Assembly (NCBI GenBank): GCA_017438525.1
Contig: JAFRVI010000043.1
Coordinates: 1 to 40,692 of the forward strand
DNA length: 40,692 bases
Direction: 5' to 3'
Source: Clostridia bacterium
GTDB taxonomy: Bacteria; Bacillota; Clostridia; Oscillospirales; RGIG8002
Below the pieces are notes generated by a model that searched no databases, was not told the origin of the DNA, and saw only the letters and a program-made list of their open reading frames with translations. A program made the position numbers and the translations under genes. Positions within the stretch are counted from its first letter, which is position 1, and each line of letters opens with the position of its first letter. Below, one piece after another: positions 1-40,692 of the stretch.

Positions 1-61
1 CAGTTTTGAACGAGATGTTTATCGTTCAGGCAAAACAACAAAACAGCGGTCATACTTGATG
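1..61. repeat. Left copy of 61-bp terminal direct repeat
   Basis: The first 61 bases are identical to bases 40632-40692. The shared block stops just after the loop of a terminator-like hairpin. Because the window carries single-copy housekeeping genes, the likely meaning is a contig closed on itself through a repeated sequence or an assembler k-mer overlap. It is less likely to be a true circular replicon. Confidence 0.95.
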
Positions 62-111
62 TATGGCCGCTGTTTTTTGTGAAGCATGGGCGGGAAACAG
101 CCGTTCAAAAC
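3..111. repeat. Symmetric hairpin element B (dispersed repeat candidate)
   Basis: A 10-bp inverted repeat (GTTTTGAACG at 3-12, CGTTCAAAAC at 102-111) lies about 45 nt on each side of a 16-bp stem hairpin centred on 58. The hairpin core contains ATACTTGATGTAT. An element with the same geometry and the same core in reverse complement lies at 40517-40624. I see no coding sense in it. It looks like a short intergenic mobile or REP-like repeat, but the family is not recognised. Confidence 0.55.
40..78 (+). terminator. Rho-independent terminator-like hairpin
   Basis: A 16-bp stem (40-55 with 61-76, one G-T pair) has a 5-nt loop and is followed by a run of T to 78. The left arm starts with four A, so it could work in both directions. 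It would end transcripts entering from the window's left side, or from the right end if the sequence is joined. Confidence 0.75.
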
Positions 112-202
112 CCGACTTATCCCTAATTTGCGCGCCCTTTACGGCAATCTCTTTTTTTACGCCGCTTTTCCGGCGGGCAAACCGAAACGCGAAAATGAAG
201 GA

Positions 203-231
203 TTGAATAATCCGCGATTTTCTGCTATACT
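203..231 (+). promoter_or_regulatory. Sigma-A promoter for the GNAT gene
   Basis: TTGAAT at 203-208 and TATACT at 226-231 are separated by 17 bp in an AT-rich patch. Transcription would start near 238, about 27 bases before the ATG at 265. Confidence 0.7.
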
Positions 232-264
232 TACAATATAAAAAACAGGAGCGTCCGCAACGCC

Positions 265-714
265 ATGAACGAATACGCATTCATCACGCTGAGAGAAAAA
301 CCGGAGATAAAGCGAAAGGCAGCCGAATGGTTCCACGGCAAGTGGAGCGCGCCGGTCGAGGCGTACCTCGAATGCATGGGCGCCTACCTCGGCGGCGAAA
401 CGGAATACGGCTGGTATCTCTGCCTTTGCGGCGGCGAGATCGCCGGCGGGCTCGGAGTCGTTGAAAACGACTTCCACGAAAGGAAAGACCTCGCCCCCAA
501 CGTCTGCGCCGTCTATACGGAGAAGGAGCACCGCCGCCGCGGCATCGCCGGAAGACTGCTGAACTTCGCCGTTGAGGATCTGCGGTCGAAGGGCGTTTCG
601 CCGGTCTATCTCGTGACGGACCACGTCGGCTTCTACGAGCGCTACGGCTGGGAGTTCTTCTGCGCCGCGCAGTGCGACGACGGGAACGAATCGCGTGTCT
701 ATATCCACAGGTAA
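265..714 (+). CDS. GNAT family N-acetyltransferase
   Basis: A 149-residue protein of the GCN5-related acetyltransferase fold, which moves an acetyl group from acetyl-CoA to an amine. The acetyl-CoA loop is visible as HRRRGIAG (around residues 90-97), and the C-terminal YERYGWEF motif near residue 127 is typical of the fold. The substrate cannot be told from sequence. The start ATG follows AGGAG at 247-251 with a rather long spacing of 13, and a good sigma-A promoter lies just upstream. It opens an accessory stretch of unrelated small genes. No signal peptide or membrane segment is seen. Confidence 0.88.
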   Translation: MNEYAFITLREKPEIKRKAAEWFHGKWSAPVEAYLECMGAYLGGETEYGWYLCLCGGEIAGGLGVVENDFHERKDLAPNVCAVYTEKEHRRRGIAGRLLNFAVEDLRSKGVSPVYLVTDHVGFYERYGWEFFCAAQCDDGNESRVYIHR

Positions 715-740
715 CGCGCGAAGAAAGGGGCGTGGATATT

Positions 741-1034
741 GTGTTTGAAGATGAAATCGTATCAGAATGGATGAATCATCTCAAGGAGTTGAACGTTTAT
801 ACAAAGAAAATGTTCGGCTGTCATTGCTTATACTGCGACGGTCAGGCGGTAGGTTGGATACACGACAGAGTTCTCAGCTTGCGCGAAGTAGGATTGGACT
901 GTTTCCCGAAAGATATAAAAAGACCAAACCCCGAAGACAAGATTCGGGAAATAGTTATCCCTCTCGACTACGTAAACGCTGAATGGCTGCCGAAAGCGGT
1001 TCAGCAAACTGCCGATTTAAGAAAAGAAAGATAA
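741..1034 (+). CDS. TfoX N-terminal-domain-like protein
   Basis: A protein of about 97 residues starting at GTG, chosen because AAAGGGG at 724-730 lies 10 bases upstream. The pattern YTKKMFG...LYCDGQAVGWIHD is that of the TfoX/Sxy N-terminal domain (usually KMFGGYGLYxDG). Full TfoX is a competence regulator, but stand-alone N-terminal domains are common in Clostridia and have no firm role. It begins 26 bases after the GNAT gene and is probably cotranscribed. Base composition is more AT-rich than the core genes downstream, which suggests acquired DNA. Confidence 0.7.
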   Translation: MFEDEIVSEWMNHLKELNVYTKKMFGCHCLYCDGQAVGWIHDRVLSLREVGLDCFPKDIKRPNPEDKIREIVIPLDYVNAEWLPKAVQQTADLRKER

Positions 1035-1093
1035 TCTCTGTCCGGCGAAGCAATTACGGTTCAGACCGAGAACGAATGAACACGGGTGAGAAT

Positions 1094-1417
1094 ATGAAAA
1101 CGAAAAAGCAGGGCAATAACTGGACCGCGTATTACGATCCCGACACGGGGCGCTACTTCGCGGAGATAATGTACACGAGCCGCGAGGGGCGCGAGCAGTA
1201 CGACTACGAAATAACGCGGGATATCTACGCCCGGCTCGGCACCTTCGGGGACGACACGGATAACGAACGGCTGATAAAAACGGCGAAAATGACCTATTCC
1301 TTCGAGAACACTATGTACGGCACCCTCGGCCCCGAAAGGACCGTCTGGGACGAGGAAGCCGACGAAGCGATGAAGGCCGCCGAGGCGAAGCATAAGGAAA
1401 GCGAAAAAAAGAAATAA
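1094..1417 (+). CDS. Small charged protein of unknown function
   Basis: I do not recognise this protein. It has about 107 residues and is hydrophilic, rich in Tyr, Asp and Glu (for example WTAYYDPDTGRYFAEIMY near the N terminus), and ends in a Lys/Glu/Ala tail (AAEAKHKESEKKK). There is no membrane segment or signal peptide. GGTGAG at 1085-1090 precedes the ATG at 1094 closely; an in-frame ATG at 1076 is the alternative start. The tail resembles the end of the chimeric short-chain dehydrogenase fragment at 2577-2789, which suggests that related sequence took part in a local rearrangement. Confidence 0.6.
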   Translation: MKTKKQGNNWTAYYDPDTGRYFAEIMYTSREGREQYDYEITRDIYARLGTFGDDTDNERLIKTAKMTYSFENTMYGTLGPERTVWDEEADEAMKAAEAKHKESEKKK

Positions 1418-1481
1418 CGCTCCATACATATCTTGACGGAGATTTTTTTGCAACTCCGAACGGAATACGAGGAGGCAAAGC

Positions 1482-2519
1482 ATGATAAAAGTCGCGTTTT
1501 ACGATGCAAAGGCATACGATAAGCCGTCGTTCGAGCGTTACGGAGAAGCTCGCGGCGTGCAGTTCAAATACCTGGAAACAAAGCTGACCGAAGACACCGC
1601 CGATCTCGCAAAAGGGTGCGACGCGGTGTGCGTGTTCGTCAACGATACGGTAAACGCCGCCGTGATTGACCGTCTCTATGCGCTCGGCGTCAAACTGATC
1701 GCTCTGCGCTCGGCGGGCTACAACAACGTCGACGTGCGGCATGCATTCGGAAAACTCCACGTCGTTCACGTTCCCGCATACTCTCCCTACGCCGTGGCGG
1801 AGCACGCAATGGCGCTGCTGCTCACTTCGGTGCGCCGTATCCACAAGGCGTATAACCGCACAAGAGAATTCAACTTTTCGCTTAACGGGCTGACCGGCTT
1901 TGATTTCCACGGCAAGACGGTCGGAGTGATCGGCACCGGCAAGATCGGGCGCATTTTCGTCGACATCTGCAAGGGCTTCGGGATGAAGGTGATCGCTTAC
2001 GATCCCTACCCCTCCGACGACGCGGGAATAGAATACGTCTCGCTCCGCGAGTTATTCGTGCAAAGCGACGTGATCTCGTTGCACTGTCCGCTGAACGACG
2101 GCACGTTCCACACTATCAACGCCGAGACAATCGCAGAGATGAAAAAAGGCGTCGTGATCGTGAACACCTCGCGCGGGGCGCTGATCGATGCTGAAGCTCT
2201 TCTCGACGGTATCAAGTCGAGAAAGATCGGCGCGGCATGCCTCGACGTTTACGAGGAGGAAGCCGACATATTCTTCGAGGACCGCTCGGGACATATACTC
2301 GACGACGATCTGCTCTCGCGGCTGATCTCGATGCCTAACGTTATCGTTACCTCGCATCAGGCGTTTCTCACAGAAGAGGCGCTGAATAATATTGCGGAAA
2401 CAACGGTCGGCAATATACGCTCCTGCTTCGACAATGACGGAGCTTGTGATAACGAACTCTGCTATCGCTGCGGCAATATCGAAAAGTGTAAAAGCGGTCG
2501 AAAGGAAAAGTGCTTCTGA
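1482..2519 (+). CDS. ldhA: D-lactate dehydrogenase (2-hydroxyacid dehydrogenase) with Cys-rich tail
   Basis: A 345-residue cytosolic enzyme of the D-isomer-specific 2-hydroxyacid dehydrogenase family, which reduces pyruvate to D-lactate with NADH in fermentation. Diagnostic blocks are LIALRSAGYNNVD, AYSPYAVAEHA, the NAD-binding GTGKIG at residues 151-156 with Asp174 after the next strand, Arg231 in NTSRG, and His292 in TSHQAF. A clear GGAGG at 1470-1474 sets the start. The C terminus runs beyond the usual end of about 330 residues and holds five cysteines (322, 327, 330, 336, 344), including a CxxC pair. That tail could bind a metal or be redox active; this is inference. No terminator is obvious after it. 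Confidence 0.92.
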   Translation: MIKVAFYDAKAYDKPSFERYGEARGVQFKYLETKLTEDTADLAKGCDAVCVFVNDTVNAAVIDRLYALGVKLIALRSAGYNNVDVRHAFGKLHVVHVPAYSPYAVAEHAMALLLTSVRRIHKAYNRTREFNFSLNGLTGFDFHGKTVGVIGTGKIGRIFVDICKGFGMKVIAYDPYPSDDAGIEYVSLRELFVQSDVISLHCPLNDGTFHTINAETIAEMKKGVVIVNTSRGALIDAEALLDGIKSRKIGAACLDVYEEEADIFFEDRSGHILDDDLLSRLISMPNVIVTSHQAFLTEEALNNIAETTVGNIRSCFDNDGACDNELCYRCGNIEKCKSGRKEKCF

Positions 2520-2560
2520 CGTATTCCGTTTTACAGCATAAAGGATACTGCCATCACAGC

Positions 2561-2750
2561 AGAAAGGGGCGCGGTAATGGCGAGATATTTAGTCACGGGC
2601 GCGAACGGCGGAATGGGCAGAGCGATCTGCCGCGCGCTGACCGACGCGGGGAACGAAGCCGTCGGATTCGACCTGACGGAGCCGCGTGAGGAAACGCCGT
2701 GGCGCGTCATCCGCGCCGACGTCACCGACTCCGCTTCGCTCGAGGCCGCC
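2561..2750 (+). repeat. 190-bp duplication, copy 1
   Basis: Bases 2561-2750 match 3385-3574 with three mismatches by eye (at 2568, in the CGCGCG/CGCGCA step, and in TCATCC/TCATAC). The block contains the ribosome site and the first 58 codons of a short-chain dehydrogenase. The copies lie 824 bp apart and flank the Nudix pseudogene. Confidence 0.95.
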
Positions 2751-2789
2751 GAAGCGAAGCAGAAGAAAAACGGAAACGGGAAGAAATGA
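2577..2789 (+). pseudogene. Truncated short-chain dehydrogenase fused to a Lys-rich tail
   Basis: The first 58 residues are nearly identical to the N terminus of the complete dehydrogenase at 3401-4186, including the cofactor motif TGANGGMG. After GAGGCCGCC at 2742-2750 the sequence changes to a 12-residue tail (EAKQKKNGNGKK) and a stop. The catalytic Ser/Tyr/Lys half is absent, so it cannot be an active dehydrogenase. The tail resembles the end of the unknown gene at 1094-1417 (AAEAKHKESEKKK), and the switch point GAGGCCGCCGA/GAGGCGAAG is shared. The likely origin is recombination at that short match. It keeps a ribosome site and may still be translated as a 70-residue peptide. Confidence 0.85.
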
Positions 2790-2822
2790 TCCCGACAAAT
2801 CGGGATTTGACGAGGTACTGTG

Positions 2823-3332
2823 ATGAAGAAAATACTGATTATGGACGAGATGAATTACCCACCTGATTTAGATGAAATCTATCGAGTGGCTGTGCGAGGG
2901 ATCATTATTGTTGAAGGAAAGCTATTGATGATAGAGAGCAATTCCGGTAAATTAAAGCTGCCCGGCTGAGGGATCGAGGACGGTGAAGATGATTGTCAGG
3001 CGTTGGTGAGAGAAGTAAAAGAAGAAACCGGATATGATGTGATTTTTAACACAATAGAACCGTTTGGTGAAATTGAAGAAAAAAGGTTATCTATCCTTGA
3101 ACCGAAGTTGTGGCATCAGATAAGTAGACTATACTTTTGCAAGGTAAATCCAACTAAAGGTCAATGTACTTATACGGAGAATGAAGTAAAGTCCGGATTT
3201 AGGCAGGTATTGTATTCCATTGAAGACGCATTAGAAAAGAGTAAGAGAGTGTTGGAAAAAGATGGAGTACAAGCATGGAATCAGAGAGAATATAAGACTC
3301 TTTTGTTAATACGTGACCATTTAAAAAGTTAG
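2823..3332 (+). pseudogene. Nudix hydrolase broken by an in-frame TGA
   Basis: Reading from the ATG at 2823 gives about 48 residues ending KLKLPG, then TGA at 2967-2969, then the same frame continues GIEDGEDD...REVKEETGYDV to a TAG at 3330. The Nudix box is GX5EX7REUXEEXGU; the TGA sits exactly at its first, invariant Gly, so a single GGA to TGA change explains it. The intact protein would have about 169 residues and would hydrolyse a nucleoside-diphosphate derivative. A restart at GTG 3003 would lack half the box. The gene is far more AT-rich than its surroundings and lies between the two dehydrogenase copies, which points to recent transfer. Confidence 0.85.
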
Positions 3333-3384
3333 ATTTCGACAAATTCCGGTTTTTCGGGATAAATAACGTTTCCGGATAACACGA

Positions 3385-3574
3385 AGAAAGGAGCGCGGTA
3401 ATGGCGAGATATTTAGTCACGGGCGCGAACGGCGGAATGGGCAGAGCGATCTGCCGCGCACTGACCGACGCGGGGAACGAAGCCGTCGGATTCGACCTGA
3501 CGGAGCCGCGTGAGGAAACGCCGTGGCGCGTCATACGCGCCGACGTCACCGACTCCGCTTCGCTCGAGGCCGCC
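3385..3574 (+). repeat. 190-bp duplication, copy 2
   Basis: Partner of 2561-2750. This copy forms the start of the intact short-chain dehydrogenase, so it is probably the parent sequence. Confidence 0.95.
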
Positions 3575-4186
3575 TTCGCGGCGCTCGGCGAAGAAAAGCT
3601 CGACGGCGTGATACACGCCGCGGGGATATACGACTTGAACTCCCTCGTCGAGATGGACGAGGCCGCCTTCGTCCGCGCCTTCAACGTCAACCTTTTCGGC
3701 GTCTACCGCGTCAACAAGCTCGCCGTGCCGCTGCTGAATAACGGCGCGCGGATACTAATGATCACGAGCGAGCTCGCGCCGCTCGATCCTCTTCCCTTCA
3801 CCGGCATCTACGCGATAACGAAGGCGGCGCTGGAGAAATACGCCTACTCGCTGCGGATGGAGCTCCAGCTGCTCGGCTGCAGGGTCGTGACGCTGCGCCC
3901 CGGCGCGGTGAAGACGGATATGCTCCCCGCCTCCGTCGGCGCGCTCGGGCGCTTTTGCGCGGAAACGCGGCTTTATCCCGTCAACGCGAAGCGTTTCAAA
4001 AGGATAGTCGAGCGCGTCGAGGCGCGAAGCATAACGCCGGAAAAGCTCGCGGAAAAGACGCTGCGCGTGCTGAAAAAGAAGCGTCCGCGCTTCGCCTACA
4101 ACCTCAACCGCAATCCCCTGCTGCTTATGCTGGGCGCCCTGCCGCGCAGGATGCAGTTTTGGATCATACGCAAGGTGCTGTCGTAG
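3401..4186 (+). CDS. Short-chain dehydrogenase/reductase (SDR family)
   Basis: A 261-residue classical SDR oxidoreductase. The NAD(P)-binding TGANGGMG is at residues 7-14, DV near residue 48 contacts the adenine, the NNGA-type strand appears as HAAG, the catalytic Ser is in ITSE, and the YxxxK pair is in YAITKAALEKY. The C terminus carries an extra basic and hydrophobic segment (LLLMLGALPRRMQFWIIRKVLS, split here for length as LLLMLGALPRR and MQFWIIRKVLS) that may touch the membrane. The substrate is unknown. AAAGGAG at 3387-3393 lies 7 bases before the ATG. A truncated duplicate lies 824 bp upstream. A perfect palindromic terminator follows. Confidence 0.9.
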   Translation: MARYLVTGANGGMGRAICRALTDAGNEAVGFDLTEPREETPWRVIRADVTDSASLEAAFAALGEEKLDGVIHAAGIYDLNSLVEMDEAAFVRAFNVNLFGVYRVNKLAVPLLNNGARILMITSELAPLDPLPFTGIYAITKAALEKYAYSLRMELQLLGCRVVTLRPGAVKTDMLPASVGALGRFCAETRLYPVNAKRFKRIVERVEARSITPEKLAEKTLRVLKKKRPRFAYNLNRNPLLLMLGALPRRMQFWIIRKVLS

Positions 4187-4196
4187 TTATATTGAT

Positions 4197-4232
4197 GAAA
4201 AAAGCAAGCCGATCGGCTTGCTTTTCTTTTTC
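4197..4232. terminator. Bidirectional terminator between convergent genes
   Basis: A 24-bp perfect palindrome at 4201-4224 (AAAGCAAGCCGA and its complement) is followed by a T-rich run and preceded by A. It separates the plus-strand dehydrogenase from the minus-strand PHP gene and can serve both. Confidence 0.85.
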
Positions 4233-4247
4233 ATATTAGCGTTTGTA

Positions 4248-5048
4248 TCAGTCGAACACGCGGAACTTCTGATCCTCGGTCAGGCCGAGGGCGTCGATGA
4301 GCTTGAGGCAGTTTTCGCGCCGCGGCTCGATATGAGCCGGATGGTGCGCGTCGGTCGCGCCGTAGAAATGACAGCCGGCTTCAACGGCGAGGCGGTAAAC
4401 GCGCAGCACGCGCTCGAAGTCCTCCGGCGAATACTCGTTGTTTTTCGCGTTCAGCTCCACGCCCATGCCGAGCTTTTCGGTCTTCGCGAACATATCGAGC
4501 CAGACGCCGTCCGGGATCGCCTCGAGCACGTCGAGGTGGGCGCGCGGGTCGGGCATATTGCCCGCGACGCCGCGGTAGGTCGGGTGCGCGATGCCCATTT
4601 TATGATACGGCAGGCCTGAATCGAGCACGACGTTCCAGCGCAGGATGAACTGCTCCGCGTACCACTTCGCGTCGTAGTGCTCATCCGCGCCCATCTGGAA
4701 ATGCAGGTGGTTGATCGAGACGGTGATGAACTCGAGCTTCTCGGCGGTCTCTCTCGTGAGCCCGAGGACGTTGGCGCGGTTCATATCCGCTTCGCACCCG
4801 AGGTGAAGGCGCGTCGTTTCGCTCCGCGGCAGCGGCAGCCACTTCGAGATGTGCGAATATCCCTGCCAGCCGATACAGCCGGGAACGGCTTCGTCCCAGA
4901 AGTGATCGGTCAGCACGATATGGCGCAGGCCGTATTTCTCTCCGTAGCGCAGGATGCTCTCCGGATTCTGCTCGGGGTTGTTCGAGCAGGGGGAAAGCTG
5001 CGTGTGTATGTGAAAATCGTGATCGAGGATATATTTCACATTCTGCAC
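4248..5048 (-). CDS. PHP-domain phosphoesterase (histidinol-phosphatase-like)
   Basis: A 266-residue protein of the polymerase-and-histidinol-phosphatase superfamily, metal-dependent phosphoesterases with a distorted TIM barrel. Metal ligands are visible as DFHIHTQLS (residues 11-19), LTDHF (about 46-50), GCEAD, and TDAHHP near the C terminus. No his genes lie nearby, so histidinol phosphate is not an assured substrate. GAAAGGG lies 8 bases before the ATG on the minus strand. It is a single gene facing the dehydrogenase across a shared terminator and is divergent from the HTH-LiaF gene. Confidence 0.85.
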   Translation of the reverse strand: MQNVKYILDHDFHIHTQLSPCSNNPEQNPESILRYGEKYGLRHIVLTDHFWDEAVPGCIGWQGYSHISKWLPLPRSETTRLHLGCEADMNRANVLGLTRETAEKLEFITVSINHLHFQMGADEHYDAKWYAEQFILRWNVVLDSGLPYHKMGIAHPTYRGVAGNMPDPRAHLDVLEAIPDGVWLDMFAKTEKLGMGVELNAKNNEYSPEDFERVLRVYRLAVEAGCHFYGATDAHHPAHIEPRRENCLKLIDALGLTEDQKFRVFD

Positions 5049-5125
5049 CCTTTCTCTTTATTTATGCGCTGATTATATCACACATACCGCGCCGAATCAA
5101 GTGCAAATGCGAAGTTCTCGGAATT

Positions 5126-5158
5126 CAACCGACGGTTGTTCCGCTCAACCGGCGGTTG
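5126..5158. promoter_or_regulatory. Tandem palindromic operator pair
   Basis: Two 13-bp palindromes, CAACCGACGGTTG (5126-5138) and CAACCGGCGGTTG (5146-5158), have centres 20 bp apart, that is two helical turns. They lie about 65 and 85 bp upstream of the expected transcription start of the HTH-LiaF gene. This is the layout of a dimer-pair binding site. The likely ligand is the XRE-type protein encoded next door, which is inference. Confidence 0.6.
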
Positions 5159-5183
5159 TTTCCGGCACTCTCCAAATAAGTTA

Positions 5184-5211
5184 TAGACATTTTTCGCGTA
5201 TGTGGTATAAT
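5184..5211 (+). promoter_or_regulatory. Sigma-A promoter for the HTH-LiaF gene
   Basis: TAGACA (5184-5189) and TATAAT (5206-5211) have a 16-bp spacer. The leader to the ATG at 5303 would be about 85 nt, longer than needed for translation alone. Confidence 0.7.
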
Positions 5212-5302
5212 TGAATCAAACCAAAGGAAAAGGCTTCCGGAAAACCTTCGGAGCGCTCCCGCGGGAACGGCAGACGCAAATAATACCACGGAGGGAATAA
5301 AT

Positions 5303-6349
5303 ATGAACGAAAACACCATCGGCAAAAGGATCCAGGCGCTCCGCAAGGAACGCGGACTCACCCAGAAGCAGCTCGCCGACGCGGTCGGCGTGACGCCGCA
5401 GGCGGTCAGCAAATGGGAGACCGACGAATCCTGCCCCGACATCACCGCGCTTCCGCTGCTCGCGGGCGCGCTCGGAGTCAGCGTCGACGCGCTGCTCGGA
5501 GGCGAAGGCGCCGCAGAGGTAAAGACCGGGATAGTCCGCGACGCGGGCGAGACCGCGCGCGAAGGCGGCAAGACGGAAAAGGCGTTCGTCTGGGACTGGA
5601 GCGCGGGCAGGATACCGGCGATATTCTTAGGGGTATTCATACTCCTCGCCGGCGTGCTGCTGATACTTATGAAGACAAACGCCGAATGGTTCGGCGAGAT
5701 CGGATTCTGGGACGTCGTATGGCCCTCGGCGATAATCTTCGTCGGACTTTCCGGCTGCTGCTCGCGCGACATATCCGGTTTCTCACTCGGCATAACCGCC
5801 GCGGGCGTTATATTCCTGCTCAGAAACATCGGCGTCATCAAGGGCGAAGGCATCTGGACGATCATTCTCGCGATCGTGCTGGTCTTCGTCGGTCTCTCGA
5901 TCATACTTCACCAGTTCTTCCGCAGGCACCGCAAGCGTTCGCGCGTCAAGTTTTCGCCCGGCGTTAAAATGAACGGCAAAAGCGGGAAATTCAAGTCCGA
6001 GTACTCCGACGCGGACGGCTTCATCAACTACAACGCCAGCTTCGGCGACGACAGGATCGTCTGCAGGGCGGAAAAGATCGTCGGCGGCAAGGTTAATGTC
6101 TCCTTCGGAGAATTCACGCTCGACCTGCGCGGCGTCAGCGAGTTCGGGGAGAACGCCTCGCTCGACCTCAACGTCTCCTTCGGCGACGCCGAGGTACTGC
6201 TGCCGAAGAACGTCCGCGCCGAGCTGGCGACCGCCGGCTCCTTCTCCGGCAAGGGCGTTACCGGTATGCCCGATCCCGACGCGCCTTACGTCCTGCGCGT
6301 CAACGCCGCCGTCAGCTTCGGCGGTCTCTCGATCAAATACGACGACTGA
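5303..6349 (+). CDS. Membrane-anchored HTH regulator with LiaF-like domain
   Basis: A 348-residue one-protein regulator. Residues 6-64 form an XRE/Cro-type helix-turn-helix (LTQKQLADAVGVTPQAVSKW core). A linker leads to four predicted membrane segments at about 103-123, 138-151, 156-174 and 184-206. The C-terminal part, from about 240, resembles the LiaF/DUF2154 cell-envelope stress domain, with SFG repeats at about 246, 267, 292 and 339 that suggest stacked beta turns. In Bacillus, LiaF is a separate membrane inhibitor of a two-component system; here DNA binding, membrane anchor and LiaF-like part share one chain. The start follows GGAGGG at 5291-5296. Two palindromes upstream suggest autoregulation. 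The inducing signal is unknown. Confidence 0.85.
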   Translation: MNENTIGKRIQALRKERGLTQKQLADAVGVTPQAVSKWETDESCPDITALPLLAGALGVSVDALLGGEGAAEVKTGIVRDAGETAREGGKTEKAFVWDWSAGRIPAIFLGVFILLAGVLLILMKTNAEWFGEIGFWDVVWPSAIIFVGLSGCCSRDISGFSLGITAAGVIFLLRNIGVIKGEGIWTIILAIVLVFVGLSIILHQFFRRHRKRSRVKFSPGVKMNGKSGKFKSEYSDADGFINYNASFGDDRIVCRAEKIVGGKVNVSFGEFTLDLRGVSEFGENASLDLNVSFGDAEVLLPKNVRAELATAGSFSGKGVTGMPDPDAPYVLRVNAAVSFGGLSIKYDD

Positions 6350-6363
6350 CGCGAACCGGAGAC

Positions 6364-6390
6364 TGTCATCCTGAGCGTCAGCGAAGGATC
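6364..6390 (+). repeat. REP-like repeat arm, GTCATCCTGAGCG type
   Basis: TGTCATCCTGAGCG followed by TCAGCGAAGGATC is a widely dispersed short intergenic repeat of many bacteria. Its reverse complement, in a longer form, lies at 6496-6540. The two arms enclose the terminator hairpin at 6417-6469. Confidence 0.8.
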
Positions 6391-6416
6391 CTGAAGGTAA
6401 CGGAAGCATAAAAGAA

Positions 6417-6469
6417 AAAAGTGTGTATTCGGATATGAGGGTCATCACCCGCTCCGAATACACACTTTT
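6417..6469. terminator. Long bidirectional terminator hairpin
   Basis: A perfect 17-bp stem pairs 6417-6433 (AAAAGTGTGTATTCGGA) with 6453-6469, ends in four T, and has a small inner stem (GGGT/ACCC). It separates the convergent HTH-LiaF gene and proA and suits both strands. Confidence 0.85.
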
Positions 6470-6495
6470 GCTATTTGTATTACCGTTTTCTTTAA

Positions 6496-6540
6496 GATCC
6501 TTCGACTTTGCAACCTTCGGTTGCTCCGCTCAGGATGACA
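6496..6540 (-). repeat. REP-like repeat arm, inverted copy
   Basis: GATCCTTCGACTTTGCAACC continues to GCTCAGGATGACA. It is the reverse complement type of the 6364-6390 repeat, with an internal CAACCTTCGGTTG hairpin. Together with the 6364 arm it forms a foldback of about 180 bp. Confidence 0.75.
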
Positions 6541-6558
6541 GGCCCGCTGCAGACGGCA

Positions 6559-6592
6559 GGGGATCCCTCGGGCTTCGCCCTTCGGGATGACG
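6559..6592 (-). repeat. Third REP-like half repeat
   Basis: GGGGATCCCTCGGGCTTCGC followed by CCTTCGGGATGAC is a diverged member of the same repeat class (GGATC...GGATGAC ends), with an internal CGGGCTTCGCCC hairpin. It lies just past the proA stop codon. Confidence 0.65.
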
Positions 6593-6603
6593 GGTATTGA
6601 GGG

Positions 6604-7848
6604 TTATCTCACCTGACCGTCGCCTTCGATTAGGTACTTGTATGTGGTCAGGCAGTCGACGCCCATCGGGCCGCGGGCGTGGAGCTTCTGCGTGGAGATG
6701 CCGATCTCCGCGCCGTAGCCGAACTCGCCGCCGTCGGTGAAGCGGGTGGAGGCGTTGACGTAGACCGCCGCGGCGTCGACTTCGCGCAGGAAGCGCGCGG
6801 CGTTTTCCGCGTTCTCCGTGATTATCGCCTCGCTGTGTCCGGTCGAGTAGCGCGCGATATGCGCGAGCGCTTCGTCGATACCGCCGACGACCTTCACGGC
6901 GAGGATATAGTCGAGGAATTCGTTCGCCCAGTCGCTTTCGACCGCGGGCTTCACGCAGCCGCCGAGGATGGCGCGGGCGCGTTCGCAGCCGCGCAGCTCG
7001 ACGTTCTTCTCGTCAAGCTTCGACTTCATCAGCGGCAGAAACTTCTCCGCGACGTCCGCGTGGACGAGCGCGGTTTCGAGCGCGTTGCAGACGGAGGGGC
7101 GCGAAGTCTTGGCGTTGAAGATTATATCAGCCGCCATATCGAGATCGGCGGAGGCGTCCACGAAGGCGTGGCAGTTGCCCGTTCCGGTTTCTATCGTCGG
7201 GACGGTGGCGTTCTTCACCACCGCCGAGATGAGTCCGGCGCCTCCGCGCGGGATAAGCACGTCGACGAACTCGTTAAGCGTCATCAGCGCCGTAGCCGCT
7301 TCGCGCGAGGTATCCGGCAGGACGGTGACGCAGTCGGCGGGAAGCCCCGCGCTCTCGAGCGCGGCGCGCATTATCTCGCCGAGCTTGAGATTGGAATTTA
7401 TCGCCTCTTTGCCTCCCTTGAGGATGACGGCGTTGCCGCTTTTCAGACACAGCACGGCGGCGTCGACGGTGACGTTCGGACGCGCCTCGTATATGATCGC
7501 GATGACGCCGAGCGGCACCGCTTTTTTCGTTATCTTCAGCCCGTTGGGGCGGACGCGCTCGTCGAATACGCGGTCGAGCGGGTCGGGAACGCCGAGCAGT
7601 TCGAGCGCACCCTGCGCCATGAGCTTCACGCGGCTCTCGTTCAGCGCGAGGCGGTCGAGCATCGCGGCGCTCATGCCGTTTTCGCGCGCGGCGGCGAGGT
7701 CCGCTTCGTTCGCGGCGAAGATCTCGGCTTTGCGCTCTTCAAGCGCGGCGGCTATCGCGCGAAGCGCGGCGTTGCGCGTTTCGTTCGACGACGTTCCTAT
7801 TATGCGCGACGCCGCTTTCGCCGCGGCGCCGATGGCTCTGATATCCAT
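6604..7848 (-). CDS. proA: Gamma-glutamyl phosphate reductase
   Basis: Second enzyme of proline synthesis: NADPH-dependent reduction of glutamate 5-phosphate to the semialdehyde. About 414 residues, the normal length. The aldehyde dehydrogenase fold shows IYEARPNVTVDAAVLCLKSGNA and the catalytic Cys in SRPSVCNALET. I start it at the ATG at 7848 because AAAGG lies 8 bases before it. An in-frame GTG at 7869, overlapping the proB stop, would add seven residues (MKRKAGN) and lacks a better ribosome site. It is the second gene of a proBA operon and ends at a repeat island. No proC is seen. Confidence 0.95.
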   Translation of the reverse strand: MDIRAIGAAAKAASRIIGTSSNETRNAALRAIAAALEERKAEIFAANEADLAAARENGMSAAMLDRLALNESRVKLMAQGALELLGVPDPLDRVFDERVRPNGLKITKKAVPLGVIAIIYEARPNVTVDAAVLCLKSGNAVILKGGKEAINSNLKLGEIMRAALESAGLPADCVTVLPDTSREAATALMTLNEFVDVLIPRGGAGLISAVVKNATVPTIETGTGNCHAFVDASADLDMAADIIFNAKTSRPSVCNALETALVHADVAEKFLPLMKSKLDEKNVELRGCERARAILGGCVKPAVESDWANEFLDYILAVKVVGGIDEALAHIARYSTGHSEAIITENAENAARFLREVDAAAVYVNASTRFTDGGEFGYGAEIGISTQKLHARGPMGVDCLTTYKYLIEGDGQVR

Positions 7849-7865
7849 ATTCCCTGCCTTTCTTT

Positions 7866-8651
7866 TCACCCGGCGGCAAAGACCGTGCCGACCTGTTTCC
7901 CTTCAAGCAGTTCGTAAATCAGCGCGGGGTCCTCGCTGTTCATTATCACCGTTTCCCTGCCCTGCGCGAGCATACGCTCGGCGGCGCGGAGCTTGGAGGT
8001 CATGCCTCCCGTGCCGAGGGCGGATTTGCCCTCGCAGCTCTCGTACATTTCCGGCGTGATTTCGGTCACGCGCGGGATGAGCTTCGCGTCCGGATTCGAG
8101 TGCGGATTTGAATCGAAAAGCCCGTCCGCGTCGGTCAGGAAGATGAGCATATCCGCGCTTATCAGCTCCGCGACGACGGCGGAAAGGTTATCGTTATCGC
8201 GGAATCCGGCGAGCTCTTTTATCTCGTCGGTGTTCACGACATCGTTGGCGTTGACTATCGGGATGACGCCCATTGAAAGCAGGCGCTCGAAGGCGTTGAG
8301 GCAGTTGCGGCGCTGGACCTCATTTTCAACGTTGTTGCGCGTCAGAAGCACCTGCGCGACCGGCACGCCGAACTCGGCGAAGAGCTTGTCGTATATGTGC
8401 ATAAGGCGGATCTGCCCCACCGCGGCGGCTGCCTGGAGGCCGTCAAGCTCCGTCGGGCGAACTCCGTTCCAGAGCATCGCGCTGCCGACTCCGACCGCGC
8501 CGCTGCTGACGAGCACTACGCTGTTGCCGGTATTGCGCACGCCGCTGAGCACCTTCGCGAGCTCGTCGATCCTGCGCAGGTTGATGCTTCCGCCGTTGGC
8601 AGTCAGCGAGGAGGTGCCTATCTTGACGACTATTCTCTTCCCTTTTTCCAT
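7866..8651 (-). CDS. proB: Glutamate 5-kinase (short form, no PUA domain)
   Basis: First enzyme of proline synthesis: ATP-dependent phosphorylation of glutamate, normally feedback inhibited by proline. Its 261 residues cover only the amino acid kinase domain: VVKIGTSSLT at the N terminus, LVSSGAVGVG, NANDVVNTDEI, FRDNDNLSA and GTGGMTSKLRAAE. The C-terminal PUA domain of the 367-residue E. coli enzyme is absent, as in several Gram-positive and other short forms. GGAG lies about 10 bases before the ATG, and a promoter (TTGACA/TAAGAT) is at 8717-8744 on the minus strand. proA follows directly. Confidence 0.95.
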   Translation of the reverse strand: MEKGKRIVVKIGTSSLTANGGSINLRRIDELAKVLSGVRNTGNSVVLVSSGAVGVGSAMLWNGVRPTELDGLQAAAAVGQIRLMHIYDKLFAEFGVPVAQVLLTRNNVENEVQRRNCLNAFERLLSMGVIPIVNANDVVNTDEIKELAGFRDNDNLSAVVAELISADMLIFLTDADGLFDSNPHSNPDAKLIPRVTEITPEMYESCEGKSALGTGGMTSKLRAAERMLAQGRETVIMNSEDPALIYELLEGKQVGTVFAAG

Positions 8652-8716
8652 ATACGTTCCGCTCCTTTCGCGCCTTTCGGCGCGGCCAAGCTTATCAGTC
8701 GTTCCCTTATTTTGTT

Positions 8717-8744
8717 ATCTTATCATATTTTTTGAATATGTCAA
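8717..8744 (-). promoter_or_regulatory. Promoter for proBA
   Basis: On the minus strand, TTGACA (8739-8744) and TAAGAT (8717-8722) have a 16-bp spacer. It lies back to back with the zapA promoter, so the two units share a control region of about 70 bp. Confidence 0.75.
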
Positions 8745-8754
8745 CAAAAAAGTG

Positions 8755-8783
8755 TTGAGAAACGCGGAAATGTTTGCTATAAT
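8755..8783 (+). promoter_or_regulatory. Promoter for the zapA-dut-mre run
   Basis: TTGAGA (8755-8760) and TATAAT (8778-8783) have a 17-bp spacer, about 50 bases before the zapA start. Confidence 0.8.
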
Positions 8784-8834
8784 GTGAGATGATAGTATAA
8801 TAGTATAAATATGTACAATTTCGGGGTGGACAAC

Positions 8835-9245
8835 ATGAGCGAAAAAAATCTTATCAACGTAAAGATCGGCGGAGTTCCTTACACCATCAAGACCGACGAG
8901 CCCGCGGTGAACGTTGAACGCGCGGCCGCCGACGTCGACCGCCGCATCGCCGCGCACCAGCGCGACGCGCAGTGGCTCAGCACCGAGAAGGCGCTTGCGC
9001 TGACTTCAATCGAGCTCGCGGATCGCTACCTCCGTCTCAAAGACGAGGTCGACAACGTCAACGCGCGCTACCGCGAGACTTCCAAGCAGCTCTTCTATCT
9101 CCAGAAGGAGACGGACGAACTCAAGCAGAAGCTCTTTGAGGCGCAGCACGGCGCGGCGTCCGAACCGCTCGACGACGAACCCGAGGAGAAGGACAACGGC
9201 GAGAACGGTTACGGCTACGGCGGCGAGGTGAGCAGCTTTGTCTGA
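8835..9245 (+). CDS. zapA: Cell division protein ZapA
   Basis: A 136-residue ZapA-type protein, which binds and bundles FtsZ at the division site. The N-terminal globular part (INVKIGGVPYTIKTDEP, then VERAAADVDRRIAAHQRD) matches ZapA. It is followed by a long coiled coil (about residues 55-100, KALALTSIELADRYLRLKDE and onward) and an acidic, Gly-rich disordered tail. The ATG at 8835 follows GGGGTGG; eight extra in-frame codons from 8811 are possible but lack a ribosome site. It overlaps dut by 8 bases. Placement ahead of mreBCD groups division and shape genes. Confidence 0.85.
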   Translation: MSEKNLINVKIGGVPYTIKTDEPAVNVERAAADVDRRIAAHQRDAQWLSTEKALALTSIELADRYLRLKDEVDNVNARYRETSKQLFYLQKETDELKQKLFEAQHGAASEPLDDEPEEKDNGENGYGYGGEVSSFV

Positions 9246-9684
9246 CGCCCGAGTTTTCGTTAAGCTGACCGGACGCGCGGGCGTGAAAGCGCCCGAACGC
9301 GCGACCTCCGGCAGCGCCGGCTTCGACCTGTGCGCCGCGATAGAAGCGCCGCTGACGCTTCAACCCGGCAAGCTCGCCTCCGTGCCGACGGGTATAGCCG
9401 TAAAGCTCCCCGAAGGCAGCGTCGGTCTGCTCTTCGGCAGAAGCGGACTCGGCGTCAAGCACGGCGTGACGCTCTCCAACTCCGTCGGCGTCATCGACAG
9501 CGACTACACCGGCGAGATCTTCGTCGGGCTCTGCAACGTCTCCGACGAACCCTACACGATAATGCCGCTCGACCGCGTCGCGCAGCTCGTCGTTACGTCT
9601 CCCCTTCCGGTAACTCTCGTTGAAACGGAAAAGCTCGAGGAGACCGAACGCGGTGCGGGCGGATTCGGCTCGACCGGCAGATAA
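9238..9684 (+). CDS. dut: dUTP diphosphatase
   Basis: A 148-residue trimeric dUTPase: it converts dUTP to dUMP and diphosphate, keeping uracil out of DNA and feeding thymidylate synthesis. The five family motifs are seen: GSAGFDL, the GRSGLG-type motif as FGRSGLGVKHG, GVIDSDYTGEI, RVAQLVV, and the C-terminal Gly-rich ERGAGGFGSTGR that closes on the substrate. The start is TTG at 9238, inside the last codons of zapA, with GGTGAG at 9226-9231; translation is probably coupled. Normal length. Confidence 0.95.
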   Translation: MSDARVFVKLTGRAGVKAPERATSGSAGFDLCAAIEAPLTLQPGKLASVPTGIAVKLPEGSVGLLFGRSGLGVKHGVTLSNSVGVIDSDYTGEIFVGLCNVSDEPYTIMPLDRVAQLVVTSPLPVTLVETEKLEETERGAGGFGSTGR

Positions 9685-9735
9685 CCACCTTCGTTTTTTA
9701 TCCCCTCCCGCCATGGCGGAGAAAGGCAGTTTTAT

Positions 9736-10758
9736 ATGGGACTTTTCAATAACTTCATCGGCATCGACATGGGCACCTCCAACACGAAGATATATTACAA
9801 GGACCGCGGCATAGTGCTGCGCGAACCCAGCGTCGTCGCCATCGACAACTACGACGAGGTCATACGCGCCGCCGGCAACGAGGCCAAGGAAATGCTCGGC
9901 CGCACGCCGAAGGACATAACCGCCGTACGTCCGATCCAGGACGGCGTCATCGCCGACCTGACCAGCACGGAGGGGATGCTCCGCCGCTTCGTCAAGGAGG
10001 TCTGCGGCAACAGCTTCTTCTCGAAGCCGCGCGCGGTCATCGCCGTGCCCTTCAACGTCACGGAGGTCGAGCGCCACGCCGTCAAGCAGGCGGCCGCGGG
10101 CGCGGGAGTGCGCGATCCGCGCACCGTCGACGAGCCCATGGCGGCGGCCATCGGCGCCGGACTCCCGATCGCCGAGGCGACCGGTTCGATGATAGTCGAC
10201 ATCGGCGGCGGACTGACCGAGGTCGCGGTCATCTCCTACCAGGGCATAGTTTCCAGCTGCTCGGTCAAGGTCGCGGGCGACGACTTCGACGACGCCATCG
10301 TCGACTACGTCAGACGCAAATACAATATCGCCATCGGCGGACGCACCGCCGAGGAGGTCAAGATACATATCGGCTCCGCGTACCCTTATGAGAACGAAGG
10401 GCGCGAGCTGATCAAGGGCAGGAACATCATCGACGGACTTCCCAGAGAACTCGAGATAACCGCCTCCGAGGTGCGCGAGGCGCTCAGCGACTCCGTCGCC
10501 GCGATACTCGAAGCCGTGCGTTCGACGCTGGAGAAAACACCGCCGGAGCTTTCCGCCGACCTCATCGAGCGCGGCATCATGCTCTGCGGCGGCTCCGCGC
10601 TGCTGCGCGGCATCGACACCGTCATCGCGCAGGAGACCGGCATGCCCGTCTATATAGCTCCGGAGCCCACCGACTGCGTCGCCATCGGCGCCGGAATGAT
10701 GCTCGAGCACATCGACGAATTCGACAACGACGATTCCTACGGCTACAGAATGGCGTAA
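9736..10758 (+). CDS. mreB: Rod-shape actin homologue MreB
   Basis: A 340-residue bacterial actin that forms membrane-bound filaments to guide the elongation machinery. ATP-binding motifs are visible: phosphate-1 GIDMGTSNTKIY (residues 9-20), phosphate-2 DIGGGLTEVAVI (about 155-166), and the adenosine motif around LCGGSALLRGI. The short N-terminal hydrophobic stretch MGLFNNF could insert in the membrane. GGAGAAAGG lies upstream of the ATG. It is followed in order by mreC, mreD and the class B PBP2, the standard elongasome cluster. Confidence 0.95.
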   Translation: MGLFNNFIGIDMGTSNTKIYYKDRGIVLREPSVVAIDNYDEVIRAAGNEAKEMLGRTPKDITAVRPIQDGVIADLTSTEGMLRRFVKEVCGNSFFSKPRAVIAVPFNVTEVERHAVKQAAAGAGVRDPRTVDEPMAAAIGAGLPIAEATGSMIVDIGGGLTEVAVISYQGIVSSCSVKVAGDDFDDAIVDYVRRKYNIAIGGRTAEEVKIHIGSAYPYENEGRELIKGRNIIDGLPRELEITASEVREALSDSVAAILEAVRSTLEKTPPELSADLIERGIMLCGGSALLRGIDTVIAQETGMPVYIAPEPTDCVAIGAGMMLEHIDEFDNDDSYGYRMA

Positions 10759-10820
10759 CCGCCGTTCACGCGGTTTCCGCCGCGTAACCGTTCCATTCAT
10801 CTTGCAAAAGAGGTCACGAA

Positions 10821-11666
10821 ATGCGGGATTTCTTCACCGGAAAGAAAATTAAAATAATCGCCGCGGTCTGCCTCGTGCTCATCGGCTCGATGATCTATTC
10901 GCTCAGCCGCGGCGGCGAAGCGAGCTATCTCGAGAGCTTTTTCGGCGCGCTCACCACACCGTTCCAGAAGGCCAACGCCGCCATCGTCAACGGGCTGTCG
11001 GATTTCTTCGTCAAGCTCGGCGACTACGACCGGCTGAAAGAGGAGAACGACATGCTCCGGCAGGAGATACGACGGCTGCAGACGCTGGAAAGCCAGAATG
11101 AGATGCTGATGCAGGAAAACGCCTTCCTTAAAGACAGTCTCGGACTGACCGAGCGCCTTACCGAGCTTTCGCTTACCAAGGCGAAGGTCATAGGCCGCGA
11201 TCCTTCCGGCTGGTTCGACGTCATATCCGTCGACCGTGGGAGCATCGACGGAGTCGAGGTGCGCGATCCGGTCATTTCAAGCGGCAGCATCATCGGCTAC
11301 GTCAGCGAGGTCTATCTGACCTACAGCAAGATCACGACCATACTCGACGTTTCGTTCGAGTGCGGCGCGCTCGAGACACGCACCGGCGAAGTCGCCGTGG
11401 TCGAGGGCGACGCGAAGCTCCGTGAGGACGGCAAGTGCAAAATGAGCTACCTGCCGCGCGAGACCGAGGTCGCCGCGGGCGATATGATCGTCACGAGCGG
11501 ACTCGGCGGCGCCTTCCCGAAAAACATAATCGTCGGCACCGTGGAAGAGGTCCGCGCCGAGACTCACGGCGCTTCAAGCTACGCGGTGATAGTTCCCTAC
11601 ACCGACATCAGCCAGCTGCGCAACGTCTATATAATCACAGATTTCACCGGACAGGAGCAGGAATAA
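10821..11666 (+). CDS. mreC: Cell shape protein MreC
   Basis: A 281-residue bitopic membrane protein that links MreB filaments to the extracellular PBP2. It has one membrane segment at about residues 10-27, a Leu/Glu-rich coiled coil at about 68-108 (used for dimerisation), and the MreC beta-barrel core with KVIGRDPSGWFDVISVDRGS and DMIVTSGLGGAFPK. Normal length. The stop is one base from the mreD start. Confidence 0.95.
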   Translation: MRDFFTGKKIKIIAAVCLVLIGSMIYSLSRGGEASYLESFFGALTTPFQKANAAIVNGLSDFFVKLGDYDRLKEENDMLRQEIRRLQTLESQNEMLMQENAFLKDSLGLTERLTELSLTKAKVIGRDPSGWFDVISVDRGSIDGVEVRDPVISSGSIIGYVSEVYLTYSKITTILDVSFECGALETRTGEVAVVEGDAKLREDGKCKMSYLPRETEVAAGDMIVTSGLGGAFPKNIIVGTVEEVRAETHGASSYAVIVPYTDISQLRNVYIITDFTGQEQE

Positions 11667-11667
11667 C

Positions 11668-12180
11668 GTGAACAGCAACAAACCGAAGGCCTCCTTCGCA
11701 AAGTGGACGGTGTATTCGTTTCTGCTGCTTCTCATGCTCGTGCTGCAGAACACGCTGTCGCTTCACATTTCGTACATATGCCTCGTGCTGCCCGCCGTTG
11801 TCGTCATCTCACTGAACGACGATTCGGACGTAGGGCTCGTGCTCGGGTGCGTGTTCGGTCTGCTCTGGGACGTCACTTCGGGGCGCCTTTTCGGCTATAA
11901 CGCGCTGCTGATGCTGCTTTTCGCCTTCGCGGCGCAGATCGTCGCGGCGAACCTCATCCGCGTCAAATGGCTGACGAATCTCGTGACAGTTGCGGCGTTC
12001 GCTGCGATATATCAGCTGATAACCTACTTTTTCTTCTTTTTGATATGGGGCAACGGCGGAGCTTGGTACACCGTCTTCCTCGCCATCCTGCACGGAGGTT
12101 TGAGCGCGGCGGTAACGGGAACGATCTTTTTCATCATTTTCCGCCCGATAAGCAGGAAGATCAATTCGCCCGTCGGATAA
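11668..12180 (+). CDS. mreD: Cell shape protein MreD
   Basis: A 170-residue polytopic membrane protein with about five hydrophobic segments and the MreD signature (LLWDVTSGRLFGYNALLML). It belongs to the elongasome; its biochemical role is not settled. The start is GTG at 11668, one base after the mreC stop, with CAGGAGCAGG as ribosome site inside the mreC end. Position between mreC and PBP2 supports the call. Confidence 0.92.
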   Translation: MNSNKPKASFAKWTVYSFLLLLMLVLQNTLSLHISYICLVLPAVVVISLNDDSDVGLVLGCVFGLLWDVTSGRLFGYNALLMLLFAFAAQIVAANLIRVKWLTNLVTVAAFAAIYQLITYFFFFLIWGNGGAWYTVFLAILHGGLSAAVTGTIFFIIFRPISRKINSPVG

Positions 12181-12189
12181 GGGGAAACT

Positions 12190-14436
12190 ATGGATAAGCG
12201 AAGCAAAAGGATAAAAACGTTTATACTGGGCGTCTTTTGGTGCCTGGTCGTCGTCGTATACATAGTTCGCCTCATGAACCTCCAGCTCGTCCACGGCGAC
12301 GAATACCTAGAGACCGCCACGAAGCGTTCTTATAAGACTCAAACGACGGTCGCCGTTCGCGGAGAGATACTCGATTCCGACGGTGAGCCGATAGTCACCA
12401 ACCGCATGGGGCTTTCCGTTACGCTCGACCGCGCGTACATACCCAAGGGCCAGGAGAACGACACCTGCGCAAAGCTCATAAAGATACTGCTCGAAAACGA
12501 AGTCGAGATCAAGGACGGCGTTCCGATAACCGACGTATCCCCATATGAATGGGAGGCGGGCAAGGAAAACGCGAAGAAAAAGCTGCTGAAAACACTGGGC
12601 CTTGACGACGGCGCTTCGCCTCAGGACGCGCTCGCCGCGCTTTACAACCGTTACGGCATTGAAGGCGGCGATGCCGCCGGAATGCGCCGCCTCGCCGGAT
12701 TTCGCTACGAGATGGAGCTCCGCAACTTCGCGATCGGCACGCCTTTCACCGCCGCCAGCGACATCTCTGCCGAGACCGCCAGCGAGATAAAGGAGCGCCG
12801 CTATGAAATGAGCGGCGTCGACGTGACCGTCGAGCCGATACGGATTATAAACGACGGCACCTTCGCCCCGCACGTCATCGGCAGGACGGGCCTTATTTCC
12901 GCCGAGGAGGCCGACAGCTACGTAGAACGCGGCTACCCGCTTAACGCCACGGTCGGCAAGGAAGGCGCGGAAAAGGCCTTCGAGGACTACCTTCGCGGCA
13001 CCGAGGGCGAGAGTCTCGTTGAAGTCGACAGCACCGGCAAGGTCGTCGGGGTACACTCCGGCGAGACCTCCAAACCCGGCAACACCATAAAGCTGACGAT
13101 AAATTCCAAACTGCAGCGCGTAGCGCAGGACGCGCTTGAAGCCACCATTAAGCGCATCAAAGCAAACGCCAAAAACGGCGTCGGCGAAGACTGCAACGCC
13201 GGCTCCGTCGTCGCGATCAACCCCAACACGGGCGCGATCTACGCGATGGCAAGCTATCCGACCTACGACCTGACGCGGTATTCCGCGGACTTCTCCGATC
13301 TGATAAGCAATCCCGCCAACCCGCTGCTCAACCGCGTTATCGGCGGCACCTACTCCCCCGGCTCGACCTTCAAGCCCGCGACCGCGCTCGCCGGACTTGA
13401 AAATAAAGTCATCACCACCGACGAAATAATCTACGACAAGGGAATATACACCTTCTACGACGACTACCAGCCGAAGTGCTGGATCTACGACAGCTATGGC
13501 ACTACGCACGGACCCTGCGACGTCGCCAAGGCGCTGCAGACCTCCTGCAACTACTTCTTCTTCGAGGTCGGCAGGCGGCTCGGCATAGATAAGCTCGACG
13601 AAGTCTGCACGCGGCTCGGACTCGGAGAAAAGACCGGTATCGAGATCCCCGGCGAAAGCGCGGGCGTCCTCGCCAGCAGAAAGTATAAGGAAAACACCTT
13701 CGGCGAATCGTGGTACGGCGGCGACGACCTCCAGGCCGCGATCGGCCAGTCATACCACCTCTTCACCCCGCTGCAGATAGCGAACTATATCGCCACCATC
13801 GCCAACGGCGGAACGCGCTATCAGGTCCACCTGCTCGACAAGATACTCGATTACAACGACAGATCGGTCATCAACCAGTTCGAGCCGAGGGTCGTTTCCA
13901 CCGTCAGCATGACCGAACAGGAGCAGAACGCGATACTGCGCGGATTGCGCTCCGTCACCGAGGAAGGCGGCACCGCCTCAAGAGTTTTTGAGAACTACCC
14001 CATTTCCGTAGGCGGCAAGACGGGAACGGCGTCCGTTTCCAAGGGCACCGCGACCGGCGTCTTCGTCAGCTTCGCCCCGTACAAGAACCCCGAAATAGTT
14101 ATATGCGTGCTCGTTGAGCACGCCGGCAGCGGCAACGGCGTCGCGCCCGTCGCCAAAGAGATAATGGACGCCTACTTCAAGCTCGGCAAGTACGCCGACG
14201 GCTACGAAGCCCCGCCGTCCTCCTCCGAGCCGCTCTCGTCCTCGGTTTCAAGCTCACGCGGCGAAAGCTCCTCCGGGCAGGAGCCCGCCCTTCCCGACAG
14301 CAGTTCTTCCGAGCCCTCAAGCTCGTCGCAGGAGAGCGAGCCCGACAACGGCGGCGAGGAGGAAAGCTCCTCCGAGCCCGAACCCGATAATCCCGAAAAC
14401 CCGCCGGACAACGGAGGCGGCGAACCGCCGCCGTAA
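12190..14436 (+). CDS. mrdA: Class B penicillin-binding protein 2 with Ser/Glu/Pro-rich tail
   Basis: A 748-residue transpeptidase that cross-links peptidoglycan during side-wall elongation. It has one N-terminal membrane anchor (about 10-27), a PBP dimerisation domain, then the transpeptidase with SxxK at Ser392-Lys395 (SPGSTFK), SxN at 452-454 (SCN) and KTG at 610-612. From about residue 672 the chain becomes a low-complexity Ser/Glu/Pro/Asn tail ending GGGEPPP, about 75 residues on the outer face of the membrane. It is probably a disordered spacer in the wall. It follows mreD by 9 bases. No rodA partner is in the window. Confidence 0.95.
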   Translation: MDKRSKRIKTFILGVFWCLVVVVYIVRLMNLQLVHGDEYLETATKRSYKTQTTVAVRGEILDSDGEPIVTNRMGLSVTLDRAYIPKGQENDTCAKLIKILLENEVEIKDGVPITDVSPYEWEAGKENAKKKLLKTLGLDDGASPQDALAALYNRYGIEGGDAAGMRRLAGFRYEMELRNFAIGTPFTAASDISAETASEIKERRYEMSGVDVTVEPIRIINDGTFAPHVIGRTGLISAEEADSYVERGYPLNATVGKEGAEKAFEDYLRGTEGESLVEVDSTGKVVGVHSGETSKPGNTIKLTINSKLQRVAQDALEATIKRIKANAKNGVGEDCNAGSVVAINPNTGAIYAMASYPTYDLTRYSADFSDLISNPANPLLNRVIGGTYSPGSTFKPATALAGLENKVITTDEIIYDKGIYTFYDDYQPKCWIYDSYGTTHGPCDVAKALQTSCNYFFFEVGRRLGIDKLDEVCTRLGLGEKTGIEIPGESAGVLASRKYKENTFGESWYGGDDLQAAIGQSYHLFTPLQIANYIATIANGGTRYQVHLLDKILDYNDRSVINQFEPRVVSTVSMTEQEQNAILRGLRSVTEEGGTASRVFENYPISVGGKTGTASVSKGTATGVFVSFAPYKNPEIVICVLVEHAGSGNGVAPVAKEIMDAYFKLGKYADGYEAPPSSSEPLSSSVSSSRGESSSGQEPALPDSSSSEPSSSSQESEPDNGGEEESSSEPEPDNPENPPDNGGGEPPP

Positions 14437-14470
14437 TTCCGCAGTTAAAACACACAGGGAGGGATGACCC

Positions 14471-15205
14471 TTGGCACAGTCAATAGCCGTCATATCCGGA
14501 AAGGGAGGCGTCGGAAAATCCTTTTTCTGCGTCAACTCCGCCGCCGCGCTCGCGATGCGCGGCAAAGCGTCTCTCATCGTCGACGTCGACTCCGGTATGC
14601 GCAACGCCGATATAATACTTCGCAAAAGCGACAGCTTCATATACGACCTTTCCGATATCGAGCGCGGAAACTGCTCCTTTGAAGACGCCATTGTCGACGT
14701 CGCCGGAGGCGGTCGTCTCGCGCTGATACCCGGCGCGAAGGATCCCGACTACGTTCCCGAGCCGGAATTCCTTAAAAAGCTCGCGGAGAAAGCCGCGAAG
14801 AAATACCGCTTCGTCATTTTCGACTGCCCCGCCGGCATAGGCGCTTCCGTAAGAAACGCCGCACAGGCCGCGGACAAGGTCGTTATCGTCACCAATCCGC
14901 AGAAGGAAGCGGCGATACCCGCTTCCGCGGCGGCCGAAACGGTGCGCCGCGCGAGTCCGGACAAGCCCTTCTTCGTCCTTGTGAACATGGTAAATCCGCG
15001 CGGTATCGGGCGGCGTGATATGTCACCGGATCAGATTATGGATTCCTGCTGCGCGCGGCTGCTCGGCGTCGTCTACCGCACCGACGGAGTTGAAAAAGCG
15101 AGCCGCGCCAACACGCTGCTCGTCACCGGCAAAAGTCTCGAATCGCAGCAGCTCCGCAACGCCGCCGCCCGTCTTTGCGGCGAGCGCGTGCCGCTTCTGC
15201 TCTGA
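14471..15205 (+). CDS. minD: MinD-family P-loop ATPase
   Basis: A 244-residue ATPase of the MinD/ParA class, acting in division-site placement. The deviant Walker A GKGGVGKS (residues 10-17), VDVDSGMRNADIIL and FDCPAGIGA match MinD. The C terminus (NAAARLCGERVPLLL) does not form the usual Lys/Arg/Phe-rich amphipathic membrane helix, so membrane cycling is uncertain. The start is TTG at 14471 after AGGGAGGG. It sits between PBP2 and mgsA, where related Clostridia carry minC, minD, minE and often rodA; only the ATPase remains here. Calling it MinD is well supported by family, less so by function. Confidence 0.8.
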   Translation: MAQSIAVISGKGGVGKSFFCVNSAAALAMRGKASLIVDVDSGMRNADIILRKSDSFIYDLSDIERGNCSFEDAIVDVAGGGRLALIPGAKDPDYVPEPEFLKKLAEKAAKKYRFVIFDCPAGIGASVRNAAQAADKVVIVTNPQKEAAIPASAAAETVRRASPDKPFFVLVNMVNPRGIGRRDMSPDQIMDSCCARLLGVVYRTDGVEKASRANTLLVTGKSLESQQLRNAAARLCGERVPLLL

Positions 15206-15256
15206 TCCTTCCAATCCCTCAAACATTCATTTTCGCGAAACGGAGGTATATTTTTT

Positions 15257-15655
15257 ATGGAAATCGCGTTAATGGCCGACGATAAGAAAAAGGAATTGAT
15301 GATACAGTTCTGTATCGCCTACGCCGGCACCCTCAACAAGCACAATCTCTGCGCCACAGGCGCCACCGCCAGACAGATCTCCGAGGCGACCGGTCTGACT
15401 ATCGAGCCGTACCTCGGCGGAATACAGGGAGGCGGCGAGCAGGTGCTCGCCCGCATCTCCTGCGACGAGATCGATCTGGTGATATACTTCCGCGATCCGC
15501 AGGCGGCGGACGAGTCGCTCGACTTCTCCCGCGTCTGCGACGTGCATAATATCCCCTACGCCACGAACCTCGCCGGCGCGGAGGTGCTTATCCTCGCGCT
15601 TCAGCGCGGAGACCTCGACTGGCGTTATAACTTAAAGCCGCGCAGAAGCCGCTGA
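15257..15655 (+). CDS. mgsA: Methylglyoxal synthase
   Basis: A 132-residue enzyme that turns dihydroxyacetone phosphate into methylglyoxal and phosphate, a bypass of lower glycolysis under phosphate shortage. The family core is clear: ALMADDKKKELM, HNLCATGATARQI, the phosphate loop GGIQGGGEQVLARI, catalytic Asp region DLVIYFRDP, and CDVHNIPYATNLAGAE. GGAGG at 15242-15246 precedes the ATG by 10 bases. An in-frame ATG at 15272 is a possible shorter start. The minD-mgsA neighbourhood is known in Clostridia. Confidence 0.93.
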   Translation: MEIALMADDKKKELMIQFCIAYAGTLNKHNLCATGATARQISEATGLTIEPYLGGIQGGGEQVLARISCDEIDLVIYFRDPQAADESLDFSRVCDVHNIPYATNLAGAEVLILALQRGDLDWRYNLKPRRSR

Positions 15656-15719
15656 CGCTTCTTTGCGCGAAAAATCTTCTCTGCGAGAAGACCGATTATG
15701 AGAAACAGGATGTGAACCG

Positions 15720-17960
15720 ATGGCGCGTACCAAAAAGCCCGTGCCGAAGAGCGCAGTGAACCCGAACGCCGAAATATCCGGCGCCGGCACCGTTCTTGAC
15801 CAGAAAATCACCGAAACCCTGCGGGAGAACTATATGCCTTACGCCATGAGCGTTATCGCCTCCCGCGCCATACCCGAAATAGACGGCCTGAAGCCCTCTC
15901 ACCGCAAGCTCCTCTATACCATGTATAAGATGGGGCTCTCGGAGGGCGGCTTCGTCAAGTCCGCGAACATCGTCGGCCAGACGATGCGCTACAACCCGCA
16001 CGGAGACGCCGGCATCTACGAAACGATGGTGCGCCTTACGCGCGCCTGCGAATCGCTGCTGCATCCGCTGGTGGAGTCGAAGGGCTCCTTCGGCAAGGCG
16101 TATTCCCGCGATATGAAGTACGCCGCCGCGCGTTATACCGAGGCGAAGCTCGCGAAGATAACCTCCGAGTTTTTCCGCGACATCAACCGCGACGCCGTCG
16201 ACTTCATCCCCAACTACGACAACACGACGACCGAGCCGCGCCTGCTGCCCGTCACCTTCCCCGCGATACTCTGCAACCCCACCGTCGGCATCGCCGTCGG
16301 CATGGCGTCGAACATCCCCTCCTTCAACCTGGCGGAGATAATCGACGTCACCGTCGAGCTGCTCGAAAACGAGGACTTCGACGTCGCCTCCGTGCTGAAG
16401 GCGCCGGACTTCCCCGGCGGTGGCAAGCTCATCTACAACGCCGAGGAGATGAACAAGGTCATCGAGACCGGCGGCGGCAGCTTCAAAATACGCTCCGTCT
16501 GGAGCTACGACAAATCCGGCAATCGCATCGAGATCACCCAGCTCCCGCCGACGACCACCGTCGAGGCGGTAAAGGATAAGATAATCGACATTATCAAGGG
16601 CGGCGGACTCAAAGAAATACGCGACATCCGCGACGAGACCGACATCAACGGCCTGCGCCTGACGATCGACCTGCGCGGAAGCGCCGAGCCGGAGAAGCTT
16701 ATGGAGCGCCTCTTCGCCTCCACCACGCTGCAGGACACCTTCTCCGCGAACATCAACGTGCTGATCGAGGGCTCGCCCCGCGTGCTCGGCGTTCGCCAGC
16801 TCCTGCTCGAGTGGATCGCCTTCCGCATCGAATGCGTCAAGCGCCGCATCTACTTCGACCGTCAGAAGCTCTCCGACCGCCTCCATCTGCTCGAAGGCCT
16901 CGAGCTGATCCTGCTCGATATCGACAAGGCCATCCGCATCGTCCGCGACACCGCCGAGGAGGCGGAGGTCGTGCCCAACCTGATGATCGGCTTCGGCATC
17001 GACGAAACGCAGGCGGAGTACGTCGCGGAGATCAAACTGCGCCACCTCAACCGCGAATACATCCTCAAGCGCACCAAGGAGATAAGCGACCTTAAATCCG
17101 AGGTCAAGCGCCTCGGCGAGATACTGAAAAGCCCCGAGAAACAGCGCGCGGTCATCCGCGGCGAGCTGCTCGAGGTCAAGGCGAAGTACGGCATGCCGCG
17201 CAAGACCGAGATCATCTACAACTTCGAGGAGCCGACCGTCGCCGCGGCGGACGAGCCGGACGACTACCCCGTCACCGTCTTCATGACGAAGGACGGCTAC
17301 TTCAAGAAGGTCACTCCGCTTTCGCTCCGTATGAGCGGCGAGCACAAGCTCAAGGAGGGCGACTCCGTCGCGCAGTCCGCGGAGATAACCAACTGCACCG
17401 ACCTGCTCTTTTTCACCGACAAGCATCAGGTCTATAAGGCGAAGGCGTATAACTTCGCGGATACGAAGATTTCCCTCATCGGCGACTTCCTGCCCGTCAA
17501 GCTCGGCATGGACGAGGACGAGCTCCCCGTCTATATGGTCGCGACGAAGGACTATTCCGGCAGCATACTCTTCTTCTTCGAGAACGGCAAGTGCGCCCGC
17601 ATCGCGCTGAAGAGCTACGAGACGAAGACCAACCGCAAGCGCCTCATCTCCGCTTACAGCGACAAGAGCCCGCTTATCGCCGCCTTCACCGAGACGGAGG
17701 GCAACCTCCTGCTGCTGCTCAACTCCACGAACGGCAAGCTGCTGCTCATCGACGCCGCTCAGGTGCCGCTGAAGACGTCGAAGGATACCATCGGCGTCGC
17801 CGTTATGTCAATGAAACCGCAGCACAAGGTCGCGGGCGTCCGCGTCTACGAGGACGGCTCGCTCTCCTCGCCGCACCGCTACCGCGTCAAGAACCTCCCC
17901 GCCGCAGGCGCTAAGCCCGCGGAAGGCGACGAGCTGAACAAGCAGCTGTCGATATTCTGA
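15720..17960 (+). CDS. parC: Type IIA topoisomerase subunit A, ParC/GyrA-like
   Basis: A 746-residue DNA cleavage subunit. The winged-helix region holds the catalytic Tyr139 in AAARYTEAKL, followed by the tower, coiled coil and a C-terminal beta-propeller region. It resembles the shorter ParC-like group of Clostridia rather than housekeeping GyrA. The stretch matching the quinolone-resistance region reads NPHGDAGIYE (92-101): Ala and Glu stand where E. coli GyrA has Ser83 and Asp87. The matching ParE/GyrB-like subunit is not adjacent, which is unusual. The start is ATG after ACAGGATG. It may be read with mgsA; a weak 7-bp hairpin lies at 15675-15691. Confidence 0.88.
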   Translation: MARTKKPVPKSAVNPNAEISGAGTVLDQKITETLRENYMPYAMSVIASRAIPEIDGLKPSHRKLLYTMYKMGLSEGGFVKSANIVGQTMRYNPHGDAGIYETMVRLTRACESLLHPLVESKGSFGKAYSRDMKYAAARYTEAKLAKITSEFFRDINRDAVDFIPNYDNTTTEPRLLPVTFPAILCNPTVGIAVGMASNIPSFNLAEIIDVTVELLENEDFDVASVLKAPDFPGGGKLIYNAEEMNKVIETGGGSFKIRSVWSYDKSGNRIEITQLPPTTTVEAVKDKIIDIIKGGGLKEIRDIRDETDINGLRLTIDLRGSAEPEKLMERLFASTTLQDTFSANINVLIEGSPRVLGVRQLLLEWIAFRIECVKRRIYFDRQKLSDRLHLLEGLELILLDIDKAIRIVRDTAEEAEVVPNLMIGFGIDETQAEYVAEIKLRHLNREYILKRTKEISDLKSEVKRLGEILKSPEKQRAVIRGELLEVKAKYGMPRKTEIIYNFEEPTVAAADEPDDYPVTVFMTKDGYFKKVTPLSLRMSGEHKLKEGDSVAQSAEITNCTDLLFFTDKHQVYKAKAYNFADTKISLIGDFLPVKLGMDEDELPVYMVATKDYSGSILFFFENGKCARIALKSYETKTNRKRLISAYSDKSPLIAAFTETEGNLLLLLNSTNGKLLLIDAAQVPLKTSKDTIGVAVMSMKPQHKVAGVRVYEDGSLSSPHRYRVKNLPAAGAKPAEGDELNKQLSIF

Positions 17961-18039
17961 CGGGCACGGGCGCAGCCCGCGTGCGGTAGCCCGATTTCGC
18001 GGAGCGCCGCATACACGAACCAAACGAAAGGACGTTTTT

Positions 18040-18747
18040 ATGCAGCGAGTGCTGTCATACCTGCGCCGCGCAGTTGAAGATTACGACCTCATATCCGACG
18101 GCGACCGCATCGCGGTAGGCGTCAGCGGCGGCAAGGACTCCTTGCTGCTGCTCTGCGCGCTGAACGCCTTCAAACGCTTCTGCGGCATAGACTTCTCGCT
18201 CGTCGGGATAACGCTGGATATGGGCTTTGACGAGAAGACGGACTTCGCTCCGCTCGCGGAGTTTTTCGCGAACGAGGGGATCGAATACCGCGTCCGCGAA
18301 ACGCAGATAGGGCAGATCGTCTTCAATATACGGCAGGAGGACTCCCCCTGCTCCCTCTGCGCGCGTATGCGCCGCGGAGCGCTGCACGACGCGGCCAAGG
18401 AGCTCGGCTGCAACAAGGTCGCGCTCGGGCACAACCGCGACGACCTGCTGGAGACCTTCGTGATGAATATGCTTTACGAAGGGCGGCTCGGCGTTTTCGC
18501 GCCGATGACCTACCTCGACCGCAAGGATATCACCGTCATCCGTCCTCTCGCGCTGATGCCGGAACGCGACGTCGTCGGCGCCGCGAACCGCCTGAAGCTG
18601 CCGATACTCCGTCAGCGCTGCCCCGCTGACGGCGAGACCTCCCGCCAGGAGACGAAGGAAATGCTTCTCGCGCTCGAAAAGGAAAAGCGCGGCACGATGA
18701 ATAAGATCTTCGGCGCGATCCGCCGTTCCCACCTCAACGGGTGGTAA
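18040..18747 (+). CDS. ttcA: tRNA 2-thiocytidine synthase TtcA-like PP-loop protein
   Basis: A 235-residue ATP pyrophosphatase of the TtcA/TtuA group, which puts sulfur on a tRNA base (cytidine 32 for TtcA). The PP-loop SGGKDS is at residues 29-34. Cys104 and Cys107 in PCSLCARMRRG, with a third Cys near 194 in RQRCPADGE, are the expected iron-sulfur ligands. GHNRDDLLETF is typical. Which tRNA is modified cannot be decided here. AAAGGACG precedes the ATG. Confidence 0.85.
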   Translation: MQRVLSYLRRAVEDYDLISDGDRIAVGVSGGKDSLLLLCALNAFKRFCGIDFSLVGITLDMGFDEKTDFAPLAEFFANEGIEYRVRETQIGQIVFNIRQEDSPCSLCARMRRGALHDAAKELGCNKVALGHNRDDLLETFVMNMLYEGRLGVFAPMTYLDRKDITVIRPLALMPERDVVGAANRLKLPILRQRCPADGETSRQETKEMLLALEKEKRGTMNKIFGAIRRSHLNGW

Positions 18748-18770
18748 TACCCCACCGAAAGGAAAACGAT

Positions 18771-19337
18771 ATGAACAACGACAGCGTAACCCTCGGATCG
18801 ATGATAAAAAAAGTCCTCGGCTGGTATCTTGCCGTCGACTTTATGGTATTTTTCATAAACCTGCCATTCACCCGCGTGGTGACCTCCACCTCCGCGGACG
18901 GCAACGTGACCGTGCCGCGCGTCATCCCCTGCGTGATACTCGGCTGCTTCACGCTGCTGATATACTTCGCGCTGACGCTCGGATATATGGGACCGGTCGC
19001 CGAAAAAATCAACTCCCCGTTCAACGAAGCGCCGGTCGACAGATGGCTCGCGCTGAAGGCGGCGGGAATAGTTTTCGCGCTGCCGTTCCTTTTCAGCGCG
19101 TTTACCGCGCTGACAGGCGGCGGAGTCTTTTTGAACACGAACTTCTATGAGGCGATGCGCTTCCCGCACAATATTCTCTACGGTCCCGTCTTCGGCTTCC
19201 TGCTGGCGTTTTATCAGAAGTCATGGCTGACGCCCTTCTTCCCGCCGCTGATAATGATCTGCGTCGTCGAGATATCCTACTGGATGGTGGTCATCAAGGG
19301 CGTAAAGCTGCCGAAGATTTTCTACAGAGATAAGTAA
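18771..19337 (+). CDS. Membrane protein of unknown function
   Basis: I do not recognise this family. About 188 residues with some five hydrophobic segments: one near 15-30, then 53-75, 95-115, 128-145 and 150-172. Loops carry Pro and charged residues (NSPFNEAPVDRW). No catalytic motif is seen. I start at the ATG at 18771 because AAAGGAAAAC lies 5-11 bases before it. It begins 23 bases after ttcA and is probably cotranscribed with it and with cwlD downstream. Confidence 0.7.
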   Translation: MNNDSVTLGSMIKKVLGWYLAVDFMVFFINLPFTRVVTSTSADGNVTVPRVIPCVILGCFTLLIYFALTLGYMGPVAEKINSPFNEAPVDRWLALKAAGIVFALPFLFSAFTALTGGGVFLNTNFYEAMRFPHNILYGPVFGFLLAFYQKSWLTPFFPPLIMICVVEISYWMVVIKGVKLPKIFYRDK

Positions 19338-19349
19338 CATACCCGCGCG

Positions 19350-19376
19350 CCTCCCGCAATAGTATTATTCGGGAGG
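19350..19376 (+). promoter_or_regulatory. Hairpin that masks the cwlD ribosome site
   Basis: CCTCCCG (19350-19356) pairs perfectly with CGGGAGG (19370-19376), leaving an AT-rich 13-nt loop. The right arm is the Shine-Dalgarno of cwlD, 6 bases before its ATG. When folded it would block initiation. This could reduce translation or make it depend on the upstream ribosome. Confidence 0.55.
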
Positions 19377-19382
19377 ATGCGT

Positions 19383-20126
19383 ATGAAAAAGCATATCGAA
19401 TTCAGAATAAACAAATCCCTTGCCGCGCGGCTCGCGGCGTGCGCGCTCGCAGCGTTTTGCGTCGCGCTCTGCACGCTTGCAGCGGCGAAGCTTTCGGCCG
19501 CGCGCGTCGGCGGAACGGCGAAAGCATACGCTCCGCTCATCCTCGTTGACGCCGGACACGGCGGCGAAGACGGAGGCGCCTCCGGCGCAGGCGGACTGCT
19601 CGAGAAGGAGCTGAACCTCGACGTCGCCCTTAAGCTGCGCGACGTGCTGCGGCTGATGGGCTTCCGCGTGCGGATGACGCGCGAAACGGACGTTTCGCTC
19701 CACACCGGCGAGGGAAAGCGCAAACAGTCCGACCTTCAGACGCGAGTGGAAGCGATAAACGCCGGCGACGTCGACCTCTGCGTGAGCGTTCACCAGAACT
19801 CCTACGCCGGAAAGGGCGTCGCACGCGGCGCGCAGGTTTTCTGCGCTCCGAACGGCGAGCGCAGCCGCGCCTTCGCGGAAAGCGTGCGCGAAGCTCTCGC
19901 GGAACTGCGAAAAGAAAACGCCCGCAGCGTAAAGACCGCGGGCAGCTCCGTTTATATACTCAACAACGCAAAGAACCCCGCCATCCTCGTTGAATGCGGA
20001 TTCCTCTCCGACCCGCTCGACGCGCTGACGCTCTCCAAACCGGAAAGCCGCGCCGAGATCGCTTTCGCGATCGCGAAGGGCGTCGCGGAGGGATTCTTCG
20101 GCGAAAGCATGGCTGAAAGGCGGTAA
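19383..20126 (+). CDS. cwlD: N-acetylmuramoyl-L-alanine amidase, CwlD-like
   Basis: A protein of about 247 residues with an N-terminal signal anchor (about 13-36) and an Amidase_3 domain, a zinc enzyme cutting the bond between muramic acid and the stem peptide. Zinc ligands and catalytic residue: His in DAGHGGEDGG, Glu in LEKELNLD, His in SVHQNSY, Glu in LVECGFLSD. Single-domain amidases of this form include CwlD of spore cortex maturation, so a sporulation role is possible but not proven. The ATG at 19383 fits GGGAGG; ATG 19377 is too close to it. radA follows after 4 bases. Confidence 0.85.
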   Translation: MKKHIEFRINKSLAARLAACALAAFCVALCTLAAAKLSAARVGGTAKAYAPLILVDAGHGGEDGGASGAGGLLEKELNLDVALKLRDVLRLMGFRVRMTRETDVSLHTGEGKRKQSDLQTRVEAINAGDVDLCVSVHQNSYAGKGVARGAQVFCAPNGERSRAFAESVREALAELRKENARSVKTAGSSVYILNNAKNPAILVECGFLSDPLDALTLSKPESRAEIAFAIAKGVAEGFFGESMAERR

Positions 20127-20130
20127 ACCC

Positions 20131-21501
20131 TTGAAAACCAAAACCGTATTCGTTTGCTCCTCTTGCGGACACGAGGAGCTGCGCTGGATGGGCGTCTGCC
20201 CCGACTGCGGCGAGTTCAGCACCTTCGTAGAGGAGGTGCGCGCCGAGGAGCCGAAGAAGGCCGCTAACGCCAGGCCTTCGCGCGCCTTCACCGCGCCGGC
20301 GCATATAAACGACGTTTCCGCGAAGGGCGAGGACCGCTCCTCCACCGGTATAGGCGAGCTCGACCGCGTTATGGGCGGCGGCATCGTCAAGGGCTCCGTC
20401 ACGCTCGTCGGCGGCGATCCCGGCATAGGCAAGTCCACCCTGCTGCTCCAGCTCTGCGGAACGGTCGGCGGAAAGCACAAGCTGCTTTACGTCTCCGGCG
20501 AGGAATCCGCAAGACAGCTGAAGATGCGCGCCGAGCGTCTCGGAGTGAACGGCGGCGAGATATACATTCTCAACGAAACCGATATAGATTCCGTCATCGA
20601 GGCGATAAACTCCGCCGCGCCCGAGATAGTTATAATAGATTCGATACAGACTATGTACTGCTCCGCGGTGACCTCCTCGACGGGCAGCGTTTCGCAGGTG
20701 CGCGAATGCACCATGCGGCTGACCGAATGCGCGAAGTCGAACGAAATAAGCGTATTCATCGTAGGCCACGTCAACAAGGAGGGCGCGATCGCCGGCCCGA
20801 AGGTGATGGAGCATATGGTAGACACCGTGCTCTACTTCGAAGGCGAGCGCAGCATGAGCTACCGCATACTCCGCGCGGTGAAAAACCGCTTCGGCTCGAC
20901 CAACGAGATCGGCGTTTTCGAAATGACCGACCGCGGACTCGCCGAGGTGGAGAACCCCTCCGCGAAGCTGCTGGAGGACAGGCCCCGCGGCACGAGCGGC
21001 AACTGCGTCATCTGCCTCGTTGAAGGCAGCCGCCCGATACTCACCGAAACGCAGGCGCTCGTAACCCCGACCGGCTTCGGCAATCCGCGCAGAATGGCCA
21101 ACGGCTTCGACTACAACCGCCTCGCGATGCTGCTCGCGGTGCTTGAAAAGCGCTGCGGCTACCGCTTCTCTGTCAACGACGTCTACGTCAACGCCGTCGG
21201 CGGACTGAAGATCGACGAGCCCGCCGCCGATTTAGGCGTCTGCGCCGCGCTCGTTTCCGCGCTGAAGAACGTCGCCGTCCCCGAAACGACGCTCATCTTC
21301 GGCGAAGTCGGGCTCGGCGGCGAAGTACGCGGCGTCAGCGGCGCCGTCAAGCGCATCACCGAGGCCGAACGCCTCGGCTTCACCGACTGCGTGCTGCCGG
21401 CGCACACCGCGCGCACCCTCCCCGACGGCTTCTCCACGAAGCTTAACCTCATCCCCGTCAAATCCGTTTTCGAGGCGTGCGGACGGCTTTTCGGCGACTG
21501 A
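20131..21501 (+). CDS. radA: DNA repair protein RadA
   Basis: A 456-residue DnaB-like branch-migration ATPase of recombination. It has an N-terminal zinc finger (Cys9, 12, 23, 26), Walker A GGDPGIGKST at 94-103, the RadA-specific KNRFG motif (VKNRFGSTNEIGVFEM), and a C-terminal Lon-protease-like domain (VGLGGEVRGVSG) without proteolytic use. The start is TTG at 20131, with AAAGGCGG inside the end of cwlD. Normal length. Its 3' end overlaps a small minus-strand gene. Confidence 0.95.
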   Translation: MKTKTVFVCSSCGHEELRWMGVCPDCGEFSTFVEEVRAEEPKKAANARPSRAFTAPAHINDVSAKGEDRSSTGIGELDRVMGGGIVKGSVTLVGGDPGIGKSTLLLQLCGTVGGKHKLLYVSGEESARQLKMRAERLGVNGGEIYILNETDIDSVIEAINSAAPEIVIIDSIQTMYCSAVTSSTGSVSQVRECTMRLTECAKSNEISVFIVGHVNKEGAIAGPKVMEHMVDTVLYFEGERSMSYRILRAVKNRFGSTNEIGVFEMTDRGLAEVENPSAKLLEDRPRGTSGNCVICLVEGSRPILTETQALVTPTGFGNPRRMANGFDYNRLAMLLAVLEKRCGYRFSVNDVYVNAVGGLKIDEPAADLGVCAALVSALKNVAVPETTLIFGEVGLGGEVRGVSGAVKRITEAERLGFTDCVLPAHTARTLPDGFSTKLNLIPVKSVFEACGRLFGD

Positions 21502-21609
21502 CCGCGCGATGAAATATGAGCAGTCGGCGTCCCCGCCGGCTCCGTAGACCTGCTCGAGACCGCAGCAGCCGTCAAGCTGATAAACGCATTCTTTCGCGCA
21601 GGGTATCAA
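21232..21609 (-). CDS. Small Cys-rich protein, antisense to the radA end
   Basis: A TTG at 21609 follows GAAAGGGGTGAG on the minus strand. The first about 36 residues read IPCAKECVYQ, LDGCCGLEQV, then ADCSYFIAR, with the Cys pattern Cx3Cx6CC...C. This is the pattern of short (about 45-residue) Clostridia proteins that look like CxxxCxxxxxGxCxL...CxYF. The frame does not stop there but runs on for about 90 residues antisense to radA, ending at 21232. The N-terminal part lies in the radA-pepD gap and looks real; the antisense extension may be read-through of a decayed end. No function is known to me. Confidence 0.4.
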   Translation of the reverse strand: MIPCAKECVYQLDGCCGLEQVYGAGGDADCSYFIARSVAEKPSARLENGFDGDEVKLRGEAVGEGARGVRRQHAVGEAEAFGLGDALDGAADAAYFAAEPDFAEDERRFGDGDVLQRGNERGADA

Positions 21610-21698
21610 CGGCGCTCACCCCTTTCTTTTGAAATCCACGATTATTCTCTGCCGCGCGGACGGCTTTATTCCGCGAAAATCACTTTGGAGGTCATTTT

Positions 21699-23144
21699 AT
21701 GGATGTTCTCCGCGGACTTGAACCGCGCAAAATGTTTGAAATATTCGAGCGCATCTGCGCCATTCCGCACGGCTCCGGAAATATGAACGGCATCGCCGAC
21801 TTCGTAGAGCGCTTCGCCGAGGAGCATCGGCTGGAGCACCACCGCGACGGCGCGAACAACGTGGTGATAATCTCCGAAGCCACGCCCGGCAGGATGGCCG
21901 AGCCCGCGCTGATTCTGCAGGGGCATCTCGATATGGTGTGCGCGAAAGACGACGACGCCGACTTCGACTTCAAAACGCAGGCGCTTCGCCTGAAGGTCGA
22001 GGACGGCCTTGTCGGCGCGGAAGGGACAAGTCTCGGCGCCGACGACGGCATCGCGGTCGCAATGATGCTCGCCCTGCTCGACGATAAGGAGCTCTCGCAT
22101 CCGCGCCTCGAATGCGTCTTCACCACCGACGAGGAGATCGGCATGATCGGCGCGAACGCGCTCGACGTTTCCATGCTGCGCGGCAGGCGTCTGCTCAACC
22201 TCGACAGCGAGGAGGAGGGCGTCATCACCACCGGATGCGCCGGAGGCGTATGCCTGACCGGCGAATTCGGCGCCGAATCCGAAGAGATACACGGCATGCT
22301 CTACAAGCTGACCGTGCAGGGGCTTATCGGCGGCCACTCAGGCACCGAGATAATCGCACAGCGCGCGAACGCGAACAAGGTGCTCGCCCGCCTGCTGACC
22401 GAGCTTCAGTTCCGCGCCGACTTCCGTCTTTCCTGCGCCGAGGGCGGCTTCTTCGACAACGCCATCCCGCGCAAAGCGGAGGCGCTCTTCATCTCCGACT
22501 CCGACGGCGACGCGATCGCCGCCGCGATAAACGCCTCCGCGGAGGCGATAAAACACGAATACTCGCTTTCCGATCCGGGTATGACGATCGCGCTCGCGCC
22601 CGCCGGCGCTGCGGACTGCCGCGTGCTGACGCCGGCGGATCAGGAGCGGCTGCTCTTCGCGTGGTATCAGGCGCCGGACGGGATCGTCCGTATGTGCGAC
22701 GGGCTTGACGACATGGTCGAGACCTCGCTCAACCTCGGCATCCTCAAGCTCGACGAAAACGGCATGAAGCTGACCTTTATGCTCCGCAGCATGATCGACA
22801 GCGCCGCCGAGGAGCTGCGTATGCGGCTTGAAACGCTCTTCGCGTTCACGGGCGGAAGAACGGTCGTTTCAAGCAGCTACGGCGCGTGGGAGTTCCGCGC
22901 GGATTCCCCGCTTCGCGATCTCTGCGTGAAGGTATATGAAGAGATGTACGGCTCGCGTCCGCTCGTGGGCACGATTCACGCCGGACTTGAAGCCGCGGTC
23001 ATCGCCGCGAAGCTCGGCGGCGCGGACTGCGTTTCCATCGGTCCGACGCTCCGCGACGTGCACACCGCCGCCGAACGCCTCGACGCCGACTCCGCCGGAC
23101 GCGTATACGACTACGTCAAGGCGCTTATCGAAAGGAAGATCTGA
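21699..23144 (+). CDS. pepD: Aminoacyl-histidine dipeptidase (Xaa-His dipeptidase)
   Basis: A 481-residue cytosolic zinc dipeptidase of peptidase family M20, cutting dipeptides such as carnosine-like Xaa-His. Metal and catalytic motifs: LQGHLDMVC (His, Asp), GADDGIAVAM (bridging Asp), TTDEEIGMIGA (catalytic Glu-Glu), NLDSEEEG, and the late His in TIHAGLEAAV. GGAGG precedes the ATG at 21699 by about 8 bases. The length matches E. coli PepD. It is followed three bases later by a metallophosphoesterase, so the two are one transcript. Confidence 0.93.
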   Translation: MDVLRGLEPRKMFEIFERICAIPHGSGNMNGIADFVERFAEEHRLEHHRDGANNVVIISEATPGRMAEPALILQGHLDMVCAKDDDADFDFKTQALRLKVEDGLVGAEGTSLGADDGIAVAMMLALLDDKELSHPRLECVFTTDEEIGMIGANALDVSMLRGRRLLNLDSEEEGVITTGCAGGVCLTGEFGAESEEIHGMLYKLTVQGLIGGHSGTEIIAQRANANKVLARLLTELQFRADFRLSCAEGGFFDNAIPRKAEALFISDSDGDAIAAAINASAEAIKHEYSLSDPGMTIALAPAGAADCRVLTPADQERLLFAWYQAPDGIVRMCDGLDDMVETSLNLGILKLDENGMKLTFMLRSMIDSAAEELRMRLETLFAFTGGRTVVSSSYGAWEFRADSPLRDLCVKVYEEMYGSRPLVGTIHAGLEAAVIAAKLGGADCVSIGPTLRDVHTAAERLDADSAGRVYDYVKALIERKI

Positions 23145-23147
23145 TAT

Positions 23148-23915
23148 ATGAAGGTAGCACTGCTCGCCGATCTGCATTATTCATCCGCGGTAGCCGACTA
23201 TGATGGCAGACGCACCTCCGGTGCGCTCGACCGGCTCGACAGATTCATAACGGAGGTCTCCGGCTGCGATTTCATACTGAATCTCGGCGACCTCGTCAAC
23301 GGCTCCGGCAAGCGCGACATCGACCGCTCCGACCTGCGCCGCGTGCTGAAGGCGCTCGACGCACAGCCGCTGGCGGTCTATCACGCCATCGGCAACCACG
23401 ACCTCTGGGCGATGCCCCGTGCCGAGCTCGTGCAAACGCTCGGGCTGCCCGCCGCGGACTACTCCTTCAAGCGCGGAGACGTCCGCTTCGTCGTGCTGGA
23501 CGCCAACTACTCCGCGGAGGGCGGCGCGCCGCGCGACTGGACGGTAGCGCATATCAGTGAAAGCCGCCTCGTCTGGCTTGACCGCGTCCTCGCGCGCGAG
23601 GACTTCAAGTGGGCGATAATCGTCTGCCACCATTGCCTCGACGACCTCGGCACCCCGGAGAAGCCCGACGTCTACGCGCCGGACAACGCCGCCGAGGTGC
23701 GCGCGATAATCGAGAGAAGCGGCAAGGTGCCGCTCGTCGTATCCGGCCATTACCACGAAGGGCGTCTGCGCCCCGTAAACGGCGTTATGTATTACACCCA
23801 GCCAGCGATATGCGAAGGCGACCTGCTCACCTTCGGCATACTCGAGGTCGACCCCGACACCCGCAAGTGCGGCGTCGAACCGCACGGGCTGAAGGTCAAA
23901 CCGCGTCTGGACTGA
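23148..23915 (+). CDS. Calcineurin-like metallophosphoesterase
   Basis: A 255-residue two-metal phosphoesterase. The ligand blocks are in order: LADLHY (residues 6-11), LNLGDLVNG (about 45-53), AIGNHDLW (about 83-90), VCHHCLDD (about 161) and SGHYHEGR (about 201). The fold resembles the cyclic-nucleotide and ADP-ribose type phosphodiesterases (alkaline-phosphatase D-like), but substrate is not predictable. No signal peptide. The ribosome site AAGGAAG lies in the pepD end. A second, different metallophosphoesterase lies at 25784-26620. Confidence 0.88.
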   Translation: MKVALLADLHYSSAVADYDGRRTSGALDRLDRFITEVSGCDFILNLGDLVNGSGKRDIDRSDLRRVLKALDAQPLAVYHAIGNHDLWAMPRAELVQTLGLPAADYSFKRGDVRFVVLDANYSAEGGAPRDWTVAHISESRLVWLDRVLAREDFKWAIIVCHHCLDDLGTPEKPDVYAPDNAAEVRAIIERSGKVPLVVSGHYHEGRLRPVNGVMYYTQPAICEGDLLTFGILEVDPDTRKCGVEPHGLKVKPRLD

Positions 23916-23919
23916 TATT

Positions 23920-24213
23920 ATGGCAAAAGAAGAAAAACAGGAAATCAAACTTAAACTGCTGACCACCGTCAGCGACTTCACCGAAAGTCAGATGATAGTC
24001 GGGCTGCTGAAGGACGAGGGTATCCCCGTGCTCGTCAAGGACCTCGGGCTCGGCGGCTTCATGAAGGTGACGATGGGCTATACCGTCTTCGGTCAAGAGC
24101 TGTACGTTTCCGAAGCCGACTTCGAGCGCGCGGCGGAGCTGGTCAAGGCGTTCTTCGACCGCGACGCCGACGGCGGCGACGGCATCAAAAAGCACCCGTT
24201 CACGGTGTTTTAA
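23920..24213 (+). CDS. DUF2007-like small protein
   Basis: A 97-residue protein whose core (LTTVSDFTESQMIVGLL, GIPVLVKDLG, ELYVSEADFERAAELV) follows the DUF2007 pattern, a small ferredoxin-like fold proposed to have a signalling role. It begins five bases after the metallophosphoesterase stop with a weak ribosome site, so coupling is likely. It is the last gene before a strong terminator, closing the plus-strand run. Confidence 0.8.
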   Translation: MAKEEKQEIKLKLLTTVSDFTESQMIVGLLKDEGIPVLVKDLGLGGFMKVTMGYTVFGQELYVSEADFERAAELVKAFFDRDADGGDGIKKHPFTVF

Positions 24214-24232
24214 CGACTGCTGTTTTTGTATG

Positions 24233-24262
24233 AAAAAAGCGCCCCCGCGGGGGCGCTTTTAC
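24233..24262. terminator. Strong bidirectional terminator
   Basis: Six A, then the perfect palindrome GCGCCCCCGCGGGGGCGC at 24239-24256, then TTTT. It closes the pepD transcript and also the convergent minus-strand membrane protein gene. Confidence 0.92.
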
Positions 24263-24281
24263 GTTTATTGAGCGATATGCG

Positions 24282-25250
24282 TCAGATCTGATCGTGCAGC
24301 TTGCGGAACTTCTTGGATTTGGAGTCAAGCTCGGAGAAGCTCTGCTCCGAGGGGATATCGTTCATACCCGACTCGATGTAGTTTCTCAGCACGCCGGTCA
24401 GGACGAACGGCTTTATGAAAATCGAGTGGACGATCGACCAGAGGATGAGAGCGCCGATGACCGAGAAGATGACGGGGAGCGCTTTGGGATCCTGCAGCGC
24501 CTGCGCCAGCCAGCCGGTCTTGCCGGCGAGCTTCTCGGAAATCTGCGAAGCAAGGTTCGCGTAAAGCTCCTGATGTCCGCTCAGGAAAAGGTAGCAGCCG
24601 CCGAAGAACACGCCGCCTATGAGTATCAGCGAAGCGAGCCCGATGCCGAAAACTCTGCCCATATTCTTGAAGAAGGTCTTGCCGTGCTTGAAGAAGATCA
24701 CGGCGCCTTCGCAGGCGGCTTTGGCGGGCTTTTCGTCCTTGCGGTAGAAGATCCAGCCGAGGCAGCAGTCGCTGAGGTAGTTGACTATCGTCTGCATTAT
24801 CGAGCTGATCGCGCTGCCGACGGTGCCTCCGGTGTCGCCCCCGATGCTCTCGCCGAGCTTGGTGATAAGTCTGCCGAGCTGGCGGAAGATGCCCTTGATC
24901 GCGCCGGTTATCGCGAAGTAGACCGCGAGCGTCACGAAACGCTCACGGACGGTCTTTTTACCCTCCGCGACGACGTTATCCGGCAGTTCGCCTTCAGTTA
25001 TGCCGCGCGTCATCATCGCGATCTGCCCCGCCTTCAGCATGAAGGACACGAAGCGCAGCACGATGATGAGAACGACAAGCCCGACGAGCGCGCCGATAAG
25101 AAGTCCTATCGGGCCGTTCTTCGCGGCTCTGTCTCCGATCACGTAACCGACTGTGCTGAGTCCCGCGAAGGCAACGAGCGCGAGGAAATCCCACAGCAGG
25201 CGGCGAAGCGAGAAGCCGAGCGTCTTTTTGTAGATCTGTTTGTTGTTCAT
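24282..25250 (-). CDS. Polytopic membrane protein of unknown function
   Basis: 322 residues; I do not recognise the family. Hydrophobic segments lie at about 18-38, 48-72, 105-125, 200-225 and 262-285, with polar stretches between (FYRKDEKPAKAACEGAVIFF) and a charged C-terminal tail (FSELDSKSKKFRKLHDQI). The layout of several segments around a central charged loop recalls choline-transporter-like membrane proteins, which is a weak impression only. AAGGGGGAG lies just before the ATG. It is the third gene of a minus-strand unit with a lipoprotein and a metallophosphoesterase. Confidence 0.7.
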   Translation of the reverse strand: MNNKQIYKKTLGFSLRRLLWDFLALVAFAGLSTVGYVIGDRAAKNGPIGLLIGALVGLVVLIIVLRFVSFMLKAGQIAMMTRGITEGELPDNVVAEGKKTVRERFVTLAVYFAITGAIKGIFRQLGRLITKLGESIGGDTGGTVGSAISSIMQTIVNYLSDCCLGWIFYRKDEKPAKAACEGAVIFFKHGKTFFKNMGRVFGIGLASLILIGGVFFGGCYLFLSGHQELYANLASQISEKLAGKTGWLAQALQDPKALPVIFSVIGALILWSIVHSIFIKPFVLTGVLRNYIESGMNDIPSEQSFSELDSKSKKFRKLHDQI

Positions 25251-25292
25251 AAGCTCCCCCTTCCTTCTTTTGTATTTTTAACTGAATAACAG

Positions 25293-25784
25293 TTACTCAA
25301 CGTACTCCTGCCCCGGCGTATCGAGCAGCTCGAAGCTCTCGACGTCAAGGAAAACGTGATAGTGATCATCGTGCGGTTCTGCATCGAGCGTGCCGACGAC
25401 ACGGATCCACGCCTTTTCTTCCGTGTCGGTCTTGACGGCGTCGCCCTTCAGCATAAATCCGCGGTAGTAGGCGTATTCCTTCCCGTCTGACGGGTCAGTC
25501 TCGAGATGATAGCGGAAGAGCATCGGGGTCTCTCCGCCCTCGTATTTATTCATATGGAACATTCCGTCAACGGCGAACTTTTTACCGTTATAATCCTCGG
25601 GATTATGGTTGAAAGCTTGATAGTACGTATAGTAATACATATCCTTGATGTACAACACATCTTCACCGAAATCGAGTGAGGAAGACGACGGATCAACGTT
25701 TTTCTGTTCGTTTCCGCAGCCGGACGCGAACAGCGACGCGCCGACCAGGAGCAGCGCGAGCGCGATTTTTGCAAATCTTTTCAT
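25293..25784 (-). CDS. Lipoprotein of unknown function
   Basis: A 163-residue secreted lipoprotein: a basic N terminus, a hydrophobic core and the lipobox FASGC with Cys23 as lipidation site. The mature part opens with a Ser-rich linker. The rest has beta-rich features (GKKFAVDGMF, FMLKGDAVK, WIRVVGTLDAEP, YHVFLDVESFELLDTP) like an OB fold, and its C-terminal half recalls the YcgQ/DUF1980 beta domain; that link is tentative. Its ATG overlaps the TAA of the upstream metallophosphoesterase by one base, and GGGAGG lies in that gene's end, so translation is coupled. Confidence 0.8.
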   Translation of the reverse strand: MKRFAKIALALLLVGASLFASGCGNEQKNVDPSSSSLDFGEDVLYIKDMYYYTYYQAFNHNPEDYNGKKFAVDGMFHMNKYEGGETPMLFRYHLETDPSDGKEYAYYRGFMLKGDAVKTDTEEKAWIRVVGTLDAEPHDDHYHVFLDVESFELLDTPGQEYVE

Positions 25785-26620
25785 TAAAATACCTCCCTTG
25801 TCCCCCTTATCGTTATTCTATGTATGAAGCCGCATAATACAGATGAAGCGCAAAGCTGCGGCTTGCCGGGCGCGATCTCACTGCGGACGAAGCAGTGAAG
25901 ATGTCCGCAGAGCACCGCCTTGACCGCTTCTTCGTCGCGCTCGAGGCGGACGAATTCGGCGGCGTTGGCTTTTTCCGAATCCGCGTCGATGTAGAAGTAT
26001 TCGCCGAAGCCGGCGATCTTTTCGCGGCTCGCTTCGGTCAGCGCCGGAACGTGCTGCGCGACTATGAGCGGCGTCCCCTCGGCGCACAGCGCCTTCAATT
26101 CCGCAAGCTCGGCGTCCGAGACGGTCAGGCCTCCGTTGTTGACTCCGACGACGTTGAAACCGTCGAGCCGCGCGACCTCGGCGCCTCCACCGCGCACTCC
26201 GCCGGTACCGGCGTCGTGGTTGCCGTCTACGTATATCAGCCGTCCGCCGTAGCCGGCAAGCGCCGCGCGCATAGCGCGCACGCCGGCGGGGCCGACGAAG
26301 TCGAGCATATCGCCCGTCATCAGCAGGACATCCGGCCGCATCGCCTCCGCAAGCGCGAATATCTTTTCCAGCACCTTCGCGCTCGGAATACGCTTTGAAT
26401 CGTCAAACGGCTCGCTGTGCCAGCGGGTGAAGTCCTCGCGGAGCGTCATCCAGTTCGCCTCGCGCGAAGCGGCTGTTTCGCGTTCCTCCTCATCCGACAG
26501 TTCGTCCGAAACCGCGAGGTGCAGGTCGCTGACCTGCATGAGCGTATGCGTTCCCGCGACGCCGGGGATAACTATTTCGCTGTCGACGATCCTGTAAAAC
26601 GGATCGCGGAAAACGTCCAT
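25784..26620 (-). CDS. Metallophosphoesterase
   Basis: 278 residues. Calcineurin-like ligands: VSDLHL (about 32-37), MTGDMLDFV, VDGNHDAGTG, AQHVPA and LCGHLHCF. The family cleaves phosphodiesters or monoesters with two metals. The frame is open about 100 codons further upstream, but I start at 26620 because GAGGTG precedes that ATG and the promoter lies between. No signal peptide. The first gene of a three-gene minus unit. A palindrome covers its transcription start. Confidence 0.85.
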   Translation of the reverse strand: MDVFRDPFYRIVDSEIVIPGVAGTHTLMQVSDLHLAVSDELSDEEERETAASREANWMTLREDFTRWHSEPFDDSKRIPSAKVLEKIFALAEAMRPDVLLMTGDMLDFVGPAGVRAMRAALAGYGGRLIYVDGNHDAGTGGVRGGGAEVARLDGFNVVGVNNGGLTVSDAELAELKALCAEGTPLIVAQHVPALTEASREKIAGFGEYFYIDADSEKANAAEFVRLERDEEAVKAVLCGHLHCFVRSEIAPGKPQLCASSVLCGFIHRITIRGTREVF

Positions 26621-26641
26621 ACGCTTCACCTCTTTCTTGCC

Positions 26642-26659
26642 GATCGGCGATCGCCGATC
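26642..26659. promoter_or_regulatory. 18-bp palindrome over the transcription start
   Basis: GATCGGCGATCGCCGATC is a perfect 18-bp palindrome with three GATC sites, lying 6 bases past the minus-strand -10 box and before the ribosome site. It can be an operator that blocks transcription, or an RNA hairpin in the leader. Confidence 0.6.
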
Positions 26660-26665
26660 AAATTT

Positions 26666-26694
26666 ATTATACAATATGCGGCCGTTTTTTGCAA
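26666..26694 (-). promoter_or_regulatory. Promoter for the metallophosphoesterase-lipoprotein unit
   Basis: On the minus strand, TTGCAA (26689-26694) and TATAAT (26666-26671) have a 17-bp spacer. Confidence 0.75.
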
Positions 26695-26729
26695 CATTAA
26701 ATAGTCTCCGCGCGCGGATCAAAAAAATA

Positions 26730-26758
26730 TTGAATTTACGCGCTTTCTGTGATAAAAT
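26730..26758 (+). promoter_or_regulatory. Promoter for the 79-residue membrane protein
   Basis: TTGAAT (26730-26735) and TAAAAT (26753-26758) have a 17-bp spacer, divergent from the minus-strand promoter about 40 bp away. Confidence 0.7.
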
Positions 26759-26789
26759 ATTTCCATAACAAAACGAGAGGGGTATAATA

Positions 26790-27029
26790 ATGGATCTTAT
26801 CAAAAAACTGTGGCCTACGCCGTTCAAGATCAAGAAGGGCAACCTGATCTCCTTCCTCGTGCAGCTGCTGATATTCCTCATCATCTGCGCGGTCATCGGC
26901 TGGCTTTTCACCGTACTCAGCAAGATCGCCATCGTCGGCGTCGTCTTCTACGTTGTCGGCTCGCTGATGGGCATCTACGCGATCGTCGGCGCGATACTCT
27001 GCGTACTCCGCTTCATCGGCATCGTGTGA
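26790..27029 (+). CDS. Small two-helix membrane protein
   Basis: 79 residues, not a family I can name. A basic N terminus (KKLWPTPFKIKKGN) leads to two long hydrophobic helices at about 20-43 and 46-76. The layout suggests an inner-membrane hairpin with the N terminus inside. It has its own promoter, a good ribosome site (GAGAGGGG), and its own terminator, so it is a single-gene unit and very probably expressed. Confidence 0.75.
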   Translation: MDLIKKLWPTPFKIKKGNLISFLVQLLIFLIICAVIGWLFTVLSKIAIVGVVFYVVGSLMGIYAIVGAILCVLRFIGIV

Positions 27030-27049
27030 GGACAAAGAACGGAAATAAC

Positions 27050-27084
27050 AAAAAACGGGGTATCGACGATACCCCGTTTTTTTG
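27050..27084. terminator. Bidirectional terminator
   Basis: The stem CGGGGTATCG / CGATACCCCG is flanked by six A on the left and seven T on the right. It ends the small membrane protein transcript and can also end the convergent DUF1836 transcript. Confidence 0.92.
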
Positions 27085-27118
27085 CGCTGTTTTTTTTTGC
27101 CGGACGGCTGAAACGCTC

Positions 27119-27724
27119 CTATTCCGGCAGCTTGACCGCCTCTTCCGACATCGGAACGCCGTCGAGCAGAAGCAGTTTTTCCGCGAGCAGACCGCAGAGT
27201 CCGCTCAATATCGCGCTCAGCGATATAAGGTCGCCGGTGCTGTGCACGGACTCGTCGATCGCCCTGTCGTCGTGACCGAGCAGCGGGGCGGCGATAACGC
27301 GGACCTGACCCACAAAGTACTCTGCGGCGACTCGGTGGCGGAGCGCATAAGCGTCGTAAATCTCCTTGACCTCCGCCTCGGATATGCCGACGGGGATCAT
27401 CTTCTGCAAAGTCGCGATGCTGAGACTTTGTTTCAGGGTGCATATCATGATCAGGTAAACTATATGTATGCGGTAATACTTCTTTTTGCGCGGCTCCGGC
27501 ATAAACTTATTGCGGACGTAATTGTTTATGGTCGCGGCGGTGATGAAGCGTTCCTCCTTTATCTCCGGCGGGAGATAATCGAGGTATTCTGTCAGCAGCG
27601 CGAGCACCTGCTCCATATAGAGCCCGAAATCGGGGATACTGTCCCAATCGGGAAGGCGGTATTCGTTCAGATACTTTTCCCAGCGGCGAAGTTTGCCGGC
27701 GACGAGGTCGTTATCGTAATTCAT
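27119..27724 (-). CDS. DUF1836 protein, likely MerR-like regulator
   Basis: 201 residues. The start WEKYLNEYRLPDWDSIPDFG, then LYMEQVLALL, followed by ITAATINNYVRNKFMPEPRKKKYYR, split as ITAATINNYV and RNKFMPEPRKKKYYR, is the DUF1836 signature; this region looks like a winged helix of MerR type and the basic PRKKKYYR could contact DNA. The C-terminal half is helical. The family is confined mostly to Bacillota and has no firm function. It has its own promoter at 27761-27789 and AAGGGTGAG as ribosome site. It is divergent from degV, which it might control; that is inference. Confidence 0.85.
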   Translation of the reverse strand: MNYDNDLVAGKLRRWEKYLNEYRLPDWDSIPDFGLYMEQVLALLTEYLDYLPPEIKEERFITAATINNYVRNKFMPEPRKKKYYRIHIVYLIMICTLKQSLSIATLQKMIPVGISEAEVKEIYDAYALRHRVAAEYFVGQVRVIAAPLLGHDDRAIDESVHSTGDLISLSAILSGLCGLLAEKLLLLDGVPMSEEAVKLPE

Positions 27725-27760
27725 AAGCTCACCCTTCGCTTAATCAAATATTATATGGAT

Positions 27761-27789
27761 ATTATACTACCAAATAATCACGGTGACAA
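27761..27789 (-). promoter_or_regulatory. Promoter for the DUF1836 gene
   Basis: On the minus strand, TTGTCA (27784-27789) and TATAAT (27761-27766) have a 17-bp spacer. Confidence 0.75.
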
Positions 27790-27873
27790 GCAAAAAAACA
27801 AAGATTTTCAGCAGATTTCGCGACTGAAGCGCGTTTTCACGAATTTTTCTATATTTTGTCGAACGATCGGGTA

Positions 27874-27902
27874 TTGACATAATAATGTAAATGTGTTAAA
27901 CT
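27874..27902 (+). promoter_or_regulatory. Promoter for degV
   Basis: TTGACA (27874-27879) and TAAACT (27897-27902) have a 17-bp spacer, in an AT-rich region about 60 bases before the ATG. Confidence 0.65.
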
Positions 27903-27961
27903 AATCTTCGATATTACTTGACGTTGTTTTTGTAATTATTTACGCGGAGGACTGATCTCAT

Positions 27962-28825
27962 ATGCAAAACTACGCTCTTTTCACCGATACTGGATGCGAT
28001 ATTTCGCCGAAGCTGCTGAATGAATGGCAGGTCGAATGCGTCGATCTGCGCTTCCGCAGGGACGGCGAGACCGCTGAATACGTTCAGGCGCAGATGCCGA
28101 CTCCGGAATTCTACCGCGAGATGCGTGAGGGCGCGGTCTTCAAGACCTCCGCCGCCAACGAAGACGATTTCACAAACGCCTTCACCCCCGTGCTCGAGGG
28201 CGGGACGGATATACTTTATATCGCCTTCTCCTCCGGACTGAGCAGCACCGCGGGCGCCGCCGTCAAGGCGGCACAGACGCTCGCGGAGCGGTTCCCCGAA
28301 CGCCGCGTCGAAGTCGTCAGTTCCCTCGCCGCCTCCGCCGGACAGGGGCTTCTCGTCCGGTACGCGGTGCAAAACTTCAAAAACGGTCTTTCGCTCGACG
28401 AAAACGCCGCCGATATCCGCGAAAAAGTGCCGCATATGCGCCACTGGTTCACGGTTGACGACTTGAAGTATCTCAAGCGCGGCGGACGCGTCAGCACTGC
28501 ATCCGCCCTACTCGGCACCGCACTGAACATCAAGCCGGTGCTGCACGTCGATGACGACGGACACCTGATCCCCGTCCACAAGGTTATCGGCAGGCGCATG
28601 TCGCTGAACACGATGCTCGCGAAAATGAAGGAGCTCGCCATGGAGGATAAGCCCGTCTATTTCATCTCTCACGGCGACTGCATCGACGACGCGAAGCTGC
28701 TCGAAGAAAAAATCACCGAGGAATTCGGAGTTACCGCTGCGCTGATAACCGACATCGGACCCGTCATCGGCGCACATTCCGGTCCCGGCACGCTGGCCGT
28801 ATTCTTCCTCGGCATACATAAATAG
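27962..28825 (+). CDS. degV: DegV family fatty-acid-binding protein
   Basis: 287 residues. DegV/FakB proteins bind a fatty acid between two domains and present it to a fatty acid kinase. Landmarks are FTDTGCDISPKLL at the N terminus, FKTSAANEDDF, IAFSSGLSSTAGAA, VVSSLAASAGQG, LKYLKRGGRVS and a late GPVIGAHSGPGTLAVFF. The kinase (FakA) is not in the window. GGAGG at 27946-27950 precedes the ATG by 11 bases. It has its own promoter and a strong terminator. Confidence 0.93.
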   Translation: MQNYALFTDTGCDISPKLLNEWQVECVDLRFRRDGETAEYVQAQMPTPEFYREMREGAVFKTSAANEDDFTNAFTPVLEGGTDILYIAFSSGLSSTAGAAVKAAQTLAERFPERRVEVVSSLAASAGQGLLVRYAVQNFKNGLSLDENAADIREKVPHMRHWFTVDDLKYLKRGGRVSTASALLGTALNIKPVLHVDDDGHLIPVHKVIGRRMSLNTMLAKMKELAMEDKPVYFISHGDCIDDAKLLEEKITEEFGVTAALITDIGPVIGAHSGPGTLAVFFLGIHK

Positions 28826-28836
28826 GCGAAACCGCT

Positions 28837-28866
28837 CAAATCCGCTTCCTTTCGGAAGCGGATTTG
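28837..28866 (+). terminator. Terminator after degV
   Basis: AAATCCGCTTCC pairs with GGAAGCGGATTT around a TTTC loop, followed by a short T-rich stretch. Confidence 0.85.
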
Positions 28867-28887
28867 TTCAATAATTATTCGTATTCG

Positions 28888-28919
28888 GTTAAACGCCTTC
28901 CGGCCGGAAGGCGTTTAAC
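28888..28919 (-). terminator. Terminator of the ATP synthase operon
   Basis: A 32-bp perfect palindrome, made of GTTAAACGCCTTCCGG and its complement, begins two bases past the atpC stop codon. On the minus strand it is followed by AT-rich sequence (CCGAATACGAATAATTATTG) and not by a clean T run, so it may also act as a 3'-end stabilising hairpin. Confidence 0.75.
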
Positions 28920-28921
28920 TG

Positions 28922-31631
<2,710 letters not shown>

Positions 31632-31635
31632 TCCG

Positions 31636-33357
31636 TTATCCCATTTTCGCAGCCGCGGCGATTATCTCCGCCTTGTCGTCGTCCGAAAGGACTCCGCCGT
31701 CGATGCGGGCGCAGAGCGCGGAATGCTCGCGCTCGCAGACTCCCACGAGGCGCTCGAGCCGCGCGCGGAACTCCTCCGGCTCGGCGTCGGGGAAACATTC
31801 GGCGAGCGCGGCGACGAGGAATATCACCTGCGCGTGCATACTCATCGGCGCCTGCTTCGGCTGGCGGAGCATATACATCAGGCATTCGCCGTATTTCAGC
31901 TTGTGCCGCGTCGCTTCGTCGAGATCGCCGGAGAACTGCATGAACGCTTCCATCTCGCGATGCTGCGCAAGGTCGAGGCGCAGCGTGCCGACCGCTTTTT
32001 TCATCGCCTTCGTCTGCGCGTCGCCGCCGACGCGGGAAACGGAGAGTCCGGCGTTGACGGCGGGACGCTGGCCGGCGTGGAACATATCGACTTCGAGGAA
32101 TATCTGCCCGTCGGTTATTGAGATTATATTCGTCGGGATATACGCGGAAACGTCGCCCGCCTGCGTCTCGACTATAGGCAGGGCGGTGATACTGCCGCCG
32201 CCCTTCTCTTCCGTCAGGCAGGCGGAGCGTTCAAGCAGTCTTGAATGAAGATAGAAAACGTCGCCGGGATAGGCCTCTCTGCCCGGGGTGCGTCCGAGCA
32301 GCAAGCTCAGCGCACGGTAGGCGACGGCGTGTTTGGAAAGATCGTCGTAGACGATCAGCACGTCTTTGCCGGACGCGGCGAAGTATTCCGCGATCGTGCA
32401 GCCGGCGTAGGGTGCGATATACTGCAGCGGCGCGGAATCCGCCGCCGTCGCGCTGACGACGACCGTGTATTTCATCGCGTCCTCCAGCGTCAGCGTGCGG
32501 ACGATGGAGGCGACGGAACTCGCCTTCTGCCCTATCGCGACGTAGACGCATATGACGCCCTTGTCCTTCTGGTTTATTATCGTATCGACGGCGATGGAGG
32601 TCTTGCCGGTCTGTCTGTCGCCGATTATCAGCTCTCGCTGCCCTCTGCCTATCGGCAGCATCGAGTCTATCGCGAGGATCCCCGTTTCGAGCGGAACTCT
32701 GACGGGGCGGCGGTCGATTATCGCCGGAGCCGCCTGCTCAACGGGGCGGTATCCCTCGGCCTCGATCGCGCCTTCGCCGTCGATAGGCGAGCCGAGCGCG
32801 TCGACGACTCTGCCGAGGAAACCCTCACCGCAGGGAACGCCCGCCACCCTGCCGGTGCGGCGCACTTCGCTGCCTGCCCATATCCCCTCGTCGCCGCCGA
32901 AAAGTATGCAGCCGAGCGTGTTTTCACGCAGGTCCTGCACCATTCCGCGGCTGCCGTCTTCAAAAATGACTATCTCGCCGTAAAACGCCTCGGCAAGTCC
33001 GCTGACGACGGCGATGCCGTCGCCGACGCTGACTACCCTGCCGACCTGGTCAGCGACGACGCGCGGCTCCCACGCGCCGATGCTTTCCTTTATCAGCGGC
33101 ACGACGTCAAAGCCGCCTTCGCTTTCGCCGGCGGCGTATATTTCGCGTTTCAGCTGCGCAAGGCGGCCTTCGGTCGTCCAGTCGTAGACGTCCGAGCCGA
33201 CCTCGAGCCGAAAGCCGTTTTTTATGCTTTCATCGGGGCGCCATTCGAGAACGGCGCTCCTGCCGTATCTGCTCTCGATGAAACCGAGAAAGCGCGCGCG
33301 GCGCGCCTCGTCCGGCGCCTTTTCGGAGTATATTACGGCGGTCAGCTTTCTGCTCAT
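31636..33357 (-). CDS. atpA: Fused ATP synthase delta C-terminal domain and alpha subunit
   Basis: 573 residues where alpha normally has about 505. Residues 1 to about 75 read like the C-terminal domain of the delta (OSCP) subunit: [60 protein letters not shown], matching the delta pattern of a strand hairpin with GGxxIRxGDxVxDxSxxxRLxxL. After a short linker the alpha subunit begins near [15 protein letters not shown] (83-97) with full P-loop GDRQTGKTS at 246-254. The delta N-terminal six-helix domain is absent, and there is no separate atpH between atpF and atpA. The start ATG overlaps the atpF stop (ATGA) and has GAGGAG upstream. A GTG at Val86 is a weak alternative start for bare alpha. 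Confidence 0.93.
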
Positions 33358-33842
33358 TCGCCGTCGCTCCTCTCGGCGCTGTCGAGGAAGCTGTCGAACG
33401 CCTCTTCGGCGCTGCCGAAGACCGCCTTTTCCGCCGCCTGCGCCGCAAGATCGGAGATCTCGCGGTTCGCCTGACGGATAAGGCGCTGTTTCTCCGCTTC
33501 GCCTTCCGCTTCGGCGGAGCGGCGGATGCTTTCGGCGTCCTGAAGCGCGCGGCTGTGTTCCGCCTGCGCTTCCGCGGCCGCCTGCGCCGCCGCTTCGGAC
33601 TTCATGGCGGCGATCTCGGCCTCGGCGTTTTTCAGCTTCTCCTCATACTCCGCCTTCGCTTCCTCCGCCTCGCGCAGTTTGCGTTCCGTTTCGGATTCCT
33701 TTTCGGCGTAGCGCGAAGCGCGGCTGTCCATAAACTTCTTCACGGGCTTGTAAAGAATGAAATACAGACCGCCGAACAGCAGCACGAAGTTCAGCATATG
33801 CAGCAGTATCTGCTGCAGGTCGATGTTCAGGGGAAGACCCAT
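33354..33842 (-). CDS. atpF: ATP synthase b subunit
   Basis: 162 residues of the peripheral stalk: an N-terminal membrane helix (about 8-30, [19 protein letters not shown]) and a long Glu/Ala/Arg-rich coiled coil, ending in [20 protein letters not shown], the part that normally binds delta. Normal length; it is not fused to delta as in mycobacteria. GGGAG precedes the ATG. It overlaps atpA by 4 bases. Confidence 0.95.
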
Positions 33843-33854
33843 CTTTCCGCTCCC

Positions 33855-34214
33855 TTACATTACGAAGATCACGAGTATCGCGACTATCAGCGCGTAGATT
33901 ATCGCGGTTTCTATGAAGACCAGACCGAGCATCATCGAGGAACGGATGTCCCCGGCGGCTTCGGGCTGGCGCGCAGTGCTGTCGACCGACTTTTTGATCG
34001 CGATCGCCATACACACCGCGCCGATACCGGCGCCGGCAATGATTATCGCGGCGGCGACTATCGCCTTGACGGCGGTGCTGTCCGTCGCGGCGGCGACGGT
34101 CTCCGCCGCTTCGGCGGCTTCGTTGCCTTCGGCGGCGAGCGCCGGCATGGATACGCACGCGATCAGCGCGCAGAGCGTAAGAACGATCGCGAATACTCTG
34201 ATAAACTTTTTCAT
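33855..34214 (-). CDS. atpE: ATP synthase c subunit with signal-like N terminus
   Basis: 119 residues, about 40 more than usual. Residues 1-28 (basic start, hydrophobic core, ALAAEG) look like a signal peptide, followed by an acidic Ala-rich stretch and then the two-helix c hairpin with loop ARQPEA (81-86). The ion carboxylate is Glu102. Next to it are Thr103 and Tyr107, as in sodium-type rings (Glu-Ser/Thr, Tyr), but the position of the sodium ligand Gln32 of Ilyobacter is Met69. Ion choice is therefore open, with proton more likely. AAAGGAG precedes the ATG. Confidence 0.93.
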   Translation of the reverse strand: MKKFIRVFAIVLTLCALIACVSMPALAAEGNEAAEAAETVAAATDSTAVKAIVAAAIIIAGAGIGAVCMAIAIKKSVDSTARQPEAAGDIRSSMMLGLVFIETAIIYALIVAILVIFVM

Positions 34215-34242
34215 AGCGGTTTTCTCCTTTATGTGAACTGTT

Positions 34243-35058
34243 TTATTTTGCCTTGACTTTTTTCGGCTTCTTCTCGGTGGATTCCTCGTAGAAATGCGAG
34301 GTCAGCATCGTCAGAACGTACGCCTGTATGACGGCGTGGAGCAGCGTGAACAGCACGCCGACGATTACGGGGATGACGAAGCTGGTCGCGAAATAGTAAT
34401 AGACCAGCTCGGTGACTATCGCGCCGCTGAGCAGCGCTCCGAAGAGTCTGAAGCTCATGGAGATCGGCAGCGAAATGTCCTTCAGCGCGCGTCCCGCGCC
34501 CTTCGGCCCCGCGGCGAAGAGCCCGCCGAAGAGTATCACCGAATAGGAGAGCACTCCGAGCGAGATCGCGCCGTTGATGTCGGCAAGCGGCGCCGGAAGC
34601 GACACAGGCGCGCCCGCGGTCGTCACCGCCTGGAAGCCGAGCAGCTCGAAGAGCGTTCCGAAGAAGATGTACGCTCCCGCGGTGAAGACGTACGCGCTCA
34701 GAAAGCGCGTCTTGCGCGTGCCGTTCTCGTGCGCGAGCCCGTCGAAAAGTCCGACGCCCTGCTCGAGCAGGAGCTGCAGCTTTCCGGGCCTGTCCTTGAA
34801 CCTCGGCACCGCGAATATCCGCAGCAGCAGCGCCGCGAGCAGCAGTACTCCCGTCACGCAGAACGCCGAGATCAGCGCCGGGTTGACCGTTATGCCGAAA
34901 AGGTTTATGCGCGCGGATTCGTGGAGCACCGCGTCGCGCATCGTTTCGGTAACGGTCTCGGTCTTCGGCGCTCCCTTTGTCAGAAATATCCCGACGAGCA
35001 GCAGCACGACAAGCCCGATAAAGACCGCAAGACTGATATTCCGTTGTTTTTTACTCAT
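34243..35058 (-). CDS. atpB: ATP synthase a subunit
   Basis: 271 residues, the stator channel subunit, with about six membrane segments. The essential Arg is in SMSFRLFGALLSG, and the last helices read FTLLHAVIQAYVLTMLTSHF. The usual Asn after RLFG is Ala here. A basic C-terminal tail (EKKPKKVKAK) ends the chain. The start overlaps the stop of the upstream GNAT gene by 4 bases (35055-35058). No atpI gene precedes it. Confidence 0.95.
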   Translation of the reverse strand: MSKKQRNISLAVFIGLVVLLLVGIFLTKGAPKTETVTETMRDAVLHESARINLFGITVNPALISAFCVTGVLLLAALLLRIFAVPRFKDRPGKLQLLLEQGVGLFDGLAHENGTRKTRFLSAYVFTAGAYIFFGTLFELLGFQAVTTAGAPVSLPAPLADINGAISLGVLSYSVILFGGLFAAGPKGAGRALKDISLPISMSFRLFGALLSGAIVTELVYYYFATSFVIPVIVGVLFTLLHAVIQAYVLTMLTSHFYEESTEKKPKKVKAK

Positions 35059-35771
35059 TCTTCGCTATCATCTCTTTTCCGCGGCGACGTGCGCGCCCAC
35101 GCGATGACGCCGGACGAAAAGGTCATCCCGTTCCGGCGCTGAAGTCCCAGCGACGCCGTGTTGTCGCAAAAGACCTGCGCGTAGGGCAGTCTGCCCTTTC
35201 TGAGCTGATTATTGACCATGAAACGCGACATCTGCTTGGAAAGGCCCATGCCGCGGTATTCTTCAAAAACGTAAAGCATACCGAGCGAGCCCTCGGAATG
35301 CACTCCGGCGTAGGCGGCGAGCTTTCCGCCGAGGTATCCGCAGAAGAAGTCCTCGCGCTCGAAATCCTTGCGCAGCTCCTCCCTCGTAGTCAGCGAGTAG
35401 GTCGCGGCGACGGCGTCGAAGTCCTCCGGCGACGGGCGGCGTATCTCCATCTGGCCGCTTTCGTCGAGCGGCGCGCCCTCGTAGAAGACCTGAAAGCAGG
35501 GATTGGATACCCACATGCCCTTCGCCTTCGCGTAAGCGATCAGCGCTTCTCCGCGCAGGATGACGGTGTACTCCGGCTCGGAAATGCCGTTAAGCAGACG
35601 TTCGCCCGCGGCTTCGTCCTCCGCGCCGAGCATATACATCGGGAAAGCGTTATACCGCGCAAGCACGGCGGTTTCGGAATCGAAGACCACGTGCGCGCGG
35701 CCGCCTTCAAGCGCGTCGAGCATATCGGCGTAAAGCGCCTTGTCTTTATTTATCAGCGCCTCACACTTCAC
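35055..35771 (-). CDS. GNAT family acetyltransferase upstream of atpB
   Basis: 238 residues with an N-terminal domain of unknown type and a C-terminal GNAT domain of the FR47 kind. Core features: FDAVAATYSLTTREELRKDF, CGYLGGKLAAYAGVHSEG, MLYVFEEYRGMGLSKQMSRF (acetyl-CoA loop YRGMGLS) and QVFCDNTASLGLQRRNGM. The substrate is unknown. It overlaps the MATE gene at its start and atpB at its end, each by 4 bases, so it is translated in the same unit as the ATP synthase. Confidence 0.88.
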   Translation of the reverse strand: MKCEALINKDKALYADMLDALEGGRAHVVFDSETAVLARYNAFPMYMLGAEDEAAGERLLNGISEPEYTVILRGEALIAYAKAKGMWVSNPCFQVFYEGAPLDESGQMEIRRPSPEDFDAVAATYSLTTREELRKDFEREDFFCGYLGGKLAAYAGVHSEGSLGMLYVFEEYRGMGLSKQMSRFMVNNQLRKGRLPYAQVFCDNTASLGLQRRNGMTFSSGVIAWARTSPRKRDDSEE

Positions 35772-37150
35772 GCGACCGCCTCCCGAAGCTTTTCTTTCTC
35801 AAAGCCGTGTACCCAGTCGGACTTCAAATAATAAATTACGTAGATGACCGAGCTGATCGCCCAGGTTATCGGGTACGCCCAGTATATCATGTTTATCGTG
35901 CCGAAGAAGTGCATCACGGAGAAAATGTATATCACGCGGAAAACGCACCACACCGAAAGCATGACCGTCATCGGCACGAACGCCTTGCCGGCGCCGCGGC
36001 AGACGGACGCTATCGCGTGCGAAAGCGCGAGCAGACAGTAGAAGAGCGCTTCTATCCGCGCCTGCTGCGTTCCGAAGGCGACGACCGCCGGCGTAGCGTC
36101 GAAAGCCGAGATCAGCGTCGGAGCGAAAATGAAGTATATCGCGCCGATGATCTCCGCCATTATCATTCCGGAAAGAATCCCGAACCGCGCGCCCTTTTTC
36201 GCGCGTTCATGCTCCTGCGCTCCGAGATTCTGGCTGACGAAGGTCGTTATCGCGAAGCAGCAGCTGTTTATGGGCATAAAGGTGAAGCCCTCTATCTTCG
36301 CGTGGGCGCCGAACGCCGCCATCGCCATCTTGCCGAAGGTGTTTATCTGCGACTGCACGATGACGTTGGCAAGTCCGATAACGGAGTTCTGTATGCCGGA
36401 CGGTATGCCGTATTTCAGTATCTTTTTCAGCGACTCGACGTGGATGCGTATGCGGCGCAGGTATATCTTCACCGCGCCTCCCCGGCGCATCAGCCGGATG
36501 AAGCAGAGCGCCGCGCTGAGCACCTGCGAGATCACCGTAGCGACCGCCGCGGCCCAAACGTCCCAGCCGAGCACGCCGACGAAGATTATGTCGAGCGCGA
36601 TATTCAGCAGCGACGAAAACATAAGGTAATAGAGCGGATGCCGGCTGTCGCCGACCGCGGACATCATCCCGCGGCAGACGTTATACATGACCATGCCGAT
36701 CGAGCCGAGGAAGAAATAGCGGAAATAGTCGATCGCGCGCGGCATAACGTCGGGGTCGACGTTCATCCAGCGCAGCAGCGTCGGGGTGAAGAAAACGCCG
36801 ATGACCGTCAGCACCGCGCCGCTTAAAAGTCCTATCGCGACGTTGGTGTGCGCAGCGCGGGAGACGCCGTTGAGGTCCCCTTCGCCGAAGCGGCGGGAAA
36901 TCAGCACGCCCGCGCCCATGAACATTCCCTCGAAGAAGCTGATCAGCATGAAGATGATCGTTCCCGAGGAACCGACCGCCGCGAGCGCCTCCGTGCCGAG
37001 AAACTGCCCGACGATGAGACTGTCTGCGGTATTGTAAAGCTGCTGGAAGACCATGCTGACGAAAACCGGCAGCGCAAAGCGGATAATATGGGAGTATACG
37101 CTCCCCTTAGTCATATCCGTTTCGCCCCGCGCAACGCGCCGTGTGTCCAT
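35768..37150 (-). CDS. MATE family efflux transporter
   Basis: 460 residues with twelve predicted membrane helices of the MATE (multi-antimicrobial extrusion) family, driven by proton or sodium gradient. Landmarks are LPVFVSMVFQQLYNTADSLI, GQFLGTEALAAVGSS, the second-half repeat GIPSGIQNSVIGLANVIVQS and CFAITTFVSQNLGA. The substrate is not predictable. GAGG precedes the ATG at 37150 and a clear promoter lies about 45 bases upstream. It is the first gene of the unit that ends with atpC. Confidence 0.92.
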   Translation of the reverse strand: MDTRRVARGETDMTKGSVYSHIIRFALPVFVSMVFQQLYNTADSLIVGQFLGTEALAAVGSSGTIIFMLISFFEGMFMGAGVLISRRFGEGDLNGVSRAAHTNVAIGLLSGAVLTVIGVFFTPTLLRWMNVDPDVMPRAIDYFRYFFLGSIGMVMYNVCRGMMSAVGDSRHPLYYLMFSSLLNIALDIIFVGVLGWDVWAAAVATVISQVLSAALCFIRLMRRGGAVKIYLRRIRIHVESLKKILKYGIPSGIQNSVIGLANVIVQSQINTFGKMAMAAFGAHAKIEGFTFMPINSCCFAITTFVSQNLGAQEHERAKKGARFGILSGMIMAEIIGAIYFIFAPTLISAFDATPAVVAFGTQQARIEALFYCLLALSHAIASVCRGAGKAFVPMTVMLSVWCVFRVIYIFSVMHFFGTINMIYWAYPITWAISSVIYVIYYLKSDWVHGFEKEKLREAVA

Positions 37151-37195
37151 CGGTACCGCCTCTGTAACTCTCGAAAAAAATAATATCTGATTTTA

Positions 37196-37223
37196 TCATT
37201 ATAGCACTTTCAAGAAATATTGC
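37196..37223 (-). promoter_or_regulatory. Promoter for MATE-GNAT-atp unit
   Basis: On the minus strand, TTGCAA (37218-37223) and TATAAT (37196-37201) have a 16-bp spacer. I see no other strong promoter between here and atpB, so it may drive the ATP synthase genes too. Confidence 0.7.
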
Positions 37224-37307
37224 AACAATTATTTCATTACGCAGTCGGTATTATCCTAAATCCGCCGAACAAGTTCGTTTAGCCCGCAAATCCCTAAATA
37301 AAGATTA

Positions 37308-37337
37308 TTGACTTTGCGCGGACGGCTATGTTATAAT
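37308..37337 (+). promoter_or_regulatory. Promoter for the first solute-binding lipoprotein
   Basis: TTGACT (37308-37313) and TATAAT (37332-37337) have an 18-bp spacer. Transcription would start near 37344, giving a leader of about 80 nt. Confidence 0.7.
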
Positions 37338-37424
37338 ATGTAATTGAAACGGGGGTGATAGAGCAGGAATACGACCGTACCGAATTAAACCAAAACACAA
37401 AAAATGAGACGGGAGATGATCTCT

Positions 37425-38843
37425 ATGAAAAAAGAGAGACGCATTGCCCGGGCGGTTGCGCTGATAACCGCGATAATAACGGTTTTCGCGCTGACTTCCT
37501 GCAAGGTCGCCGGCAATAACGCCGACGAGGGCAGCTCAAACAGCAATCCTGATTACGGATTTACGTCCGAAATCGAATCCTACAGCCAGGGGAGCAATAT
37601 CAGAGATATTTCTTCGATAGACCTCGGCGAAGTCGAGACGATAGTCGATAAATCCGGCGAGCCATACATCACGCCTAATTACAACTACCGCGACAGGACC
37701 GTGACCTTTCTGAGCCACTGGTACCCCGAGGACTGCCTCCACTTGATCACCTATATGGACAAATACGGCGGACCGCAGATAAAGTTCCTCACCTACAACT
37801 ACGGCGACTGCGGAATGAAGCTTCAGGCGATGGTGCTGGCGGAAAACGCCCCCGACGTCTATAAGCTCCGTATCGGCGACCTGACGACGCTGCTTTTCGC
37901 GAACGTATGGTCCGACGTCACCGACAAGTTCGACTGGAACAACCGCAACTGGCGCGACTTAAAGCCCTTTATGAAATACTGCACCATCAACGGAAGAGTT
38001 ATGGCGGCGCCCGAGGTCAATGCCAACTATATGGTGTGGTTCAACAAGACCATATTCGAAGAATACGGCGTTGAGGACCCGCTCTCCCTCTGGAACAAGG
38101 GGCAATGGACGAAGGATAACTTCGACAAGATATGCCGCAAGCTCACTATCCGCGAAGGCGGTAATACCACGATTTACGGATTCGGTTTCGACCACCGCTG
38201 GTTCTACGATATTCTCGGAATGTACGGCACGGACTTCGCGATCTTCGACGGCAGCAAGTACGTCAGCAACACAGACGACTCCAAACTCGCCGACGCTTTC
38301 GCGTACATTTCGCAGATGAACAATACAGAGAAGCTATGGTGCGCCATGAACAAGGCGAACGCATACTTCGCCTCCGGCAAGCTCGCGATGCTCTACTACG
38401 GCAACTGGCTCGCAATGAGCGATCCCTACCGCTCAATGGCTGCGCAGGGCAAGATCGACTTCGTGCCGGTCCCCGAAAACACCGCCACCGGTCTCGGTCC
38501 GAGACAGGACTACTACGTTGAGGGACATGCCATACCCGTCGGCGCCAAACACGTCGACGAGGCGCGGGCGTTTATCGAGATATTCAACTTCTACAAGCAG
38601 ACGCCGGAGCTCGATATGACCTCCACGCTCGCCGACTGCGAGCTTAACGGGCTGACGCTCGAGCAATTCTACCGCATGCGCGCGCCGCGCTATTACAAAA
38701 ATCCCTACACAGCGATAATCCTCACCGACTGGGATCCCGCTTTTGAGGAAGCGATGAAGGGCGAAAGCTGGTATAAGATACGCGCCGCGTACGACCCGAA
38801 GCAGCAGCTCGTACTCGACTCCCTGCCAAGTCTGAATAACTGA
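37425..38843 (+). CDS. Extracellular solute-binding lipoprotein, copy 1
   Basis: A 472-residue lipoprotein of the ABC-transporter family 1 substrate-binding type, likely for a sugar or oligosaccharide. The signal ends in the lipobox LTSC with Cys26, followed by a Ser/Asn-rich linker. The body has a strand FLSHWYPEDCL, a hinge region and NANYMVWFNKTIFEEYG, SGKLAMLYYGNWL and GLGPRQDYYVEGHAIP. I start at 37425, where GGGAG lies 9 bases upstream. Copy 2 at 39052 shares long identical blocks, so this is a tandem duplication. No permease or ATPase lies nearby. Confidence 0.88.
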   Translation: MKKERRIARAVALITAIITVFALTSCKVAGNNADEGSSNSNPDYGFTSEIESYSQGSNIRDISSIDLGEVETIVDKSGEPYITPNYNYRDRTVTFLSHWYPEDCLHLITYMDKYGGPQIKFLTYNYGDCGMKLQAMVLAENAPDVYKLRIGDLTTLLFANVWSDVTDKFDWNNRNWRDLKPFMKYCTINGRVMAAPEVNANYMVWFNKTIFEEYGVEDPLSLWNKGQWTKDNFDKICRKLTIREGGNTTIYGFGFDHRWFYDILGMYGTDFAIFDGSKYVSNTDDSKLADAFAYISQMNNTEKLWCAMNKANAYFASGKLAMLYYGNWLAMSDPYRSMAAQGKIDFVPVPENTATGLGPRQDYYVEGHAIPVGAKHVDEARAFIEIFNFYKQTPELDMTSTLADCELNGLTLEQFYRMRAPRYYKNPYTAIILTDWDPAFEEAMKGESWYKIRAAYDPKQQLVLDSLPSLNN

Positions 38844-38853
38844 CGCCTTTTTC

Positions 38854-38888
38854 AAGCTCCGGAACGGTTTGAACCGTTCCGGAGCTTT
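38854..38888 (+). terminator. Terminator between the two solute-binding genes
   Basis: AAGCTCCGGAACGG pairs with CCGTTCCGGAGCTT around a short loop and is followed by a brief T-rich stretch. It separates the paralogues into two transcripts. Confidence 0.85.
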
Positions 38889-38958
38889 CCGTAATTATGA
38901 TATATTTTTTATGGAAATAAGTTCTATTTACGAAAAATGAAAAAAAACGCCGAATATA

Positions 38959-38987
38959 CTTGCACTTTTTATTATCATATCGTATAA
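38959..38987 (+). promoter_or_regulatory. Promoter for the second solute-binding lipoprotein
   Basis: TTGCAC (38959-38964) and TATAAT (38982-38987) have a 17-bp spacer in an AT-rich region. Confidence 0.75.
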
Positions 38988-39051
38988 TATAGACGAGGGA
39001 AAACCCGATACCGCGGCAGGAGCCGCAAAAACACGCTTCGGAGATGATACT

Positions 39052-40461
39052 ATGAAGAAGAATCTGTTAAGAATCCTCGCGGCCGTACTCGTGCTCGCCA
39101 TGGCGTTCGCGCTTGCGGCCTGCAAGAAGACGGGCGGCGGCGGAGAATCCTCCAGCTCGGGTGCCAACTTCGAGCCCGGTGAAAACACCAACGGCAACCG
39201 CTTTGTCAGTATCGACGCGGCGTCCGTCGACATCGGTACCGAAAAAGAATTCGTCGACCCCGAAGGCGAGAAATACGTCACGCCCGACTATCATTACCGT
39301 GACAAGACCATCACCTTCCTGAGCCACTGGAACGCCGAGACCCCCGACTCCGTCCATATGATCGCCTATATGGAGAAGTACGGCGGACCGAATATCAAGT
39401 TCCTCACCTATAACTACGGCGACTGCGGAATGAAGCTCCAGGCGATGGTCCTGGCGGAAAACGCCCCCGACGTCTACAAGCTCCGTATCGGCGACCTTAC
39501 CAGTCTGCTCTACGCGGACGTCTGGTCCGACGTTTCCGACAAGTTCGACTGGAACAACCGCAACTGGCGCGACCTCGCCCAGTATATGCAGTACGTCACC
39601 TACAAGGGCAAGATCCTCGCCGCTCCCGAAGTCAACGCCAACTACATGGTGTGGTTCAACAAGACCATATTCGAGGAATACGGCGTTGAAGACCCGCTCT
39701 CCCTCTGGAACAAGGGCCAGTGGACGAAGGATAACTTCGACAGCATCTGCCGCAAGCTGACCATTAAGGAAGGCGGCAACACCAGCATCTACGGCTTCGG
39801 CTTCGACCACTGCTGGTACCGCGACATCCTCGCGATGTTCGATACCAACCTCGCGGTCTTCAAGGACGGCCTCTACGTCAGCAACACCGACGATCCCAAG
39901 CTCGCCGACGCGATGAGCTACGCCACCAGGATGAACACTGTCGAGAAGGTATGGTGCGACCTCAATAAAGCGAACGCCTACTTCGCCTCCGGCAAGCTCG
40001 CGATGCTCTACTACGGCAACTGGCTGACCATGTCCGAGCCCTACCGCACGATGGCTGCGAACGGCAAGATCGACTTTGTACCGGTCCCCGACAACACCGC
40101 CAACGGTCTCGGTCCGAGGCAGGACTACTACATCGAAGGTCACGCTATCCCGATCGGCGCGAAGAACGTCAACGAAGCGAGAGCTTTCATCGAGATCTTC
40201 AACTTCTATAAGCAGACCCCCGAATACGACAAGACCTCCACGCTCGCGCAGTGCGAGATCAACGGCTGGACCTACGATCAGTTCCTCCGTATGCGCGCGC
40301 CCCGCAAGTATAAGAACCAGTACACCTGCATCGATCTGGTATCGCTCGACGAATACTTCAGCATGGCGATGAACGGCGAAAGCTGGTACACCATCAAGGA
40401 GAAGCTCGATCCGAAGCAGAACCTCGTTATCGACACCCTGAAGGAACGCATCAACGGTTAG
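39052..40461 (+). CDS. Extracellular solute-binding lipoprotein, copy 2
   Basis: A 469-residue paralogue of the protein at 37425-38843. Lipobox LAAC with Cys24, then a Gly/Ser linker. Large parts of the body are identical to copy 1 (for example TYNYGDCGMKLQAMVLAENA and EEYGVEDPLSLWNKGQWTKD). The signal peptide, the linker and the C-terminal part around 440-469 differ most; the last includes LVSLDEYFSMAMNGESWY where copy 1 has ILTDWDPAFEEAMKGESW. It has its own promoter. The codon choice is slightly more biased to C-ending codons than copy 1, which hints at higher expression. No transporter partner follows in the window. Confidence 0.88.
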   Translation: MKKNLLRILAAVLVLAMAFALAACKKTGGGGESSSSGANFEPGENTNGNRFVSIDAASVDIGTEKEFVDPEGEKYVTPDYHYRDKTITFLSHWNAETPDSVHMIAYMEKYGGPNIKFLTYNYGDCGMKLQAMVLAENAPDVYKLRIGDLTSLLYADVWSDVSDKFDWNNRNWRDLAQYMQYVTYKGKILAAPEVNANYMVWFNKTIFEEYGVEDPLSLWNKGQWTKDNFDSICRKLTIKEGGNTSIYGFGFDHCWYRDILAMFDTNLAVFKDGLYVSNTDDPKLADAMSYATRMNTVEKVWCDLNKANAYFASGKLAMLYYGNWLTMSEPYRTMAANGKIDFVPVPDNTANGLGPRQDYYIEGHAIPIGAKNVNEARAFIEIFNFYKQTPEYDKTSTLAQCEINGWTYDQFLRMRAPRKYKNQYTCIDLVSLDEYFSMAMNGESWYTIKEKLDPKQNLVIDTLKERING

Positions 40462-40516
40462 TCTTCTCAACTGATAAAGCACGGCCCTTAGGGCGTGCAA
40501 ATCAGGGATACGCCGG

Positions 40517-40624
40517 TCTTAAAAAGGATCTTTTCGCGCCGGTCTGCGTTAAAGCCGCTTGAAATACATCAAGTATTTCCGCGCGTCTTCGCCTTGCCCG
40601 ACACAAAAACCTCTCTTTTTAAGA
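40517..40624. repeat. Symmetric hairpin element A (dispersed repeat candidate)
   Basis: TCTTAAAAAG (40517-40526) and CTTTTTAAGA (40615-40624) are perfect inverted repeats, each about 45 nt from a central hairpin GAAATAC/GTATTTC centred on 40570. The core ATACATCAAGTAT is the exact reverse complement of the core of element B at 52-64, and the geometry is the same. Confidence 0.55.
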
Positions 40625-40631
40625 TGCGGAG

Positions 40632-40692
40632 CAGTTTTGAACGAGATGTTTATCGTTCAGGCAAAACAACAAAACAGCGGTCATACTTGATG
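40632..40692. repeat. Right copy of 61-bp terminal direct repeat
   Basis: Identical to bases 1-61. If the two ends are overlaid, the junction rebuilds the full terminator hairpin of element B. Confidence 0.95.

Follow-up and report, generated by a model that had tools for sequence, protein, structure and literature searches.

The two ends of the window analysed here, a stretch of 40,692 nucleotides that constitutes contig C43 of a 1.85-Mb genome in 90 contigs (G000), carry similar hairpins in opposite orientation, and the question raised by this locus is what kind of element they represent. An earlier note had described them as two elements of one geometry. The coordinates of the perfect 10-bp inverted repeats on which this description was based proved exact, 3-12/102-111 (GTTTTGAACG/CGTTCAAAAC) as well as 40517-40526/40615-40624 (TCTTAAAAAG/CTTTTTAAGA), and these are the only perfect 10-bp pairs with a spacer of 85-92 nt in the window, where the rough expectation for the whole stretch is 0.3. 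The distance of about 45 nt from repeat to hairpin holds when measured to the hairpin centre, and the shared core ATACTTGATGTAT was indeed found once per strand, at 52 (+) and 40564 (-). An arm-A covariance model, among whose rows are three sequences of the window's element type contributed by sister species and a single second-family sequence from G000, matched positions 2-111 with 90.6 bits on the plus strand (34.2 on minus) and positions 40517-40633 with 80.2 bits on the minus strand (15.1 on plus). With overlaps and strand copies of these two set aside, the next independent matches in the window reached at most 12.7 bits. The likeness of the two hairpins is far above chance.

Two half copies at the contig ends

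Instead of two elements, the window has, at 1-138 and 40490-40692, opposite halves of a single element type of about 278 bp; each half belongs to its own copy, and they appear separate because both ends of contig C43 fall within a copy. The left half of one copy (40490..40692, +) is cut by the contig end and comprises the left terminal inverted repeat (TIR) AGGGCGTGCAAATCAGGGATA (40490..40510, +), the structured hairpin arm B (40517..40624, -; R1 match 80.2 bits), which is the inverted homologue of arm A, the two-fold symmetry centre TGCGGAGCA (40625..40633) and the first 59 nt of arm A (40634..40692, +), identical to window positions 3-61. The three pairs of the TGC-NNN-GCA mini-hairpin at the centre are kept in 19 of 19 rows of alignment A2, about half of which had been found by a pattern containing the centre block. 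The right half of the second copy (1..138, +), cut by the contig start, consists of arm A (2..111, +; R1 match 90.6 bits) and the right TIR TATCCCTAATTTGCGCGCCCT (118..138, +). The 21-bp inverted match between 118-138 and 40490-40510 is real and has two mismatches, but rather than lying outside separate elements it is the TIR of the element itself.

Copies on C26, C89, C25 and C17, as well as copies in G001, G002 and G003, sister species of the same genus, match the left half in their left part. Window positions 1-140 used as query match 12 other contigs of G000 with 92-100% identity over 39-140 nt, and the identity of 100% over 114-140 nt in seven of them (C50, C52, C42, C32, C31, C17 and C34) argues for recent activity. 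The same seven contigs likewise start or stop in the repeat, and contig breaks at a repeat are expected where assembly graphs branch. The last 61 bases of the window are its first 61 (40632-40692 = 1-61).

Upstream of the left half lies a gene for an extracellular solute-binding protein (39052..40461, +; Pfam SBP_bac_8 9.9e-15), followed by the probable 5' half of a host terminator stem, AAAGCACGGCCC (40476..40487, +), as judged from 13 of 14 intact copies; none of the right flanks compared supplied a matching 3' half. The right half is followed by ACGGCAATCTC and a T-run (141..158, +), by sequence the probable 3' half of another host terminator, and by a GNAT acetyltransferase gene (265..714, +; Pfam Acetyltransf_9 1.4e-12). 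Since the right flank of the window does not pair with its left flank (duplex -5.4 kcal), the two ends probably derive from different insertion sites.

Architecture and folding

Intact copies read TIR, arm B, central mini-hairpin, arm A, TIR and were found inside contigs C25 and C89 of G000, C6 and C27 of G002, C56, C79 and C70 of G001 as well as C100 of G003, with a TIR that starts GGGCGYGCAAAT. TIRs span 20-26 bp, and with a TIR of about 26 bp, an arm of about 108 nt and a centre of 9 nt the size of the element adds up to 26+108+9+108+26 = 277, in agreement with its length of about 278 bp. Among the genus copies, 10 of 11 were measurable by script; seven had 277-279 bp, two 266-267 bp and one 304 bp, the last holding the remnant of another element inside. 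A 20-nt TIR pattern occurred 23, 28, 22 and 2 times in G000, G001, G002 and G003, respectively. Inward-facing pairs on one contig of these genomes had starts 246-284 bp apart in 12 cases, and the remaining distances were 159 (C78, shortened), 532 (G001:C30, nested) and 38 (G001:C149). Variant copies include C37, which has no arm A, and C78, in which arm B is shortened. No gene was found inside the element.

A second family in G000, F2, has other ends combined with the same centre and arm A, and families in general share their arms and differ in their TIRs. Several copies are rearranged around the arm-B hairpin. In G000:C68:3150-3255 (L032) this hairpin is inverted within an otherwise normal left half, and in G001:C30 (L081:1321-1875) an F2-type element is nested in the arm-B hairpin loop of an F1 element; G001:C19 and C100 exhibit apparent remnants at the same spot. 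The truncated F1 left ends of L284, L285 and L287 stop at or just past GGAATAC near the arm-B hairpin apex, as if breakage or insertion favoured the apex.

Arm B is homologous to arm A in inverted orientation. When reverse-complemented, the left half is 53-68% identical to the right half in 21 elements, compared with shuffled means of 47-51%, and matches to R1, the arm-A covariance model of 19 sequences, lie back to back and outward around one centre in G236, G119, G064 and G088. The earlier note had pointed to a covariance model as a check of the hairpins, and the 19 rows of A2, taken from 23 elements of which four were left out, covary strongly, with a change on both sides in 42 of 61 pairs compared with 26.3 in shuffles (0/500 shuffles). 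In the same alignment 92.2% of cells were paired versus 73.6% in shuffles, and sliding the partner by 1-3 columns reduced pairing to 40-49%; as the structure was derived from this alignment, the pairing percentages are biased in its favour, and the double changes to a lesser degree. Invariance at the TGCRNAGCAGTTTTGAAC block is partly by construction because 9 of 19 rows of alignment A1 had been selected by a pattern holding it. The structure of the element is under selection.

The strand that reads outward from the centre folds better for arm A in 49 and for arm B in 43 of 50 element centres, with an advantage of about 10-13 kcal under RNA and 4-5 kcal under DNA parameters. These centres were found with an arm-A profile, represent a limited number of families, are thus not independent and include some without a normal left half (among them L141, L100 and L102). 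Mismatch polarity on a Watson-Crick-only structure is opposite as well, with 35 G.T versus 8 A.C in arm A and 12 versus 27 in arm B. Strand folding and mismatch polarity therefore indicate that the arms carry structure on opposite strands. The earlier note's alternative of a structured RNA is a poor fit if taken as one RNA across the entire element, since the arms fold best on opposite strands.

Terminator loops as insertion sites

The flanks were compared in a set of 14 intact copies with GGGCG/GGCGG-type ends (g1, G045 and G005). Left and right flanks paired with a mean of -21.6 kcal versus -10.8 kcal for mismatched pairs (n=182), only one of which reached the true median, and 13 of the 14 copies exceeded the mismatched mean in stability, the exception being G001:C70, whose flanks (-10.6 kcal) paired no better than that mean. 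Joined across the element, the flanks form stems that are often followed by T-runs. No pairing was observed for the flanks of C89 (-6.1 kcal) and C78 (-7.0 kcal); as the left flank of C89 has its pairing partner in C50, C89 may be recombined or misassembled. Among 15 broken left ends tested, six paired best with a right end of their own genome, at -19.7 to -31.2 kcal (C89-C50, C75-C31, C68-C52, C17-C32, G002:C15-C33 and G002:C20-C34), and for C26 the own-genome partner C42 ranked second. A convincing partner was not found for the remaining ends of this set, including the left end of the window.

Bare terminators were present at orthologous sites of sister species. These were AACGCGCGC-ATTGATT-GCGCGCGTT in G000:C86, orthologous to the G002:C27 copy (96%), GCCGCC-CTTA-GGGCGGC in G002:C26, orthologous to C75/C31 (94%), and GCGCCCCTC-GATTT-GAGGGGCGC in G002:C12, orthologous to C81/C34, where other DNA lies between the gene part of the left flank and the terminator. 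In addition, CGCCGCTCC-TTAT-GGAGCGGCG in G000:C31 corresponds to the left flank only of G002:C4 (97%), and two weaker orthologous bare sites had 77% and 74%. The branch to which the window's copies belong inserts into the loops of transcription terminators. An amino-acid-composition heuristic, which gives a hint only, places the end of a forward gene left of the element in 24 of 31 copies that have the GGGCG/GGCGG end type.

The 5% quantile of mismatched flanks was passed by 11 of the 50 element centres, all of them among the 18 with GG-type ends on both sides and none among the 32 with other end types (0/32), although a fixed offset places a few genus copies (L050, L071, L076 and L086) among these 32. 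As F2, F3 and other end types are not located in terminators, target choice follows the ends and not the arms. In the comparison of insertion sites for target duplications, also raised in the earlier note, TT on both sides is compatible with a duplication of at most 2 bp, but the loops are T-rich and sister loops have diverged. Judged by eye, the flanks allow a reading as TT..TT for F1 and F2 and, in most cases, as TA..TA for F3.

Group IIC introns are associated with terminator hairpins as well, but their insertion point follows the stem and they depend on a reverse transcriptase, whereas the element type of the window inserts in the loop and no Rfam match was found on an element.

Relatives, mobilisation and known systems

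Copies beyond the window had been anticipated, and the search of genome and relatives returned many near-identical ones in G000, others in the sister genomes and more distant relatives. The search of relatives was positive in 9 genomes out of 59, and scanning GTDB genomes with a pattern returned 44 stretches, many of them outside Clostridia and judged from their sequence to be chance matches. R1 matches were present in 91 of 295 genomes and 52 of 148 genera of the host's order (E<=0.001) as well as 66 of 391 genomes and 41 of 223 genera of its class (E<=1e-6), counts that are lower bounds due to strict filters. Relatives are widespread in gut and rumen Clostridia. Length was 274-282 nt in 20 of 21 elements from ten families and 266 nt in the remaining one (mean 276.6, sd 3.0), with ends set by eye from the TIRs and deviations of +/-3 nt possible; L102 and L141, which have no normal left half, were left out of this set, and G012 is its least certain member because the centre motif is absent. 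The most distant pairs of family representatives share 48-57% identity, compared with 49% after shuffling. Single-arm forms of 159-160 nt, corresponding to one arm of 108 and two ends of 26, accounted for six copies in G468 and three in G445 among the copies examined there (15 and 13 R1 matches, respectively).

Two elements with different ends lie about 1.3 kb apart in G045 (L060:132-410 and 1441-1720), both with pairing flanks. In L115:7339-7617, L214, L224, L225 and L247 the architecture is the same and the ends, when read outward, resemble a tRNA T-arm (GGTTCG..CCC) and acceptor end; a simple pattern detected such ends in 5 of 50 element centres. No tRNA gene was found at copies of this kind in nine loci except for one tRNA-Arg in L215, away from the element.

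No mobilising enzyme was found. Among G000-G003 no inward TIR pair with a gene-sized gap was found at up to two mismatches, and no gene-sized inverted R1 pair appeared among the matches listed for six genomes. Single TIR sites were rejected as ends of an autonomous copy: in ten stretches they represent truncated or deleted copies, and at up to four mismatches no second TIR surrounds them except for a 58-bp pair in G001:C149. The 3.7 kb of G002:C2 between the orthologues of the C89 left and C50 right flanks was likewise discarded as an autonomous copy, as it holds a sigma-factor-like ORF and a repeat protein and no transposase recognisable by eye. An autonomous IS sharing the ends was thus not found in these genomes, and other strains may hold one. 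Of 24 carriers, 7 have Y1 transposase (PF01797), as do 7 of 20 genomes in which R1 found nothing at E<=0.001; no match was obtained in G001 (75% complete), G002, G003 and G045. RAYT/IS200 was dismissed as mobiliser for lack of association with the element. A resident Y1 transposase does not seem to be the mobilising enzyme. One Y1 (IS200-like) match was located at G000:C90:181-537, and among the four genus genomes only that of the window has one. Blastn of F1 against plasmids and phages and of F3 against plasmids gave no match, nor did one pattern in viral contigs (0 matches).

Many near-identical copies, presence or absence at the same terminator between sister species and the lack of a gene inside mean that the repeat behaves as non-autonomous mobile DNA, one of the options of the earlier note, although its unit is an inverted dimer of about 278 bp. 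Three accounts of its mobility were judged in the order mobilisation in trans, plain MITE and RNA-level element. The first, which we slightly favour over all others combined, is a REPIN-like transposable element, non-autonomous, built as an inverted dimer and nearly constant in size, that is mobilised in trans through recognition of its folded arms. Two homologous, self-folding arms of about 108 nt would stand head to head around the 9-nt centre with TIRs of about 26 bp outside, and a trans-acting transposase would recognise the folded arms. Because the arms fold best outward from the centre, structure resides on the two strands with the element's 3' ends, and folding on these strands, single-stranded or as a cruciform, would be the most likely signal; a single-strand step is suggested by thermodynamic asymmetry and covariation. 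Insertion in the loop of an existing hairpin would keep the terminator stem and T-run around the element and would thus be nearly harmless.

An ordinary MITE, on whose TIRs alone the DDE transposase of an IS acts and whose arms are kept for host tolerance or as subterminal transposase sites, is a possible but clearly less probable account. MITEs have been described as about 100-400 bp with terminal inverted repeats (PMC3116915). The element likewise has TIRs of 20-26 bp, in the window of 21 bp, a usual length of 277-279 bp and no coding gene, occurs in multiple copies with empty sites, has flanks that by eye could be TT..TT (F1, F2) or mostly TA..TA (F3) and combines common arms with family-specific TIRs. 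In contrast, no inward TIR pair of G000-G003 spans a gene-sized gap, the ten single-TIR stretches hold only truncated or deleted copies, no parent IS was found, and the interior of a MITE is not expected to hold length and covarying structure across families of a bacterial class, as observed here. We regard as unlikely, and as weaker still, an RNA-level element with a structured RNA encoded in either half and running outward from the centre, whether regulatory or a guide for its own mobilisation. U-G as the commonest pair at two conserved arm-A positions, the opposite mismatch polarity of the arms, the larger strand asymmetry with RNA than with DNA parameters and the T-arm-like ends of 5/50 centres are consistent with it. 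On the other hand, 40440-40692, the one stretch scanned, contained no promoter-like site, Rfam 15 gave no match in the window at gathering threshold and none on an element among the matches listed (4 loci at E<=1, 18 loci at E<=0.1), and the F1 flanks share structure but not sequence, which makes base-paired targeting unlikely. The identity of the contig ends over 61 nt might point to an assembly artefact or the terminal redundancy of a circular replicon, which is highly improbable and refuted as a full explanation by contig-internal copies in four genomes, non-complementary flanks at the window ends and the ordinary metabolic nature of the flanking genes checked.

The element is a non-autonomous transposable element, and its design is closest to REPINs. 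According to PMC3116915, REPINs are extragenic, non-autonomous inverted doublets of REPs, that is of two homologous palindromic units forming a hairpin, with a REP length of about 20-60 bp. Inverted doublets of a palindromic unit, extragenic and non-autonomous, were found here as well, but with arms of about 108 nt, long TIRs and no Y1 transposase in the carriers G001, G002, G003 and G045. The bcr repeats of the Bacillus cereus group are described in PMC3446304 as interspersed, intergenic, MITE-like and often located in UTRs, and a table of PMC2267715 gives 147 and 167 bp for bcr1, which by description resembles the 160-nt monomer form in size. From the families compared the element differs in size, symmetry, host range and target. 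No description of it was encountered in the literature searched, which lay outside subscription papers and preprints and included passages of PMC2267715, PMC3733652, PMC3446304 and PMC3116915.

As far as found, this would be an unnamed, widespread mobile-element family of gut and rumen Clostridia that breaks metagenome assemblies and sits at the 3' ends of genes. Its use of terminator loops would represent a clean "safe site" strategy, and its strict length and mirror symmetry offer a testable case of structure-recognised transposition. More tentatively, a class-wide lineage of self-folding 160-nt monomers and 277-nt inverted dimers could be copied as folded single strands by an enzyme that recognises the folded arms, with the ends setting the target and one lineage specialised on terminator hairpin loops as safe sites.

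The Rfam matches listed, all outside elements, were tRNA and tRNA-overlapping, TPP and sub-threshold Gut-1 hits. TPP riboswitches near copies were located in two genomes, at L218:1641-1746, directly after the element, and L224:2625-2736. Dozens of matches to a short coding repeat (query 1755-1835) in G000, G002 and G003 suggest many proteins of this kind; the repeat resembles a dockerin-type motif.
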